64,000 bases of DNA. Source: Lysobacter sp. K5869 (lineage in GTDB: Bacteria > Pseudomonadota > Gammaproteobacteria > Xanthomonadales > Xanthomonadaceae). Below, one piece after another: positions 1-64,000 of this stretch. The stretch covers positions 5,681,001-5,745,000 of the forward strand of contig NZ_CP072597.1 of the NCBI RefSeq assembly GCF_018847975.1. Direction: 5' to 3'. Every line of letters begins with the position of its first letter. The first letter of the stretch is position 1. The translations under genes were made by a program, and so were the position numbers. A model generated the notes under the pieces. The model was not told the origin of the DNA, did not search any database, and saw nothing but the letters and a program-made list of their open reading frames with translations.

Positions 1-1520
1 CGCGCGAACGAATTTCATCGACCTCGCTGAAACCCAAGCGTGGCGCGGGTTTCGGAGCGTTCGCGTTTTTTGTTTTCGCGCGACGCGATGCGCGCGCATG
101 CGTTCGCGAACGCGACGAAGGCGTTGGCGACGAGCTGTACCGGAAGAAAAAATTCCTTTCCGCGGGCGCCTCCGATTTCGCGTCGCACAAGCCCGAATGC
201 GCGAAAGTGCGCGAACTTTTTTCGGCCGCGACCGACCGTCGGTCGGTCGGTCGCGACCGCGCGCTGCGTTCGATGCGTCCGCCGCGGACGCGCGCGGCGG
301 CGGCGAGCGACGACGTCGGCGAACGCGCGGCGCGGCGCGCGCGCGCCGGCGGCGAAGTCGGCGCGGCGGTTTCCTCGCCGCGTCGGCGTGCGCCGAACGC
401 GTCGCGCCGGCATCGCGGCGTGCGGCCGAACGAGATGTCGCGAGCCTGTCGGAACGCGCGCGCGGCGACGCGCGGATGCGCGCGCGAAACGCTACGCGAA
501 AGTGGCGCGCGCCTTTCTTCGCGCCGAACCGCGGCGGTGTTCCGCGCACCGCCGCGGTTCGGCGCGGGCGCGCGCATCGGGCGGCGGCGCGGACGCACGG
601 CGGCAACGCGCGTGCCGGTCGACGCACCGGCGTGCACGGCGCGGCGGCCACCGCACCGACGACGCCCAAGCGACGGCGCGAACGTGGCCTCGCGAAAACG
701 CGCAGGGCTTTTTCCCGAGCGAAAACGCTGCGCGTGCGAAAACGCCGGCGCGCCGCGCACTCGTTTCGGGTGCCCGCGCGGCGGGCTGCGAGCTTGAGCG
801 AGGCGGCGCAAAACGTTCCTCGCCGACGCCGCTCCGACCTCTCCCGGCACGCGCGCCGATCGTCGCGACGAGCCGCGACGGCGTCCGCGAGCGACGCGCG
901 CCGCCCTCGCGGCGATGTGCGCGTCGGCGTTACGGCCGCGTCAACAGCGCGCGTTGGAATGCCACCTCGTATTCGCATTCCGACCGCGCACGCCGATGCG
1001 TGCGGGTTCGCCGAGCGTCCCTCGCCGGGGACGATGAAGCGTTTTCAGAATCGGCGCGTCCGGCTCGGCGGCGAACCGAGCACGGTCGCGGCGAAGCGGC
1101 GCTCGCCGGGCACCGAGCATCGAGCGCAGACGGAACGCGACGACGAGGCGACCCGAACGGACGAGTCCTCGACCGTTGCGGTGGAGACGGCAGCGTCGGC
1201 GACGAGCTCCTCCCGCGGCGCCCGACTTCGCCGCTGCGCGAAGCGCGGGTTTCCGGCGAGGCCCGTTTGCGCGGCGTCCGAGTCGGCGGACCGAACCATC
1301 GGCGATCCGGCCCCGTCCGCTTCCGCGCGGACGACCTTCCCACGCGGTCCGGCTTCGCGGACGCGCGAAACGTCGATCGCGGACAAGGTTCGGCGCGAAA
1401 TCGAGCGATCGGTTCGAGCGGACGCCAACGAACGTCGGGACCCGCGACAACGCATCGGCGCAACGCCCTGCCCGCCTTCGGGCACCGCTTCGCCGCCGCG
1501 CGGGACGACTCGCGGAAGGC

Positions 1521-1810
1521 GTTCGATCCCGGGTGCGATCCGCCTGAACCTCGACGCACCTCGCAGCCGCGAGCGCCGCGCCGGGAACGCGCGTTCGATC
1601 TTGGGTGCGGTCCGCCTCGACCTCGACGCGCCGCCGCAGGCGCGAGCGCCGCCCTGCAAACGCGCGTTCGATCTCCGGTGCGGTCCATCTCGACCTCGAC
1701 GGCGCCCCGCAGGCGCGAGCTCCGCCCCGCGAACTCGCGTTCGATCTCCGGTGCGGTCCGTCTCGACCTCGACGCGCCCACAGGCGCGAACATCGCCCCG
1801 CGAACGCGCG
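1521..1810. repeat. ~73 bp tandem repeat, about four copies
   Basis: Copies starting with GTTCGATC lie at 1521, 1593, 1666 and 1739, giving periods of 72, 73 and 73. Each contains a GGTGCGGTCC-like core, a CTCGACCTCGACG-like core and a trailing CGCGAGCGCCGC-like part. A period that is not a multiple of three rotates the reading frame in each copy, which argues against a protein repeat. The last two copies are more alike than the first. Confidence 0.8.
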
Positions 1811-1874
1811 ACGGCGCGCTCGAGCGGCGCGGCGCCGGACCCACGCCCGGACGCCGGCCGAACCCCACCGCGCC

Positions 1875-1932
1875 AAACAAAACGGGGAGCCAGTCCCGAA
1901 GCCGCGTCGCGGTCCGGTCCTGCGCTCCCCGT
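1875..1932 (-). terminator. probable terminator of gcvH
   Basis: Read on the minus strand, ACGGGGAGC (1932-1924) pairs with GCTCCCCGT (1890-1882), followed at once by a T-rich TTTGTTT run. It lies 36 bases past the gcvH stop codon. The loop is long (about 33 nt), so efficiency is uncertain. Confidence 0.55.
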
Positions 1933-1967
1933 GGGGCCGTGGCCGACGCGTCGGCCGCGGCGGACGA

Positions 1968-2363
1968 TCAGTGGTCGTCGTCTTCCAGCAGCTCGGCGTA
2001 GTCGTCGGGCGAGAGCAGCTCGTTGAGCTGGTCGGGCTCGTCGATGGCGACGGTGTAGATCCAGCCTTCGCCGTACGCGTCTTCGTTGATGGTTTCCGGC
2101 TTGTCGGCCAGCGCGGTGTTGACCGCGGTGACGGTGCCCGAGACCGGCGCGTAGACGTCCGAAGCGGCCTTCACCGATTCGACCACGGCCGAGGCGTTGC
2201 CGGCTTCGACGCGGTCGCCGACGTTGGGCAGTTCGACGTAGACCAGATCGCCGAGCAGGCCCTGGGCGTGGTCGGAGATGCCGACGGTGACTTTGCCGTC
2301 GCCTTCGACGCGGGCCCACTCGTGGGACTTCATGAACTTCAGATCGCCGGGAATTTCACTCAT
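1968..2363 (-). CDS. gcvH: Glycine cleavage system H protein
   Basis: 131-aa lipoyl carrier protein of the glycine cleavage complex; it shuttles the aminomethyl group between the P, T and L proteins in the cytoplasm. The family signature is clear: [11 protein letters not shown] near residue 13, [12 protein letters not shown] at 38-49, and the lipoylation site [13 protein letters not shown] with the modified lysine at residue 65. Length is normal for the family. The C-terminus is acidic (LLEDDDH). gcvT lies upstream on the same strand, separated by one unrelated gene; gcvP is not in the window. A probable terminator follows it at 1932-1875. Confidence 0.97.
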
Positions 2364-2463
2364 GGCTGGGGCCTCGGACGTTGCGGGGAGACGCGGATAT
2401 TGGCGCGTAGTTTAACGATGCCGGCGCGTCGTGGGAGGGGTTGACGACGACCGGCGCGAACGA

Positions 2464-3093
2464 TCAGCCCGCGCCGGGAATCCGGAACGGTTCGCGGCCG
2501 CTGCGCAGCGCCGCGCCGAGCGCGCCGACGCGGTCCTGGCCCCAGAACGGTTCGCCGTTCAAGACATAGCCCGGCAGGCCGGGCAGGTCGCAGGCGATCG
2601 CCGCGGCGGTGTTGGCTTGGTAGGTGGCCTCGACCGCGGCGGTGCCGGCCGCGGCGAGGATCGCATCGGCATCGTGACCGCTGTCGCGCAACGCGCGCGC
2701 CAGCAGCGCGCGGTCGGCGATGTCCTCGTCCTGCGCCCAGATCGCGCGCAGCACCGCGTCCATGTACTGCGCCGGATCGCGGCCGGCCGCGCACAGCGCG
2801 ATCGCGCAGCGGTCGGCCAGTCCCGGATCGACCGGGAAGTGCTTGGGCGTCAGATTCAGCGGCAGGCCGCGCTCGGCGCGCGCGCGCTGCAGTTCGATCA
2901 GGCGGTAGCGCTGGCGCGCGGGCGCGCGCTGGCCCAGCGGCAAGCCGCCGTTGGCCGAGAACAGCTCGAAGATGCGCACCGGCTTGTAGGCCAGCCGCGC
3001 GCCGGTCTCGCGCGCCAGTTCCAACAGCGGCGCGTGGCCGAGATAAACGTAGGGCGAGATCAAGCTGAAGTAGTAGTCGACGACGGCGCTCAT
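2464..3093 (-). CDS. DsbA-family / 2-hydroxychromene-2-carboxylate isomerase-like protein
   Basis: 209-aa thioredoxin-fold protein resembling the kappa-class GST / HCCA isomerase group. The start, VDYYFSLISPYVYLGH (residues 5-20), matches the 'D(Y/F)FSPxSPYxYL' entry of that family, with Ser instead of a CxxC motif. The C-terminal LPGLPGYVLNGEPFWGQDRV matches its 'GVPTFVVNGExFwGqDRl' glutathione-site signature. Family members act on aromatic degradation intermediates with glutathione, but the substrate here is unknown. It sits between gcvT and gcvH on the same strand, with 100 bp to gcvH; no functional link to glycine cleavage is evident. Confidence 0.85.
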   Translation of the reverse strand: MSAVVDYYFSLISPYVYLGHAPLLELARETGARLAYKPVRIFELFSANGGLPLGQRAPARQRYRLIELQRARAERGLPLNLTPKHFPVDPGLADRCAIALCAAGRDPAQYMDAVLRAIWAQDEDIADRALLARALRDSGHDADAILAAAGTAAVEATYQANTAAAIACDLPGLPGYVLNGEPFWGQDRVGALGAALRSGREPFRIPGAG

Positions 3094-3338
3094 GGCGGCA
3101 GCTCCATTCAGGTCGGCGGATCGAGGGCGCCGGTCGGCGGCGCGGATCGAGCGGGCGAGTTAGCGGAACGAATCTAAGCAACGGATCGGCGGGCGGATCG
3201 ACGGCACGCGTCGGGCGACGAATCCGAGCGGCGGCTCGGACCCGCGGCGCTTGCGCAGCGCAGCGGATCCGAACGGCGCATCGCCGCGGCCTCCGGTCCG
3301 GCGATTGAGCCGGGCCGGCGCCGCCGCGGCGCGATCGC

Positions 3339-4460
3339 TCAGACCAGCACGCCGTCCTGCGCCTGACCTTCGCGCACGAACGGGAACTTGACCACGCGCA
3401 CCGGCACTTCCTTGCCGCGGATGTCCACGCGCACGCCGCCGCCCGCGCCGAGCGCGATCTCGCCAGCGGGCACGCGGGCGAAGGCGATCGACTTGCCCAG
3501 GGTCGGCGAGAACGTGCCGGAGAGGATTTCGCCCTCGCCTTGCGCGGTCAGCACCTTCTGGCCGTGGCGCAGCACGCCCTTCTCGTCCATCACCAGCGCG
3601 ATCATCTGGCGCGGCGCGCCGGCGGCCTTTTGCTGTTCGAGCTTGGCGCGGCCGATGAAGTCGCGGCCTTCGTCGAGCGCGACGGTCCAGGCCAGCGCGG
3701 CTTCATAAGGCGACACGGTCTCGTCCATGTCCTGGCCGTACAGATTCATGCCGGCTTCCAGGCGCAGCGTGTCGCGCGCGCCGAGGCCGGCCGGCTTCAC
3801 GCCCGCGGCGAGCAGCGCGTCCCACAGCGCCACCGCGCGGTCCTCGGCGACCACGACTTCGAAGCCGTCTTCGCCGGTGTAGCCGGTGCGGGCCACGAAC
3901 AGATCGATGCCGTCGGCGGTCTTGGCCTCGCCGGCGACGAACTTGCCGAGCTTGCCGATGCGCGCGCGGTCTTCTTCGCGCAGCAGGCCGATCAGCTTCT
4001 CGCGCGCGTTCGGGCCTTGCACGGCGATCATCGCCAGTTCCGGGCGCTCGGTGACGCCGACGCCGAAGGCCGCGGCTTGCTTCGCGATCCACGCCAGATC
4101 CTTCTCGCGGGTGGCGGCGTTGACCACCAAGCGGAAGTATTCCTCGTCGTGGAAATAGACGATCAGGTCGTCAATGACGCCGCCGTCTTCGTTGAGCATG
4201 CAGGTGTACAGCGCCTTGCCCGACTTCTGCAGCTTGTCGACCGAGTTGGCGACCAGGCGGCGCAGGAACTCGCGCACGCGCGCGCCGCGCAGGTCGACCA
4301 CGGTCATGTGGCTGACGTCGAACATGCCGGCGTCGCGGCGCACCTGATGGTGTTCCTCGATCTGCGAGCCGTAGCTGATCGGCATGTCCCAGCCGCCGAA
4401 ATCGACCATCTTGGCGCCGAGTGCGCGGTGGGCGTCGTTGAGGATCGTCTTCTGGCTCAT
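3339..4460 (-). CDS. gcvT: Glycine cleavage system T protein (aminomethyltransferase)
   Basis: 373-aa tetrahydrofolate-dependent aminomethyltransferase; it releases ammonia and forms 5,10-methylene-THF from the H-protein-bound intermediate. Recognisable parts are [15 protein letters not shown] near the N-terminus, the MFDVSHM folate-site motif, [12 protein letters not shown] in the middle, and the C-terminal barrel. The start is placed at [15 protein letters not shown]; the frame is open 17 codons further upstream, but that extension is proline-rich and not family-like. A TATAAT-like GATAAT lies about 40 bases upstream on the minus strand. No glycine riboswitch was recognised in the leader. 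Confidence 0.97.
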
Positions 4461-4730
4461 GGGCGCTGCCTGCTCTGCTGGTGGGGGTGGGAGTCGGCGA
4501 TTATCCCTCATGCGCGCGGCGCGCGGGTTTGCCGGATTTCGGTACCCCGGCGAATGGTGGGAGCGGTTTCAAACGCTTGGGGGTGGTCGTTTCGCGGCCG
4601 CGGCGGTTTTCGGCGTGACTGGATGACCCAAAAAACGTCGCGCCTGAAGGCCTCCCGCGCGGTGGCGCGAAGGCCTCAAGTCCGGTGTTTGTGCTCGGAT
4701 GCGCGGAGACGGCGGCGAAGTCCGCCGACT

Positions 4731-5450
4731 TCACTCCCCGTCGGGACCTTCGTTGTAGCAAGTCACTTCGGTGGGTTTGATCCCGACGAACTTGCCTTTG
4801 CCCCGATCCAGCCGCACCGCCCAACGCACCGCGTCGAAGGTCTCGCGCGCCTCGGCGTTGTCGACCAGGGTGTCGATGATGGCGATCACGCCGGGGTCGC
4901 CGGCGCCGTCGAACAAGCAGGTCGAGATCGATACGCGCTCGCCGCGCTGCAGCTTGGGATAGGCGACCACGTCGGTGATCTTCCAGCGCGCCTCGTTGCC
5001 GGCGCGGCCGACCAGCTCGGCCGCGTACAGCAGTTGCGAGCGGTCTTCGCTGTCGTCGATGGTGCCGACGCTGCGCGCGCAGATCTGCTCGGCGCTGCGG
5101 CCGCTGCCGACGCAGCCGCCGGTGTTGGAGCGATAGCCGTCGGGATACGGCGGCACCACCCGGCCGATCCAGTCGCGCATCGCGGTCTTGCCGTCGTCGC
5201 GCACCGAGGGCGGGCGGCTGAGGATCGGCCCGTTCGGCGTCGCCGCGCCGGTCGGGGCCGGCGCGTTCTGCGCCGGCTTACCCGGCGCGCCGCTCTGCGC
5301 GAGCTTGCCCGCCGCTGCGGGATTCGGCGCCGGCGTGGTCGGCCCGGCCTGCGCGGCCAGACACAGCCCCAGCGCGCACGCGCCCAGCGCCGCCGACGCG
5401 CGCCGCCGCGCCGTCGCGCGCGACCACCGCTGGGCGCAGCGCGCGGCCAC
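4731..5450 (-). CDS. Hypothetical exported protein
   Basis: 239 aa, not recognised. A signal peptide is likely: an Arg-rich start followed by ASAALGACALGLCLAAQA, then a Pro/Ala/Gln-rich linker to about residue 80 and a compact C-terminal domain with four cysteines. The start codon is GTG, directly adjoining the TGA of the upstream nfeD-type gene, so it is probably translated as the third gene of the band7-nfeD operon. Codon use matches its neighbours. Function cannot be inferred; co-transcription suggests an envelope role. Confidence 0.7.
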   Translation of the reverse strand: MAARCAQRWSRATARRRASAALGACALGLCLAAQAGPTTPAPNPAAAGKLAQSGAPGKPAQNAPAPTGAATPNGPILSRPPSVRDDGKTAMRDWIGRVVPPYPDGYRSNTGGCVGSGRSAEQICARSVGTIDDSEDRSQLLYAAELVGRAGNEARWKITDVVAYPKLQRGERVSISTCLFDGAGDPGVIAIIDTLVDNAEARETFDAVRWAVRLDRGKGKFVGIKPTEVTCYNEGPDGE

Positions 5451-5891
5451 TCAGCCCGCCGCTTCCACGTGCAACAGCATCGCGTCCGCGCCGACTACGC
5501 GCACCAGCGCGCCGGCCGGCAGCTCGGGGCCGCTGACTTCCCAGAACGCATCGGCGATCTGCACCCGCCCGCGGCCTTGCGCGATGCCGCGTTCCAGCGG
5601 CACCACGCGTCCGATCAGTTGTTCGGCGCGGCGGTTCAGCAGCGGCCGGTCGCTGGCCGGTTCGCGCTTGCGGAACCAGGTGCGGTAGATCTGGATCGAG
5701 ACGAAGCTCAGCACCACGAACGCCGCGACCTGCGCCAGCACGGTGGTGCCGGGCAACGCGAGCACCAGTACGAACACCGCGGCCGCGGCCAGACCGAGCC
5801 ACAGCATGAACGCGCCCGGCGCCAGCGCTTCGGCCGCGAACAGCAGCAGCGCGATCGCGGCCCAGACGACGGTCGGCCCGTTCCAGTTCAT
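5451..5891 (-). CDS. NfeD-family membrane protein
   Basis: 146-aa protein starting at MNWNGPTVVWA. Hydrophobic segments span roughly residues 6-27, 30-46 and 50-68, followed by an FRKRE turn and a small beta-barrel (OB-like) NfeD domain with the features LIGRVVPLERGIAQGRGRVQ... and the end ...VRVVGADAMLLHVE. NfeD proteins partner SPFH/stomatin proteins in the inner membrane. The upstream gene on the same strand is exactly that, with only one base between stop and start, so the pair is almost certainly translationally coupled. An in-frame start 11 codons upstream would overlap the band-7 gene and is less likely. Confidence 0.9.
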   Translation of the reverse strand: MNWNGPTVVWAAIALLLFAAEALAPGAFMLWLGLAAAAVFVLVLALPGTTVLAQVAAFVVLSFVSIQIYRTWFRKREPASDRPLLNRRAEQLIGRVVPLERGIAQGRGRVQIADAFWEVSGPELPAGALVRVVGADAMLLHVEAAG

Positions 5892-5892
5892 G

Positions 5893-6843
5893 TCACGCCC
5901 CGCTGCGCGGCGGCCGCGCGGCATTGGACGGCTGCTGCGCCATCGCGTCCTTGGCCAGTTCGGCGATGCCGGCGAGCGAGCCGATCACGCCGGCCGACTC
6001 CATCGGCATCATCACGAACTTCTGGTTCGGCGCTTCGGCCAGCGATTTGAACGCCTCGATGTACTTCTGCGCGACGAAGTAATTGATCGCTTGCACGTTG
6101 CCGGCGGCGATCGCGTCGGACACCAGTTGGGTCGCCTTGGCCTCGGCTTCGGCCAGACGCTCGCGCGCCTCGGCTTCGCGGTAGGCGGCCTCGCGCTTGC
6201 CTTCGGCTTCCAGGATCGCGGCCTGCTTGTCGCCCTCGGCGCGCAGGATTTCCGACTGGCGATGGCCTTCGGCTTCCAGGATGTTGGCGCGCTTCTCGCG
6301 CTCGGCCTTCATCTGCCGGGCCATCGAATCGACCAGATCGCGCGGCGGCTGGATGTCCTTGAGTTCGATGCGGTTGACCTTCAGCCCCCACGGGTGGGTG
6401 GCCGCGTCGACCGCGTTGAGCACCTTGGTGTTGATCTCGTCGCGCTTGGACAGCGATTCGTCCAGGTCCATCGAACCGATCGCGGTGCGGATGTTGGTCA
6501 TGACCAAGTTGAGGATCGCCACTTCCAGCTGAGCGACCTCGTACGCGGCCTTGGCCGCGTCCTGCACCTGGAAGAACACGATCCCGTCGACCTTGACCAC
6601 CGCGTTGTCCTTGGTGATCACGTCCTGGCTGGGCACTTCCAGCACCTGTTCCATCATGTTGATCTTGCGGCCGACGCCGTAGATCACCGGGATCAGGAAA
6701 TGCAGGCCGGGTTCCAGGGTGTGGGTGTAGCGGCCGAAGCGCTCGACCGTCCACTGGTAGCCCTGCGGGACCATGCGCACGGTCTTGAACAGCAGCACCA
6801 CGCCGGCGAACACCACCACCATCGCGAGAAAACTGGCACCCAT
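5893..6843 (-). CDS. SPFH/band-7 (stomatin-like) protein, QmcA type
   Basis: 316-aa membrane-anchored band-7 protein. One N-terminal transmembrane segment (residues 4-20) is followed by the canonical TVRMVPQGYQWTVERFGRY and LEPGLHFLIPVIYGVG stretches. The second half has an Ala/Glu-rich coiled coil (ERLAEAEAKATQLVSDA region, ~210-250), typical of oligomerising stomatins. The family organises membrane microdomains and often acts with NfeD proteins and membrane proteases; the downstream gene is an NfeD. A GGAGGG ribosome-binding site precedes the ATG, and a TATACT -10-like hexamer lies about 40 bases upstream. Confidence 0.93.
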   Translation of the reverse strand: MGASFLAMVVVFAGVVLLFKTVRMVPQGYQWTVERFGRYTHTLEPGLHFLIPVIYGVGRKINMMEQVLEVPSQDVITKDNAVVKVDGIVFFQVQDAAKAAYEVAQLEVAILNLVMTNIRTAIGSMDLDESLSKRDEINTKVLNAVDAATHPWGLKVNRIELKDIQPPRDLVDSMARQMKAEREKRANILEAEGHRQSEILRAEGDKQAAILEAEGKREAAYREAEARERLAEAEAKATQLVSDAIAAGNVQAINYFVAQKYIEAFKSLAEAPNQKFVMMPMESAGVIGSLAGIAELAKDAMAQQPSNAARPPRSGA

Positions 6844-6935
6844 GACTACCCTCCTTAGTCCTTGTCTTATGGGCGCAGTATAGGCCCAGCCGCCGGCTGC
6901 GACCCTTCACGCCCCTGGCGCATCCTTGCCTGGGA

Positions 6936-7556
6936 ATGCCGCCCGAACCCATGCCCCTGCCGCCGCCCTCGCCCGCCTCCGACCGGCCCGTGTCGAGCTT
7001 CGCCATCGACGTGCCCGAGTCGTTGCTGGCGCGCGCGCGCGCCGGCGAGGACGCGGCGTTCGAGCAGATCTACCGCTGGTTCGAGCGGCCGGTGTTCACC
7101 CTGGCGGTGCGCATCGCCGGCGACCGCGACGAGGCCACCGAAGTCCTGCAAGAGACCATGCTCAAGGTGCTCACGCGGATCGGCGACTTCCGCGGCCACC
7201 GCGACGGCAGCGGCACGCCGTTTTGGGGCTGGCTTCGCCAAATCGCGGTGAACGAGGCCCTGATGCGCCTGCGCAACCGGCGCCGCCACGAGCACGCCGA
7301 CAGCGACGAGGAACATCTGGCCGACGACCGCATTCCGCCGCCGCCCGCCGCGGCCGACGCCGCCGCGCTCGGCCGCGCGCTGGCGCAACTGCCCGAGGCC
7401 ACCCGCAGCGTGCTGTGGCTGTACCACGCCGAGGGCTACACCCACGAGGAGATCGCCGCGCTGATGCAGCGTTCGATCAGTTTTTCCAAATCGCAGCTTT
7501 CGCGCGGCAGCCGCCGCCTGCGTCAGTTGCTGGAACCGGAGCAGGCCCATGCCTGA
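6936..7556 (+). CDS. ECF-type RNA polymerase sigma factor
   Basis: 206 aa. Sigma region 2 spans about residues 28-97 (LARARAGEDAAFEQIYRWFE, ...EATEVLQETMLKVLTRIGDF), and region 4 about 150-200 (LPEATRSVLWLYHAEGYTHEEIAALM helix-turn-helix). The ~20-aa N-terminal extension is proline-rich, and the start could instead be the second Met at 6951. The next gene overlaps by 8 bp and encodes a protein with one transmembrane segment, the usual arrangement for sigma/anti-sigma pairs. It is divergently transcribed from the band-7 operon. The signal is unknown. Confidence 0.9.
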   Translation: MPPEPMPLPPPSPASDRPVSSFAIDVPESLLARARAGEDAAFEQIYRWFERPVFTLAVRIAGDRDEATEVLQETMLKVLTRIGDFRGHRDGSGTPFWGWLRQIAVNEALMRLRNRRRHEHADSDEEHLADDRIPPPPAAADAAALGRALAQLPEATRSVLWLYHAEGYTHEEIAALMQRSISFSKSQLSRGSRRLRQLLEPEQAHA

Positions 7557-8427
7557 TCGTCCCCCGCTCTCTCCGGGCCTGCCGCCTTCCGGCAACGCCC
7601 CTGCCGCCTGGGCCGACGCGTTCGCCGCGTTGCCCGCCGAAACGCCGCCGGCCGACGGCTGGGCGCGCGTGGCCGCGCGCCTGCCCGAGCGGCGCGCGGC
7701 GGCCGAGTTCGTCGCGCCCAAGGCCGCCGCGCCGCGCGCGCCCGCGCGCTGGCGCTGGGCGATGGCGGCGATGCTGGCCGCGGCCCTGCCGCTGGGCGTG
7801 TGGCTGAGCCTGCGCGCGCCGCGGCCGGCGGCGGACGCGTTGCCGCCGGCGCCGTTGGCGCAAGAATCCGCTGCGCAGCGCGGGCCGCGGGTCGCCACCG
7901 TTCCGTCCTCCCAGGCCAACGAAGCCCCAGCCGCCGATGCCGGCGGCAAGCCGCGCACCGAGCGCGCCGCGCCGGACGCGGCCGCGCCGAACGCCGCCGA
8001 CAACGAACGCCGCATCGCCCGCGCTGTGACCTCGCCCGCGCCCGAAGCCGCGCCCAAGGACCCGCCGCGCCGCCTCGACACCCGCGTCCTGCCCGCTGCG
8101 GCATCGAACGCCGCCGACGACACCCGCCTGACCGCGCAACTGCGCGATCTGCAAGCCGAGTCCGCGCAGTTGGAAGCCCTGGTCGCCGCCGCGCGCGACG
8201 ATCGCGTCGCCAGCGCCAGCGCCGCGGTGATGAGCGCCGGCCTCGACCAGCGTCTGCGCCTGATCGACGCCGCGCTGATCGACGCCGCCCTGCCCGCCGA
8301 CGCGCGCGTGGCGCTGTGGCGCGAACGCGTGGACTCGCTGCGCTCGCTGGCCGGGGTGGAAAGCACCCAGCGCTGGTACGCCGCGCGCGGCGAGCGCTAC
8401 GACGGCGCGCTGGTGCGCGTCGACTGA
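7549..8427 (+). CDS. Probable membrane anti-sigma factor
   Basis: 292 aa, overlapping the ECF sigma gene by 8 bp (ATGCCTGA), implying translational coupling. A cytoplasmic N-terminus of about 65 residues (…WADAFAALPAETPPADGWARVAARLPERRAA) is followed by a single transmembrane helix (WRWAMAAMLAAALPLGVWLSL, ~68-88). A ~200-aa extracytoplasmic Ala/Pro-rich region follows, with a helical segment near 195-285 (AQLRDLQAESAQLEALVAAARDD). No canonical zinc-binding anti-sigma motif is visible. The role is inferred from topology and position, not from sequence homology. Confidence 0.7.
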   Translation: MPDRPPLSPGLPPSGNAPAAWADAFAALPAETPPADGWARVAARLPERRAAAEFVAPKAAAPRAPARWRWAMAAMLAAALPLGVWLSLRAPRPAADALPPAPLAQESAAQRGPRVATVPSSQANEAPAADAGGKPRTERAAPDAAAPNAADNERRIARAVTSPAPEAAPKDPPRRLDTRVLPAAASNAADDTRLTAQLRDLQAESAQLEALVAAARDDRVASASAAVMSAGLDQRLRLIDAALIDAALPADARVALWRERVDSLRSLAGVESTQRWYAARGERYDGALVRVD

Positions 8428-8502
8428 CCGGCCGAACCCGAATCCGACCGCTGACCGAACCGACTTACCGAACCGATGCAACGACGTTTCTTGGAGACCG
8501 CC

Positions 8503-9789
8503 ATGTCCTCCCGTTACCTGCTTCCCGCCCTGCTCGCCGCCGCGATCGGCGGCGCGCTCGCGGTCCCCGCCGCGGCCGGTGCCGCGCCCATCGACGCCGC
8601 CCAGGCGCCGGCCGACGCGCCGCGCAAAAACCAGGTCTATTTCTTCAGCTACGACAGCGCCGGCGACCGCGCCCCGCGCCTGATCGCGCAAGTCCGACCA
8701 ACCGTGCTGGAGATGCGCCGCGGCGCCTACCCGGCCGGCGCCGTGCCCGAGCCGCCGCCGTTCGGCCCGGTGCTGATCAGCGACGACCTGCGCGGCCCGC
8801 AACTCGGCGTGATCCTCGCCCCGGACGAGCGCAGCGGCGTGGCCATCCTCGCGGTCACGCCCGGCAGCGCCGCCGCGCGCGCGGGGCTGCGCAGCGGCGA
8901 CCGTTTGCTCGCGGTCGGCGAGCGCACGCTCGGCGGCAAGAACGGCGAGGCGCGCTTGAACGAAGCGCGCGCCCTCATCGGCAAGCTCGAAGTCGGCAAG
9001 CCCGCGCGCATCCGTTACCAGCGCGAGCAGCGCGAGGCCACGGTCGAACTCGCGCCGCAGGTCGGCGAGCGGGTCATGGTCTATCGCAACCCCGACGGCA
9101 CCGAGTACGTCACCAACGCCCAAGTGCGCACCATGCGCATCGCGCGGCCGGCGCCGGCCGGCGAAGTCGCGGTGGCGCCGGGCGTGCGCACCGAGATCTA
9201 CCGCATCGGCCCGGACGTGGATTGCGGCGACAAGAGCAAGAAGCACCCGGCCTGCACCATGCCGCTGATCAGCGAGGCGCTGCGTTGGAACGGCCTCAAT
9301 CTGGCCTCGGTCGACGCCAAGCTCGGCCGCTATTTCGGCGCCCGGCGCGGCGTGCTGGTGATCAGCGCGCCGGAAGGGCTCAAGGGATTGGAGGCGGGCG
9401 ATGTGATCCAGAGCATCGACGGCCGCAACGTCGACACCCCGCGCGAAACCATGGAGGCCCTGCGCGACAAGCCCGCGGGCGGGCAAGTCGAGATTGGCTA
9501 CCTGCGCGACCGCGGCGCCGCCAAGCTCAAGCTCACCGTGCCCAAGCAGATCGCCTGGGTCCCGCCGGCGCCTCCTGCGCCGCCCGCGCCGCCCGCGCCG
9601 CCTGCACCGCCGCCTCCGCCGCCGTCGCCTCCCGCACCGCCGATGCACGCGCCCGCTCCGCCGGCGCCGCCCACACCGCCTGCGCCGCCTCCGCCTGCGC
9701 CACCGAAAGGCAAGGTCGCGCTCGCACCGCCCGCGGCGCCCGCGCCCGTGCCGTTCGCCTATTCCGCGTCGAGTTATCGCATCGACTGA
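8503..9789 (+). CDS. Exported protein with two PDZ domains and proline-rich tail
   Basis: 428 aa. The signal peptide is YLLPALLAAAIGGALAVPAAAGA. PDZ 1 spans about residues 100-185 (LGVILAPDERSGVAILAVTPGSAAARAGLRSGDRLLAVGE). PDZ 2 spans about 275-345 (YFGARRGVLVISAPEGLKGL-EAGDVIQSIDGRNV). The tail has ~60 residues almost entirely of Pro and Ala (APPAPPAPP type), which could span peptidoglycan. There is no protease domain. The start MSSRY follows a GGAG; an in-frame ATG nine codons earlier is possible. It is third after the sigma and anti-sigma genes and may be a periplasmic sensor or target of that system; this is inference. Confidence 0.85.
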   Translation: MSSRYLLPALLAAAIGGALAVPAAAGAAPIDAAQAPADAPRKNQVYFFSYDSAGDRAPRLIAQVRPTVLEMRRGAYPAGAVPEPPPFGPVLISDDLRGPQLGVILAPDERSGVAILAVTPGSAAARAGLRSGDRLLAVGERTLGGKNGEARLNEARALIGKLEVGKPARIRYQREQREATVELAPQVGERVMVYRNPDGTEYVTNAQVRTMRIARPAPAGEVAVAPGVRTEIYRIGPDVDCGDKSKKHPACTMPLISEALRWNGLNLASVDAKLGRYFGARRGVLVISAPEGLKGLEAGDVIQSIDGRNVDTPRETMEALRDKPAGGQVEIGYLRDRGAAKLKLTVPKQIAWVPPAPPAPPAPPAPPAPPPPPPSPPAPPMHAPAPPAPPTPPAPPPPAPPKGKVALAPPAAPAPVPFAYSASSYRID

Positions 9790-9864
9790 GCGGCGCGCGT
9801 TTCCCTAGTCGAGCCGGCGGCAGTACGCGCCGGCCCGTCTTTTATCCGACGCACGAAGTGCTCG

Positions 9865-10095
9865 TGTAGGAGCGGCGTGAGCCGCGACCGCGGAGTAGCC
9901 GGTCGCGTCGTAAGCGCGGTGTCGCGGTCGCGACTTGCGTCGCTCCTACAGGCAGATCGCGTGGCGGCGCTGACGCGGCTGGTTCGACCCGCGATGCACG
10001 AAGTTCCCCTGTAGGAGCGACGCGAGTCGCGACCGCGGAGTAGCCGGTCGCGTCGCCAGCCCGGTGGCGCGGTCGCGGCTCACGCCGCTCCTACA
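9865..10095. repeat. Two REP-like palindromic units
   Basis: Two inverted-repeat units at 9865-9950 and 10010-10095. Each begins TGTAGGAGCG(G/A)CG, continues into a GCCGCGACCGCGG-type stem, and ends in the complement CGNCGCTCCTACA. Between them lies a near-repeat of the GCAGATCGCGTGGCGGCGC type. This is the short intergenic repeat family also found at 15059-15213, 18182-18215, 23122-23322 and 61409-61491. The interval 9790-10184 holds nothing else except the terminator at 10132-10157. Confidence 0.85.
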
Positions 10096-10131
10096 GGTAG
10101 ATCGCGTGGCAGCGCGGGGCGCTGGAAAGAA

Positions 10132-10157
10132 GAAGGCCGGGCATGCGCCCGGCCTTC
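10132..10157 (-). terminator. Intrinsic terminator of the heme-uptake genes
   Basis: A perfect GC-rich stem, AAGGCCGGGC / GCCCGGCCTT with an ATGC loop, is followed on the minus strand by TTCTTCTTTCC. It lies 28 bases beyond the stop codon of the DUF6607-like gene. Confidence 0.8.
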
Positions 10158-10184
10158 GTCGTTTCGGCATCGGTGCGGAGTCGC

Positions 10185-11141
10185 TTACTCCGCCGGCGCC
10201 GCGGTCACCCACTTGGCGAACACCGCATCGATGTCCTTGTCGGCCACCTTCTTGCCCGCTTCCAGCTTGCCGGCCTGCTCGAACAGCGGAACGATCATCG
10301 CCATCCCGTCGATCTTGGTCTTCAGCCGCACGCCCGGCGCCTGGCCCAGGTAGCGATCCCAACGCTCGCGCACCTTGCCCCAGAAGCCCTGCGTCGCCTT
10401 CCAATAGGCATAGGCCGGCTTGAAGTCCACGTCCTGGGTCTTGACGTAATCGTTGAAGCCGAACTCGCGCGCCAGTTGCTCCTGGCTGCCGTCGGGCTTG
10501 CGCAGCACCTTGGTGTTGAACTGCTCGTGGGTCCAGCCGTTCGGCGTCAGCGTGTGGCGGTTGATCGCGACGATGGCGTTGTAGTCGCTGCGCTTGGTGT
10601 ACTCGCGCCGCGGCAGCGGGCGCCAGCTCGCATCGCTGGTCCAGGTGGCGGCGCCGGCCGCGTAATCCCAGCGCCCTGTGCCGCAGTAGCGCGGCGCGTC
10701 GCTGACCTCATACACGCACTGGGTCCAGGCGCCGCGGTTGAGTTCGGCCGGAATCTTGCGCACCTGCCAGGTCTGGTCGGCGCTGAACTCGAAGCGTTGC
10801 GGCGCCTCGAACGTCCAGTCCTGACGCCAGTGCTTGGTCACGTGGCCGCTCTTGCCGTCCACGAGGATGTGCTGCAGAACGATCTTAGTCGGCGTGTCCT
10901 CGACCACGATCACCGTCTCGTTGCCGCCGCTGCGCATCGCCGGCGCGCGCTCGTAGCCGGGCTTGAGCAGCACGGTTTCGTCGAAGGCGAAATCGACGAT
11001 GTATTCGCCCTGCATCGCCAGGATCGAGGCGCGGTCGCGGGCCGGATCGACGGCGGACGGCGCGGCGGTTTGGGCCAGGGCGAACGGGCTGGAAAGCAAG
11101 CAGGTCGCCAGCACGCTGGCGCGGAAGTAGCGAAGGTTCAT
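10185..11141 (-). CDS. Exported DUF6607-like protein of heme locus
   Basis: 318 aa with a cleavable signal peptide (ending SSPFALAQ). The mature protein has the features QGEYIVDFAFDETVLLKPGYE, a tryptophan-rich middle (KHWRQDWTFEAP, SADQTWQVR) and KRSDYNAIVAINRHTLTPNGWTHEQ. I believe this corresponds to the DUF6607 family of proteobacterial exported proteins found near iron genes; the assignment is from memory. It is the last gene of the minus-strand series hemP, receptor, hemin transport protein, with a clear terminator after it. Role unknown; it is likely co-regulated by iron. Confidence 0.75.
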   Translation of the reverse strand: MNLRYFRASVLATCLLSSPFALAQTAAPSAVDPARDRASILAMQGEYIVDFAFDETVLLKPGYERAPAMRSGGNETVIVVEDTPTKIVLQHILVDGKSGHVTKHWRQDWTFEAPQRFEFSADQTWQVRKIPAELNRGAWTQCVYEVSDAPRYCGTGRWDYAAGAATWTSDASWRPLPRREYTKRSDYNAIVAINRHTLTPNGWTHEQFNTKVLRKPDGSQEQLAREFGFNDYVKTQDVDFKPAYAYWKATQGFWGKVRERWDRYLGQAPGVRLKTKIDGMAMIVPLFEQAGKLEAGKKVADKDIDAVFAKWVTAAPAE

Positions 11142-11200
11142 AAGGTCTCGATTGGCGGTTTAGCTGTAAACGAAAGAAAGAAGAGATAAGGAATCGGCGT

Positions 11201-11746
11201 TCAGCGCCGCGGCGGCGCCAGACAGCAGCAAGCGTCGGCGTCCTCGTCCAGGCGCACGCCCGCCGCGTCGGCGATGCGCCGCGCCTGCGCGCGTCCCAGC
11301 GACGACAACGCGGCCGCTTCGGCCAGCAGCACGCAATGGCCGGCCTCGTCGCGCAGCACGCTCAGGCGCAAGGCCTGCGCGCGCGAGCCGCCTCGCAGGC
11401 GGCGCCACCAGCGCGCGGCCGCGGCCCAGGCGCTCGCGCGCGAAGGCACGCAGGCGAGCGACGCCGCGGCATCGTCCCAGGCGAGAAAGTCGCTGTCGGC
11501 AAGCAGGTACAGACGCCAGCATTCGCGGCCGGCGGCGTCGCGGAACGACAGCGCCTCGTCGGCGCCGTCGCCCAAACGCCGCGCCTCGCGCGCCGCCCGC
11601 CAGCCTTCCAAGGCATCGCGCTGGCGGCGCGGCCGCAGGCACAGCACCGTCGCCACCGCCGCCAAACGCTCCGGCGCCGGCAACGCGCCGCGCGCGCCGC
11701 CGTGGCCGGGCAGCAAGGCGAACATCGACGACGGCGCCGCGCGCAC
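11201..11746 (-). CDS. Hemin transport protein-like (small HmuS-related)
   Basis: 181-aa cytoplasmic protein without a signal peptide. It is rich in Trp/Arg/Ala, with WRLYLLADSDFLAWD in the middle and CVLLAEAAALSSLGRAQARRIADAAGV near the end. Genes of this kind follow the heme receptor in xanthomonads and are annotated as hemin transport proteins. The start is a GTG placed 3 bases after the receptor stop codon, suggesting coupled translation; an internal ATG at 11725 is an alternative. The last residues include a CCC run (DADACCCLAPP), a possible metal or heme ligand. The biochemical role is not established. Confidence 0.65.
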   Translation of the reverse strand: MRAAPSSMFALLPGHGGARGALPAPERLAAVATVLCLRPRRQRDALEGWRAAREARRLGDGADEALSFRDAAGRECWRLYLLADSDFLAWDDAAASLACVPSRASAWAAAARWWRRLRGGSRAQALRLSVLRDEAGHCVLLAEAAALSSLGRAQARRIADAAGVRLDEDADACCCLAPPRR

Positions 11747-11749
11747 GGC

Positions 11750-14068
11750 TTACCAGCTCACCGCCACGCTGGCGCCGACGTTGCGGCCCGGCGCGGTGTA
11801 GCGGTCGAGGATGCGGCTGCTCGCGGTCAGCGTCCCGGGCACGTCGCCGTTGTCCCAGTAGGTCTTGTCGCCGAGGTTGAACACGCCGGCGTTGAACTTG
11901 GCGCCCGGCGCGAAATCCCAGTGCGCGAGCAGATCCAGCACGCCGTAGCCCGGCGCGGCGAAGCGGCCGGCTTCGGGCAGATCGCTCTTGCGGCGGGCGA
12001 AACGGCCGGCCAGTTCGACGCCCCAGGTGTCGCGGTCGTAGGCCACGCCGACGGTCGCGGTCAACGGCGCGATCAACTCCAGCGGACGGTCCTCGGTCTT
12101 GTCCTCGCCCTTGCTGTAGGCCGCGGCGAACCGCGTCGACCAACCGGCCAGCGACGGATTCAGTTCGCCCAGATCCACGCCGCCGCGCAGCTCGACGCCG
12201 CGGATGCGCGCCTTGGCCACGTTCTGCGACTGGAACACGATCAGCGGCGTCTGCGGCGGCGCGCTGACCTGACGGCTGGATTCGATGAAGTCCTTATAGT
12301 CGTTGTAGTAACCCGACAGCTGCGCATACACCGCCTTGCCGCTGTAGCGCAGACCCAGCTCGTAACCGTCGCTGGTTTCCGGCTTGAGGTTCGGATTGGG
12401 AATCGCGGTGTAGCCGAACTGCAGATTGGTGAACCCCAGGTTCACGTCGTTGTAGGGCGGCGCGCGGAAGCCGCGCTGGTAACCGCCGTACAGCGACCAA
12501 TCCTGAGCGAAGTGCCAGACCGCGCCGAGCTTGGGCGACACGCTGGTCTTGCTCAGATCGCTGATTTTCACCCCGGGGTTGTCGCCGTTCCAGATCGCAT
12601 CGCCTTGCGGCTTGAGCTCGTAACGGTCCACGCGCACCGCCGGCACCAGCCGGAACGCGCCGTCGGCGAAGCGGATCTCGTCCTGCACGAACACGCCGGC
12701 GTTGCGGGTCTTGCTGATCGGGAAATCGCGCACCGGGAAGGCGTCGGGCGAGATCGTGGTGCTGACGGCGCCGGTGGTCAGGTTGACCGAGCGGCCGTCG
12801 CGCTTCTGGCGGAATTCGGTTTGTTCGTACTCGAAACCGTAAGTCAGCGTGTGCTCGACCGAACCGGTGGCGAAGCTCTTGTGCGCGGTGGCTTCGGCGC
12901 CGTATACGCGCTGATCGAAGTTGAACTCGCGCAGGCGCAAGGTCGGGCTGGTGTCGCGTCCGCCGATCACGGTCGCGCGCTGCTCGCGCGTGCGCTGGGT
13001 GGTTTCGCTGTCCTGGCGGTAGACCTGCCAGCTCAGCGAATCGGCCCAGGCGCTGTCGAGCGCATCGATTTCATGGGCGAAGGCCACCCGGACGCGGGTT
13101 TGATGATCGTTGCCGAACATCGACAGCACCCGCGTGCGCGGCGCGGTCGGCGGCAAGCCCGGGGTCAGCGCGCCGATGCCGAGCGCGCTGAACACGTCGG
13201 TCTTGGTGCGGTCTTCGCTGCCTTCCACGGTCAGGCGGAAGCGCTGGTTGTCGCTGGGCGCGAACACCAGCTTGGTCAGCAGGCTGCGGCCCTCGAAATT
13301 CTGCGGATTGGCGCGGGTGCGGGTGCCGTCGTGGGCGTCGTTGTCGCCCTGGTTCTCGGTTTCCTTGCCCTGATGGTGGTTGACCACGACCAGGCCGGAC
13401 CAACGGTCGCCGCCGAAGGCGGCGGTGGCGCTGCCGTAAATCCCTTCGTTCTGGCTCTCGGCGCCGAGCTTGAGGCCGAAGTAGGACTTGGCGCCGTCCT
13501 TCAGATAGTCCGCGGGGTCTTTCGTCACGAACGAGACCACGCCGCCGAGCGCGTCGGAGCCGTGCAGCGCGCTCGACGGGCCGCGCACGATTTCGACTTC
13601 CTTGACCGTGTCCAGATCGACGAAGTTGCGCCCGGCGTTGGAGAAGCTGCCGATGGCGAAGCTGTCGGACACCGAGATGCCGTCGACCAGCACCCGCACG
13701 CGGTTGCCGCCGAGGCCGCGGATGCGGATGTCGCCGAGGCCGAAGCGTTCGCGGTTGCCGCCGACGTCGATGCCCGGCTCGTAGCGGAACAGGTCGCGGA
13801 TATTGCGGCTGAGTTCGTTGTCCATGCGCTCGCGGTCGATCGCGCTGACCGTGGCCGGCACGTCCTGCACCGCGCGCTCGGTGCGGGTGGCGCTGACCAC
13901 CACGCGGTTGAGTTCGTTGACCTCGCCGCTGGCGGCGGCGTCGGGCGCGTCGGCGGCGTGCGCGGCCGGCAGCACCAGCAGCAAAGCCAGGGCCAGCGCG
14001 GAGCGCGCGGGAAGAGCGGAACGGAAAGCGAGGCGCGCGGACGCAGCCTGGGTGTGGACGCGGGACAT
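11750..14068 (-). CDS. hmuR: TonB-dependent heme/hemoglobin receptor (HmuR type)
   Basis: 772-aa outer-membrane receptor for heme or hemoproteins. The signal peptide is ALALALLLVLPAAHA. The TonB box region is NRVVVSATRTERAVQDVP, and the plug domain includes IRGLGGNRVRVLVDGISV and VEIVRGPSSALHGSDALGGVV. The 22-strand barrel ends in ...GASVAVSW with a terminal aromatic residue. The FRAP box (RGFRAPPYND, ~530) and NPNL box (NPNLKPET, ~559), hallmarks of heme receptors, are both present. No histidine lies between them, unlike many characterised heme receptors. The start MSRVHTQ is preferred; the frame is open upstream for 61 codons of unlikely sequence. Confidence 0.9.
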   Translation of the reverse strand: MSRVHTQAASARLAFRSALPARSALALALLLVLPAAHAADAPDAAASGEVNELNRVVVSATRTERAVQDVPATVSAIDRERMDNELSRNIRDLFRYEPGIDVGGNRERFGLGDIRIRGLGGNRVRVLVDGISVSDSFAIGSFSNAGRNFVDLDTVKEVEIVRGPSSALHGSDALGGVVSFVTKDPADYLKDGAKSYFGLKLGAESQNEGIYGSATAAFGGDRWSGLVVVNHHQGKETENQGDNDAHDGTRTRANPQNFEGRSLLTKLVFAPSDNQRFRLTVEGSEDRTKTDVFSALGIGALTPGLPPTAPRTRVLSMFGNDHQTRVRVAFAHEIDALDSAWADSLSWQVYRQDSETTQRTREQRATVIGGRDTSPTLRLREFNFDQRVYGAEATAHKSFATGSVEHTLTYGFEYEQTEFRQKRDGRSVNLTTGAVSTTISPDAFPVRDFPISKTRNAGVFVQDEIRFADGAFRLVPAVRVDRYELKPQGDAIWNGDNPGVKISDLSKTSVSPKLGAVWHFAQDWSLYGGYQRGFRAPPYNDVNLGFTNLQFGYTAIPNPNLKPETSDGYELGLRYSGKAVYAQLSGYYNDYKDFIESSRQVSAPPQTPLIVFQSQNVAKARIRGVELRGGVDLGELNPSLAGWSTRFAAAYSKGEDKTEDRPLELIAPLTATVGVAYDRDTWGVELAGRFARRKSDLPEAGRFAAPGYGVLDLLAHWDFAPGAKFNAGVFNLGDKTYWDNGDVPGTLTASSRILDRYTAPGRNVGASVAVSW

Positions 14069-14655
14069 TCTTCGACTCGGTTGGTTGGAAAGTTGGAACC
14101 GAGGCGAGCTGGCATCCGCAAAGGATTGGGGCTGGCAGCCTGGGAGCGAGGTGCTGGCGGGTCGGCGGACCGACGCACCGCACCGCGCCCGGAGGTGGGC
14201 GCGGTGCGGGTGGCGCTTGCGATGGCGGCCGGGGCCGGCCTGCTTCGGCAACGGCGATTCGCAGCGTGGGCTTCGCGGTTTTCGGCCGCGGGCCGTGGAT
14301 GGGATCGACGTGGGAGAGAGGGGTGTTGCCGAGCGGGTGGGCTGGTGGCGCGCCGGGGCGCGGGGTTGGAACGGTGGACTTCGGTGTCGCGGTGCGGCTT
14401 AGCGGGCTTGGGTGGGCTCGCTGGTGTTCGGATCGTTGTTGCGTGGATCTGAAGCGATTCGGCTCAGCGGAAGGCGCTTGGTGCGAGGCGCGCCGTGGTT
14501 GGATCGTTGCTTCCTCGACGCAGCCCGATTGATGGAGCGGGCTGCGCTTGGCGGAACGTTGCGTACGGGGGCGATGGATCGTCGGCCCCTGCTCTGCCCG
14601 ATGGTGGAGCGGGATGTCGCTTAGCGGGCTTGGCTGGGGCGCGCCGTGCGCGGGG
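14069..14655. other. 587 bp gap inside the heme locus
   Basis: No credible gene lies between hemP and the receptor gene. The sequence contains degenerate direct repeats built around GCTTAGCGGGCTTG (near 14397 and 14615) and GATGGAGCGGGCTGCG-like words (near 14533 and 14603). Short open frames here have no protein character. The gap is long for an operon, so the receptor may have its own promoter; none was recognised. Confidence 0.5.
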
Positions 14656-14904
14656 TTACTTGGTCAGGATCAACTTGTCGTTGCGGGTATGGCGCAGGCG
14701 ATAGACCTCGCCGCCGTGGCGGATCAGGACTTCGCGCGCGCCGCGCAGCAGGGCGGCGCTTTCGACCAGTCCGCCTTGGGCGGCGGCGACGATGGCCGAA
14801 GCCGCCGCGGCGGCCGGCGCGACCGAGGCGACCGGCGGGGCGACCGCGGCCAGGGAACGATCAGTACGGGGCTTCAGCTGCAGCACGGGGTTGCGCAGAG
14901 ACAT
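14656..14904 (-). CDS. hemP: Hemin uptake protein HemP
   Basis: 82 aa. The C-terminal 40 residues carry the HemP signature: SAALLRGAREVLIRHGGEVYRLR followed by HTRNDKLILTK. The N-terminal half is an Ala/Pro-rich linker. HemP is a small cytoplasmic protein at the head of many proteobacterial heme uptake operons and has been implicated in activating the heme receptor gene in some beta-proteobacteria. A strong Fur box lies 39 bases upstream, so iron repression is expected. The receptor gene follows after an unusual 587 bp gap. Confidence 0.93.
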   Translation of the reverse strand: MSLRNPVLQLKPRTDRSLAAVAPPVASVAPAAAAASAIVAAAQGGLVESAALLRGAREVLIRHGGEVYRLRHTRNDKLILTK

Positions 14905-14942
14905 GGCGGTGACTCGTTCGGGGGGGTGGGCTCCCGAATGAT

Positions 14943-14961
14943 GATAATGATTCTCATTTGC
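14943..14961. promoter_or_regulatory. Fur box upstream of hemP
   Basis: GATAATGATTCTCATTTGC matches the 19-bp consensus GATAATGATAATCATTATC at 15 positions, including all of the first nine. It sits 39 bases before the hemP start codon, in a position to overlap the promoter. Confidence 0.85.
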
Positions 14962-15058
14962 CAGTCAACACGCGATTGCAGTGTTTTGCGAGGCCGGTCA
15001 AGCCGCTCGTCGGCGGTTGCGACAGCCCCAAGCCGCCGCGCAAGCAGTCCGGAGTCCC

Positions 15059-15213
15059 TGTAGGAGCGGCGCGAGCCGCGACCGCACCAATCCAACCACG
15101 CCGAACGTTGCCTGCTCCCGGCCTGTGACCAGCGCTTCGTCTCGGAGCCGACGCCGAAACGAAGCCTTCGCCGCAACCGCATTGGCGCGGTCGCGGCTTG
15201 CGCCGCTCCTACA
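15059..15213. repeat. REP-like inverted repeat
   Basis: The left arm TGTAGGAGCGGCGCGAGCCG (15059) and right arm GCGGTCGCGGCTTGCGCCGCTCCTACA (ending 15213) are complementary and flank about 100 bp of unremarkable sequence. It belongs to the same family as the units at 9865-10095. Confidence 0.8.
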
Positions 15214-15233
15214 GGGAGCGACCGCGACTACGC

Positions 15234-16199
15234 TCAGGCGGTGACGGCTTCCACCCGCTGCCACGCCGCGTCGTCCAGCTTGATCTCCAGCGCGCCCAAG
15301 TTCTGCAGCAACTGCTCCACCCGGCTCGCGCCGAGAATCGCCGTGGACACATGCGGATTGCGCAGACACCACGCGATCGCCAACGACGCCGGCGCCACGC
15401 CCAGTTCCGCCGCCAGTTCGACGAACGCCGTCACCCGCTCGATCCGCCGCTGTTCCGAACTACCGACCGCGATCTTGCGCAGCCATTCCTTGTCCGCTTG
15501 GCCGAGCCGGCTCTCGCCCTCGAAGCCGCCGCGGTATTTGCCGGTCAACAAACCCGACGCCAGCGGCGACCAGATCGTCGTGCCCAGGCCGAGTTCGGCG
15601 TACAGCGGCGCGTATTCCAACTCGACCCGCTCGCGGTGCAGCAGGTTGTACTGAGGCTGCTCCATCGTCGGTGCATGCAAGTGATGAGCGCGCGCGATCT
15701 TATGCGCTTCGCGGATCAACGCCGCCGGCCATTCCGAGGTGCCCCAGTACAGCACCTTGCCCTGGCGCACCAACGTGTCCATCGCCCAGACCGTCTCTTC
15801 CACCGGCACGTCCGGATCCGGGCGATGGCAGAAATACAAATCCAGATGCTCGACCCGCAAACGGCGCAGCGCGGCATGACAGGCTTCGATTACATGCTTG
15901 CGCGACAAGCCGCGCTGGGTCGGCTTGGGCTCGGCTTCGGCGCCGAAGAACACCTTGCTCGACACGCAATACCCGTCGCGCGGCAGGCCGAGTTCGGCGA
16001 TCGCCTCGCCCATCACCCGCTCGGCCTCGCCGTTGGCGTAGCCCTCGGCGTTGTCGAAGAAATTGACGCCGTGGTCCCAGGCCGCGGCGATCAGCTCGCG
16101 CGCGGTGGCGCGGCCGATCTGCGCGCCGAAGGTGACCCAGGCGCCGAAGGACAGCGCGGAAATCTGCAGGCCGGACGAACCCAGTCGACGGTATTGCAT
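15234..16199 (-). CDS. Aldo/keto reductase (Kv-beta-like)
   Basis: 321-aa NADPH-dependent oxidoreductase with a TIM-barrel fold. The start MQYRRLGSSGLQISALSFG is typical. Catalytic tetrad regions are visible: FDNAEGYANGEAE (Asp and Tyr), SSKVFFG (Lys), and LYFCHRPDPDVPVEET (His). WSPLASGLLTGKYRGG and the nicotinamide/phosphate-binding C-terminus (LRNPHVSTAILGASRVEQL) follow. It most resembles the potassium-channel beta-subunit (AKR6/YghZ) branch; the bacterial substrate is unknown. It is divergent from the next gene with 77 bp between. The open frame extends upstream but the extension is Arg-rich and not family-like. Confidence 0.93.
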   Translation of the reverse strand: MQYRRLGSSGLQISALSFGAWVTFGAQIGRATARELIAAAWDHGVNFFDNAEGYANGEAERVMGEAIAELGLPRDGYCVSSKVFFGAEAEPKPTQRGLSRKHVIEACHAALRRLRVEHLDLYFCHRPDPDVPVEETVWAMDTLVRQGKVLYWGTSEWPAALIREAHKIARAHHLHAPTMEQPQYNLLHRERVELEYAPLYAELGLGTTIWSPLASGLLTGKYRGGFEGESRLGQADKEWLRKIAVGSSEQRRIERVTAFVELAAELGVAPASLAIAWCLRNPHVSTAILGASRVEQLLQNLGALEIKLDDAAWQRVEAVTA

Positions 16200-16276
16200 A
16201 GCAAGGCTCCGAATCGGATGGACGATTGCGGGCATGCTACGCCGATGAAGGCGATGACGAAGGACGGCAGCGCACG

Positions 16277-17212
16277 ATGAACGCCGGCATCCGGGTTTGG
16301 CTCGCGGGCTTGATCGCGGTCGCGGTCGCGCTGCTCGGTTGGCAACTGTGGCGCGGACGCGGCGCGGAGCCCGCCGTCGCGGCGACATCGCCCGTCGGCG
16401 CGCCGCCCGCGGCATCGAGCGCGCCCGCACCTATCGCGCCGGCGCCGCTTCCGCCCGCCGCCGCGCCGACCGACTATCGTCAACGCCGCCAGGCCGAACT
16501 GCGCCTGCGCGCCGACGCCGGCGACGGCCATGCCGCCTGTCAGCTCGGCGTCGACCTGCTGCGTTGCGCCGATACGTCCGCCGCGCAGCAATTGCTCGCA
16601 TCGGCCGAACAAAATTCCGCCGCTGGGCTGGCGCCGGAGCAACGCGCGTACATGACGCGGATGGAAGACCGCGCGCGTCGGATCCTGGCCGAATGCCGCG
16701 ACGCGCACAGCGACGCGTGGCGGCAAGGCAACCGCTATCTGCGCCAAGCCGCGCTGGCCGGCGAGCCCGAGGCGATGTACCGCTATGCGCGCGGCGATTC
16801 GGTGTTGCTGGACTATTCGCATCTCAACACGCCCGAGTTCGACCGCTGGCGCGCCGAGGCGGGGCCGTTGCTGCAGTTGTCGTTCGAGGCGGGTTATGTG
16901 CCGGCGATGTTCGAGCTGATGGCGGCGTACAGCGACGATTCTTCGCCGCTCGCCGGCTTGATCGCCAACGATGCGACCAAGGCGCGCGCGATGCGCCTGC
17001 TGATTTCGCGGCTGACCGCGAAGTCGGCCGATGCGCCGGCTTCGCGCGATGCGGCGCTGGAGCCGGCGGCGGCGGCGTTGGCGGCGCAGTGGCAGCGCGA
17101 GTACTTCGCAGCGGTGAAGCCGCCGTTGCAGCGGGCGCCGCGGGTGTTGCCGGCGAGTTTCGCGGCGTTGTATTCCGAGGATGGGGGAGAGACGCCGGCG
17201 TGTTCGCAGTGA
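16277..17212 (+). CDS. Membrane-anchored hypothetical protein
   Basis: 311 aa with one N-terminal transmembrane helix (VWLAGLIAVAVALLGWQLW, ~6-24). A Pro/Ala linker to about residue 70 is followed by a helical periplasmic domain. Stretches such as RADAGDGHAACQLGVDLLRC and QAALAGEPEAMYRYARGD resemble degenerate Sel1/TPR-like repeats, suggesting a protein-interaction role. Not assigned to a named family. Third-position G/C is high, as in its neighbours. Confidence 0.75.
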   Translation: MNAGIRVWLAGLIAVAVALLGWQLWRGRGAEPAVAATSPVGAPPAASSAPAPIAPAPLPPAAAPTDYRQRRQAELRLRADAGDGHAACQLGVDLLRCADTSAAQQLLASAEQNSAAGLAPEQRAYMTRMEDRARRILAECRDAHSDAWRQGNRYLRQAALAGEPEAMYRYARGDSVLLDYSHLNTPEFDRWRAEAGPLLQLSFEAGYVPAMFELMAAYSDDSSPLAGLIANDATKARAMRLLISRLTAKSADAPASRDAALEPAAAALAAQWQREYFAAVKPPLQRAPRVLPASFAALYSEDGGETPACSQ

Positions 17213-17312
17213 GCGCGTTTTTCGCGGTCCCGTTGTAGGAGCCGAACGAGCAGCTGCCGAGCGCAACGATCTGGTGGCGTCGAGCACATCCGAAGCTTCG
17301 CGACTTCCAGTC

Positions 17313-18152
<840 letters not shown>

Positions 18153-18181
18153 GGCGGATGAGTTTTCGACGTAGTTGTGTT

Positions 18182-18215
18182 GCCGCGGTCGCAGCTTGCG
18201 CAGCTCCCACAGGGG
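18182..18215. repeat. Single REP-like arm
   Basis: GCCGCGGTCGCAGCTTGCGC followed by AGCTCCCACAGGGG: one arm of the short palindromic family, with one mismatch in the CTCCTACA terminal word. It lies just right of the large palindromic repeat. Confidence 0.7.
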
Positions 18216-18360
18216 GCCAAACGGGATGGGTGCGCGAATGGGAAGGGGCGCGGGGTTCGTCTCTGGCGACCGCGATTAGGCCGTCGCGGCGTCCCAAGCG
18301 AGAAAGCCTCTCATTTGCTGCAGATCCCCACCGATGTGGCTACAATGCGCGCACTTTCCT

Positions 18361-18500
18361 CCTCCGGGGAGTAGCCCACCCGCCGGCTTCGGCTCGCGGG
18401 GGCATGCGTCAACACACTTGGCCCACAGGCCATGGCGCATGAGCGGCAGCCAGCGCGAGCGTTCACGCCTCGAGCCAGCGACCACGGGCAAGACCGAAGG
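18361..18500 (+). promoter_or_regulatory. yybP-ykoY-type manganese riboswitch
   Basis: The leader of the TMEM165/GDT1 gene begins with GGGGAGTAGC (18365-18374), the near-invariant entry of the yybP-ykoY aptamer. It continues with paired GC-rich segments, TCAACACACTTGG, GGCCATGGCGCATGAGC, and closes with GGCAAGACCGAAGG. This RNA class senses Mn2+ and in many proteobacteria precedes exactly this exporter family. Downstream, CGGGTCGGGC and GCCCGACCC (18518-18527 with 18560-18568) can pair just before the GGAG at 18570, a plausible expression platform. Confidence 0.87.
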
Positions 18501-18578
18501 CAGGCGTTGTGCGTACCCGGGTCGGGCCGCGCGGCGTTTGCCTTCGCGTCCACGCGAATGCCCGACCCTGGAGCTCTC

Positions 18579-19169
18579 ATGGATCTGTCCCACTTCCCGG
18601 CCTGGGTCGTCGCCTCCGCCGTGTCCACCGGCACCGTCGCGCTCGCCGAAATCGGCGATAAAACGCAGTTGCTGGCTTTGCTGCTGGCCGCGCGCTTCCG
18701 CAAACCGATCCCGATCATCGCCGGCATCCTGCTGGCCACCTTGCTCAACCACGCGCTGGCCGCCTGGTTCGGCACCCTGGTCGCCGCGTTCCTGAAGCCC
18801 GAAATCCTGCGCTGGGTGGTCGCCGCGAGCTTCCTGGCGGTGGCGATCTGGACGCTCAAGCCGGACCAGCTCGACGAAGGCGAGACGAAGTTCTCCGCCC
18901 GCGGCGCCTTCATCGCCACCACCATCGCGTTCTTTTTCGCCGAAATCGGCGACAAGACCCAGGTCGCCACCGTGCTGCTGGCGACCCGCTACGAGCCGCT
19001 GTGGGCGGTGATCTTCGGCACCACGGTCGGCATGCTGCTGGCGAACGTGCCGGTGGCCCTGCTCGGCGCCCGTTTCGCCGACCGCCTGCCGCTGAAGACC
19101 GCCCGTCTGGTCGCCGCCGCGGTGTTCGCCGCGCTGGCCTTGTGGGTGGCGATCCGCGGCATCGGCTGA
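18579..19169 (+). CDS. mneA: TMEM165/GDT1 (UPF0016) manganese exporter
   Basis: 196-aa inner-membrane cation exporter. The two hallmark repeats are present: AEIGDKTQLLALLLAARF (E24-Q30) and AEIGDKTQVATVLLATRY (E122-Q128), each followed by further hydrophobic helices, giving a pseudo-symmetric six-helix protein. The start is the ATG at 18579, because the upstream open frame crosses the riboswitch. Bacterial members export Mn2+. The yybP-ykoY riboswitch directly upstream supports that assignment and predicts induction by excess manganese. The symbol follows the Vibrio usage. Confidence 0.93.
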   Translation: MDLSHFPAWVVASAVSTGTVALAEIGDKTQLLALLLAARFRKPIPIIAGILLATLLNHALAAWFGTLVAAFLKPEILRWVVAASFLAVAIWTLKPDQLDEGETKFSARGAFIATTIAFFFAEIGDKTQVATVLLATRYEPLWAVIFGTTVGMLLANVPVALLGARFADRLPLKTARLVAAAVFAALALWVAIRGIG

Positions 19170-19298
19170 TCGCTGCCCCGCCGCCGCGTCCGGCTCCGCG
19201 CCGGCGCGGCCGCGTGGGCGAAACCGCGCCCTCGCCCACGCGGCGCAGACCCGCGCTCGCGCTATGCTCGCGCGGGGCCGCCGCGACGGAAGGACGGG

Positions 19299-20438
19299 AT
19301 GTACCAGGGCGTAGGCGGGCGGATGCGCAGCGTGTTGATCGCGCTGCTGTCGCGCCCGGACGAAATCATGCTCGAGATCGGCGCCGGCGGCGAACTGCTG
19401 GTGGCGCGGCTGCGCGCGGTGCTGGCGGCGATGCTGTTGTTGCTGCCGCTGTTCAACGCGCTCGGCGGCGGCAGCGTCAAGGAGACCCTGATCGGCCTGA
19501 TCGGCGCGGTCGTGGTCAACGTGTTCTCGCAGCTGTGGCTGGCGCTGGCGCGGCGCCAGCGCCGCTACCGCTGGCTGCCCTTCTCCACCGCCGCCTTCGA
19601 CGTCACCGCGACCACCGCGGTGCTGGCGATGCTGGCGGTGCAGCACCTGCCGGCCGGGCTCAACAGCCTGATCGTGTGGTGCGGCTATTTGTTGGCGATC
19701 CTGATGACCGCGCTGCGCAGCGACGGCCGGGTGACCTTGTTCGCCGGCGTGCTGACGCTGCTGCAATACGGCTTGCTGGTGCTGTGGGTGTTCGCCAGCG
19801 CCGGCTCGCCCGAGGACCTGATGTCCAGCGATTACGGCGCAGTCACCGTCGGCAGCCAGACCCAGCGGTTGGTGCTGCTGGCGATGATGACCCTGGCCAC
19901 CTCGATGGTCGTCTACCGCATGCAGCGGCTGATCGAGATGTCCGGCACCGACGGCCTGACCCGGCTGCCGAACCGGACCTGGCTCACCCACCGCATCCCG
20001 CGCCTGTTCGACGCGGTACGCCGCGACGGCGGCAGCCTGACCCTGGCGCTGATCGATCTGGACCACTTCAAGCGCATCAACGACGACTACGGCCACCGCC
20101 TCGGCGACCGCAGCCTGCGCCATCTGGTCGCGGTGCTGCGCGAGCAGGCCGAGCCCAGCGAATGGCTGGTGCGGCTGTCGGGCGGCGAATTCCTGCTGGT
20201 GATGCGCAAGCCGCTGGGCACCGCGTTCGAGGAAGTCGACGCGATCCGCCGCACCGTCGCCGAGCGTCCGTTCGAGCCCGGTCGCGGCGCCGAGCCGCTG
20301 TGGCTGAGCTTCAGCGCGGGGCTGGTGACCTTTCCGCAGGAAGGCGGCGACCTTTCGCGCCTGCTGCGCCGCGCCGACTTGCGCCTGCAGCGGGCCAAGC
20401 AGTCCGGCCGCAACCGGGTGGTGGCGCGCGATGTTTGA
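19299..20438 (+). CDS. Membrane GGDEF-domain protein with degenerate SGGEF motif
   Basis: 379 aa. Five or so hydrophobic segments between residues 34 and 205 form an N-terminal membrane sensor, followed by a GGDEF domain (~210-379). The substrate and metal region LIDLDHFKRINDDYGHRLGD is intact. The signature is RLSGGEFL (S294-F298), where the usual GG(D/E)EF has a Gly in place of the metal-binding acidic residue. No RxxD inhibitory site lies five residues upstream. It may be a weak or inactive diguanylate cyclase, or a GTP/c-di-GMP-responsive protein. A good Shine-Dalgarno (AAGGACGG) precedes the ATG. Confidence 0.88.
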   Translation: MYQGVGGRMRSVLIALLSRPDEIMLEIGAGGELLVARLRAVLAAMLLLLPLFNALGGGSVKETLIGLIGAVVVNVFSQLWLALARRQRRYRWLPFSTAAFDVTATTAVLAMLAVQHLPAGLNSLIVWCGYLLAILMTALRSDGRVTLFAGVLTLLQYGLLVLWVFASAGSPEDLMSSDYGAVTVGSQTQRLVLLAMMTLATSMVVYRMQRLIEMSGTDGLTRLPNRTWLTHRIPRLFDAVRRDGGSLTLALIDLDHFKRINDDYGHRLGDRSLRHLVAVLREQAEPSEWLVRLSGGEFLLVMRKPLGTAFEEVDAIRRTVAERPFEPGRGAEPLWLSFSAGLVTFPQEGGDLSRLLRRADLRLQRAKQSGRNRVVARDV

Positions 20439-20784
20439 CCGCCGCGCACGGCGGCTGAACGAAACGGCCTGATTCGGCCTGATTCGGCTTGGTTCGGCCG
20501 GATCTCACGGCGACCGGTCGCGATCGCGCCCGATATCCGCTCGCCCGCGGCGAAAAACGCCTTCCCGACGCGCCGCCGGGCGCCCCGCAGCGTTTCAAAC
20601 GCCGCAAGCGAACCGGTCGCGACCGCTCCCGCCCGCCCCAGCCGCCCGCCGGCCCGCTAAAATCGCCGGTTTTCGCGCCCTGCGCTGCGCCGCGGCTTGC
20701 CGCTGACGCCCGCTGCCACTAGGCTGCGCCGACTAATTAGACGTCCAAAAAAGCCGCCGGGGCTCCGGCGCCGGGGAGAGTGGA
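20439..20784. other. Intergenic region upstream of the nucleoside transporter
   Basis: 346 bp without a gene. It has a short direct repeat CCTGATTCGG (20468 and 20478) and a TAAAAT -10-like hexamer near 20658, probably part of the nupC/rbsK promoter. I see no riboswitch or strong terminator. Confidence 0.45.
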
Positions 20785-22083
20785 GTGGATTCGATTTTGC
20801 GCGTGGGCTTCGGCCTGTTCGGTCTGGCGGTGCTCGTCGGCATCGCCTGGGTGTTCTCGGTCAATCGCCGCAAGGTCGACTGGAAGCTGGTCGTCACCGG
20901 CGTCACCCTGCAGATCGCGTTCGCCGCGGTGGTGCTGCTGGTGCCGGGCGGCAAGGACGTGTTCGACGCCATCGGCAAGGGCTTCGTGCACGTGCTGGAG
21001 TTCGTCGGCGCCGGTTCGAAGTTCATCTTCGGCGACCTCATGGACGTCAGCAAATTCGGCTTCATCTTCGCCTTCCAGGTGCTGCCGACGATCATTTTCT
21101 TCTCCGCGCTGATGGGCGTGCTCTACCACCTGGGCGTGATGCAGGCGGTGGTGCGCGCGATGGCCTGGGCGATCACCAAGGTCATGCGCGTGTCGGGCGC
21201 GGAAACCACCAGCGTCTGCGCCAGCGTGTTCATCGGCCAGACCGAGGCGCCGCTGACCGTGCGCCCCTACATTCCGAAGATGACCGAGTCCGAGCTGATC
21301 ACGATGATGATCGGCGGCATGGCCCACATCGCCGGCGGCGTGCTGGCGGCCTACGTCGGCATGCTCGGCGCCGGCGATCCGGCGGCGCAGGCGTTCTACG
21401 CCAAGCACCTGCTGGCGGCCTCGATCATGGCCGCGCCGGCCACGCTGGTGATCGCCAAGATCCTGATCCCGGAAACCGGCGAGCCGCTGACCCGCGGCAC
21501 GATCAAGATGGAAGTGGAGAAGAACACCGCCAACATCATCGACGCCGCCGCCGCGGGCGCCGGCGACGGCCTGCGCCTGGCGCTGAACATCGGCGCGATG
21601 CTGCTGGCCTTCATCGCCTTGATGGCGCTGATCAATGCGCCGCTGACCTGGATCGGCGAGCACACCGGCCTGGCCGCGGCGATCGGCAAGCCGACCGACC
21701 TGTCGGCGATCCTCGGCTTCCTGCTGGCGCCGATCGCCTGGGTCATCGGCACCCCGTGGGCCGACGCCAACGTGGTCGGCGGCCTGATCGGCGAGAAGGT
21801 CGTGCTCAACGAATTCGTCGCTTACACCCATCTGGCCGACATCGTGAACGGCAAGGTCGCCGGCGTGAGCCTGAGCGACGAGGGCCGCCTGATCGCGACC
21901 TACGCGCTGTGCGGCTTCGCCAACTTCTCCTCGATCGCGATCCAGATCGGCGGCATCGGCGGCCTCGCCCCGGAACGCCGCCAGGATCTGGCCCGCTTCG
22001 GCCTGCGCGCGGTGCTGGGCGGCTCGATCGCCACCTTCATGACCGCGACCATCGCCGGCGTGCTGACCCACTTCGCGTCGTAA
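20785..22083 (+). CDS. nupC: NupC-family concentrative nucleoside transporter
   Basis: 432-aa inner-membrane nucleoside:cation symporter (CNT family). Hydrophobic N-terminal helices are followed by the gate region FQVLPTIIFFSALMGVLYHLGVMQ. The substrate-site motifs are SGAETTSVCASVFIGQTEAPLTVRP and MMIGGMAHIAGGVLAAYVGML. A second half has ...IGTPWADANVVGGLIGEKVVLNEFVAY and LCGFANFSSIAIQIGGIGG. Length is typical. The start codon is GTG at 20785 after GGGGAGAG. The ribokinase gene follows after 4 bases, suggesting a nucleoside/ribose salvage operon. Confidence 0.95.
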   Translation: MDSILRVGFGLFGLAVLVGIAWVFSVNRRKVDWKLVVTGVTLQIAFAAVVLLVPGGKDVFDAIGKGFVHVLEFVGAGSKFIFGDLMDVSKFGFIFAFQVLPTIIFFSALMGVLYHLGVMQAVVRAMAWAITKVMRVSGAETTSVCASVFIGQTEAPLTVRPYIPKMTESELITMMIGGMAHIAGGVLAAYVGMLGAGDPAAQAFYAKHLLAASIMAAPATLVIAKILIPETGEPLTRGTIKMEVEKNTANIIDAAAAGAGDGLRLALNIGAMLLAFIALMALINAPLTWIGEHTGLAAAIGKPTDLSAILGFLLAPIAWVIGTPWADANVVGGLIGEKVVLNEFVAYTHLADIVNGKVAGVSLSDEGRLIATYALCGFANFSSIAIQIGGIGGLAPERRQDLARFGLRAVLGGSIATFMTATIAGVLTHFAS

Positions 22084-22087
22084 GCGC

Positions 22088-23068
22088 ATGAGCGATTCCG
22101 CCAACAACGGCCGCGTCGTCGTGATCGGTTCCTTCAACGTCGATCACGTCTGGGCGCTGGCCGCGTTGCCGCGTCCGGGCGAGACCCTGGCCGGCCGCTA
22201 TCACACCGGGCCCGGCGGCAAGGGCTTCAATCAAGCCACCGCGGCGGCGCGCGCGGGCGCGGCGACCGCGTTCGTGTGCGCGCTGGGCGAGGACGCGGGC
22301 GGCCAGCTCGCGCGCGCGCTCGCGGCCGGCGACGGCATCGACCTGCGCGATCTGCGCAGCGACGAGCCGACCGGCACCGCCGGCATCTACGTCGATGCCG
22401 ACGGCCGCAACACCATCGTGATCGGCCCCGGCGCCAACGCCGAACTGTCGCCGGCCTTCGTCGGCGAACACGCGGCCGCGCTGGACGCCGCGCAGGTCGC
22501 GCTGGCGCAGCTGGAAACCCCGGTCGAGTCGGCCGCCGCCGCGTTCGCGCGCGCGCGCGATGCCGGCGGATTGACCCTGCTCAACCCGGCGCCCGCCGAC
22601 GCGGTCGCCAGCGACGCGCTGTGGGCGCTGACCGACGTGGCCACGCCCAACGAAACCGAGTTCTGCGCGCAGCTGCGGCGGCGCGGCGGCGCTTCGCTCG
22701 ATCCCGACGCGCTGGCCGAGCTCGATCCGGCCGAACTGCACGCGCATTGCCGGCGCTTGCTGGCCCACGGCAGCGTGGTGATCACGCTGGGCAAGTCGGG
22801 CTGTTTCGTCTCCCACGCCGACGGCGCGCTGCGCGGCGACGCGCGCGCGTTCTACCGCGTCGACGCGGCGGCGGTGAAGGCGATCGACACCACCGGCGCG
22901 GGCGACGCCTTCAACGGCTCGCTGGCGGCCTCGCTGGCGCGCGCGCCGGGCGCGGCGTTCGCCGAGCACGTGGGGTATGCGGTGCGCTTCGCCGGTCTGT
23001 CGACCGAGCGCGCGGGCGCGGCGGCGGCGATGCCGCGCGATGCGGACGTGCGGGCGCGGTTCGGCTGA
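22088..23068 (+). CDS. rbsK: Ribokinase (PfkB family)
   Basis: 326-aa sugar kinase. The N-terminal VVIGSFNVDHVWALAALPRPGET and GPGGKGFNQATAAARAGAAT form the PfkB signature 1 substrate site. The C-terminal DTTGAGDAFNGSLAASLARA is signature 2 with the catalytic Asp and anion hole. It phosphorylates ribose (or a ribose-like sugar) with ATP. It starts 4 bp after the nucleoside transporter stop codon, so uptake and phosphorylation of the sugar moiety are probably coupled. Ribokinase is favoured over fructokinase because of SFNVD and GGKG(F)NQA, but substrate specificity is not proven. Confidence 0.9.
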   Translation: MSDSANNGRVVVIGSFNVDHVWALAALPRPGETLAGRYHTGPGGKGFNQATAAARAGAATAFVCALGEDAGGQLARALAAGDGIDLRDLRSDEPTGTAGIYVDADGRNTIVIGPGANAELSPAFVGEHAAALDAAQVALAQLETPVESAAAAFARARDAGGLTLLNPAPADAVASDALWALTDVATPNETEFCAQLRRRGGASLDPDALAELDPAELHAHCRRLLAHGSVVITLGKSGCFVSHADGALRGDARAFYRVDAAAVKAIDTTGAGDAFNGSLAASLARAPGAAFAEHVGYAVRFAGLSTERAGAAAAMPRDADVRARFG

Positions 23069-23121
23069 GCTGCGCTTGGCGTAAGTCCCCGCTCGCATCG
23101 AAGTTTCGACGTAATTGCGTT

Positions 23122-23322
23122 GTCGCGGTCGCAGCTTGCGCAGCTCCTACAGGGGCTTCGGCTGCTGCGCGAGCTGTCGGTAGGAGCGGCGTGAGCCGCG
23201 ACTGGAGGCCTCCGCTCGCGTCGAAAGCTTCGCCGTCGTTGCGTTGCCGCGGTCGCAGCTGACGCAGCTCCTACAGGGGCCGCGCGCTCTGCCTGTAGGA
23301 GCGGCGCGAGCCGCGACCGCGG
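23122..23322. repeat. Cluster of four REP-like arms
   Basis: Four arms of the short palindromic family alternate in orientation: 23122-23155 (CTCCTACAGGGG end), 23178-23202 (GGTAGGAGCGGCGTGAGCCG), 23247-23279 and 23292-23322. The arrangement resembles a BIME-type mosaic downstream of rbsK. The rest of 23069-23462 holds no gene. Confidence 0.8.
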
Positions 23323-23462
23323 GGTTGGAGCTCGCGTCGAAGGCTTCCTACTTCGGCGGTTCCCCAGATCGATTCCGAAACCGCTAAAGGTCTGAAACAA
23401 CTCGCCTTTTTGAGCGGAATGCGAAATTCGCCTTGGGCGCATCCCTCAACGGCCTTTGACTT

Positions 23463-23481
23463 GAGAATGGTTCGCATTAAC
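23463..23481. promoter_or_regulatory. Fur-like box upstream of siderophore receptor
   Basis: GAGAATGGTTCGCATTAAC agrees with the Fur consensus at 13 of 19 positions and retains the GAGAAT...CATT half-site pattern usual in gamma-proteobacteria. It lies 39 bp before the receptor start codon. Confidence 0.65.
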
Positions 23482-23519
23482 ATGCGAGCCCTGTCGCAGT
23501 TCTCAGGTCCGCCGCCCCC

Positions 23520-25640
23520 ATGCTCCGTCCGCAGCTTCTCGCCAGCGCCGTGCTGGCCGCCCTCCTCGCGCCCGCCGTCCACGCCGAGGACGCCAAGGAT
23601 CTCGATCGCGTCACCGTCTCGGCCAGCACCAGCCGCACGCCGAATTCGGAAGCGGCGCTGGCCAACACCATCACCGTGATCGACGCCGAGCAGCTCAAGC
23701 AGCAGTTGGCGGTGACCCAGGACGTCTCGCAGATCCTCGCCAACCTGATCCCCTCGTTCTCGCCCTCGCGGCAGAAGCTCACCAACGCCGGCGAAACCCT
23801 GCGCGGGCGCAAGCCGCTGTATCTGGTCGACGGCGTGCCGCAGTCCACGCCGCTGCGCGAAGGCGGCCGCGACGGCCACACCATCGATCCGGCGATGATC
23901 GAGCGCATCGAAGTCATCCACGGCGCCAACGCGCTGCAAGGCCTCGGCGCTTCGGGCGGCATCATCAACATCATCACCAAGCGCGCCCCGCGCGAGGACG
24001 GCGCGAGCTTCCAGGACGTCAACGTCGGCGTCAGCAGCGCGCTGCCGAACCAGAGCGACAGCGTCGGCTACCGCGCGTCCTACGTGTTCGGCACCCGCCG
24101 CGGCGATGTCGATTTCGTCGGCGGCGCGTCCTACGCCAGCGAAGGCCTGTTCTACGACGGCAACGGCGACGCGATCGCGGTCAACGACATCCAGGGCGAC
24201 CTGATGGACGCGCGCAGCTACAACCTGTTCGCCAAGGCCGGCTGGGACATCGACGAGGACAAGCGCCTGCAGCTGACCGCCAACCGCTACCAGCTGCGCG
24301 GCAACAACGACTACGTCACCGTCAACGGCGACATCCGCACCGGCAAGCTCGCCACCTCCGCGCGCGGCAGCCGCGAGGGCCGCGGCCCACAGAACCGTTC
24401 GACCTCGCTGGTGCTGGACTACACCGACAAATCGCTGGCCGGCGGCTATCTCAACGCGCAGCTGTTCTGGGTCGATTTCAAGGGTTTGTACGGCGCCACC
24501 GATTGGGAAGACTTCTGGCGCGACGGCCGCGATCTGCATTGGTGGGACCAGTCGCAGAACGTGTCGGAGAAAGTCGGCGGCAAGTTCAGCTGGTCGCGCG
24601 ACAACCTGTTCGGCCAGCGCCTGCGCGCGACCTTCGGCCTGGACTGGAACCGCGACAAGACCTATCAGGAACTCGTCGTCGCCAAGCTCAAGTGGGTGCC
24701 GCAAACCCAGTACGAATCCTGGTCGCCGTTCGTGCAGGCCGAATGGTGGGTGGCCGATAAGGTGATGCTGACCGCCGGCGTGCGTCATGAGCGCGGCGAG
24801 CTCAAGGTCGGCGATTTCACCACCATCCCGGCCAACGCCGGCGGCAGTCGTTTCGTCCGCGGCGGCACGCCCAAGACCCGCGAAACCTTGCCGAACTACG
24901 GCATCGTGTTCGAAGCCACCGATTCGCTGAAGTTCTACGCCTCGTATTCGGAAGGCTACACCGTGGCCGACATCGGCCGCGTGCTGCGCGGCATCACCAC
25001 GCCGAACCAGAGCGTGGACAAGCTGGTCGATCTGTCGCCGGTGGTGTCGGACAACCGCGAAATCGGCGTGGACTTCGACAACGGCCGCTGGCTGGCGCAT
25101 CTGGCCGCGTACTGGTCCGATTCCGACCTCGGCTCGCGCCTGGCTTTCGACCGCAACACCCAGAGCTATTTCGTCGTGCGCGAGCGCACCGAAATCCGCG
25201 GCATCGAGGGCAACGTCGCGTTCCAGTTCTCCGACGCCGGCCGCGTCGGTTTGGGCTACGCGCGCGGCAAGGGCCGCTACGACAGCGACGGCGACGACCG
25301 CGTCGACAGCGATCTGCCGGGCGTCAACATCAGCCCGGACCGCGTCACCGCGTTCTGGGATCAGACCTGGAACGACTGGTTCGCCACGCGCCTGCAGGGC
25401 AGCCATGCGATCGACCGCGACTTCGACGCCAAGGGCGTGCGCGTGGCCAGCACCGACGGCTACACCACGGTCGATCTGCAAGGCCGCTTCAAGCTGCCGC
25501 TGGGCCAGCTCAACGTCGGCGTCGAGAACCTGTTCAACGAGCAGTACGTGACTTACTACTCGCAGAGCACACCGCGCAACGACACCTACACCGCCGGGCG
25601 CGGGCGCGTGCTCAACCTGAGCTGGTCGCACCGCTTCTGA
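23520..25640 (+). CDS. TonB-dependent siderophore receptor (IutA-like)
   Basis: 706-aa outer-membrane receptor. The signal peptide is LLASAVLAALLAPAVHA. The TonB box region is DRVTVSAST, and the plug has ANTITVIDAEQL, LRGRKPLYLVDGVPQS and IERIEVIHGANALQGLGASGGIINIITK. The barrel ends VLNLSWSHRF with the terminal Phe expected for outer-membrane insertion. The overall pattern resembles the aerobactin/carboxylate siderophore receptor group, but the ligand is not determined. A Fur-like box lies 39 bp upstream, and the PepSY membrane protein follows 23 bp downstream, as in many siderophore uptake loci. Confidence 0.9.
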   Translation: MLRPQLLASAVLAALLAPAVHAEDAKDLDRVTVSASTSRTPNSEAALANTITVIDAEQLKQQLAVTQDVSQILANLIPSFSPSRQKLTNAGETLRGRKPLYLVDGVPQSTPLREGGRDGHTIDPAMIERIEVIHGANALQGLGASGGIINIITKRAPREDGASFQDVNVGVSSALPNQSDSVGYRASYVFGTRRGDVDFVGGASYASEGLFYDGNGDAIAVNDIQGDLMDARSYNLFAKAGWDIDEDKRLQLTANRYQLRGNNDYVTVNGDIRTGKLATSARGSREGRGPQNRSTSLVLDYTDKSLAGGYLNAQLFWVDFKGLYGATDWEDFWRDGRDLHWWDQSQNVSEKVGGKFSWSRDNLFGQRLRATFGLDWNRDKTYQELVVAKLKWVPQTQYESWSPFVQAEWWVADKVMLTAGVRHERGELKVGDFTTIPANAGGSRFVRGGTPKTRETLPNYGIVFEATDSLKFYASYSEGYTVADIGRVLRGITTPNQSVDKLVDLSPVVSDNREIGVDFDNGRWLAHLAAYWSDSDLGSRLAFDRNTQSYFVVRERTEIRGIEGNVAFQFSDAGRVGLGYARGKGRYDSDGDDRVDSDLPGVNISPDRVTAFWDQTWNDWFATRLQGSHAIDRDFDAKGVRVASTDGYTTVDLQGRFKLPLGQLNVGVENLFNEQYVTYYSQSTPRNDTYTAGRGRVLNLSWSHRF

Positions 25641-25663
25641 ACCCGTCCCCATCGCGCCGAGCC

Positions 25664-26785
25664 ATGAACACCAGCCAGGCCACCGCTATCCCGCACAAAC
25701 CCAAGCCGCGCCGCGTGCGCGCGGCGTTGAAATGGCTGCATCTGTGGCTGGGCCTGACCCTGGGCACGGCGTTCGCGCTGGTCGCGCTGTCCGGCACGGT
25801 ACTGACGTTCCAACGCGAACTGGGGCTGTGGGCGTATCCGCAGTTGCAGCGCGACGCGAACATCGACGAAGCGCAGCGCGCACGGGCGCTGGAGCGGATC
25901 GTCGCGCACTGGCAAGGCCAGGGCATGAGCTCGCTCGATCTGCCCACGCCGCAGTTCCCGGTGTGGCAGGGCTATTTCCCCAACAACGAGCGGCGCTATT
26001 TCGACCCCGCCAGCGGCGAACTGCTGCTGACCCGCAACACCGGCAACGATCTGATCCTGTGGCTGCGCGACTGGCATACGCATCTGCTGGCCGGCAAGAA
26101 CGGCGAGCAGGTGCTGGGCGTGGTCGGCATCGTCGCGGTGTTCATGCTGCTCAGCGGCCTGTACCTGTGGTGGCCGCGGCTGTCGGCGTTGCGGGCGAGC
26201 CTGAAGTGGTATCGCGGCCCGCCGACGCGGCGCTGGCTGAGTTGGCACCGCGGCATCGGCCTGTGGCTGCTGCCGCTCACGTTGCTGGCGGCGGTCACCG
26301 GCACCGCGATGGTCTACGACGAAACCGCGCGCGGCGTCCTGCGCGCGGCGTTTTCCGAAGCCAAGCCGCGCAAGCCGCCGAAACTCGCGGCGCGCGAGGA
26401 CGCGAACATCGATTGGGCCGCGGTGCTGCGCGCGGCCGACGCGGCGGTGGCGCCGGGCGGGCCGATGGCGGGCGCGCAGTTGCGCCGGATCGGCTTGCCG
26501 AAGAAGGACAGCGGCCTGGTCACGATCCGCGCGCGCGCCGTCGGCGAATGGCATCCGGTCGGGCGCAGCATGGTCTGGATCGATCCGTATCGCGGCGCGG
26601 TGCTGGGCACCCTGGATTCCACCCGGCAAGGGCCCGGCGCGCGCGCGTACGAAGCGATGTATCCGCTGCACGGCGGCTTCGTCGGCGGGCGGGTGTGGCA
26701 GGTCTTGATCGCCTTGACCGGACTGATGCCGCCGTTCTTGTTGATCACCGGCTTCTTGTTCTGGCGGCGCCGGCGCGGGCGCTGA
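25664..26785 (+). CDS. PepSY-associated transmembrane protein
   Basis: 373 aa with four likely membrane helices: LWLGLTLGTAFALVALSGTVLTF (~29-51), VLGVVGIVAVFMLLSGLYLWW (~147-167), WLLPLTLLAAVTGTAMVY (~202-219) and IALTGLMPPFLLITGFLFW (~347-365). Conserved WLHLWLGL, WLRDWHTHLLAG and MYPLHGG histidines match the PepSY_TM family, whose members are linked to reductive iron release from siderophores (as FpvG). Position right after a TonB siderophore receptor supports such a role. A terminator hairpin follows. Confidence 0.9.
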   Translation: MNTSQATAIPHKPKPRRVRAALKWLHLWLGLTLGTAFALVALSGTVLTFQRELGLWAYPQLQRDANIDEAQRARALERIVAHWQGQGMSSLDLPTPQFPVWQGYFPNNERRYFDPASGELLLTRNTGNDLILWLRDWHTHLLAGKNGEQVLGVVGIVAVFMLLSGLYLWWPRLSALRASLKWYRGPPTRRWLSWHRGIGLWLLPLTLLAAVTGTAMVYDETARGVLRAAFSEAKPRKPPKLAAREDANIDWAAVLRAADAAVAPGGPMAGAQLRRIGLPKKDSGLVTIRARAVGEWHPVGRSMVWIDPYRGAVLGTLDSTRQGPGARAYEAMYPLHGGFVGGRVWQVLIALTGLMPPFLLITGFLFWRRRRGR

Positions 26786-26810
26786 GCGCGGCGAACCCAG
26801 CGCGATCCAA

Positions 26811-26864
26811 CGGGGCCGAAGCCCGCCCGCGCACGCCGCGGTCGGCTTCGGCCCCGCTGTTTTT
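26811..26864 (+). terminator. Terminator after the siderophore locus
   Basis: The stem CGGGGCCGAAGCC (26811-26823) pairs perfectly with GGCTTCGGCCCCG (26844-26856), followed by CTGTTTTT. It is located 26 bases after the PepSY gene stop. Confidence 0.8.
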
Positions 26865-27012
26865 CCGGCCGCCGCGCGCGGCTTTCCACATCCGAAACAT
26901 CGCCTGCGCGTCCGGTCCGGCTTCACAACGCCGTTCTAAGGACGTGTACGCCTAAGGGCGTGCCCAGCAACGTCACAGCCGCCGCCGCGCGGCTCCTAGG
27001 AGGGGAACGGAT

Positions 27013-27348
27013 ATGGCAGGCAAGTACGTCATCACCAAGCAGAGCGACGGGCAGTACCACTTCGTGCTCAAGGCCGGCAACGGGCAGGTGATCCTCAGCA
27101 GCGAGAGCTACAAGCAAAAGGCTTCGGCGCTGGAGGGCATCGAGTCGGTGCGCAAGAACAGCCAGATCGAAGCGCGCTACGAGCGCAAGAGCGCCGCCGA
27201 CGGCCGGCTGTACTTCCTGCTGACGGCCAGCAACGGCCAGACCATCGGCAACAGCCAGATGTACAAGGACGCCGGCGGCCGCGACGGCGGCATCGCCTCG
27301 GTCAAGGAAAACGGGCCGTCGCTGAAGGTGGAAGACACCACGGGCTGA
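27013..27348 (+). CDS. yegP: YegP-family protein (two DUF1508 repeats)
   Basis: 111-aa small cytoplasmic protein made of two tandem DUF1508 units: residues ~3-50 (KYVITKQSDGQYHFVLKAGNGQVILSSESY) and ~55-102 (YERKSAADGRLYFLLTASNGQTIGNSQMY). Each ends in the IESVRKN / IASVKEN signature. A strong AGGAGG ribosome-binding site lies 9 bases before the ATG. The molecular function of the family is not established. Flanked by the siderophore-locus terminator and dusB. Confidence 0.95.
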   Translation: MAGKYVITKQSDGQYHFVLKAGNGQVILSSESYKQKASALEGIESVRKNSQIEARYERKSAADGRLYFLLTASNGQTIGNSQMYKDAGGRDGGIASVKENGPSLKVEDTTG

Positions 27349-27434
27349 GCCGCCGGTACGCGCTCTCGCCCGCGCCGGCCCCGCCCGGCGCCCGCCCCCG
27401 GCCCCTCGCGGCCGGGTGGCTTACAATGCGCGCC

Positions 27435-28433
27435 ATGCGCATCGGCTCCCACACCATCGCCCCTCGGGTGGTCCTCGCTCCGATGGCGGGCGTCACCGAC
27501 AAACCGTTCCGGGTGCTGTGCAAGCGCCTGGGCGCCGGGCTGTGCGTGTCGGAAATGACCACCAGCGATCCGCGCTTCTGGACCACGGCCAAGTCGCGCC
27601 ACCGCATGGACCACGACGGCGAGCCCGACCCGATCAGCGTGCAGATCGCCGGCACGGTGCCGAAGATCATGGCCGAGGCGGCGCGCTACAACGTCGATCA
27701 CGGCGCGCAGATCGTCGACATCAACATGGGCTGCCCGGCCAAGAAGGTCTGCAACGCCTGGGCCGGTTCGGCGCTGATGCGCGAACCCGAACTGGTGGCG
27801 AGCATTCTGCAGGCCGTGGTCGCCGCGGTGGACGTGCCGGTCACGCTCAAGATCCGCACCGGCTGGGACCACGATCAGCGCAACGCGCCGCTGATCGCGC
27901 GCATCGCCGAGCAATCCGGCATCGCCGCATTGGCCGTGCACGGCCGCACCCGCGACCAGCAGTACACCGGCAGCGCCGAGTACGACACCATCGCCGCGAT
28001 CAAGGCGCAGCTGTCGATTCCGGTGCTCGCCAACGGCGACATCGATTCGCCGCGCAAGGCCGCCTTCGTGCTCGCCCATACCGGCTGCGACGCGGTCATG
28101 GTCGGACGCGCCGCGCAGGGACGGCCGTGGATTTTCCGCGAGATCGCGCATTACCTCGCGCACGGCGAGGAACTGCCGCCGCCGTCGCTGGCGGAAGTGC
28201 GCGACATTCTGATCGGCCATCTCGAACACCTGCACTCGTTCTACGGCGAGGTGTCGGGCGTGCGCATCGCGCGCAAGCACTTGGGCTGGTACGCGAAGGA
28301 TCGCCCGGAAAACGCGGCCTTCCGCGCCGTGGTCAACCGCGCCGAATCGCCGGAACAGCAGTTGCGGCTGACCCGCGACTACTTCGACGCGCTGGTCGCC
28401 GGCGTCGCGCCGGAGCTGCCGGCCGCGGCCTGA
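27435..28433 (+). CDS. dusB: tRNA-dihydrouridine synthase B
   Basis: 332-aa FMN enzyme reducing uridines in tRNA. It has the hallmark VLAPMAGVTDKPFR start of the TIM barrel, VDINMGCPAKKVCNAWAGSALM with the catalytic Cys, RTGWDHDQRNAPLIAR, AVHGRTRDQQYTG, LANGDIDSP, and DAVMVGRAAQGRPWIF. Features such as KKVCNAWAGSAL assign it to the DusB rather than DusA or DusC class. The start is ATGCGCATCGG; an ATG three codons earlier is possible. In many proteobacteria fis follows dusB, but here the next gene is convergent. Confidence 0.95.
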   Translation: MRIGSHTIAPRVVLAPMAGVTDKPFRVLCKRLGAGLCVSEMTTSDPRFWTTAKSRHRMDHDGEPDPISVQIAGTVPKIMAEAARYNVDHGAQIVDINMGCPAKKVCNAWAGSALMREPELVASILQAVVAAVDVPVTLKIRTGWDHDQRNAPLIARIAEQSGIAALAVHGRTRDQQYTGSAEYDTIAAIKAQLSIPVLANGDIDSPRKAAFVLAHTGCDAVMVGRAAQGRPWIFREIAHYLAHGEELPPPSLAEVRDILIGHLEHLHSFYGEVSGVRIARKHLGWYAKDRPENAAFRAVVNRAESPEQQLRLTRDYFDALVAGVAPELPAAA

Positions 28434-28440
28434 GCCGCGC

Positions 28441-28953
28441 TCAGCGCTTACGCTTTTCCTCGGCCTTGTGCTGGGCCTTGTCCTTGTCTTCGGCGTAATC
28501 CGCCGGCGTCTGCCCGTTGTCGGGCACGGCCGGGAACTTCGGCGCGGTGCAGCCCGGCGATTCCTCCACCAGCAGCACCGCCAGCACGTTCGGGCTCAAG
28601 TCCTTGGCCGCGCCGCTGGCCGCGTCCACGCCGACGCCGATCAAGCCGCCGATCAGCGCGTTGCCGGCCATGCGCACCGCGCCGGCGCCGCCGAGTTCGC
28701 TGCGCACCAGGGTCTGCGCGGTGCGGTAGCCGGGTTTGCACAGTTCCACCGCGACCGGGTGCTTGCGCTTGAGCTTGAGCACGCACGGCGTGGTGCAGCG
28801 CTCGCCGTTGGACAGCGAGACGGTGGCGCCGCCGGGCAGGCTGTCGACGGTGAAGGATTGGGTCGAGCCGCGGATGAAGGTGGCGCAGCCGCCGGCGCCG
28901 AGCGCGAGGACGACGACGGCCGCGAGCGCGATCCGGCGCAGGAACAAGGGCAT
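28441..28953 (-). CDS. Putative lipoprotein with PEGA-like domain
   Basis: 170 aa. The lipobox is VVLALGAGGC with the acylated Cys at ~23. Next comes a beta-rich segment, TVDSLPGGATVSLSNGERCTTPCVLKLKRKHPVAVELCKPGYR, resembling the PEGA domain that presents 'P-G-A-x-V' strands on the cell surface or in the periplasm. A glycine/alanine-rich hydrophobic stretch (ALIGGLIGVGVDAASG) could contact the membrane, and the C-terminus is lysine-rich (KDKAQHKAEEKRKR). Convergent with dusB, 7 bp apart. Function unknown. Confidence 0.82.
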   Translation of the reverse strand: MPLFLRRIALAAVVVLALGAGGCATFIRGSTQSFTVDSLPGGATVSLSNGERCTTPCVLKLKRKHPVAVELCKPGYRTAQTLVRSELGGAGAVRMAGNALIGGLIGVGVDAASGAAKDLSPNVLAVLLVEESPGCTAPKFPAVPDNGQTPADYAEDKDKAQHKAEEKRKR

Positions 28954-29071
28954 GGTCTACCTCGGGAGGGGGAGCGCGGCCGTCCGGGGCCGCGGCGCGC
29001 CGATTATGCAGATTTGCGCGATCGGCGGCACGGGCCGGCGGTCCCGAGCGCGGCCGCGGCGGCGGATCGGT

Positions 29072-30217
29072 TCAGCGCTGCGCCGGCGCGGCGACCGGTT
29101 CGACGCCGCCTGCGCCCAAGCCCTCGCCCGTCCCCTCGCCGGGGCGCGCGCGCATCGCGATGGCCCGCTGCAGGCGGCGCACGTCGGCGACGGTCTGCGC
29201 CACCGGCGCCGGCTCGGGTTCGCGCCAGATCCGCTGCCACATCGCCGGCAACCGCCCGGCCGCCTGCCACGGCCAGCGCAACTGTTCCGGCGCGATCTCG
29301 CGCCAGTCCTCGCCCTGGCGCTGCGCCACCGCGAAACGGAAGTTGTAGTCCGGCTCGGCGCCCATGCGCAGATCGCTCAGCACCAACCGGCCGTCGCGCT
29401 CCTCGGCCTTCATGAAGCCGTGGTTGAACCATTGCAGCCGGTGCACCGCCGGATAGCCGCTGACCTGCGAATACGCCAGCGCATCGGAGGGATACAGGCG
29501 GAAGTGCATCGGCCCGCGGTCGGCGATCAGCGAGCGCTCGCCTTCGACGTAGCCGTCCGGGGTCATCGCCACCACCCGCCACAGCGCGGTGGTGAACGGC
29601 ATCGGCACCGAGAAGCGCGGCGCGTTCTCCAAACCCAGCGCGGCCAGCGCGGGCTGCGCGGCCGCTTCGACCCGCTGCTTGGCCCACAGCGAACCGCCCA
29701 GATACAGCGAACTCAGCGCCAGCCCGACCATCAACGCCGGTTGCGCGCTGCGCGAGGCGCGCGCGAACCACGCCCAGACGCAGGCGATCAGCAGCCACAC
29801 GGTGTAGAGCGGGTCGATGATGAAGATGCTCGACCACATCGTCGGCCGCGCCGGCAGCGGCCACCACAACTGGGTGCCGTAGACGGTGAAGGCGTCGAGG
29901 ACCGGATGGGTCAACAGCGCGGCCTGCATCGCCCAGAACCAGCGCTTCGGCGATTGCGCCACGCGTCCGCCGCGGGCGCGGCACCAGCCCCAGATCGCCC
30001 AGGCCACGAACGGCAGCACCAGCAGCGAATGGCTGATGCTGCGGTGCCAAGTCATGCGCGCGACCGGATCGTCGGTGAGCAGGTTGACCGGCAGCACGTC
30101 CAGGTCCGGCAAGGTGCCCAGCGCCGCGCCGGCCAGCAGGGCCGCGCGGCGGTGTTGCGCAGGAGCGATGGCGGCGCTCAGCGCTGCGCCGAGCACGATC
30201 TGGGTCAGGGAATCCAT
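29072..30217 (-). CDS. YdjM/DUF457-type membrane-bound metal-dependent hydrolase
   Basis: 381-aa inner-membrane protein starting MDSLTQIVLGAALSAAI. The family motifs are LGTLPDLDVL (metal-binding Asp) and TWHRSISHSLL (His pair), then four or five transmembrane segments including ALLTHPVLDAFTVYGTQLWWP and IIDPLYTVWLLIACVWAW. The C-terminal ~200 residues are a soluble domain. Members are predicted metal-dependent hydrolases acting at the membrane; no substrate is known. The last ~30 residues are a low-complexity Gly/Ala/Glu tail. Confidence 0.88.
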   Translation of the reverse strand: MDSLTQIVLGAALSAAIAPAQHRRAALLAGAALGTLPDLDVLPVNLLTDDPVARMTWHRSISHSLLVLPFVAWAIWGWCRARGGRVAQSPKRWFWAMQAALLTHPVLDAFTVYGTQLWWPLPARPTMWSSIFIIDPLYTVWLLIACVWAWFARASRSAQPALMVGLALSSLYLGGSLWAKQRVEAAAQPALAALGLENAPRFSVPMPFTTALWRVVAMTPDGYVEGERSLIADRGPMHFRLYPSDALAYSQVSGYPAVHRLQWFNHGFMKAEERDGRLVLSDLRMGAEPDYNFRFAVAQRQGEDWREIAPEQLRWPWQAAGRLPAMWQRIWREPEPAPVAQTVADVRRLQRAIAMRARPGEGTGEGLGAGGVEPVAAPAQR

Positions 30218-30352
30218 CGCGGAATGCTACCGGCGGCGGCACCGGCAAGGTGTTTGTTTTTCGTTGCAGGCCGCGTCGCGCGGGCTTGCGCGGCCGCGCC
30301 GGCGCACGCATGTTGGCCGCAGGCGGCCCTCGCCGCGCCCTTCGGAGCCCGC

Positions 30353-31057
30353 ATGTCCTCTGCCCTGCCCCTCGGCATCGTCGCCTGTTCCTCGGAAGGC
30401 GCGGCGCTGTGCTATCGCACCCTCTGCGCCGAAGCCGCGGCGCTGCTCGGCCCGCACGCGCATCCCGAGATCGCCTTGCACGGCCATTCGTTGGCCGACT
30501 ACGTGGTGTGCCTGGAACGCGGCGATCTCGACGGCGTCGGCGAGCTGATGCTGTCGTCGGCGCGCAAGCTCGAACGCGCCGGCGCGAAGCTGCTGATCTG
30601 CCCGGACAACACCATCCATCAAGCGATGGACTACGTGCTGCCGCGCTCGCCGTTGCCGTGGCTGCACATCGCCGAAGTGGTCGCGCGCGAGGCGCAGGCG
30701 CGCGGCTTCCGCCGGATCGGGCTGACCGGGACGCAGTGGTTGGTGGAGAGCGAGGTCTATCCGCGCCAACTGAGCGCGCTGGGGTTGGAGTACGTGCGGC
30801 CGAACGCCGAGCAGCGCGCGGGAATCGGGCGGCGGATCATGGACGAGTTGGTCTATGGCGTGCTCAAGCCGGAAACCGTCGCCTACTTCCAAAGCGTGAT
30901 CGAAGACCTCAAGGCCCAGGGCTGCGACGCGGTGGTGCTGGGCTGCACCGAGATTCCGCTGATCATCGACGACGGCAATTCGGCGTTGCCGACCTTGGAT
31001 TCGACGCGCTTGCTGGCACGGGCGGCGTTGCGGGCGTCGGTGAGCCGAGGCGGCTAA
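30353..31057 (+). CDS. Aspartate/glutamate racemase-family protein
   Basis: 234-aa cytoplasmic enzyme of the two-domain racemase fold. The second catalytic cysteine is intact (VVLGCTEIPLI, C198). The first motif reads LLICPDNTIH (C83-P-D-N-T), with Asp85 at the position immediately before Asn-Thr that carries Cys in classic aspartate racemases; C83 is two residues off. E. coli YgeA also departs from Cys there. It may therefore have altered specificity or one-sided activity. The N-terminus (PLGIVACSSEGAALCYRTLC) matches the family. The ATG at 30353 is chosen over a much longer upstream frame that crosses the divergent gene. Confidence 0.88.
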   Translation: MSSALPLGIVACSSEGAALCYRTLCAEAAALLGPHAHPEIALHGHSLADYVVCLERGDLDGVGELMLSSARKLERAGAKLLICPDNTIHQAMDYVLPRSPLPWLHIAEVVAREAQARGFRRIGLTGTQWLVESEVYPRQLSALGLEYVRPNAEQRAGIGRRIMDELVYGVLKPETVAYFQSVIEDLKAQGCDAVVLGCTEIPLIIDDGNSALPTLDSTRLLARAALRASVSRGG

Positions 31058-31265
31058 GCGTCGGGGCCGATGCGTCGCGCCGGCTCGGGAAACATTGGCC
31101 GCCGGCATCCGTCGCGCGAAAGCGACGCGTTTGCGACTCGCAGGCCTTACTGTGTAGCCGCTTCGGACCGAGGCCCGATCCGGCCGCCATCCAACTTCAG
31201 GCCGCCTCGCAAAACTCCGCTCCGCCGTCGCGCCTCCTCCACCCACTCCCGCCGACAGGAACGCC

Positions 31266-31772
31266 ATGCCATCCGAGACGGACACCGCGACCCGGCCGCA
31301 ACCGAGCATCGTCGAAGGCGATCTGCTCGATCAGCCGGTCGAGGCCATCGTCAACGCCTGGAATCGCAACATCATCCCGTGGTGGCTGTTGTTGCCGCAG
31401 GGCGTGTCCGGCGCGATCAAGCGGCGCGGCGGTCTGCGGCCCTTCATCGAGGTCGGCCGCGCCGGCCCGATTCCGCTCGGCGGCGCCGTACTCACCGGCG
31501 CGGGGCGGCTGCCGTTCAAGCACATCATCCACGTCGCCGGCATCGACATGCTGTGGCGCGGTTCGCCGCGCTCGATCCAGGGCTCGGTGCGCTCGGCGAT
31601 GGGGCTGGTCGACGACCACGGCATCGCCTCGGTGGCCTTCCCGGTGGTCGGCGCCGGTTCGGGCGGCTACGGCGAGGACGGCGCGCTCGCGCTGATGCTG
31701 GAGGCGTTCGCCGCGATCGACACGCGCGCGCAGGTGCGCATCGTGCGTTTCCGTCCGGGCAGATCGCGCTGA
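31266..31772 (+). CDS. Macro-domain protein
   Basis: 168-aa single macro domain predicted to bind ADP-ribose or a derivative. Motifs: VEGDLLDQPVEAIVNAWNRN (adenine and diphosphate side), QGVSGAIKRRGG (loop 1 equivalent, with an unusual IIPWWLLLP insertion before it), GGAVLTGAGRLPFKHIIHVAG, and FPVVGAGSGGYGED (loop 2). It could remove ADP-ribose from proteins or O-acetyl-ADP-ribose. The NAWNRN sequence replaces the common NAAN, keeping the catalytic-site Asn. No partner ADP-ribosyltransferase is in the window. Confidence 0.9.
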   Translation: MPSETDTATRPQPSIVEGDLLDQPVEAIVNAWNRNIIPWWLLLPQGVSGAIKRRGGLRPFIEVGRAGPIPLGGAVLTGAGRLPFKHIIHVAGIDMLWRGSPRSIQGSVRSAMGLVDDHGIASVAFPVVGAGSGGYGEDGALALMLEAFAAIDTRAQVRIVRFRPGRSR

Positions 31773-31791
31773 ATCCGCGCCTCCGCGCGCC

Positions 31792-32625
31792 TCACGCCGC
31801 GTGCGGCAATTCCTCGTTTTCCGGCAACGCCCGCGGCATCCGCGGCGGCAACGACGCGCGGGTCTCGCCGGTATGGGTCAGCAGGCGCAACGTTCCGTCG
31901 GCCTCCTCGACCAGCGCGGTCAGGCTCTCGACCCAATCGCCGTCGTTGGCGTACACGCAACCGTCGCGCTCGAACAGCGACGCGCGATGGATATGGCCGC
32001 AGACGATGCCGTCGAGCCCGCGCGTGCGCGCGTCGTCCAGGCCGGCCTGGACGAAGCGCGAGATGTAGCGCTCGGCCGCGCCGCTCTGGCGCTTGAGGAA
32101 ATCCGCCAGCGACCAGTAGCGCTTGCCGAACCGCCGCCGCACCTGATTGGTGAGCTTGTTGCCGGTGAGGATGCGGTCGTACAGCCAGTCGCCGAATTTC
32201 TCTTGCAGGCCGCCGAACTGGGTGACCGCGTCGTAGTCGTCGCCGTGGGTGACCAGCAGGCGGCGGCCGTCGGCGGTGAGGTGGATGGCGCGGCGGCGCA
32301 CTTGCATGCGCGGCAGGGTCAGCCCGCAGAAGCGGCGGATCGAGCGGTCGTGGTTGCCCGGCACGTAGATCAGCTCGGTGCCGGCGCGGGCCAGCGCGTG
32401 CAGCGCCTCGACCACCCTGTACTGCGCCGAACCCCAGGCCGCGCGGCGCTGCGACATCCACCACAGGTCGACGATGTCGCCGACGAGGTAGAGCTTGTCG
32501 CAGCGCAGCCCCTGCAGGAAGTCGGCGAATTCCGCCGCATGGCAGTGCTTGGAGCCCAAATGCACGTCGGAGACGAAGACGGCGCGGCGGCGTAACGGCA
32601 ACGGCACGATCGAGGCGGGGCTCAT
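31792..32625 (-). CDS. LpxH-like UDP-2,3-diacylglucosamine diphosphatase family phosphoesterase
   Basis: 277-aa calcineurin-like phosphoesterase. Metal ligands appear in order: FVSDVHLGSKHC, VGDIVDLWW, VPGNHDR, LVTHGDDYD and CGHIHRA. It is close to the LpxH-related group lacking the short LpxH C-terminus; the substrate is likely UDP-2,3-diacylglucosamine or another nucleotide-lipid pyrophosphate. The ATG at 32625 (MSPASIVPLP) is preferred, although the frame stays open for 2 kb upstream across the next gene. That acyltransferase gene ends 20 bp upstream on the same strand, so a lipid-related operon is likely. Confidence 0.88.
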   Translation of the reverse strand: MSPASIVPLPLRRRAVFVSDVHLGSKHCHAAEFADFLQGLRCDKLYLVGDIVDLWWMSQRRAAWGSAQYRVVEALHALARAGTELIYVPGNHDRSIRRFCGLTLPRMQVRRRAIHLTADGRRLLVTHGDDYDAVTQFGGLQEKFGDWLYDRILTGNKLTNQVRRRFGKRYWSLADFLKRQSGAAERYISRFVQAGLDDARTRGLDGIVCGHIHRASLFERDGCVYANDGDWVESLTALVEEADGTLRLLTHTGETRASLPPRMPRALPENEELPHAA

Positions 32626-32645
32626 GGCACGGTCTCGTGGCGGGG

Positions 32646-34376
32646 TCAGGTGTCCGGTGCGTGGGCCTGCGCCGGAGCGGCCGCGCGCGCGCCGAGGTAG
32701 CGCTCGCGCTTCTTCGGCCGCAGCTGCTGCAGGTCCACTTCGATCAGGCCGTCGACCGCGTCGCTGAACGCCGGGTCGACGCCGAAGGCGAGGAAGCGCG
32801 CGCCGCCGGGCTCGCACAGGTCGGTGTACTGCTTGTAGAGCATCGGCACCGCGCTGCCGAGCGCGTCGAGGTTGTCCTTGAGCACGCGGAACGCGGTGGC
32901 GGCGTCGAGTTCGTCGAACTGCGGCGGCGCGGCGCGGTACACGAACGGCTGCTTGGAGAACGCGTCCGAATCCAGGTTGCCGTAGTAGCGCGCGTAGTAG
33001 GCGACGATCTGCTCGCGCGCGTCGGCCGGCAGCGCCGAGCTGATCGAGACCGGCCCGAACAGATAGCGCACGCCCGGGTTGCGGATCAGATAAGCGCCGA
33101 TGCCCTGCCACAGATAATCGATGCTGCGGCTGTTCCAGTATTCCGGCGCGACGAAGCTGCGCCCCAGCTCCATGCCCTGCGCCAGCCGCGGCACCATGTC
33201 GTCGGCGTAGCGGAACAAGGACGCGGTGTAGAGCCCGGCCAGACCGCGCTCGGCGATGACCCGGCTGCCGCGCGCGATGCGGTAGGCGCCGGCGATCTTC
33301 GCCTCGGCCTCGTCCCACAGCACGATGTGTTCGTACCAGCTGTCGTAGATGTCCACGTCCAGGCGCTGGCCGGTGCCCTCGCCGACCGCGCGGAAGGTCG
33401 ATTCGCGCAGGCGGCCGATCTCGCGCAGCAGCGGCGCGCCCGGGCGCAGGGTGCCGACCCGGATCTGCTTGCCGTCGGTGGTGCGGCCCAGCGATTCCAT
33501 CGCCTCGACCCCGGCGCGGACCTGCTCCGGATCGACCGGGTCGATCAGCGGCTCCGGCCCGACCGGCGCGGCGCGCTCGCGCGCGGTGCCGATCGCGTAC
33601 AGCTCGGCGCGGACCTCGCGCAGCAGGTGCTGGGCCTCGCCCTGCGCCGGCAAGTGCAGCGGGCGGCCGATGCGCAGGGCGATGCGGCGCGCGCGGCGGG
33701 CGAACATCTCGCGCGCCAGCAAGGCGGTGCCGGCCGGCTTGAACAGGGCCGAGGCGCCGTAGAACAGCGCCGAATTGCGCGCTTCGATGCGTACCGGCAG
33801 CACCGGCGCGGCGGTCTTGCGGGCGAAGCGCAGGAAGCCGCGCTGCCAGCGCCCGTCGGTGACCCCGCGCAGGCCCAGCCGGGCGACTTCGCCGGCCGGG
33901 AACACGATCACGCATTGCTCTTCGTTCAACGCCGCTTCGATCGCGTGCAGGCTCTCGGAACTCGGCCGGCCGCCGAGGATGCGCACCGGCAGCAGCAGGC
34001 CCTGCAGCCCGTCCAGGGCCAGCAGCAGGTCGTTGGCGACGATCTTCACGTCGCGCCGCACCTGCCCGACCGCATCCAGCAAGGCCAGCGCGTCGACCGC
34101 GCCGGAGGGATGGTTGGCGACGATCAGCAGGCGCCCGCTGCGCGGGATGCGCTGCAGCTCGGCCGGCTCGACCAGATAGCGCGCCTGGACGAAATCCAGC
34201 GACGCGGTGACGAAGTCGAAATCCCGCAGGTGCCGGGTTTCGCTGAGGAATTGGTCGATGTGGTCGAATTTCGACCAGCGGCCGATGGTTCGGATCAGGG
34301 GGCGCGTGAGCGCAGCCCGGCGACCGCGGAACCATTGCGGAAAGCGTTCTTCCAGTCGGCGTTCGAAGTGCAGCAT
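32646..34376 (-). CDS. Fused lysophospholipid acyltransferase / N-acyltransferase (OlsF-like)
   Basis: 576 aa. The N-terminal half is a PlsC-type O-acyltransferase: LLIVANHPSGAVDALALLD contains the HxxxxD-type site as HPSGAVD, and CVIVFPAGEVARLG is the substrate-binding block. The C-terminal ~280 residues match the OlsB/GNAT N-acyltransferase fold: LRESTFRAVGEGTGQRLDVDIYD, YRIARGSRVIAERGLAGLYTASLF, LGRSFVAPEYWNSRSIDYLWQGIGAYL. This order is that of the bifunctional ornithine-lipid synthase OlsF. Synthesis of an ornithine-type lipid is inferred, not shown. An alternative ATG at 34442 would add 22 residues. Confidence 0.85.
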   Translation of the reverse strand: MLHFERRLEERFPQWFRGRRAALTRPLIRTIGRWSKFDHIDQFLSETRHLRDFDFVTASLDFVQARYLVEPAELQRIPRSGRLLIVANHPSGAVDALALLDAVGQVRRDVKIVANDLLLALDGLQGLLLPVRILGGRPSSESLHAIEAALNEEQCVIVFPAGEVARLGLRGVTDGRWQRGFLRFARKTAAPVLPVRIEARNSALFYGASALFKPAGTALLAREMFARRARRIALRIGRPLHLPAQGEAQHLLREVRAELYAIGTARERAAPVGPEPLIDPVDPEQVRAGVEAMESLGRTTDGKQIRVGTLRPGAPLLREIGRLRESTFRAVGEGTGQRLDVDIYDSWYEHIVLWDEAEAKIAGAYRIARGSRVIAERGLAGLYTASLFRYADDMVPRLAQGMELGRSFVAPEYWNSRSIDYLWQGIGAYLIRNPGVRYLFGPVSISSALPADAREQIVAYYARYYGNLDSDAFSKQPFVYRAAPPQFDELDAATAFRVLKDNLDALGSAVPMLYKQYTDLCEPGGARFLAFGVDPAFSDAVDGLIEVDLQQLRPKKRERYLGARAAAPAQAHAPDT

Positions 34377-34688
34377 CGTTGTCGTCGCATCGAGGGGCGG
34401 CGGTATGCCGCGCAGCCTGAGCCGGCGCAGCGACAGCCGCATGGCGGTTTCGGGTCAGTGCGATGACAGCCCTGGCCCGGCGGGAACGCGGCGTTCCGGG
34501 AGGACGATTCGAGCGTCGGCGTGCCCTCCTGGCGCGCCGGGACAGCTTCCCATGCGCCACCGCATCCAACCTCCCCCCAAAGTCCGATCCGGGTCCGGCG
34601 TTCAGGAGCCGCTTAACGCCCGGACAACTCCCCGGCACGGCACAATGCGCGCTCCCGGCCGAGTCTGTATCATGGGCGGCCATCTTTT

Positions 34689-34706
34689 TATCCGAATCGA
34701 AGGATA
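34689..34706. promoter_or_regulatory. Palindrome in the metK leader
   Basis: TATCCGAATCGAAGGATA is an imperfect dyad (TATCC-N8-GGATA), nine bases before the metK start codon. A transcription-factor operator or an RNA hairpin near the ribosome-binding site are both possible. A TATCAT -10-like hexamer lies near 34669. Confidence 0.4.
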
Positions 34707-34714
34707 TTCGACCG

Positions 34715-35938
34715 ATGTCCAGCTACCTGTTCACTTCCGAGTCCGTGTCCGAAGGCCACCCGGACAAGATCGCCGACCAGATCTCCGACGCCGTTCTCGA
34801 CGCCATCCTGGCCCAGGACAAGCGCGCCCGCGTGGCCTGCGAAACCCTGGTCAAGACCGGCGCGGCCATCGTCGCCGGCGAAGTGACCACCAGCGCTTGG
34901 GTCGACATCGAAGGCCTGGCGCGCAAGGTCATCAACGACATCGGCTACAACAACTCCAACGTCGGCTTCGACGGCCACACCTGCGCGATCATCAACATGC
35001 TCGGCAAGCAGTCGCCCGACATCGCCGCCGGCGTCGACCGCAAGAAGCCGGAAGAACAAGGCGCGGGCGACCAGGGCCTGATGTTCGGCTACGCCTGCAA
35101 CGAAGCCCCGGAATTCATGCCGGCGCCGATCTACTACTCGCACCGTCTGGTCGAGCAGCAGGCCAAGATCCGCAAGCAGAAGAACTCCAAGCTGCCGTGG
35201 CTGCGCCCGGACGCCAAGTCGCAGGTCACCCTGCGCTACGACGACAAGCACCAGGTCGCCGGCCTCGACGCCGTGGTCCTGTCGACCCAGCACGATCCGG
35301 GCATCAAGCAGAAGGATCTGGTCGAGGGCGTGTACGAGCACATCCTCAAGCCGGTGCTGCCGAAGGCGTGGCTCGAGAAGCTGCCGAAGAACAAGGTGCA
35401 CATCAACCCGACCGGCATCTTCGTGATCGGCGGCCCGGTCGGCGACTGCGGCCTGACCGGCCGCAAGATCATCGTCGACAGCTACGGCGGCATGGCCCGT
35501 CACGGCGGCGGCGCGTTCTCGGGCAAGGATCCGTCGAAGGTCGACCGTTCGGCCGCTTACGCCGCGCGTTACGTGGCCAAGAACATCGTCGCCGCCGGCC
35601 TGGCCGACCGCTGCGAAGTGCAGGTCTCCTACGCCATCGGCGTGGCCGAGCCGACCTCGATCTCGGTCACCACCTTCGGCACCGGCAAGATCAGCGACGA
35701 CAAGATCGAGAAGCTGATCCGCAAGCACTTCGACCTGCGTCCGTACGGCATCGTGAAGATGCTCGACCTGATCCACCCGGTCTACCAGCTCACCGCCGCT
35801 TACGGCCACTTCGGCCGCAAGCCGAAGGAAGTCAGCTACGTCGACGGCGCCGGCAAGAAGCAGACCGCCACCGCCTTCTCGTGGGAAAAGACCGACAAGG
35901 CCGAGGAACTGCGCAAGGACGCCGGGCTGAAGAAGTAA
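34715..35938 (+). CDS. metK: S-adenosylmethionine synthetase
   Basis: 407-aa cytosolic enzyme making SAM from methionine and ATP. All family signatures are present: [22 protein letters not shown] at the start, [12 protein letters not shown] (signature 1, ATP site), [43 protein letters not shown] (signature 2), and [12 protein letters not shown] near the end. ATGTCCAGC at 34715 is chosen because the conserved N-terminus starts there; the upstream open frame is not protein-like. A strong hairpin terminator follows. It belongs to the same pathway as ahcY and metF further right. Confidence 0.98.
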
Positions 35939-35962
35939 GCCCGCGCGTTATCGCGTGAAGCG

Positions 35963-35991
35963 AAAAAGGGCCGCGAAAGCGGCCCTTTTTC
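35963..35991. terminator. Bidirectional intrinsic terminator after metK
   Basis: AAAAAGGGCCGC-GAAA-GCGGCCCTTTTT: a perfect stem with A-tract and T-tract on either side, 25 bases past the metK stop. It can serve metK and also the convergent gene at 36086-37678. Confidence 0.92.
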
Positions 35992-36085
35992 ATGCATCCG
36001 CCGGCGGTCTCGCGCCCGCCGCGGGCAACGGCACGGCGGGCGGACGCGGCGCGCAAGGCCGCGCGCCGCCGCCCCACGCCAGCCG

Positions 36086-37678
36086 CTACTGCGCCGACGC
36101 CTCCACCGCCCACTGCGTGCCCTGCTGACTCAGTACGCTGCCGTCGCTGGCCACGCACAACAGCGGGAACTGCGCCGACACCCGCTTGGGCTTGCAGTTG
36201 AAGGGCGCCTCGGAGACTTGCCGCCAGTCGTCGATCTTCGGCTCGTAGCGATACAGCTCCCACACGCCGCTGAAGGCGTTCATGTTCCAACGGCTCGCAT
36301 AGCCGCTGTCGGCCGAATCGAACTGCACGTCGGTCACCGTGTACGGCGGACGGCCGACCTTCTTCCAACTCTCGCCGTGGTCACTGGACACGAAAATCTT
36401 GGTGAACGCGCCGCCGCCGGACAGCACCGCGACGATGCCGCTCTTCGCGTCCACCCGGAACGAGAAGAACGGCTTCGGCGGACTGACCGTCTTCCACTGC
36501 ATCGTCGCCAGATCCAGCCGCCGCAACTGATCGATCAGACCGATGAAGTACGCGCCGCCGTGCGCTTGCGGCATCGGCCCGGGCCAAGCGCCGAACGTCT
36601 TGCCGATATCGATCGGGAACTCGCCGACCGTGCGCGCGTCCTTCAGATCGTCGTTGCTCGCCACGCGCACGGTGATCCGGTCCATCGTCGGCGGCAGGCC
36701 CGGTTGCGGCGACGGCACCTGCCGTCCGGTGACGATCAGCCAGCGCGACGCCTGACGATCGATATCGAGCACCGCTTCGTCCGCGCCGAAGGATTGCAGC
36801 ACCGACCACGTCGCGCCCCGATCGTCGCTGCGGCGGACCAAGCCGTCGTCGGAGCCGGCCAGCAGCGCATCATCCACCCGCGCCACCGCGGTGATCTTGC
36901 GCAAGGTGTCGATGCCGATCCCGCTCCACCGCCCATCGGCGCCGCGCACGCGGATCTGGCCCAGGTCGGCGCCGAAGTACAGCGTCGAATCCGCGCCCAC
37001 CGCCGCCTTGTCGGACGACGGCGGCGCGACCGAGCGCGCCAGGCTCAGGAACTCGTCGTTGCTCTTCGCCGATTTCAGCCGGCCGATCACCGACGGCTTG
37101 TTGACCTTGCGGTCGTAGGCCATCAGCAAATCGGCGATCAGCCCCAACCCGGTGCCCGGCTGGCTCAGCGCGATCGGCCGCGGCGGCGTTTGCGGCTGCC
37201 AGCGCAGCGGCTCGGGCGAACTCAGCAGCGCGCCGAATTCGGTCAGCGCCGCGTCGATGTCGTGCGCGTTCTCGGCCGGACGCAACGGCAGCATCACCAT
37301 TTCGTAGCCGCCCAGATTGATCGGCACCAAGCTGCCGAGATCGGTGACGCGGCCGGCCTGCACTTCGAATTCGGGGTACTCGCCCCACTGCGAACCGTTC
37401 CAACGGGCGATGCGGTAGCGGCCCGGCGCCAACCAGCGGCCGAACGCGTTCTTGCCGCGGTCGGCGCGCGCGTCCAGGAGTTCCTCGCGCGCGCCGGTGG
37501 CCGCGGCGACCACGCTCAGGCTGCCGCTCACGCCCGGGCGCGGGCCGCTCCCCTTCGGAGTGTTCACGTACACATAGCCGTGGCTGCGGGCCAACTGCGC
37601 CGCGACTTGCGGCTCCGGCTTGGCCGCCCACGCGGAAACGGCCCACAGCAGGCCGACGGTCAGACACACGATGCGCAT
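36086..37678 (-). CDS. Exported beta-propeller-like hypothetical protein
   Basis: 530 aa with a clear signal peptide (VCLTVGLLWAVSAWA). The central part contains sialidase/BNR-type 'Asp-box' sequences: SDDRGATWSVLQS and SSDHGESWKKVGR, plus LYFGADLGQIRVRGADGRW and DIQFDSADSGYASRW-type strands, suggesting a multi-bladed beta-propeller as in photosynthesis-stability or WD40/YVTN-like exported proteins. Two cysteines near the C-terminus (FNCKPK, LLCVAS) could form a disulfide. No catalytic motif of true sialidases is apparent. Convergent with metK. Substrate unknown. Confidence 0.8.
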   Translation of the reverse strand: MRIVCLTVGLLWAVSAWAAKPEPQVAAQLARSHGYVYVNTPKGSGPRPGVSGSLSVVAAATGAREELLDARADRGKNAFGRWLAPGRYRIARWNGSQWGEYPEFEVQAGRVTDLGSLVPINLGGYEMVMLPLRPAENAHDIDAALTEFGALLSSPEPLRWQPQTPPRPIALSQPGTGLGLIADLLMAYDRKVNKPSVIGRLKSAKSNDEFLSLARSVAPPSSDKAAVGADSTLYFGADLGQIRVRGADGRWSGIGIDTLRKITAVARVDDALLAGSDDGLVRRSDDRGATWSVLQSFGADEAVLDIDRQASRWLIVTGRQVPSPQPGLPPTMDRITVRVASNDDLKDARTVGEFPIDIGKTFGAWPGPMPQAHGGAYFIGLIDQLRRLDLATMQWKTVSPPKPFFSFRVDAKSGIVAVLSGGGAFTKIFVSSDHGESWKKVGRPPYTVTDVQFDSADSGYASRWNMNAFSGVWELYRYEPKIDDWRQVSEAPFNCKPKRVSAQFPLLCVASDGSVLSQQGTQWAVEASAQ

Positions 37679-37874
37679 TGGATTCCCCCTGTGAAGGCGG
37701 AATTATGCAGAAAACCCGGGCGCGGCAGCAGCCGCGCGCCCGGCGGCGCTGCGGCCGACGGTGCCGTGCGCCGATGCGCGCCGACACGCGAGCCGCGCGC
37801 GCTTCACCGCCGCCTCATCGTCCGCACACCCGTCCGCCCCACCCTGCCGCCACCGCACAACCGGGCTGGGGCGC

Positions 37875-39425
37875 ATGGACGAATCCGCATTCCGCATCTT
37901 GCTGCTGAATCCGCCGCACACCGCGATCGGCAGCCGAATCCCGCGCGAACAATTGCCGCCGCTGGGCTTGCTCAGTCTCGGCGGGCCGTTGCTCGACGCC
38001 GGTTTCCAGGTCGAATTGCTCGACGCCGAATTCGGCCCGCTGCCGGTCGAGGAGATCGTGCGCCGGGTGCTGGAGAAAGCGCCGGACGTGTTGATGGTCG
38101 GCCACTCCGGCTCGACCTCGGCGCATCCCACCGTCGCCCTGATCGCGCGGCTGCTCAAGCGCGAACGCCCGCAGTTGCGCATCGTCTACGGCGGCGTGTT
38201 CCCGACTTACCACTGGCAAGACGTGCTCGAACGCGAGCCGGCCATCGATTGCATCGTGCGCGGCGAAGGCGAGCGCACCGCGGTGACGCTGGCGCGGGCG
38301 CTCGCGCGCGGCGAGGATCTGGCCGGCGTGCCGGGGTTGGCGTATCGCCGCGACGACGGCCGCATCGTCGAGACCGGTCAGGCCGAGATGATCCTCGATC
38401 TGGACGAATGCCGCGTCGGTTGGGAGCTGATCGATCACGACCGCTATTCGTATTGGGGCGGGCTCAAGGCGGTCGTGGTGCAGTTCTCGCGCGGCTGCCC
38501 TTATTTGTGCAGCTACTGCGGCCAGCGCGGTTTCTGGACCCGCTGGCGCCACCGCGACCCGGTGCGCTTCGCGCGCGAGCTCGCGCGCCTGCACCGCGAG
38601 CACGGCGTGCGCCTGATCAACTTCGCCGACGAATTGCCGACCGGTTCGCGCAAGGCCTGGAAAGCCTTCCTGGAAGCGCTGATCGCCGAGAACGTCGATC
38701 TGACCTTGGTCGGTTCCACCCGCGCAGGCGACATCGTCCGCGACGCCGACCTTCTGCCGCTGTACAAACGCGCCGGCGTGGTGCGCTTCCTGCTCGGGAT
38801 CGAAAGCTATTCCGAGGCGACGCTGAGCAAGATCCGCAAGGGCGCCAGCGTCAGCGAAGACCGCGAGGCGATCCGCCTGTTGCGCCAGCACGGCATCATT
38901 TCGATGGCGACCTACGTGGTCGGCTTCGATGAGGAAGGCGACCGCGATTACTGGAATTCGCTGCGCCACTTGCTCAGCTACGACCCGGACCAGATCCAGT
39001 TGCTCTACGTCACCCCGCACCGCTGGACGCCGTACTACGACAGCGTCGCCGAGCGCCGGGTGATCCAAACCGACGCGCGTAAATGGGACTACAAGCATCA
39101 GGTGCTGGCGACGAGCGGCCTGCCGCCGTGGCGGGTGCTGTTGTGGGTCAAGGCGATCGAAGCGATCGTGCAGCTGCGGCCGCGCGCGCTATACCGCAGC
39201 CTGCTGCATCCCGACCGCGCGGTGCTCGCGGGCATGCGCTGGTACGTGCGCATGGGCCGGCGGGTGTGGCTGCGCGAGGTGTTCGAGTTTTTCTTCGCGG
39301 GTGGGCGCACGCGGCGCGGGCCGACGGTCGAGGCGTTCTGGGGGCGTTCGCTGTCGCAGCACGAGAACGCGTTGGCCAAGCCGCAACGCAAGCGCATCGA
39401 AATCAAGACGCTGACGACCTCGTGA
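37875..39425 (+). CDS. BchE-like B12-binding radical SAM protein
   Basis: 516 aa. An N-terminal cobalamin-binding Rossmann domain (residues ~6-145: ILLLNPPHTAIGS, VGHSGSTSAHPTVALI, IVYGGVFPTYHW, CIVRGEGERT) lacks the DxHxxG base-off motif, as in this family. The radical SAM domain has CxxxCxxC at C208, C212 and C215 (SRGCPYLCSYCGQRG), then FADELP, FLLGIES and TYVVGFDEEGDRD. The architecture resembles BchE anaerobic oxidative cyclase and related B12-radical-SAM enzymes. No bacteriochlorophyll or hopanoid genes are adjacent, so the reaction (methylation, cyclisation or oxidation of an unknown substrate) is open. Confidence 0.88.
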   Translation: MDESAFRILLLNPPHTAIGSRIPREQLPPLGLLSLGGPLLDAGFQVELLDAEFGPLPVEEIVRRVLEKAPDVLMVGHSGSTSAHPTVALIARLLKRERPQLRIVYGGVFPTYHWQDVLEREPAIDCIVRGEGERTAVTLARALARGEDLAGVPGLAYRRDDGRIVETGQAEMILDLDECRVGWELIDHDRYSYWGGLKAVVVQFSRGCPYLCSYCGQRGFWTRWRHRDPVRFARELARLHREHGVRLINFADELPTGSRKAWKAFLEALIAENVDLTLVGSTRAGDIVRDADLLPLYKRAGVVRFLLGIESYSEATLSKIRKGASVSEDREAIRLLRQHGIISMATYVVGFDEEGDRDYWNSLRHLLSYDPDQIQLLYVTPHRWTPYYDSVAERRVIQTDARKWDYKHQVLATSGLPPWRVLLWVKAIEAIVQLRPRALYRSLLHPDRAVLAGMRWYVRMGRRVWLREVFEFFFAGGRTRRGPTVEAFWGRSLSQHENALAKPQRKRIEIKTLTTS

Positions 39426-39431
39426 GACGAC

Positions 39432-39462
39432 GGCGAAGACGCGGCGAGGCCGCGTCTTCGCC
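39432..39462. terminator. Hairpin between convergent genes
   Basis: GGCGAAGACGCGG (39432-39444) and CCGCGTCTTCGCC (39450-39462) form a perfect 13-bp stem with a 5-nt loop, between the convergent radical SAM and CurA-type genes. There is no T-run, so it may be a weak terminator or mRNA end stabiliser. Confidence 0.5.
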
Positions 39463-39471
39463 GCGCGCGGC

Positions 39472-40506
39472 TCAATCCTCGCCGACGCGCACCACCAGCT
39501 TGCCGAAGTTGCGGCCCTGCAGCAGGCCGATGAAGGCGTGCGGCGCGTTCTCCAAGCCGTCGACGCGGTCCTCGCGCAGCTTCACCCGGCCGCTGTCGAC
39601 CCACTCGCCCATATCGCGGCGGAACGCGTCGAAACGCTCGCCGTAGTGGTCGAGGATGATGAAGCCCTGCACGCGGATGCGCTTTTGCAGGATCGCCGCC
39701 ATCAGTTGCGGCACGCGGTCCGGGCCGGCCGGCGCGTCCTTTTCGTTGTAGTGGGCGATGATGCCGCACACCGGCACGCGCGCGCCGATGTTGAGCAGCG
39801 GCAGCACCGCGTCGAACACGTCGCCGCCGACGTTCTCGAAGTACACGTCGATGCCGTCGGGGCAGGCGTGCGCGAGTTGTTGCACGAAATCGGGATCGCG
39901 GCGGTCCAGGCACACGTCGAAGCCGAGTTCGTCGAGCGCGTAACGGCGCTTGTCTTCGCCGCCGACGATGCCGACCACGCGCGCGCCCTTGAGCTTGGCG
40001 ATCTGGCCGACCGCGGCGCCGACCGCGCCGGTGGCCGCGGCGACCACCACGGTGTCGCCCGGCTTGGGCTGGCCGATGTCGAGCAAGCCGACGTGCGCGG
40101 TGAAGCCGGGCATGCCCAGGCCGCCGAGCGCGTGCGAGGGTTCGGCCATGTCGCCGAGCGCGATCAGGTCGCTGCCGTCGGACAGCGCGTAGTCCTGCCA
40201 GCCGGCGTTGCCGAGCACGAGGTCGCCGGCCTTGAAGTTCGGGTGTTTGGACGCGACCACGCGGTTGACCGTGCCGCCGACCATGGTTTCGCCCAGCGGC
40301 ACCGCCTTGGCGTAGACCGGGCCGACTTCGTCCATCAGGTTGCGCATGTACGGGTCGAGCGAGAGGTACAGCGTGCGCAGCAGCACCTGCCCATCGGCGG
40401 GCTCGGGCACGGGCGCGGTTTCCAGGCGGACGTCCTGCGGCGTCGGCAGCCCCTGCGGGTGGGCGGCGAGGACGAAGCGGCGGTTGACGGCGGCGGTCTG
40501 CGGCAT
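39472..40506 (-). CDS. Zinc-independent NADP-dependent oxidoreductase (CurA type)
   Basis: 344-aa medium-chain dehydrogenase/reductase. Typical CurA/leukotriene-B4-dehydrogenase features: LYLSLDPYMRNLMDE near residue 47, MVGGTVNRVVASKHPNFKAGD, GMPGFTAHVGLLDIGQPKPGDTVVV, the NADP Rossmann AAATGAVGAAVGQIAKLKGARVVG, and FENVGGDVFDAVLPLL. No zinc-binding cysteines. It reduces alpha,beta-unsaturated carbonyls or quinones using NADPH. The palindrome upstream (40548-40562), identical to one before the adjacent TetR gene, indicates direct control by that repressor, probably induced by electrophiles. Confidence 0.93.
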   Translation of the reverse strand: MPQTAAVNRRFVLAAHPQGLPTPQDVRLETAPVPEPADGQVLLRTLYLSLDPYMRNLMDEVGPVYAKAVPLGETMVGGTVNRVVASKHPNFKAGDLVLGNAGWQDYALSDGSDLIALGDMAEPSHALGGLGMPGFTAHVGLLDIGQPKPGDTVVVAAATGAVGAAVGQIAKLKGARVVGIVGGEDKRRYALDELGFDVCLDRRDPDFVQQLAHACPDGIDVYFENVGGDVFDAVLPLLNIGARVPVCGIIAHYNEKDAPAGPDRVPQLMAAILQKRIRVQGFIILDHYGERFDAFRRDMGEWVDSGRVKLREDRVDGLENAPHAFIGLLQGRNFGKLVVRVGED

Positions 40507-40547
40507 GGGGCGGGATCCTTAGGTGGAGGTCGGTTCGGCCGATCGAT

Positions 40548-40562
40548 TAGACCGGTCGTCTA
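40548..40562. promoter_or_regulatory. TetR operator upstream of CurA-type gene
   Basis: TAGACCGGTCGTCTA: outer dyad TAGAC...GTCTA with an inner GACCGGTC dyad, 42 bases before the reductase start. The same 15-mer recurs exactly at 41244-41258. Confidence 0.75.
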
Positions 40563-40617
40563 GTTAAGGAGCGAAAGAAAGGGCGGGTGCGCTCGGGCGC
40601 GCCCGCCCCCGGGGTGT

Positions 40618-41220
40618 TCAGTCGTGCGCGGGCAGTCCCAGCAGCCGGCGGGTCACCGTCATCGCGTGATCCATCGGCGCGCTGCCGCGCTGGATCTTGG
40701 CCAGCAGGCTGGCGCCGACCCAGCTTTGGTAGAGGGTTTGCGCCGCCGTCTGCGGGTCGGGCGCGGCGGCCAGCGAGCCGTCGCCGCGGCCGCGCTCGAT
40801 GCACTGGGCGATCCGCGCGATCACCGCGCCGGTGCCGCGCTCCAGCGCCGCGCGCATGGGTTCGGACAGATCGCAGACCTCGGCGCCGAGCTTGACCACG
40901 AGGCAGCGGCCTTCCGGGTCGGAGCCGGTCTGCGCTTCGCGCCAGTCGTCGAAGTAGGCGATCAAGCGCTGCTTGCCGTTGCCGGGCTGGGCCATCAGCG
41001 CGTCGACGTGGATCAGATAATCGGCGAAATAGGCCTCCAGCACGGCTTCGCCGAAGGCCTCCTTGGAGCCGAAGTAGTGATAGAACGAGCCCTTCGGCAC
41101 CCGCGCCGCGCTCAGCACTTCGGCCAGACCAACCCCGGTGAAGCCCTTGCGCAGCATCAGCGGGTAGGCGATGTCGAGGATGTGCTTGCGCACGTCGTGG
41201 GTGGCGGGGGCGGTGTTCAT
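40618..41220 (-). CDS. TetR/AcrR-family repressor
   Basis: 200 aa. N-terminal helix-turn-helix domain: HILDIAYPLMLRKGFTGVGLAEVLSAARVPKGSFYHYFGSKEAFGEAVL (residues ~12-60). The ligand domain contains a TetR_C-like block (GCRCLVVKLGAEVCDLSEP-type), with C101 a possible redox or electrophile sensor. The start MNTAPATHD is chosen over an upstream ATG that would sit on the operator. It resembles NemR/AcuR-like regulators. Operators at 41244-41258 (its own promoter) and 40548-40562 (the reductase) indicate autoregulation and repression of the neighbouring CurA-type gene. Confidence 0.92.
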   Translation of the reverse strand: MNTAPATHDVRKHILDIAYPLMLRKGFTGVGLAEVLSAARVPKGSFYHYFGSKEAFGEAVLEAYFADYLIHVDALMAQPGNGKQRLIAYFDDWREAQTGSDPEGRCLVVKLGAEVCDLSEPMRAALERGTGAVIARIAQCIERGRGDGSLAAAPDPQTAAQTLYQSWVGASLLAKIQRGSAPMDHAMTVTRRLLGLPAHD

Positions 41221-41243
41221 GGGGTGGCACTCTACGGCACCAT

Positions 41244-41258
41244 TAGACCGGTCGTCTA
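41244..41258. promoter_or_regulatory. TetR operator at the regulator's own promoter
   Basis: Exact second copy of TAGACCGGTCGTCTA, 24 bases upstream of the tetR-family start codon. Confidence 0.75.
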
Positions 41259-41459
41259 GTGACAAAGCTCAGGAGTTTCGCCCTCGCGGTTCGGGCGCTC
41301 GGGGCAGACGGCCCGCAGCGCTCGGGGCGGGTCGTCCGGGGCTGAGTGTCGGTGGCTTGGCTCGACTTGCTTCGGGAAGGGAGCCGGCTGCAGGCGGAGG
41401 AGACGCTCGATGTCGGCTGGCTCGTTGCCGCGTCGAGAGCGAGGAGCCGACAGCAAGAT

Positions 41460-41575
41460 CAAAATGGGTTCCGGCTTTCGCCGGAATGACGGTTGGGAGG
41501 TCGCGTCGCCTGCACGGGGCGGAACGACTCCCCCTTTGCCGTCATTCCGGCGAAAGCCGGAACCCATTTTGATTT
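41460..41575. repeat. Inverted pair of ATTCCGG palindromes
   Basis: GTTCCGGCTTTCGCCGGAAT at 41468-41487 and its reverse complement at 41544-41563 face each other, each flanked by AAAATGG / CCATTTTG. They are the outer units of the large palindromic repeats, here with only ~56 bp between them. The surrounding 41259-41810 holds no gene. Confidence 0.85.
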
Positions 41576-41810
41576 TGATGTTGCTCTCGCGAACCCTGAG
41601 CAAAAGCAAACCGCAATCGAACGCCATGCGCCTCGCCCGCAAGCCACCTCGTCGCGCCCCGCAAGCGCCCGAAAAACCTCTCGCGCCAACCGCCCCGCTT
41701 CCACCGCCGAACCGTCCCACCTCGCGCGTCCCCACACACAGCGACCCCGGCCGAAGCCGGGGTCGCCGATGACGCGATACAGCCGAGTTGCCAATCGCAA
41801 CGCAGTTCGA

Positions 41811-44315
41811 TCAATCCGCGCCCGCCGCCAGCGTGGCCGGCGAAGTGGAGCAATGCCCCGGACCGATCGTGCCTTCGTTGTAAGCGCCCAGGATGCCGGC
41901 GAGGTTGATCGCGGTATCCCGCGCCGAGCCCTTCGGCGCGGCGCTGCTGCGGCCGGTGAACCACGCGGTGGCCTGAGCGATGGCGCTGGCGACCTGCGAC
42001 GGCGCGCTGCCGCCGGCTTCGACGTTCAAGCGCGCGGCCATGTACTGGTGCGCCAGGATGTAATACGCGTTGCCTCCCTTCGGCGGGGTGCGGAACACCA
42101 GAATCCAGGTCTGGCCCGAGCTGAAGAACAGCGTGTCTTCGCCGATCTTGGCCCAGGTCGGGTCGTAAGGCGCCGGCCCGTACTTGGAGTGGGTCTTCCA
42201 ATACCCCTGGGTGTAGGTGCAACCGCCGCTGTTCGCGCACAGTTCCGGAACGTGCACGCTCAGCACCGCTTCGTCGCTCTTGCTCGCGCCGTTGTCGCTG
42301 TTCAAGGTCAGCACGTTCGGCACCATGAACTCGCAACTCAGGCCCGGGCCGGCGTTGGCCGGCGGCAGCCAGGACGCGGCCACGTTGAGGCTGCGCACGA
42401 TGCCCGGATCGGGATCGATGTCGCCGGTGACGAACTGGGCGAAGCTGCCGCACAACAGCGGCTGCACGGTCCAGCCGAAGCCCGCGCCGAGGTTGAGCCC
42501 GGCGGTGCCGTTGAACAGATCGGTCAACGTCACGCAGCGGTCGGTTTCAACCGCCGGATCGCCGAAGGCCACCGCGGCCTGGTTGGAGCTGTAGCTCTTG
42601 AAGCCGCAGGCGCTGGCGTTGTTCTGCGCGTCGTAGCACTGCAGCACGCGCTGGATCGTGGCCTGGTTGCTGCCGCCCAGCTTGCCGCTCAGCGCGGCGC
42701 TGTAGCTGCAATGCAGCGAGGTCGCGGTCTGCGGATCGCAGGTGGGCGCGATCGACTGCGTGCCGCCGCCGGTGAACGACAGCGTGTCGCTCGGCGCGGA
42801 CGGACTGAACACCGGGCTGACGTCGGCGGGCCAGGAGACCTGGATGTCGCCGCTGACGGTGAAGCCGGTTTCCGATTCGATCGTGCGCGTGGCGGCGAGA
42901 CGATAGACCGTCTCGTAGCTGCCGCCGGCGTTGAGCGTCACGTCGACGTCGTTGCACAGATAGTTGCCCGCGTAATCGCCGCTGGCGATCGGGTCGGGCA
43001 AGCAACCCTGCATGCCGGAGACCTTGGCGTCGGCTTGCGACACCACCACATGCTTGTCCGGCGTCCAACCGTAATCCCGGTTGTAACGCGTCTGCGCGGT
43101 CTTGCTCACGCCGACGGTGCGGCACGCGACCTGCACCGAAGCCGAGTCGCTGGCGGTGGCGTTGGTGTTCGCGCCCGTGCTCCAGCTACCGGTGGCGGTA
43201 TTGGTCGAAGTGCCCTGATCGGCGTTGCAGGTCAGCGGATTGGGCCGCGGATACGTCCACACGTACGGCCCCGACCCCAGCGCGAAGCTGTGGTCCACGC
43301 TGCCCGGCAGCATCGAATCGTCGATCGCGAAGGTATCGCCGTAGCTCTCGTTCGGATTGGCCGAGATCGAGAACGGCGCGGTCGCGGAGAAGGTGTAGCT
43401 CTGCGTGCCGCTGCCTCCGTCGTCGCCGCAGCCGCAACCGCTGCCGCGCGTCGCGGTGATGCCCGCGGCGTTGACGCCGCCGCTGGCCGAGGTCAGGAAC
43501 GGATAGCTCAGGCTGCTCAAGTCGAACGCGTAGGTGCAACTGAGCACGATCTTGTCCGCGTTCGGCGCCGGCTTGACGCACGACAGCGTGTCGGTATCGC
43601 CCGGCTGCGCGGTCCATTGCAGCACGAACTGATTGGCGGAGTTGTTGAACTGCAAGGTGTCGACCACCGCGGTGGCGTTCCAGCCGAACGAGAACGGATC
43701 CTTGACCGTGATCGTGCCGGCGATGCGGTACAGCTGCCGGGTCAGCGCGGTCGCGGTGACGGTGTAGTCGACCTGATGGCTGTCTCCGTCGAGCATGACG
43801 ATCTGGGTCGGCGACGCGCTCTTGTCGATGCTCCAGTCGGTGTAGCGCTTCCAGGTAGCGTCGGCGGTCTTCGTCCCGGTGGGACGCGGAATGAAGCAGA
43901 AGGTCGCGTGGCTCACCGCGGCGGGGCCGCCGCTGGCGTTGTCGGGCGAATACAAATTGGTGTCGCTGGTGACGCCCGGCTGGTAATGGAAGACGTTGTA
44001 GGCGTTGCCGCCTTTCACCACCACGTAATCCATCGGCATGGTGGAGGTGAAGCCGAGGTACTGGTTCTGCCCCGGCGGCGTGTAGTTGAAGGTGATGGTT
44101 TGCCCGGGCAGGCCGAGGTTGTAGCTCTGGCCTTCGGCCGGCGGGTTGCCGGTGCTGTAGCCCAGCCCCTGCCAGGTGCCGACGCCGGGAAGGTCGTCGC
44201 AGCTGGTGAAGTTGCCGGAATACGTGGTCGGCAGCACCGAGGCGGCCCAGGCCCCGGACGATGCGAACAGCAGCGCCGCTGCTACCAGCGGACGCCAGCT
44301 ACGGTGACGGGACAT
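41811..44315 (-). CDS. Large exported surface protein with QGYWKTH motif
   Basis: 834 aa, signal peptide VAAALLFASSGAWA. The mature protein is rich in Ser/Thr/Gly/Asn and aromatic residues with about 20 cysteines, including the cluster GSGCGCGDDGG (~300). Repeated beta-strand segments are seen, such as YTVTATALTRQLYRIAGTITV and ETVYRLAATRTIESETGFTVSGDI, which resemble two copies of one domain. The C-terminal region begins CTYTQGYWKTHSKYGP, a motif seen in a family of exported bacterial proteins of unknown function. No catalytic site recognised. Next to two secreted protease genes transcribed divergently. Confidence 0.8.
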   Translation of the reverse strand: MSRHRSWRPLVAAALLFASSGAWAASVLPTTYSGNFTSCDDLPGVGTWQGLGYSTGNPPAEGQSYNLGLPGQTITFNYTPPGQNQYLGFTSTMPMDYVVVKGGNAYNVFHYQPGVTSDTNLYSPDNASGGPAAVSHATFCFIPRPTGTKTADATWKRYTDWSIDKSASPTQIVMLDGDSHQVDYTVTATALTRQLYRIAGTITVKDPFSFGWNATAVVDTLQFNNSANQFVLQWTAQPGDTDTLSCVKPAPNADKIVLSCTYAFDLSSLSYPFLTSASGGVNAAGITATRGSGCGCGDDGGSGTQSYTFSATAPFSISANPNESYGDTFAIDDSMLPGSVDHSFALGSGPYVWTYPRPNPLTCNADQGTSTNTATGSWSTGANTNATASDSASVQVACRTVGVSKTAQTRYNRDYGWTPDKHVVVSQADAKVSGMQGCLPDPIASGDYAGNYLCNDVDVTLNAGGSYETVYRLAATRTIESETGFTVSGDIQVSWPADVSPVFSPSAPSDTLSFTGGGTQSIAPTCDPQTATSLHCSYSAALSGKLGGSNQATIQRVLQCYDAQNNASACGFKSYSSNQAAVAFGDPAVETDRCVTLTDLFNGTAGLNLGAGFGWTVQPLLCGSFAQFVTGDIDPDPGIVRSLNVAASWLPPANAGPGLSCEFMVPNVLTLNSDNGASKSDEAVLSVHVPELCANSGGCTYTQGYWKTHSKYGPAPYDPTWAKIGEDTLFFSSGQTWILVFRTPPKGGNAYYILAHQYMAARLNVEAGGSAPSQVASAIAQATAWFTGRSSAAPKGSARDTAINLAGILGAYNEGTIGPGHCSTSPATLAAGAD

Positions 44316-44801
44316 GACAGAACTCCTGAGCGGGGCGGCGGGGGCCGCCCGTTGGCTTTCGCTCGGTAGCTCGGCCGTGCCGGCGATACAGGAGCCGGTA
44401 CCCGGGAGCTTTGCGACGCCGGCTTTCGCCGGTTGTGCCTTTGTCGAGTCCTGGGGAACGAGTTCCGGGCGGCCTCCCCGTGCCGCCCGGCGGCAGCCTT
44501 GCGTTGCTCGGCAGGTATCGGATGCCGGCGGCTGTCGACGCGGACTATACGCCCGCTGTACAGCGTCGCCGCGCCCGAAACGTGTTGCATTTTTGCAACC
44601 CGAGCCACTGGTCGGCGCACTGCGACCGCTCGCTCTCGCTGCGCTCCACGCGCGCCGATATGTGATTGAAATCGCGGAAAAATCCACCAATTCAGCCCAT
44701 TCAGCGAATGCTGCAGCGCGGAATGTCCGTGACGGATTCGGCAAATATTTTGTGCATGCGGCCGCTCGGGCCGCGAGCCAACACCCAAGGGTGCCAGCCA
44801 T
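44316..44801. other. Divergent intergenic region
   Basis: 486 bp between the surface protein and the S8 protease gene. It has a lower G+C patch at 44660-44760. Notable: the hairpin GTTGCATTTTTGCAAC (44583-44598) and a CRP-like half match TGTGATTGAAATCGCG (44661-44676), which lacks a good second half. Promoters for both genes presumably lie here. No gene seen. Confidence 0.45.
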
Positions 44802-46160
<1,359 letters not shown>

Positions 46161-46198
46161 GCCGCGCCGACCGACGAACGTCTAAGGAAACCATCGCA

Positions 46199-47308
46199 AT
46201 GAAATCGTCCAACGTATTCGCCGTCGCCGCCTGCACCGCCCTGCTCGGCGGCGCCATCGCCGCGGTGGGCGCCGCGCCCGGCGGAGCCGCCGGCAAGCCC
46301 AGCCCGCTGCGCATCGGCCTGATGGCCGTGCCCGACGCCGCCGGCGCCTTCAGCGGCAAGGTCGAAGTCAGCGTCACCAACACCAGCCGCCACACCGCGC
46401 GCGTGCCTAAGTGGCAACTGCCATCCGAACTGACCCAGGCCAAGCTGTTCCGCATCAGCCGCGACGGCGAAGCGGTGCAGTACACCGGCCCGCTGATCAA
46501 GCGCGGCCTGCCGCAGGCCGAGGACTTCGCGATCCTGCGCGCCGGCGAAACCTTGCGCGCGGTGGTCGACCTGTCGCAGGCCTACGATCTTTCGCGCGGC
46601 GGCCAGTACACCGTCGCGCTGGATTCGCCGCTGCAGTTCGCCTCGCTGTCCGACGGCAGCCTGCTGCGCCAGAGCAACGGCCTGCCGCAAGTCGCGCGCA
46701 GCGCGCCGCTGAGCCTGTGGGTGAACGCCAAGGGCGGCGGCAACACCGCCCAAGGCAAGCCCGGCGGCGGCGGCACCGGCTCGAGCGTGGTCAACGGCGT
46801 ATCGTACAAGGGCTGCAGCGCGACCCAGATCGACAGCATCGGCAGCGCCGTGGTCGCCGCGCGCGGCTACGCGGAAAACGCCAAGGGCTACCTCGGCGCC
46901 GGCACCGTCGGCCCGCGCTACACCACTTGGTTCGGCGCCTACACCTCGCAGCGCTACGCCACCGCCAGCCAGCACTTCGTCGCCATCGACGCGGCGCTGG
47001 ACCAGAACAACGGCGAGATCACGGTGAACTGCGGCTGCAATCAGCGCTACTACGCCTACGTGTATCCGAACCAGCCGTACGAGATCTTCGTGTGCAAGAC
47101 CTTCTGGACCGCGCCGTTGACCGGCACCGATTCCAAGGCCGGCACCCTGATCCACGAAACCAGCCACTTCACCGTGGTGGCCGGCACCGACGATCACGTC
47201 TACGGCCAGTCCGGCGCCAAGAACCTCGCGTTGACCGATCCGGCCAGCGCGCTCGACAACGCCGACAGCCACGAGTACTTCGCCGAAAACACCCCGGCGC
47301 AGAACTGA
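46199..47308 (+). CDS. Secreted M35 (deuterolysin-like) metalloendopeptidase
   Basis: 369-aa zinc protease of the aspzincin family. Signal peptide VAACTALLGGAIAAVGAA. A pro-domain of Ig-like character (~37-175) is followed by a Gly-rich linker (GGGNTAQGKPGGGGTG) and the catalytic domain. Zinc site: LIHETSHF (H319, E320, H323) with GTDDHVYG (third ligand D332), the aspzincin signature. Members such as peptidyl-Lys metalloendopeptidase cleave before lysine; specificity here is not proven. The C-terminus (ADSHEYFAENTP) matches the family. Likely in an operon with the S8 protease. Confidence 0.94.
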   Translation: MKSSNVFAVAACTALLGGAIAAVGAAPGGAAGKPSPLRIGLMAVPDAAGAFSGKVEVSVTNTSRHTARVPKWQLPSELTQAKLFRISRDGEAVQYTGPLIKRGLPQAEDFAILRAGETLRAVVDLSQAYDLSRGGQYTVALDSPLQFASLSDGSLLRQSNGLPQVARSAPLSLWVNAKGGGNTAQGKPGGGGTGSSVVNGVSYKGCSATQIDSIGSAVVAARGYAENAKGYLGAGTVGPRYTTWFGAYTSQRYATASQHFVAIDAALDQNNGEITVNCGCNQRYYAYVYPNQPYEIFVCKTFWTAPLTGTDSKAGTLIHETSHFTVVAGTDDHVYGQSGAKNLALTDPASALDNADSHEYFAENTPAQN

Positions 47309-47324
47309 ATCTCGGCCGCGACGG

Positions 47325-47357
47325 CAGGCCCGCGGGCGACCGCGGGCCTGTCCGTTT
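47325..47357 (+). terminator. Possible terminator of the protease pair
   Basis: CAGGCCCGCG (47325-47334) pairs with CGCGGGCCTG (47341-47350), followed by TCCGTTT. It lies 17 bases after the M35 stop. The U-tract is poor, hence modest confidence. Confidence 0.5.
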
Positions 47358-47552
47358 GCGGGCCGCGGGCGCGACGGCGTTCAGCCGCGGGCCGGTTCGC
47401 GCTCACCTCGCGCGGACGAAGCGCAACGCCCTCGCAATCGTGTGCGCCGCGACCGCCCGTTCGCCCCCGCGCGCCGCTATGCTCCGCGCACGGCGCCGTC
47501 CGCCCCCCACGGCGGCACCCGACCGCCACCGCACGACGACGAGGTGCACGCA

Positions 47553-48254
47553 ATGCGCAATGCCCCGCACAACCCGACACGAACCCGTTTCCAGCGCATC
47601 GGCTATGGCCTGCTGCTCGGCCTGAGCCTGGCCGCGTCCGTCCAGGCCCAGACCATCGGCTACAACATCCGCACCGGCGACGTCTGGGTCGACACCCGCC
47701 TGGGCGAGATCAACGACTACGGCCGCCGCTACCGCGATCCCTTCGTCGACGAGATGACCGGCTACTACGGCGCGCCGCGCTCGCTGGTGGACGAACTGCT
47801 CGACCGCCGCCGCTGGGCGCCGGGCGACGTGTACTACGCCTGCGCCCTCGCCCATTCGCTCGGTCGTCCTTGCCAGGACGTTGTGCGCGAATACGACCGC
47901 AACCCGGGCCAAGGCTGGGGCGCGGTCGCTCAACGCATGGGCATCAAGCCCGGCTCGCCTGCGTTCCACGCGCTCAAGCGCGGCGCGGTGCGGACCTACG
48001 ACCACTGGGGTTATCCGATCCGCGTCGATCAGAGCGTGCGGGTGAACTGGGCCGAGCACGGGCCGGGGCGCGGCAAGGGACACGGCAAGGACAAAAAGCA
48101 CGGCGGTCCCAAGCACCACGGCGACGGCGACTCTTGGCGCGACGACGATTACGACGGCGACGACCGCGGGCACGGCAACGGGCATGGCAACGGCCGCGGT
48201 CATGGCAACGGCAATGGCAACGGAAAAGGGCACGGCAACGGCAAGAACCACTGA
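47553..48254 (+). CDS. Exported hypothetical protein with HGNG-rich tail
   Basis: 233 aa. Signal peptide GYGLLLGLSLAASVQA. A folded part (~33-165) contains VDTRLGEINDYGRRYRDPFVDEMTGYYGAPRSLVDELLDRR and WAPGDVYYACALAHSLGRPC, matching a helical domain seen in small exported proteins of xanthomonads and pseudomonads, of unknown function. The last ~70 residues are a low-complexity basic/Gly/His tail (GKGHGKDKKHGG, repeated HGNG). A His-rich tail could bind metal or nucleic acid; this is inference. A clear terminator follows. Confidence 0.82.
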   Translation: MRNAPHNPTRTRFQRIGYGLLLGLSLAASVQAQTIGYNIRTGDVWVDTRLGEINDYGRRYRDPFVDEMTGYYGAPRSLVDELLDRRRWAPGDVYYACALAHSLGRPCQDVVREYDRNPGQGWGAVAQRMGIKPGSPAFHALKRGAVRTYDHWGYPIRVDQSVRVNWAEHGPGRGKGHGKDKKHGGPKHHGDGDSWRDDDYDGDDRGHGNGHGNGRGHGNGNGNGKGHGNGKNH

Positions 48255-48300
48255 CGCCGCCGTGCGCGCCCGCGCGCCATCGCGATGACGAAACGAAAAA

Positions 48301-48330
48301 CGCCGGCCCGAGGGCCGGCGTTTTTTTTTA
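48301..48330 (+). terminator. Intrinsic terminator
   Basis: CGCCGGCCC-GA-GGGCCGGCG followed by nine T residues, 46 bases after the preceding gene's stop codon. Confidence 0.93.
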
Positions 48331-48348
48331 CGCAAACACGCGCCGCGC

Positions 48349-50931
48349 TTACTTCGCCGCCTTCGTCCCCTGCCCCGCCTCGGGCTTGGCGTTCTTGACG
48401 TAAGTCTCCAGCCAGCGGTTGGTCTCCGCCAGCATGTGCAGAATCGATTCGCGCGCGCGATAGCCGTGGCTTTCGTTCGGCAGCATCACCAGCCGCGCCT
48501 TGCCGCCCAGGCCCTTGATCGCCGCGTACATGCGCTCGCTCTGGATCGGGAAAGTGCCGGAGTTGTTGTCCTGCTCGCCGTGGATCAACAGCAGCGGGTC
48601 CTTGATCTTGTCGGCGAAGTTGAACGGCGACATCGCCTCGTAAGTCGGCTGCGCCTGCCAGTAATTGCGCTCCTCGGCCTGGAAACCGAACGGGGTCAAG
48701 GTGCGGTTGTAGGCGCCGCTGCGGGCGATGCCGGCCTTGAACAAGCGCGTGTGCGCGAGCAGGTTCGCGGTCATGAAGGCGCCGTAGGAATGGCCGCTGA
48801 TCGCGATGCGGTTGCGGTCGGCGACGCCGCGCCGCACCACTTCGTCCACCGCCGCCTGCGCGCTGGCGGTGAGTTGGGCGATGTAGGTGTCGTTGGGCTC
48901 GCGCTCGCCTTCGCCGACGATCGGCATGGTCGGGTTGTCGAGCACCGCGTAGCCCATCGCCAGATACGGCAGCGGCCCCCAATAGCTGACCGCGTTGAAC
49001 TCGTACGGCGAGCCGATCACCTGGCTGGCCGCGTCCGCGCTCTTGAACTCGGCCGGATAGGCGTACATCAGCATCGGCAGCGGGCCGTCGCGCTTGGCGT
49101 CGTAGCCCGGCGGCAGATACAGGTTGGCGGTGAGCTCGACGCCGTCGTTGCGCTTGTAGCGGATCAGTTCCTTCTTGATGTCGCGCAACTGCGGCGTGGG
49201 ATGCGGGAAGTGGGTCAGCGCCACCGGCGCGGCGTCGCCGCCGAGTTCGCGCCGCTGCAGGTTCGCCGGTTCCGTCGGCGATTCGCGCATCGTCAGCGCG
49301 CGCGTGGCCGCATCGTCGAGCACCGCCAGCGGCCGCTCGAAGTACGGCGCCTGCGATTGGAACAAGCGGGTGCGGCGCTTGTCGCTCAGATCCAGGCGGT
49401 CGAGGAACGGACGCTCGCCTTCGGCGGACGCGCCTTCGCCGATGTAGTACAGGCTGTTGCCGTCGGCGCTGGTGAGCAGGCGCTCGCCGCCGCCGGCGTC
49501 CATCACCGTCACCGGCTGGCCCGGATCGTTGTAGCGGTCTTCGCTGCTGCCGTCGCGCAGCAGTTCCGGCGCGCGGTCGCCGTGATCGGGCGCGATCCGC
49601 CACTGGCGGATCTTGCGGGTCTTCCACCAGAACTCGTCGATCAGCGCCAGCTCGCCGCTGCCCCAATGCGCGCCCTCGAAGCGCGCGCCGAGCCGCGCCA
49701 GCGTCTGCGGCGGCTTGTCGAACGGCGCGGCCTGCATGAACACCGCGTCGCGGATCTCGACCGCGCGCGCCGGGTCGCCGCCGTCCTGCGCCTCGGCCCA
49801 CACCAGCGTGGCCGGCGCGTCGCCGCGCCACTGCACCTCGCGCGGGCCGGTCGGCACCGCGTCGTTGCCGGTCGGCAGGCCGTCCACCAGCGGCAGGCGC
49901 GCGATTTCGTATTCGAAGCGGCCGTTGCCGTCGAGCACTTCGACCCGGCGCGCGAACATGTCGGCCGGCACCAGATACGAGAACGGCCGCTCCAGGCGCG
50001 TGGTCAGCACATGGCGGCCGTCGGGCGAGACCGAGGCGCGCATGAACAAGTCCGGCGCGCCGAGCTTGGTCGTTTGCCCGGCCAGATCCACGCTCGCCAA
50101 TTGCGAACGCAGGTAATAGGCGAACAGGCGCGCATCGCTCTCGTTGCGCAGCAGATCCTGATAGGTGCGCACTTGCCGCACGCCGCCGCCGGACTGGCTT
50201 TCCTGCGTGGCCGGGCCGCTCGGCGCGGCGGCCGCGGCCGGCGCTTCGCCCTGATCGTCGGGCTGCAGGCGCACCAGCAGACGGCGGCTGTCGGGCATCC
50301 ATTCGTAGCCGCGGCCGGCGACGGTGTTGAGGCCGGAGACGAGCTTGCGCGCGCGCCGGGTTTCCAGTTCCACCAGCCACAGCTCGTTGGCGCCGCTGGC
50401 GGCGTCGACGCGGTTGAACGCGAGCCAGCGCTGATCGGGCGACCATTGCAGCGTCGCCAGCGACAGCGGCGACGGCAAACCCTCGATCGGCACGGTCTTG
50501 CCGCTGGCGATCTCCAGCAGTTCCAAACCGCTGCCGAAACTGAAACGGCTGGCCGCGCGCACGCGCGGATGGATGCGCATGCCGGCGAGCTTGAGCTCGG
50601 GTTGCGCGACCACCTCGATGCCCGGCAGCGACGGCGTGCGCACCATCGACACCAGATCGCGATGCGGGCTGATCGACAGCTGCGGCGGACGCGGCGCATC
50701 GACGATGGCTTGCAGCGGCTTGGGCGGCAGTTGATAGCCCTCGCCCCACGCGCTCGCGGCGGCCGGCGCGGCGGCGGCGGTTTTGCCGGCCTTGGCCGCC
50801 GGCGCGGCCTGCGCCGACAGACACAGCGCCAGCGCCGCCGGCAGCAACAGCCGCGCGATCGACGCCGGCGAACGGCGGCCGCGGGGCGGCGTGGAAAGGC
50901 GGCGGGCGAAGCGGCGCGCGGGCGAATTCAT
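48349..50931 (-). CDS. Exported prolyl-oligopeptidase family peptidase (S9)
   Basis: 860 aa. An Arg-rich N-terminus is followed by a hydrophobic signal segment ([15 protein letters not shown]). A long N-terminal beta-propeller (~90-590; blades such as [54 protein letters not shown]) precedes the alpha/beta-hydrolase catalytic domain. The nucleophile elbow is [18 protein letters not shown]; the Asp lies in [15 protein letters not shown] and the His in [13 protein letters not shown]. It is similar to S9 glutamyl/dipeptidyl peptidases exported to the periplasm. It probably degrades oligopeptides released by the secreted endoproteases. Confidence 0.93.
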
Positions 50932-51170
50932 GCGGATCGGTCCTCGGATGCGGAGATATCGGAACGCGCGCCGCCCGCGGCCGTCCGCGTCGCGGCCGGC
51001 GGCGATGCGCGGCCGCGCTCCCCGTCCCGAGCTTAGCCGGCCCGCGCGCCGCCGCGCCTATGCCGATGGGGGCGGTTCGCGCCGCGCGCCGCGACGGCGG
51101 TCGCGTTCAGCCTCGCGCTCGCCCGTCTTTGGGCGGGCGTCGGCCCCGCGATATACTTCGCGCTCAGCCC

Positions 51171-51240
51171 GCCGAGGGGCGCTGCGACCGTGACGGACAC
51201 GGCCAGGCTCGGCGAGGCGCAGGTCCCAACGGCGCCCGGT
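51171..51240 (+). promoter_or_regulatory. SAH riboswitch upstream of ahcY
   Basis: The leader contains GCCGAGGGGCGCTGCGACC ... CCAGGCTCGGC ... CAACGGCGCCC, the consensus of the S-adenosylhomocysteine riboswitch. P1 is GCCGAG (51171-51176) with CTCGGC (51208-51213). The pseudoknot stem is GGGCGC (51177-51182) with GCGCCC (51232-51237). Family knowledge: SAH binding turns on genes that recycle SAH, and this gene is ahcY. The RNA ends about 66 bases before the start codon. Confidence 0.9.
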
Positions 51241-51305
51241 TTGAGTCTTCGCGACTCGCCGGACCCGGCATCCCGCCGGCTCCCCCCGCACTGGAGCTAA
51301 TCCGC

Positions 51306-52736
<1,431 letters not shown>

Positions 52737-52762
52737 TCGGTTCGCCTTCGGGCGCTATCGAC

Positions 52763-52800
52763 GCAACGAAATCGGGCGCCTTGGGCGCCCGATTTCGTTG
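52763..52800. terminator. Terminator-like hairpin after ahcY
   Basis: CAACGAAATCGGGCGCC (52763-52779) is perfectly complementary to GGCGCCCGATTTCGTTG (52784-52800), a 17-bp stem with a TTGG-type loop. The stem top carries A/T-rich ends rather than a free U-tract, so it may work on both strands between ahcY and the small minus-strand gene. Confidence 0.7.
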
Positions 52801-52848
52801 CGGCCGTCGATCGGGGAGCCGGCGTCGGCCGCGCCCCCGCGGCGCGCA

Positions 52849-53019
52849 TCAGGGCCGCTTGCCGCGCCTGCGCGCATACAAGGCCCCGGCGAGCGGCGCG
52901 TACACCGCCAACAGCCACATCAACGACGTAAGCTCGAAAGCCACGACGATCAGCGCAAGCGTCACGCCGATCCCGCCAGCGACCGCGAGGACGAGCGTAT
53001 CGGTGAATGCGGTTTTCAT
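52849..53019 (-). CDS. Small two-helix membrane protein (56 aa)
   Basis: 56 aa, not recognised. ATG at 53019 is preceded by GAGGAA at good spacing on the minus strand. Two hydrophobic segments are visible: LVLAVAGGIGVTLALIVVAF (~9-28) and LMWLLAVYAPLAGALYA (~33-49), ending in a positively charged tail RRRGKRP, which by the positive-inside rule faces the cytoplasm. It lies between the ahcY terminator and the regulatory region of the peptide/YcaO locus. Codon use is less GC-biased than its neighbours. Function unknown. Confidence 0.65.
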   Translation of the reverse strand: MKTAFTDTLVLAVAGGIGVTLALIVVAFELTSLMWLLAVYAPLAGALYARRRGKRP

Positions 53020-53180
53020 GCGATCCGTTCCTCGCTCCAGACGGCGCCGACGCTGGGTCTTGTCTACTACGGCGCCGGCCGCTCCCGCAACTCACGCCGC
53101 CCGGACTCGGTTGCGTCGCGTCTCCCATAGGCCGCGCGCCGCCTCCGTCGGTCGCCTCGTCCCCCGGCCGACGGGCCGTT

Positions 53181-53196
53181 TGTGATCCCGATCACT
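53181..53196. promoter_or_regulatory. CRP/Clp-type operator upstream of the peptide gene
   Basis: TGTGATCCCGATCACT: TGTGA-N6-TCACT, a near-perfect match to the CRP consensus TGTGA-N6-TCACA. The xanthomonad homologue Clp binds the same sequence and activates extracellular enzyme and secondary-metabolite genes. It lies 131 bp before the 58-aa peptide gene and about 160 bp upstream of the divergent small membrane protein, so either or both could be targets. Confidence 0.7.
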
Positions 53197-53327
53197 GACC
53201 GCTCAGCGCCGCCGCCCGAGCCTGGACCCGCAGCCGCCGGCTGCGGCACAAGGACGAACCGCAGGCCCGGCGCCATCGCGTCCGGCGTAACGTCCTTGGG
53301 CCTCCTTCGAACCACAGGAGTCGCATC

Positions 53328-53504
53328 ATGGGCAACGAGCGTCCCGCAGTGATCAAGACCGTGCTTCAGAAAGGATCGGCCATTCCGGCCAGCGAAGCCC
53401 TGCGCGCCAACAGCGCCTCGGCCGCCGAGTTCAAGGCCGCGATGGTCGAACTCAACGCCCCGACGGCGCAGGAACAGTCCTTCCTCGACGAGTTCGCCAA
53501 GTAA
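53328..53504 (+). CDS. 58-aa peptide, candidate YcaO substrate
   Basis: 58 residues, not recognised as any known precursor family. ATG is preceded by ACAGGAG with a 7-base spacer, a strong ribosome-binding site. The sequence is Ala-rich (13 Ala), with three Asn and seven Ser/Thr, but no Cys, Trp or Tyr. The N-terminal part is short and basic (MGNERPAVIKTVLQK), the middle is SEALRANSASAAEFKAAM, and the end is an acidic helix-like SFLDEFAK. The YcaO gene starts 76 bp downstream on the same strand. Its role as a modification substrate is inferred from position, size and the CRP-type operator only. It is shorter than the usual 60-aa ORF cut-off. Confidence 0.7.
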   Translation: MGNERPAVIKTVLQKGSAIPASEALRANSASAAEFKAAMVELNAPTAQEQSFLDEFAK

Positions 53505-53580
53505 GCGGCCCGCGCCGCCGGCGCGTGGCGCGCGTTCGCGCGCGCCACGCGTTCGCCGTCCACGCATCGGAGCAGCGACG

Positions 53581-54855
53581 ATGATTCCGTACGAACGCGA
53601 GCGCAGCCTCGACGACGCCGACCGCATCCTGCGCGAATGCATCGCGCGCCGCGGCTGGTGCGTCGACACCGACCGCTTGGGCGAGGGCTTGGTCACGGCC
53701 AAATGCTTCCTGCTCGACGCCGACGGCCAGGTGCTGAGCTTCGGCGGCGGCAAGGGCGAGGCGGACGCGGCCTATACCGGCGCGCTGTACGAAGCGGTCG
53801 AACACTATTACTGCAAGGCCTCGGCGCTGCCGCAGCGGTGGGATTATCCGAGCGCGCGCGCGATCGCCGAGGACCCGCGCTACGCCGCGCTGCCGTTCCT
53901 GTCGTGCTTCGCCGAACAAGCCGAGCGGCGCCTGGCGTGTCGCGATTACATCGCGTATTCGGGCGACGAAACCCTGCCCGTGCCGCTGTTCCTGACCTTT
54001 CCCGATTACCCGGGCGGCGCCCGCGCCGCCGACCCGCGCGACGAGTTCGACTACGCCAGCGCCATGCGCTTCGGCTCCAACAGCGGCACCGCGATCGGCG
54101 CCAGCTTCGAGGAAGCGGCGCTGCACGGCATCGGCGAGATCCTCGAACGCGACGCATGGTCGTTGTTCCTGATCGCGCACTACCTCGGCGGCGAGCGCGC
54201 GTACGGACGCTGGATCGAACCGTCCTCGCTGCCCGACGACCTCGCGCGCATCCACCGCATCGCCGAACGGCGCATCGGCGGCCCGATCCGCCTGATCGAC
54301 ATGACCACCGATCTGGCCTACCCGGCGTTCATCGCCGTCGCCGAACAGCGGCTGGAAGACGAAGTCGTGTTCTCGCACGGCTGCGGCGCCTCGCCGTATC
54401 CGCGCCACGCCGCCCTGCGCGCCTTGAGCGAACTGGTGCAATGCGTGGACATCAAGCAAGACACCGAGCACCTCGCCGGCCTGGACCGGCTCGCGCTGGA
54501 GCTGCTGGCCGGCTACCCGCGCCTGCGCGATTGCGCGATGGGCGAGATCGATCCGCGCCGCCTGCATCGCGGCCCCTGGGACTACGCCGAGCCCGAGCGA
54601 ATGACGCCGCAGCGGCTGCTGCCGGCGGTCGTCGCCGGCTTACGCGAACGGGGGCTCGACTTGTACTACGCGGTCAACCATCGCGAGGGCGACGATTTCT
54701 GCGTGGTCAGCAGTCTGTCGCCGGAGCTGGAGCGGTTTTTCCTGGTCTCCACCGGCGTGGTGATGGCGCCGGGGCGGCGTGGGAGCGAGTTCCTGCGCAA
54801 GCACCGTGCGGCTGCCGCGCGGACGGATGAGCCGGAATTGCGCGTCGAAGCCTGA
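53581..54855 (+). CDS. Stand-alone YcaO-domain protein
   Basis: 424 aa. The ATP-binding YcaO fold is evident from GGGKGEADAAYTGALYEAVEHYY (~56-78, with E71 and E74) and GSNSGTAIGASFEEAALHGIGEILERDAW (~165-193, with E178, E186, E189, R190). Later blocks include HGCGASPYPRHAALRALSELVQ. YcaO enzymes activate backbone amides with ATP to make azolines, thioamides, amidines or related changes. There is no C-terminal PxPxP motif of azoline-forming cyclodehydratases and no fused or adjacent ThiF/ocin-ThiF, TfuA or dehydrogenase gene. A GGAGCAGCG Shine-Dalgarno precedes the ATG. The upstream 58-aa peptide is the obvious candidate substrate. Confidence 0.9.
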   Translation: MIPYERERSLDDADRILRECIARRGWCVDTDRLGEGLVTAKCFLLDADGQVLSFGGGKGEADAAYTGALYEAVEHYYCKASALPQRWDYPSARAIAEDPRYAALPFLSCFAEQAERRLACRDYIAYSGDETLPVPLFLTFPDYPGGARAADPRDEFDYASAMRFGSNSGTAIGASFEEAALHGIGEILERDAWSLFLIAHYLGGERAYGRWIEPSSLPDDLARIHRIAERRIGGPIRLIDMTTDLAYPAFIAVAEQRLEDEVVFSHGCGASPYPRHAALRALSELVQCVDIKQDTEHLAGLDRLALELLAGYPRLRDCAMGEIDPRRLHRGPWDYAEPERMTPQRLLPAVVAGLRERGLDLYYAVNHREGDDFCVVSSLSPELERFFLVSTGVVMAPGRRGSEFLRKHRAAAARTDEPELRVEA

Positions 54856-55063
54856 AGCGACGCCTCATCGGATCTTCGCCCGACCGCGCCGGCTCGCCGA
54901 CGGCGACGCCGCGCCCGCGCAGCGGTGGGTGCGGCCTCGCGCGGTACGGACCAGCGATAACCGATCCCGCCGCGGCCCGCGCCAATCGCAGCCGGTGGCG
55001 GCTCGGAACGTCATCGACAAAACGGCAGCGGCCGGCGTCGTCGGGCGCTCCCGCACACCCGCC

Positions 55064-55798
55064 CTACAACGACAAGCGCTCGCGCAACTCCCGCGACTGC
55101 CGCCGCGACACCTCGATCCGGCTGCCGTCCTTGAGCTCCAGTTCGTAGCCGTCGCCCACGGCCAGTTCCACCGATTTCACCGAGCGCAGGTTCACCAGGG
55201 TGTTGCGGTTGGCGCGGAAGAACAGCGACGGGTCCAGCCGCGCCTCCAGCGCGCTCAGGCTGCGCGCGAGCAGCGCGCATTCGTTGCGGAACCAGACCCG
55301 CGCGTAGTTGCCGTCGACGACGATGCGGTGGACTTCGCGCAAGGCCACGAACCAGCAACGCTCGCCGTCGCGCAGGAACACCTGGTCGTCGGCGCCGAGC
55401 GGGCCGCGCGCTTCGGCCGGCGAGGTCTCGCTGGGCAGGCGCGCGCGGGCGCGCTGCAGCGCCGCGTTCAAGCGCTCGGGTTCGACCGGCTTGACCAGAT
55501 AATCCAGCGCGTTGGCCTCGAAGGCCTGCACCGCGTATTGGTCGTAGGCGGTGGTGAACACCACCAGCGGCGCGACTTCCAGCCCGGCGATCACGTCGAA
55601 GCCGCTGCCCGAGGGCATCTGGATGTCGAGCAGGACCAGATCCGGACGCAGCCGCGCGATCGCTTCTTGCGCCTGCGGCACGTCCTCGGCCTCGCCGAGG
55701 ATGTCGACCTGCGGCGATCGCGCCAGCAAGGTGCGCAGTTCCAGCCGCGCCAACCGGGTGTCGTCGACGATCAGCACGCTCAGCGGACGCAGGCTCAT
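55064..55798 (-). CDS. LytTR-family response regulator
   Basis: 244 aa. Receiver domain (~5-120): LIVDDTRLARLELRTLL, phosphoacceptor D58 in LVLLDIQMPSGSGFDVI, FTTAYDQYAVQAFEANALDYLVKPVE. The LytTR DNA-binding domain (~140-240) includes DQVFLRDGERCWFVALREVHRI, FFRANRNTLVNLRSV and IEVSRRQSRELRERL. Start ATG overlaps the stop of the upstream kinase gene by 4 bp, so the pair is co-translated. This class often controls exported enzymes, cell-wall metabolism or alginate-like polymers. Convergent with the YcaO gene; a regulatory link to it is possible but not shown. Confidence 0.95.
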   Translation of the reverse strand: MSLRPLSVLIVDDTRLARLELRTLLARSPQVDILGEAEDVPQAQEAIARLRPDLVLLDIQMPSGSGFDVIAGLEVAPLVVFTTAYDQYAVQAFEANALDYLVKPVEPERLNAALQRARARLPSETSPAEARGPLGADDQVFLRDGERCWFVALREVHRIVVDGNYARVWFRNECALLARSLSALEARLDPSLFFRANRNTLVNLRSVKSVELAVGDGYELELKDGSRIEVSRRQSRELRERLSL

Positions 55799-56850
55799 TG
55801 CGGAATCTCCATGTGCGCGTGCACCCGCGCGCCGTGCTGGCGCAACTCGAACGAACCCGGCGTCGCGGCATGGGCCAGCCGCGTGCGCAGGTACGCCAGA
55901 CCGACGCCGCGCCGCACCGATTCGGCCTCGATCTTGCCGGGATTGGCCACCTCGATGCGCAGCCGCCCGCCGTCGCCGCGCACGCGCAGGCTCAGTTCGC
56001 CGCCGCCGGGGGTGCGGGCGATGCCGTGCTTGATCGCGTTCTCCACCAGCAACTGCAGCGCCATCGGCGGCAGGCGCAGGTCCAGCGCGGCCGGATCGAT
56101 CTCGCGCGTCACCCGCAGCCGGTCTTCGTAATGCACCGATTCGACCGCGAGGTAATCGTCCACCACGGTCAGCTCCTCGGCCACGCTGACCTGCTCGCGC
56201 TGGCTGTGATCGAGCGCGTGGCGCAGGGTCGAGGACAAGCGCGTGACCAGCTCGCGCGCGCGCTCGGTGTCTTCGTTGATGAGCGCGCGCAGATTGTTGA
56301 GCGCGTTGAACACGAAGTGCGGGTTCAGGCGCGCGCGCAGCGCGTCGAGTTCGGAGGCGTTGCGCAGCGATTCGGCGTTGAGCCGGGCGATCTCGCCCTC
56401 GCGGTAGCGGCGCATCGCCACCGTCCAACTCCACAGCGCGGTCCACAGCGCCAGCGAGGACGCGGTCTGCGCCCAATACATGACCAGCATCGGCGCGGCG
56501 AAACCGGCGGTGTTGTCCGGCCCCAGATAGACCCAGTCGTGGGTGGCGGCGACCCACAGCACCGGCACCAGCACCAATTGCGACAAGGCCGCGCCGATCA
56601 GCACGCAGGCGAACAAACGCACGGCCAGCCGCAGCGGGCCGAGCTCGAACCAATGCCGGCGGTGCGCGATGCGGCGCATCGCCTGCCCCACCGCCCACAA
56701 CTCGGCCGACAGCGCGACGGCGATGAACACCGCGCCGGACGTGACCTGGCCGAACGCGGCCGACATGCTGACGATGAAGGCGCAGTAGCCCGCCCAAAAC
56801 AAAACGTCGATCAGGGCCGCACGGAAGAAGGGTCGCAACATGGATCGCAT
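55795..56850 (-). CDS. LytS-like sensor histidine kinase
   Basis: 351-aa inner-membrane kinase. Four predicted membrane helices in residues 10-145 (e.g. ALIDVLFWAGYCAFIVSM, LFACVLIGAALSQLVLVPVLWVA, MLVMYWAQTASSLALWTALWSW). A short linker coiled coil is followed by the His_kinase domain LRARLNPHFVFNALNNLRALI with H178, and the ATPase domain LPPMALQLLVENAIKHGI and RRGVGLAYLRTRLA. The 4-bp ATGA overlap with the LytTR regulator gene marks a two-component operon. The extracytoplasmic loops are very short, suggesting sensing within the membrane. Confidence 0.95.
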   Translation of the reverse strand: MRSMLRPFFRAALIDVLFWAGYCAFIVSMSAAFGQVTSGAVFIAVALSAELWAVGQAMRRIAHRRHWFELGPLRLAVRLFACVLIGAALSQLVLVPVLWVAATHDWVYLGPDNTAGFAAPMLVMYWAQTASSLALWTALWSWTVAMRRYREGEIARLNAESLRNASELDALRARLNPHFVFNALNNLRALINEDTERARELVTRLSSTLRHALDHSQREQVSVAEELTVVDDYLAVESVHYEDRLRVTREIDPAALDLRLPPMALQLLVENAIKHGIARTPGGGELSLRVRGDGGRLRIEVANPGKIEAESVRRGVGLAYLRTRLAHAATPGSFELRQHGARVHAHMEIPQ

Positions 56851-56956
56851 CGAATCGGGTGATGGAAAGAGCCGCCGCGCCGCATGCGCGCGGCGACGGC
56901 CGCGCCGGCCGGGCCCCGCCGCGCGAGCCCGCCGGGGAACGACTTTAACGCGTCGC

Positions 56957-57871
56957 TCAGCCCGCCGGCGGGGTCTCGGCGAGGAAACCGCGGACCTGAT
57001 CCTGCAGCCACTTCGGGTCGTCCCACATCAAGAAGTGATAACCGTCCTGGCTCAGTTCGATGCGCGCGCCGGCGAGCTTGGCGTATTGCTGCCGGAACAT
57101 CGCCAGGGTCGATTCGCGGGTGCCGCCGTAGCGCGCGCCGGCGACCCAACTGCCCAGCACCAGGGTCGGCACCGTGATCTTGTCCATGTCCGGACGCAGG
57201 TCGGTGGTCATCATCTCGTACAGCGACAGCGCCGTGGTCGGACGGTCGCTGGCTTCGCCCCACTGCCGCAGCAGCGCGACCTTCGCATCGTCGCTGGTCA
57301 TGCCCTGCGCGGTGACGGCGATGCCGCGGTAGTAATGCGCCTGCGGCTGGTTCAGCACCAGCGAACGCGCGCCCTGCGCCATCGGCACGATGGTCTGCGC
57401 GGTCTGGGTCGGGCCGTACAGCGAGCCGAGAAAACCGTAGGTGTCGACGATGATGAGCTTGCCGATGTCCTGCGGCTTGGCCATGCCCATCTTCAGCGCG
57501 ACGAAGCCGCCGAGGCTGTGGCCCATCACCACCGGCTGCCGGAGCTTGCGCTGTTCGATGTAGGCCAGCACTTCGTCGCGCATGCGGTCGTTGTAGGCCT
57601 CGGTCTTGATCGCCGGCGCGCCGGCGAAACCGGGGAACTGGATCAGATGGCACTGCACCTGGTCGGCCTGCAACGCGGCGCAGGTGTCGCGCCAGGTGTC
57701 GGCGCCGGAGTTCATGCCGGGGATCATCAGCACCGGCCGGCCCTGGCCGACGACTTCGACGCTCAGATCCTGGAAACGCTCGCTGGCGGCCTGCGCGGCG
57801 CCGGCGGCGAGCAGCGCGGTCAGGGCGAAAGCGATGCGGCGCACAGCGTTGGGACGGCGGGACTGCGGCAT
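56957..57871 (-). CDS. Exported alpha/beta hydrolase
   Basis: 304 aa with a signal peptide (FALTALLAAGAAQA). Hydrolase fold: VLMIPGMNSGADTW (oxyanion side), VVMGHSLGGFVALKMG (nucleophile Ser in GHSLGG, residue ~118), and DGYHFLMWDDPKWLQDQV with the likely catalytic His. The acid probably lies near the end of the fold. Substrate unknown; secreted lipase/esterase or lactonase activity is possible. A GAGGA ribosome-binding site supports the start at MPQSRR. It lies upstream of the LytS gene on the same strand with 106 bp between. Confidence 0.88.
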   Translation of the reverse strand: MPQSRRPNAVRRIAFALTALLAAGAAQAASERFQDLSVEVVGQGRPVLMIPGMNSGADTWRDTCAALQADQVQCHLIQFPGFAGAPAIKTEAYNDRMRDEVLAYIEQRKLRQPVVMGHSLGGFVALKMGMAKPQDIGKLIIVDTYGFLGSLYGPTQTAQTIVPMAQGARSLVLNQPQAHYYRGIAVTAQGMTSDDAKVALLRQWGEASDRPTTALSLYEMMTTDLRPDMDKITVPTLVLGSWVAGARYGGTRESTLAMFRQQYAKLAGARIELSQDGYHFLMWDDPKWLQDQVRGFLAETPPAG

Positions 57872-58077
57872 GACGGATTCCTCGGGGCAGTGGCGTGATG
57901 GCGCCACCTTGCCGGGCCGTCGCGGGCGGTTGGGGGGATTCGTGAGCAGTGGCGGCAGGGGCCGGCGAGCGGCGGGCGGCGCGGACGAGCGGCGGCCGCT
58001 TTCGGCGTCGCGCGCCGGAACCGGGACCGGGCGCCGGGACGGTCGGCGTCGCCGCGCCCCCGCGCCCGCCATCGCGC

Positions 58078-58761
58078 TCAACCCGCGCGCCGCAACGACC
58101 AGAACGGGATATCGCGCCGCAATTCGAAACCGTTGCGCAGATACAACTCCACCGCGCGCGGATTCTCGTGGCTCACGTGCAGGAACGGAATCCGCCCGCG
58201 CGCGTGGTTGTCGCTGACCAGAAACGCCAGCAGGCGGCGCGCGTGGCCGCGGCCGAGATGGTCGGGATGCGTGCAGATCGCGCTGAGTTCGGTGTAGCCG
58301 TCCAGGCCCATGCGCTCGCCGGCCATCGCCGCGAGGCGTCCGTGTTCGTAGAGGCCGAAGTAGCGGCCCAGTTCCATCGTGCGCGGGCGGAAGTAATGCG
58401 GGTACACCAGCGCGGTCAGCGCCAGCACGTCCTCGCGCTGGGCCGGGCCGAGCTCGACGAGGGGCGCGTCGCCCGCCACCGCCGCGACCGGCGCGCGGCA
58501 GATCATCTGCGCCAGATCGGTGAGATGGCGCAGCTCCCACGCCGCGCCGACCTCGGGCGCCACGCCGAGCACCAGCGCGGTGTCGCCGTCGGGCACCAGC
58601 GCGCGCAGCGCCTCGTCCGCGCCCGCATCGGCCCGCGCCACGCCCAGGAACGGCGCGACCTGCGCGGGATAGCGCGCCGCCCCGCCCTCGCCCAACGCCA
58701 GCGCGCGGTGGCGGCTGGTCAGGGACGCCCAAATCGGATTGTCGAGTGCGCTTTCGCTCAT
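58078..58761 (-). CDS. GNAT-family N-acetyltransferase
   Basis: 227 aa with the GNAT fold in the C-terminal half: GRYFGLYEHGRLAAMAGERM, YTELSAICTHPDHLGRGHARRLLAFLV (acetyl-CoA pyrophosphate loop, Q/RxxGxG/A as LGRGHA), and FLHVSHENPRAVELYLRNGFELRRDIPFWSL. The N-terminal ~100 residues are a variable regulatory or second GNAT-like domain. Member of the FR47-like group. Substrate not predictable. Start ATG at 58761. Divergent from metF with 160 bp between. Confidence 0.9.
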   Translation of the reverse strand: MSESALDNPIWASLTSRHRALALGEGGAARYPAQVAPFLGVARADAGADEALRALVPDGDTALVLGVAPEVGAAWELRHLTDLAQMICRAPVAAVAGDAPLVELGPAQREDVLALTALVYPHYFRPRTMELGRYFGLYEHGRLAAMAGERMGLDGYTELSAICTHPDHLGRGHARRLLAFLVSDNHARGRIPFLHVSHENPRAVELYLRNGFELRRDIPFWSLRRAG

Positions 58762-58877
58762 GCCGGCCGCCGCTGGAGACTGAACTCAAGCAATGGCGTC
58801 GCCGCGGCCGCCGCTCAAGCCGCGGCCGACCGCGACTTTGGTCCAAGCCCCGCGCCGCTTAACTTCCAATCCATCGC

Positions 58878-58896
58878 GATAAAGAGATATTATCCC
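58878..58896. promoter_or_regulatory. Palindromic element in the metF promoter region
   Basis: GATAAAGAGATATTATC (58879-58895) reads as a GATAA/TTATC dyad around an A/T-rich core, 26 bases before the metF start, in an otherwise G+C-rich region. It is a candidate operator or overlapping -10 element. No known factor is assigned. Confidence 0.4.
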
Positions 58897-58921
58897 CGCA
58901 ACCCTCGCCACGGCCCCGCCC

Positions 58922-59746
58922 ATGCTGCCGATCAGCTTCGAGTTCTACCCGCCCAAGACCGACGATCAGCGCGGCCAGCTCGACAAGACCGCGGCCAAGC
59001 TGCGCGCGTTCGCGCCGAGCTACGTCTCGTGCACCTTCGGCGCCGGCGGCTCGACCCTGAGCTACACGCCCGAAACCATCCGCCGCCTGCGCGAGGAACA
59101 CCGCCTCGACGCCGCGCCGCACTTGTCCTGCGTCGGCGGCACCCGCGCCGAAATCCGCGAGTTGCTGAAGCTCTACCGCGAACTCGGCTGCCGCCGCCTG
59201 GTGACCCTGCGCGGCGACCTGCCCTCGGGCATGGCCAGCGCCGGCGACCTGCGCTACGCCAACGAACTGGTCGAATTCATCCGCGCCGAAACCGGCGACC
59301 ACTTCCACATCGAAGTGGCGGCGTACCCGGAAACCCATCCGCAGGCGCGCGACGCGCTGTCGGACCTGGAGAACTTCAAGCGCAAGGTCCGCGCCGGCGC
59401 CGACGGCGCGATCACCCAGTATTTCTACAACCCCGACGCCTACTTCCGTTTCGTCGACGACGTGCGCGCGGCCGGCATCGACGTTCCGATCGTGCCGGGC
59501 ATCATGCCGATCGCCAATTTCACCCAGTTGCGGCGCTTCTCGGACCTGTGCGGCGCGGAAATCCCGCGCTGGATCGCCCAGCGCATGCAGGCCTACGGCG
59601 ACGACGCCGACAGCATCCGCGAGTTCGGCGCCGAGGTCGTGGCCAAGCTGTGCAGCCGACTGATCGAAGGCGGCGCGCCGGGGCTGCATTTCTACACGCT
59701 CAATCTGTCCAAGCCGACCCTGTCGGTGCTCGCCCGCATCGCCTGA
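58922..59746 (+). CDS. metF: 5,10-methylenetetrahydrofolate reductase
   Basis: 274-aa flavoprotein reducing 5,10-methylene-THF to 5-methyl-THF for methionine synthesis. Start ISFEFYPPKTDDQ (with the conserved FEFxPPK), then SYVSCTFGAGGST, HLSCVGGTRAEIRELL, RRLVTLRGDLPSG, FHIEVAAYPETHPQA, KRKVRAGADGAITQYFYN, VPIVPGIMPIANFTQLRRFSDLCGAEIPRWI and GLHFYTLNLSK at the C-terminus. Length is normal for bacterial MetF. It completes the methyl cycle with metK and ahcY of this window; gcvT supplies methylene-THF. No SAH riboswitch is seen before it. Confidence 0.98.
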   Translation: MLPISFEFYPPKTDDQRGQLDKTAAKLRAFAPSYVSCTFGAGGSTLSYTPETIRRLREEHRLDAAPHLSCVGGTRAEIRELLKLYRELGCRRLVTLRGDLPSGMASAGDLRYANELVEFIRAETGDHFHIEVAAYPETHPQARDALSDLENFKRKVRAGADGAITQYFYNPDAYFRFVDDVRAAGIDVPIVPGIMPIANFTQLRRFSDLCGAEIPRWIAQRMQAYGDDADSIREFGAEVVAKLCSRLIEGGAPGLHFYTLNLSKPTLSVLARIA

Positions 59747-60016
59747 ACGCGCGGCGCCGCCGGCGTTCACCCAACTGAAGCGAAACGACCGGGCGCACAC
59801 AAATGCGCCTGTGCTGCCTAGCACCAATGGCGAACTGCGCACGCAGTTCTCAGCTTGCGCTTGCCTTGCGACAAATTCGGTCTTGAGCCGCGCGACGGCG
59901 CGCGCGCCCACTGGGAACAGGATGCATCGCCACGACGAGCGATGCCCTCGCGACCGCAACCGCCGGCCCGGCCACGGGCCCGCGGCGCGCAGCGGTCCCC
60001 AATGGAGAGTGCGCAC

Positions 60017-61285
60017 ATGTCCGTCCGCAACAAGCTCTTGCCGCTGAATTTCGCCATCGCTCTTTCGCTGGGCCTGGCCGGCGCCGCCTCGGCCGCCGAA
60101 CCGGCTCCGCTGTTCTCCGTTCCCGCCGCCGCGCTCGCGCGCAGCGCCGACGCCGACCTCGGCTTCAAGGCGGTCAAGGCCGAGCGCGCCGCGACCCGCG
60201 TCGATCTGGTCCGCGCCGATACCGCGCAGGTCACCGAAACCCAGGATCAACTGCTGCTCAACCTCGCCCCGGGCGTGAGCCTCAAGGCGCACAAGCTGAG
60301 CGCGCAGCGCAAGGCCGACGGCATCGTGATCTGGCAGGGCATGGTCGGCGACCCGAACGCGCAGTTCAAGCGCATCAACCGCTTCACCGGCGCCGAGCTG
60401 ATCGACAATCCGGAAGAGTCGGCGATCCTGGTGCGCCAGGGCGATCAGATCTCCGGCACCGTGCGCAGCGGCGGCAAGCTGTACCGCATCGACCCGCTCA
60501 AGGCCGGCGGCCACGCGATCAGCCTGATCGACGAATCCAAGATGCCCGAGGACCACCCGGCCTCGTACGGCCGCCTGCCCTACACCCCGGTCAAGCTCGA
60601 TCCCAAGTTCGACGAAGCCAAGGCCGGCGAGAAAGCGCCGACGGTGGTGCGGGTGATGGTGGTCTACACCCAGGCCGCCGCCACCGCGGTCGGCAACACC
60701 TTGACCAAGGCCAATCTGGCGATCACCGAGAGCAACCAGAGCTTCACCAACAGCGCGGTCAACGTGCGCTTCGAGCTGGCCGGCCAGTACACCGCCAACT
60801 ACACCTCGGCCGGCTTCGACACCGACCTGAGCCGCTTCGCCGGCACCAGCGACGGCTACCTCGACAGCTACCACGCCACCCGCAACAGCATCACCGCCGA
60901 CGTCAACGTGCTGATCATCACCGACAATCAGTACTGCGGCCTGGGCTATCTCAACTCGAGCGCATCCAACGCCTTCAGCGTGGTCAGCCACTCGTGCATG
61001 ACCGGCTACTACAGCTTCGCCCACGAGATCGGCCACAACTTCGGCGCGCACCACGATCCCAGCAACGGCACCAACACGGTCTACCCCTACGGCCACGGCT
61101 ACTGGGGTCCGGGCAACGCGTGGCGCACGATCATGGCCTACAGCTGCGGCAGCAACTGCCCGCGCCTGAACTATTGGTCGAACCCGAACATCACCTACAA
61201 CGGCTCGCCGATGGGCACGGCCGCCAAGAGCAACAACGCGCGCGTGCTCAACGAACGCGCGACGACGGTGGCGGGTTTCCGCTGA
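60017..61285 (+). CDS. Secreted zinc metalloprotease (M12/reprolysin-like)
   Basis: 422 aa. Signal peptide FAIALSLGLAGAASAAEP. A propeptide of ~190 residues precedes the catalytic domain, which begins near VVRVMVVYTQAAATAVGNTL. Zinc site: SFAHEIGHNFGAHHD (H336, E337, H340, H346), the extended HExxHxxGxxH metzincin motif, with the Met-turn in RTIMAYSCGSNC. Cys pairs around YCGLGYLNS and SHSCMTG are typical. It is similar to bacterial adamalysin-like extracellular proteases. GGAG lies before the ATG; an upstream ATG (60002) is possible. Terminator hairpin after the stop. Confidence 0.93.
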   Translation: MSVRNKLLPLNFAIALSLGLAGAASAAEPAPLFSVPAAALARSADADLGFKAVKAERAATRVDLVRADTAQVTETQDQLLLNLAPGVSLKAHKLSAQRKADGIVIWQGMVGDPNAQFKRINRFTGAELIDNPEESAILVRQGDQISGTVRSGGKLYRIDPLKAGGHAISLIDESKMPEDHPASYGRLPYTPVKLDPKFDEAKAGEKAPTVVRVMVVYTQAAATAVGNTLTKANLAITESNQSFTNSAVNVRFELAGQYTANYTSAGFDTDLSRFAGTSDGYLDSYHATRNSITADVNVLIITDNQYCGLGYLNSSASNAFSVVSHSCMTGYYSFAHEIGHNFGAHHDPSNGTNTVYPYGHGYWGPGNAWRTIMAYSCGSNCPRLNYWSNPNITYNGSPMGTAAKSNNARVLNERATTVAGFR

Positions 61286-61292
61286 TCGCGCG

Positions 61293-61329
61293 CACCGCGC
61301 GGCGCCTTTGGGCGCCGCGCGGTGGTTTT
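61293..61329 (+). terminator. Terminator of the metalloprotease gene
   Basis: CACCGCGCGGCGCC (61293-61306) and GGCGCCGCGCGGTG (61311-61324) form a perfect stem with a TTTG loop, followed by GTTTTC. Confidence 0.85.
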
Positions 61330-61408
61330 CGGGTCGGGCGTAGCGCGGGCGCGTGAGCCGCTAACGGTTTAAGCCATGACTCCCGAACGTTTGTCGTTAT
61401 CCGGTTTT

Positions 61409-61491
61409 CGCGGTCGCAGCTTGCGCAGCTCCTACAGGGGCTTCGGAAAGTTGCGTATCCGACTGTAGGAGCTGCGCAAGCTGCGACCGCG
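61409..61491. repeat. REP-like inverted pair
   Basis: 61409-61440 (CGCGGTCGCAGCTTGCGC... CTCCTACAGGGG) and 61463-61491 (CTGTAGGAGCTGCGCAAGCT...) are complementary arms separated by 22 bp. This variant uses GCTGCGCAAGCTGC instead of GCGGCGTGAGCCGC as the stem. Confidence 0.85.
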
Positions 61492-61534
61492 AAAGCGCAA
61501 CGACGGCGCACCCCACCTACCGACACGACACAGC

Positions 61535-62372
61535 AAACACCGCTGTTGCCGTTGCCCTTCGCCTTGACGCATCCCCAAGCAAAGCCCACGCCCCGCAGCC
61601 CCGGAGGGCGTGCGCATGGATGCGCACGCGCGCCATGGGTCAGGATGACCCTTATGGCGCGGCCCCGCGTCGCTGTGAGCCCTAGCGGCTCTTGATTCGA
61701 AAACAAGGAAAGCGCCTTTCTTTGGTTACTTTCTTTGGCAAGACAAAGAAAGTGACCCGGCCGCTTGCGGACGGAACGCTCTGGATTGGAGCTTGTCGTC
61801 ACTCGTTGTTGCGTTGAGAGCGAACCCACAGCAAAGTCAAAATGGGTTCCGGCTTTCGCCGGAATGACGGAGTGTGAGTTGTGCTTCTCGCAGGTGGCGG
61901 ACACACTACCCACCGTCATTCCGGCGGCGGAACACCCCACTCACCGTCATTCCGGTGAAAGCCGGAATCCATTTTGATGTTGCTTCCGCTTTCTCTGGTA
62001 GAGGCGTACGACGACGAGCGAAGATCAAACGCTAAGAGCTTTCGTCCGCAAGCGGCCGAGTTACTTTCTTTGTCTTGCCAAAGAAAGTAACCAAAGAAAG
62101 GCGCTTTCCCTGTTTTCGAATCAAGAGCCACTAGGTCCAGTACCGGGCGCGGGGCCGCGCCATAAGGGTCATCCTGACCCATGGCGCGCGCGCGCATCCA
62201 TGCGCGCGCCCTCCGGGGCTGCGGAACGTGGGCCTCGGGTGGGGATACGTCAAAGCAAACAGCAACAGCAACAGCAACGACAACAACAACGGCAACCGCA
62301 ACCGCAACGCCAATTGCGACGGCTACAGTCAGGGCCAAATGCATTCCAGCTTTCGCCGGAATGACGGACCAA
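61535..62372. repeat. Large palindromic composite repeat (copy 2)
   Basis: Same architecture as 17313-18152: a degenerate TTGCTG/TTGCCG run at the left (61545-61565), CGCAGCCCCGGAGGGCG, AATCAAGAGC, the AAAGCGCCTTTCTTTGG block (61709 and inverted near 62090), the inner ATTCCGG palindromes (61846-61865, 61949-61968), and on the right an AACAGC/AACGGC run (62262-62310) and an outer palindrome (62343-62362). An additional partial palindrome lies at 61916-61928. About 44 kb from copy 1. Confidence 0.85.
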
Positions 62373-62557
62373 AGGCCTCGCAATCCCGGCTAAATTCGAC
62401 AAGGCCGCATCGCTCCGGTCGACGCCGGTCCCCACGCCGCGACGAAACTACGCCGCACCCGCACCACCACCGCATCGCGCCACCGCACATCCCCGCACCG
62501 CCTCCACCCGCGACCGCCGCACTGTCCATACGCATCCCCCGGCGCTAGTCTTCGCCG

Positions 62558-63289
62558 ATGCCTGCCCCCGTCCGTCTTCTCCCCCTGCTGCCGCCGCTCG
62601 CCCTCGCCGCGGCCGCGCTGTTCCCGAGCGCCGCCCCGGCGCAGATCCGCCGCTGCACGGACGCGCACGGCAACTCGGTCTACACCGATCGCGATTGCGC
62701 CGCCGTCGGCGGCGTCGACCGTTTGCCGCGCGGCGCGGCCGCGGCGGCCAAGCCGGAGAACGCCTACGTCGGCGGTTGCGCGCGCAATTTGCGCGATCTG
62801 GTCGGCGCCATCACCACCGCCATCGACGCGCACGACGGCAACAAGCTCGCCGCGGTCTACCACTTCGCCGGCATGTCCGACGATCAGGGCTATGCGGTGA
62901 TCCAGCGGTTGGACGCGATCGCCCAGCGGCCGCTGCTCGACATCGCTCCGGTGATGGGCGCCAGCGCCGAACCCGCGCCGCGCCCGGAAGCCTGGACCAC
63001 GCTGCCGCCCGCTCCGGCCAACGCCGCGCTGGCGCCGCTGCCGCCGATTCCGCCGCCGTCCGCGCCGGCCGGCTTGGGCCGCCCCGCCGGCATGGACGGC
63101 GCGCCGGCGCCCGCCGCGGAGGCGTCCGCCAGCGCCGAGCCCGAGCCCGCGCCGGCGGCGCCCGTGCACCGCCGCCCCGCCCCGGTCGCGCTGCGCCTGG
63201 AGCAGACCATGGCCAACGGCGTCACCCCCTCGCGCACCGTGTTCGGGCTGACCCGCCACTTCGGCTGCTGGTGGATCAAAGGCGGCTGA
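62558..63289 (+). CDS. Exported DUF4124-like protein
   Basis: 243 aa. Signal peptide LLPPLALAAAALFPSAAPAQ. The mature N-terminus IRRCTDAHGNSVYTDRDC is the DUF4124 pattern ('xxYxCxDxxGxxxYTDxxC'), found in many exported gamma-proteobacterial proteins of unknown function. The central part (NLRDLVGAITTAIDAHDGNKLAAVYHFAG) is helical. A Pro/Ala-rich low-complexity stretch (~150-210) precedes a short C-terminal strand region ending FGCWWIKGG. Function unknown. Confidence 0.82.
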   Translation: MPAPVRLLPLLPPLALAAAALFPSAAPAQIRRCTDAHGNSVYTDRDCAAVGGVDRLPRGAAAAAKPENAYVGGCARNLRDLVGAITTAIDAHDGNKLAAVYHFAGMSDDQGYAVIQRLDAIAQRPLLDIAPVMGASAEPAPRPEAWTTLPPAPANAALAPLPPIPPPSAPAGLGRPAGMDGAPAPAAEASASAEPEPAPAAPVHRRPAPVALRLEQTMANGVTPSRTVFGLTRHFGCWWIKGG

Positions 63290-63408
63290 GCGGCGCTGAA
63301 TGGGCGCATCCGACGCGCCGCGCAAGCCCATACGCCGCAGTCGCGTTGGGAAGCCGCCGCGGCGCAGGGCACAATAGCGGTTTCCCCTCCCCACGACGGA
63401 AGCCGACG

Positions 63409-64000
63409 ATGCAATACCCCGAATGGATCTGGCACAACGGATCGATCAAGCGCTGGGCCGAAGCGACCACCCACGTGATGTCGCACGCGCTGCACTACGG
63501 CTCCTCCGTGTTCGAGGGCATCCGCACCTACGACACGCCCAACGGCCCGATCATCTTCCGCTTGAACGACCACAACCAGCGTCTGTTCGCGTCAGCCAAG
63601 ATCTACGACATGGCGATCCCGTACTCGCTCGCGCAGATCAACGCCGCCTGCCATGAAGTGATCAAGGCCAACGGCCACAGCACCGATTACCTGCGTCCGG
63701 TCGCCTACCGCGGCCTCGGCGGTTTCGGCTTGTCGGCCGACACGCCCACCGACGTCGCCGTGGCGACCTGGAAGATGGGCCAGTACCTCGGCGCCAGCGT
63801 GTTGGAAGAAGGCATCGACGCCTGCGTGTCGAGCTGGCAGCGCTTCGCGCCCAACACCATTCCGGCCGGCGCCAAGGCCGGCGGCAATTACCTCTCCGGC
63901 CAGTTGGTCGCGCGCGAAGCGCGCCGCCTGGGCTTCGGCGAAGGCATCGCGCTGGCGTCCACCGGCTTGCTGTCGGAAGGCGCGGGCGAGAACCTGTTCC
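63409..64000 (+). CDS. ilvE: Branched-chain amino acid aminotransferase, 5' part
   Basis: The gene runs off the window's right edge; 197 of roughly 300-310 residues are visible. PLP fold-type IV aminotransferase making leucine, isoleucine and valine from their keto acids. Start WIWHNGSIKRWAEATTHVMSHALHYGSSVFEGIRTYDT is characteristic of IlvE (not DAAT or PabC). Later come RLNDHNQRLFASAKI, DYLRPVAYRGLGGFGLS, and the catalytic lysine in IPAGAKAGGNYLSGQLVAREA (K156). The last residues visible are STGLLSEGAGENLF, approaching the cofactor phosphate-binding site. Not truncated by mutation; only the window ends. Confidence 0.97.
   Translation, partial: MQYPEWIWHNGSIKRWAEATTHVMSHALHYGSSVFEGIRTYDTPNGPIIFRLNDHNQRLFASAKIYDMAIPYSLAQINAACHEVIKANGHSTDYLRPVAYRGLGGFGLSADTPTDVAVATWKMGQYLGASVLEEGIDACVSSWQRFAPNTIPAGAKAGGNYLSGQLVAREARRLGFGEGIALASTGLLSEGAGENLF

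Follow-up and report, generated by a model that had tools for sequence, protein, structure and literature searches.

What is the substrate of a stand-alone YcaO enzyme whose gene is preceded by a gene for a peptide of only 58 amino acids? The question is raised by a locus in Lysobacter sp. K5869 (NCBI RefSeq assembly GCF_018847975.1, contig NZ_CP072597.1), within a stretch of 64,000 nucleotides (positions 5,681,001 to 5,745,000), to which we refer as the window and whose first letter is position 1 below. Many bacteria retain the two genes as a unit, and it is very probable that the enzyme modifies the tiny peptide, perhaps at the N-terminal end, to yield a peptide natural product of a family that has probably been overlooked. 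A first-pass annotation of this DNA had considered the single locus, whose start it placed at 53181, i.e. 147 nt 5' of the start of the peptide gene; the second copy in the genome, the C-terminal motif, the Met-Gly start, the hairpin and the insertion described here are additions to it. The gene order that it reported, with a strong ribosome-binding site in front of the peptide gene and 76 nt between the peptide stop and the YcaO start, is confirmed by the following features:

53316..53320, + strand: AGGAG ribosome-binding site of the peptide gene, 7 nt 5' of the ATG, seen in the sequence
53328..53504, + strand: gene of the 58-aa peptide P0001 (MGNERPAVIKTVLQKGSAIPASEALRANSASAAEFKAAMVELNAPTAQEQSFLDEFAK), the proposed precursor, with an ATG start and no Cys; its N-terminal part is the proposed core and its C-terminal part the proposed follower
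53460..53501, + strand: conserved C-terminal stretch PTAQEQSFLDEFAK, the proposed follower or recognition helix, from invariant residues and an AlphaFold helix
53520..53553, + strand: hairpin with a 15-pair stem (G-U allowed) and a TTCG loop; 2 of 100 shuffles reach such a stem
53569..53572, + strand: GGAG, the likely ribosome-binding site of the YcaO gene, seen in the sequence
53581..54855, + strand: gene of the stand-alone YcaO P0002, 424 aa (Pfam PF02624)

The peptide ORF is a real gene under purifying selection. In the window's group of four loci, the six pairwise comparisons of the peptide gave dN of 0.023-0.075 and dS of 0.196-0.335, and over seven groups dN was below dS in 25 of 26 comparisons, the remaining pair being identical; several of these groups show few changes, and dN/dS is weakly informative there. 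Differences at the first, second and third codon positions number 72, 27 and 138 (1175 codon comparisons, with L015, L016 and L018 left out of the count). The DNA identity within the window's group is 89-94% for the peptide gene and 85-92% for the YcaO gene, against 60-81% for the upstream 280 nt and 64-76% for the intergenic segment. No sigma-70-like promoter was recognised by consensus within 52737-55070.

The YcaO is present in 11 of 20 genomes of the genus, at 23 loci and with up to three diverged copies per genome, and each of the 23 loci has, 70-161 nt upstream, a small ORF that starts with ATG and follows a Shine-Dalgarno-like site; the encoded peptides have 45, 46, 58 or 59 aa and all end in AK. 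A peptide profile gave 24 matches with E < 1e-10 in the 20 genomes, every one adjoining a YcaO gene: the 23 loci and a second peptide at L014, where two different peptides stand in tandem (925-1059 and 1280-1414) ahead of one YcaO. The profile was built from these same peptides, and the informative part of the result is that there are no orphan peptides: the nine genomes of the genus that lack the YcaO yielded only three weak matches (E ~0.012), inside an unrelated 865-aa frame. In samples wider than the genus, the YcaO was found in 6 of 198 genomes of the family (five of the six within the genus) and in 2 of 274 genomes of the class; of 369 class genomes, a broader profile picked out four, one of them the window's own and two with weak matches (G386, G494). 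A pattern-based scan of named genomes returned 26 loci, namely 8 in Lysobacter, 3 in Stenotrophomonas, 11 in Pseudomonas and 4 in Yersinia. The YcaOs of the latter three genera show 30-35% identity, and at all 18 of their loci a related small ORF is found 44-220 nt ahead of the enzyme gene; two or more small ORFs preceded by a Shine-Dalgarno-like site occur at L036, L041, L046 and L053, and likewise at L082 and L084 of the plasmid collection described next, and there the one resembling the other peptides was chosen. In a plasmid collection, where six loci were opened among 159 matching records, five (Nonomuraea, Streptomyces, Pantoea and two Vibrio) have a peptide starting with MG ahead of the YcaO, and the sixth, from Rhizobium, combines its YcaO with TfuA and has a peptide of another kind. 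In E. coli, the pair of Yersinia found no match at the nucleotide level. A YcaO relative of 26% identity in the class (L027/L089, genome G266), omitted from the 46 clade rows discussed below, is without a recognisable peptide directly 5' and has an apparently interrupted N-terminal frame; by eye, this gene (L027, 1516-2846) sits between two similar histidine-kinase-like genes.

Co-conservation of a small precursor gene with a modifying enzyme, by which RiPP systems are recognised, is what these loci display. The first-pass annotation had suggested looking for homologues of the peptide next to members of this YcaO clade and had taken the peptide to be the substrate of the enzyme. The homologues are there at 23 of 23 loci of the genus and 18 of 18 distant ones, so the pairing has withstood that comparison, and we infer that the peptide is, in all likelihood, the YcaO substrate. 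Chance pairing is ruled out by the selection, the co-occurrence and the motif counts given below.

The conserved unit does not extend past the two genes. Two further features delimit it in the window:

~52801..55061, no strand assigned: insertion between ahcY and the LytTR regulator gene, at whose ends homology with the relatives' sites stops and resumes
52849..53019, - strand: hydrophobic ORF of 56 aa within the insertion; of 19 loci only L003 has it, and Pfam gives no match

Because homology of the window with the corresponding sites stops at ~52800 and resumes at ~55061, the pair appears to have arrived on, or to have been lost with, a stretch of ~2.3 kb. An orthologue of the LytTR regulator was found in 7 of 20 genomes, the window's own among them. 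At L094, L097 and L098, three of the other six, it adjoins ahcY with a gap of ~0.08-0.25 kb and the pair is absent; at L099 the gap of ~0.8 kb contains no peptide or YcaO match, at L096 a different ORF separates the two genes, and at L095 no ahcY lies within 1.5 kb and some other gene, by eye an RHS-type-like frame, is found there. The ahcY/LytTR-regulator junction looks like a hot spot. Five of these genomes (G003, G004, G006, G011 and G017) do have, at other sites, a pair that belongs to the window's broader type. According to Pfam, the eight neighbours are an S9 peptidase, AdoHcyase, the 56-aa ORF (no match), the LytTR regulator, a histidine kinase, an alpha/beta hydrolase, a GNAT protein and MTHFR. 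None of seven neighbour and insert queries is present at L028, the nearest of the relatives with flanks of 10 kb (YcaO 82%, peptide 91% identical), and the same seven proteins have no match at the other 18 Lysobacter loci save for a distant regulator/kinase pair near L045; 8 of these 19 loci have 10 kb flanks and 11 only 1.5 kb, and the queries did not include the alpha/beta hydrolase, located outside the insertion. It is the pair alone that is conserved and that moves. We rejected a larger cluster in the window, since the neighbours are not kept with the pair. A search for carriage by a phage gave no match, and one for a defence system gave no PADLOC match at E<=0.01 for three proteins.

The ATP site of the enzyme is intact. 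P0002 matches PF02624, the sole Pfam domain found in it, with 113.3 bits (cut-off 25.7), and its residues E71, E74, E178, E186, E189, R190, R280, E284 and Q287, each conserved in 46 of 46 clade rows, align in this order with E75, E78, E191, E199, E202, R203, R286, E290 and Q293 of E. coli YcaO, which we take to be the ATP/Mg residues. The intact ATP-binding motifs that had been claimed for it are thus borne out, and so is the lack of a C-terminal PxPxP, which is absent from the last 30 residues in all 48 YcaO rows. The 5.97-Mb genome, a single contig, contains two YcaO genes over the Pfam cut-off. The best TfuA (PF07812) match in it reaches 15 bits (cut-off 30), and the best match to the cyclodehydratase C-protein model TIGR03882 reaches 25.4 bits (E 4.7e-5, cut-off 36.9), a comparison that has no positive control, as 11 of 14 control genomes likewise contain matches under this cut-off and none over it. 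The earlier observation that no TfuA, ThiF or dehydrogenase partner lies nearby is thereby widened, as regards matches over the cut-off, to the whole genome for TfuA and E1-like proteins; for dehydrogenases it holds, by Pfam, among the eight neighbours.

The second YcaO of this genome (51% identity, more than 2 Mb distant) likewise has a small ORF ahead of it, which encodes 45 aa without Cys and ends in PTPEEKAILELLAK. Just upstream of this paralogous pair, a protein with peptidoglycan-binding and X-Tfes XVIPCD domains (Pfam) is encoded (L002 of G000, 129-851).

The family was compared over 47 peptides (23 from the genus, the one additional tandem copy, 18 distant and five from plasmids), and its common denominator is at the C-terminus. 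The motif [TSN]xxExxxL, derived from the same 47 peptides, occurs within the last 24 residues of 44 of them, against 2.2 expected by shuffling, and T46, E49, L53, A57 and K58 are invariant across 21 aligned Lysobacter peptides. Eight Pseudomonas peptides of equal length share MGYxxSWNANK (some positions in 6 or 7 of the 8) and ExLQL[ST]ExExAEL around a variable middle, and in Stenotrophomonas the peptide has only 30 aa. Residue 2 is Gly in 32 peptides and Lys in 15, all of the latter from Lysobacter (the MKK peptides). A search with the Pseudomonas, Yersinia and Stenotrophomonas peptides retrieved 81 proteins, 74 of which start with MG, while five have MG further in and two have no MG; an MGP start is found neither among the 47 peptides nor among these 81 proteins. 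The alignment for a conserved core that the first-pass annotation had suggested shows a common motif at the C-terminus and a variable N-terminus, save for the near-constant Met-Gly outside the MKK peptides. The absence of cysteine that it had stressed is true of the window's peptide but is no family rule (7 of 47 peptides contain Cys).

In the AlphaFold model of P0001 alone, the C-terminal helices have a pLDDT of 78-81. The same helices, in the C-terminal half, score 71-83 when the L004 peptide is linked to its own YcaO via the natural intergenic frame, with the enzyme predicted confidently; the L004 YcaO is 82% identical to the window's, and several MKK peptides were misplaced by MAFFT in the input alignment, which weakens the model. 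The first 20 peptide residues score 28-35 in the linked model (L004, in which the linker is also low) and 61-63 alone (P0001). As the helices score alike with and without the enzyme, modelling of the peptide-YcaO complex, another of the earlier suggestions, neither supports nor opposes docking. Judged from the sequences, it is likely that the peptide consists of a core and a recognition part, the latter at the C-terminus, an arrangement that would fit the bottromycin type with its N-terminal core and C-terminal follower. We consider it fairly probable that the pair is a two-gene RiPP-type cassette of a substrate plus C-terminal follower, and on balance we favour recognition of the C-terminus together with modification of an N-terminal core.

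An uninterrupted stem of at least 9 pairs is found between the two genes at 34 of 41 loci (the exceptions being L012, L022, L023, L025, L035, L040 and L050), and the mean stem is 11.5 pairs long versus 6.7 in dinucleotide shuffles of the 41 loci; many of these loci are close relatives, so the counts are not independent. The folding z does not exceed -2 at 24 of the 41 loci and is -1.54 in the window; for the Pseudomonas locus L049 it was calculated with a later start than the stem count. Such a hairpin may keep the level of the precursor above that of the enzyme.

The closest parallel in layout is bottromycin. In the excerpts of PMC5103208 and PMC7136475, the Gly1 amine is described as the probable attacker of the Val4-Val5 amide, for which Met must go first, host aminopeptidases are described as poor on MGP, and a follower seems required; the BtmD/BtmF system shares with the layout proposed for our pair a core that follows Met-Gly, a C-terminal follower and a YcaO without an E1 partner. 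However, the peptides studied here have no MGP start, the window contains one YcaO with the other more than 2 Mb away, and the eight neighbours include no amidohydrolase, radical SAM, P450 or M17 peptidase family. The bottromycin HMM NF033414 (identifier from the excerpt of PMC8442711; presence of the model in the release unconfirmed) gave no match at E<=10 to P0001, P0003 and ten further peptides, and none of these 12 peptides matched an NCBIfam family over its cut-off. Streptamidine (AmiA/AmiD), as portrayed in the same excerpt, likewise combines a stand-alone YcaO with a short precursor lacking Ser/Thr/Cys-rich regions and an amidine formed from the N-terminal amine. It differs in using AmiB (predicted to be E1-like), the hydrolase AmiC, the dehydrogenase AmiE and a transporter, none of which was found among the neighbours here, and in the Pro-rich C-terminus of AmiD. 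As to an AmiB-like E1 and a Pro-rich C-terminus of the YcaO, we find no PxPxP, no C-protein over the cut-off and no such neighbour, but AmiB itself escapes domain searches (PMC8442711, excerpt). The Rhizobium YcaO-TfuA locus (L087) resembles our pair in the short peptide gene directly 5' of the YcaO gene; there, TfuA adjoins the YcaO, whereas the window's genome has no TfuA over the cut-off.

As stand-alone YcaOs, the E. coli uL16 and archaeal MCR enzymes must also be considered, the more so as the closest solved folds to P0002 are archaeal YcaOs. Grouping with such protein-modifying YcaOs was named in the first-pass annotation as an argument against its own reading. By length and domain, P0002 does not match the E. 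coli type: it has 424 aa as opposed to 586, is paired with a small peptide gene and contains PF02624 only, without the extra tetratricopeptide domain of that type (PMC13063428, excerpt). Nor does it match the MCR type by HMM, as its score of 52.6 bits with TIGR03266 (MCR-thioamidating YcaO) is far under the equivalog cut-off of 365; with TIGR03604, considered for azoline-forming YcaOs of the LAP/cyanobactin/SagD type, it scores 61.9 bits (cut-off 219.25). In the YcaO tree, two outgroups on very long branches leave the position of the clade in the superfamily, and a single MKK branch (three MKK clades), unsettled.

We propose that the pair could operate as follows. The peptide would be made in excess of the enzyme, as the hairpin between the genes suggests; the YcaO would bind the conserved C-terminal helix as a follower and would use ATP for the activation of a backbone amide within the core, the variable N-terminal part. 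Host methionine aminopeptidase would remove Met and free the amine of Gly, which could then attack the activated amide to give an N-terminal amidine, as in bottromycin. Because Gly2 is near-invariant outside the MKK peptides and an MGP start is absent, host methionine aminopeptidase alone should suffice, and because it would suffice, two genes would be enough. By this analogy, we suggest tentatively that the Met-Gly peptides carry an N-terminal amidine, which leaves the MKK peptides unexplained. A more far-reaching reading, which we hold to be rather unlikely, would be a two-gene RiPP class shared by Lysobacter, Stenotrophomonas, Pseudomonas, Yersinia, Vibrio, Pantoea and some actinomycetes. 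In such a class, the methionine aminopeptidase of the host would free Gly2 and a single follower-guided YcaO would close the N-terminal amidine with no dedicated protease or partner, the MKK peptides following a second chemistry with another amine.

Some alternatives keep the same pair and differ from the favoured cassette of substrate plus C-terminal follower only in chemistry. It is possible, though unlikely, that the YcaO uses cellular sulfide to make a backbone thioamide without TfuA: a free amine would then be unnecessary, the MKK peptides would be covered and the archaeal-like fold would fit, but the near-invariant Gly2 would find no explanation and the thioamide RiPPs in the excerpts of PMC8120280 and PMC9576775 use TfuA, which is under the cut-off here. 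We regard as quite unlikely a further set of outcomes, comprising Ser/Thr azolines, an ATP-dependent cut of the peptide and an amidine formed with free ammonia. Azolines, which the first-pass annotation thought conceivable, are a reported YcaO outcome, and Ser and Thr are present in the window's peptide; points to the contrary are the lack of PxPxP and of a C-protein over the cut-off, and the absence of Ser, Thr and Cys from residues 1-21 of the L050 peptide and residues 1-15 of four Yersinia peptides, because of which azolines are unlikely as the common product, while an azoline might lie further in. An N-terminal amidine or a thioamide fits better. These objections bear on azolines, and not on the cut, for which the title of PDB entry 7u58 names a YcaO peptidase activity, or on the ammonia amidine, also reported for a YcaO (PMC12338566, excerpt).

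Other explanations change the role of the peptide. A helical peptide with a fixed C-terminal motif might be a small regulatory or chaperone subunit of a YcaO that acts on another protein, and YcaOs that modify whole proteins exist (PMC13063428, excerpt). This we consider improbable, given a Stenotrophomonas version of 30 aa, the strongly variable N-terminus, different tandem peptides for one YcaO, up to three diverged copies per genome and a hairpin that would lower the enzyme relative to its putative subunit. The strong hairpin between the ORFs in most loci could also be read as an attenuator of YcaO expression, with the peptide as a regulatory leader ORF; selection at the amino-acid level over the ORF, its own Shine-Dalgarno site, the conserved C-terminal motif, the position of the hairpin outside the ORF and the lack, by eye, of a single regulatory codon run make this very improbable.

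We recognised no description of the peptide-YcaO pair in the open-licence literature. A survey of stand-alone YcaOs covers, in the excerpt of PMC8442711, Actinobacteria and six Firmicutes, and an older one of all prokaryotes states that little is known about stand-alone clusters (PMC4603692, excerpt). A YcaO-family gene of Lysobacter gummosus is up 2.5-fold and has three orthologues in L. capsici according to the excerpt of PMC10745450, which mentions no peptide. The matched peptides have no informative names (they are unnamed, 'hypothetical' or 'uncharacterised'), and two entries with jgi names (P0018 and P0143) appear to be mislabelled. YcaO RiPPs are a known kind; as far as the sequences indicate, what is new is a RiPP-type pair of just two genes, for which we propose a C-terminal follower. 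It offers a very small, portable precursor-enzyme pair for studying amide activation by YcaO without partner proteins, and the near-invariant Met-Gly start makes the hypothesis of the N-terminal amine directly testable.

In Pseudomonas, the YcaO gene is followed on its 3' side by a class I methyltransferase at 7 of 11 loci and by an alpha/beta hydrolase at 8 of 11 (counts from a crude gene caller and clustering, with Pfam run on one member of the methyltransferase cluster and two of the hydrolase cluster), which suggests further tailoring there. The Yersinia locus L038, without methyltransferase or hydrolase, has the pair between an AcrB-type efflux gene and genes for TPR, ArsC and M20-peptidase proteins. 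In the window, an S9-family peptidase (48352-50931) lies ~2.4 kb from the peptide gene, beyond ahcY and outside the insertion, and is absent near the pair in the relatives checked. On the Streptomyces plasmid (L083, 7569-10758), the pair is followed by a gene annotated as a SagB family peptide dehydrogenase.
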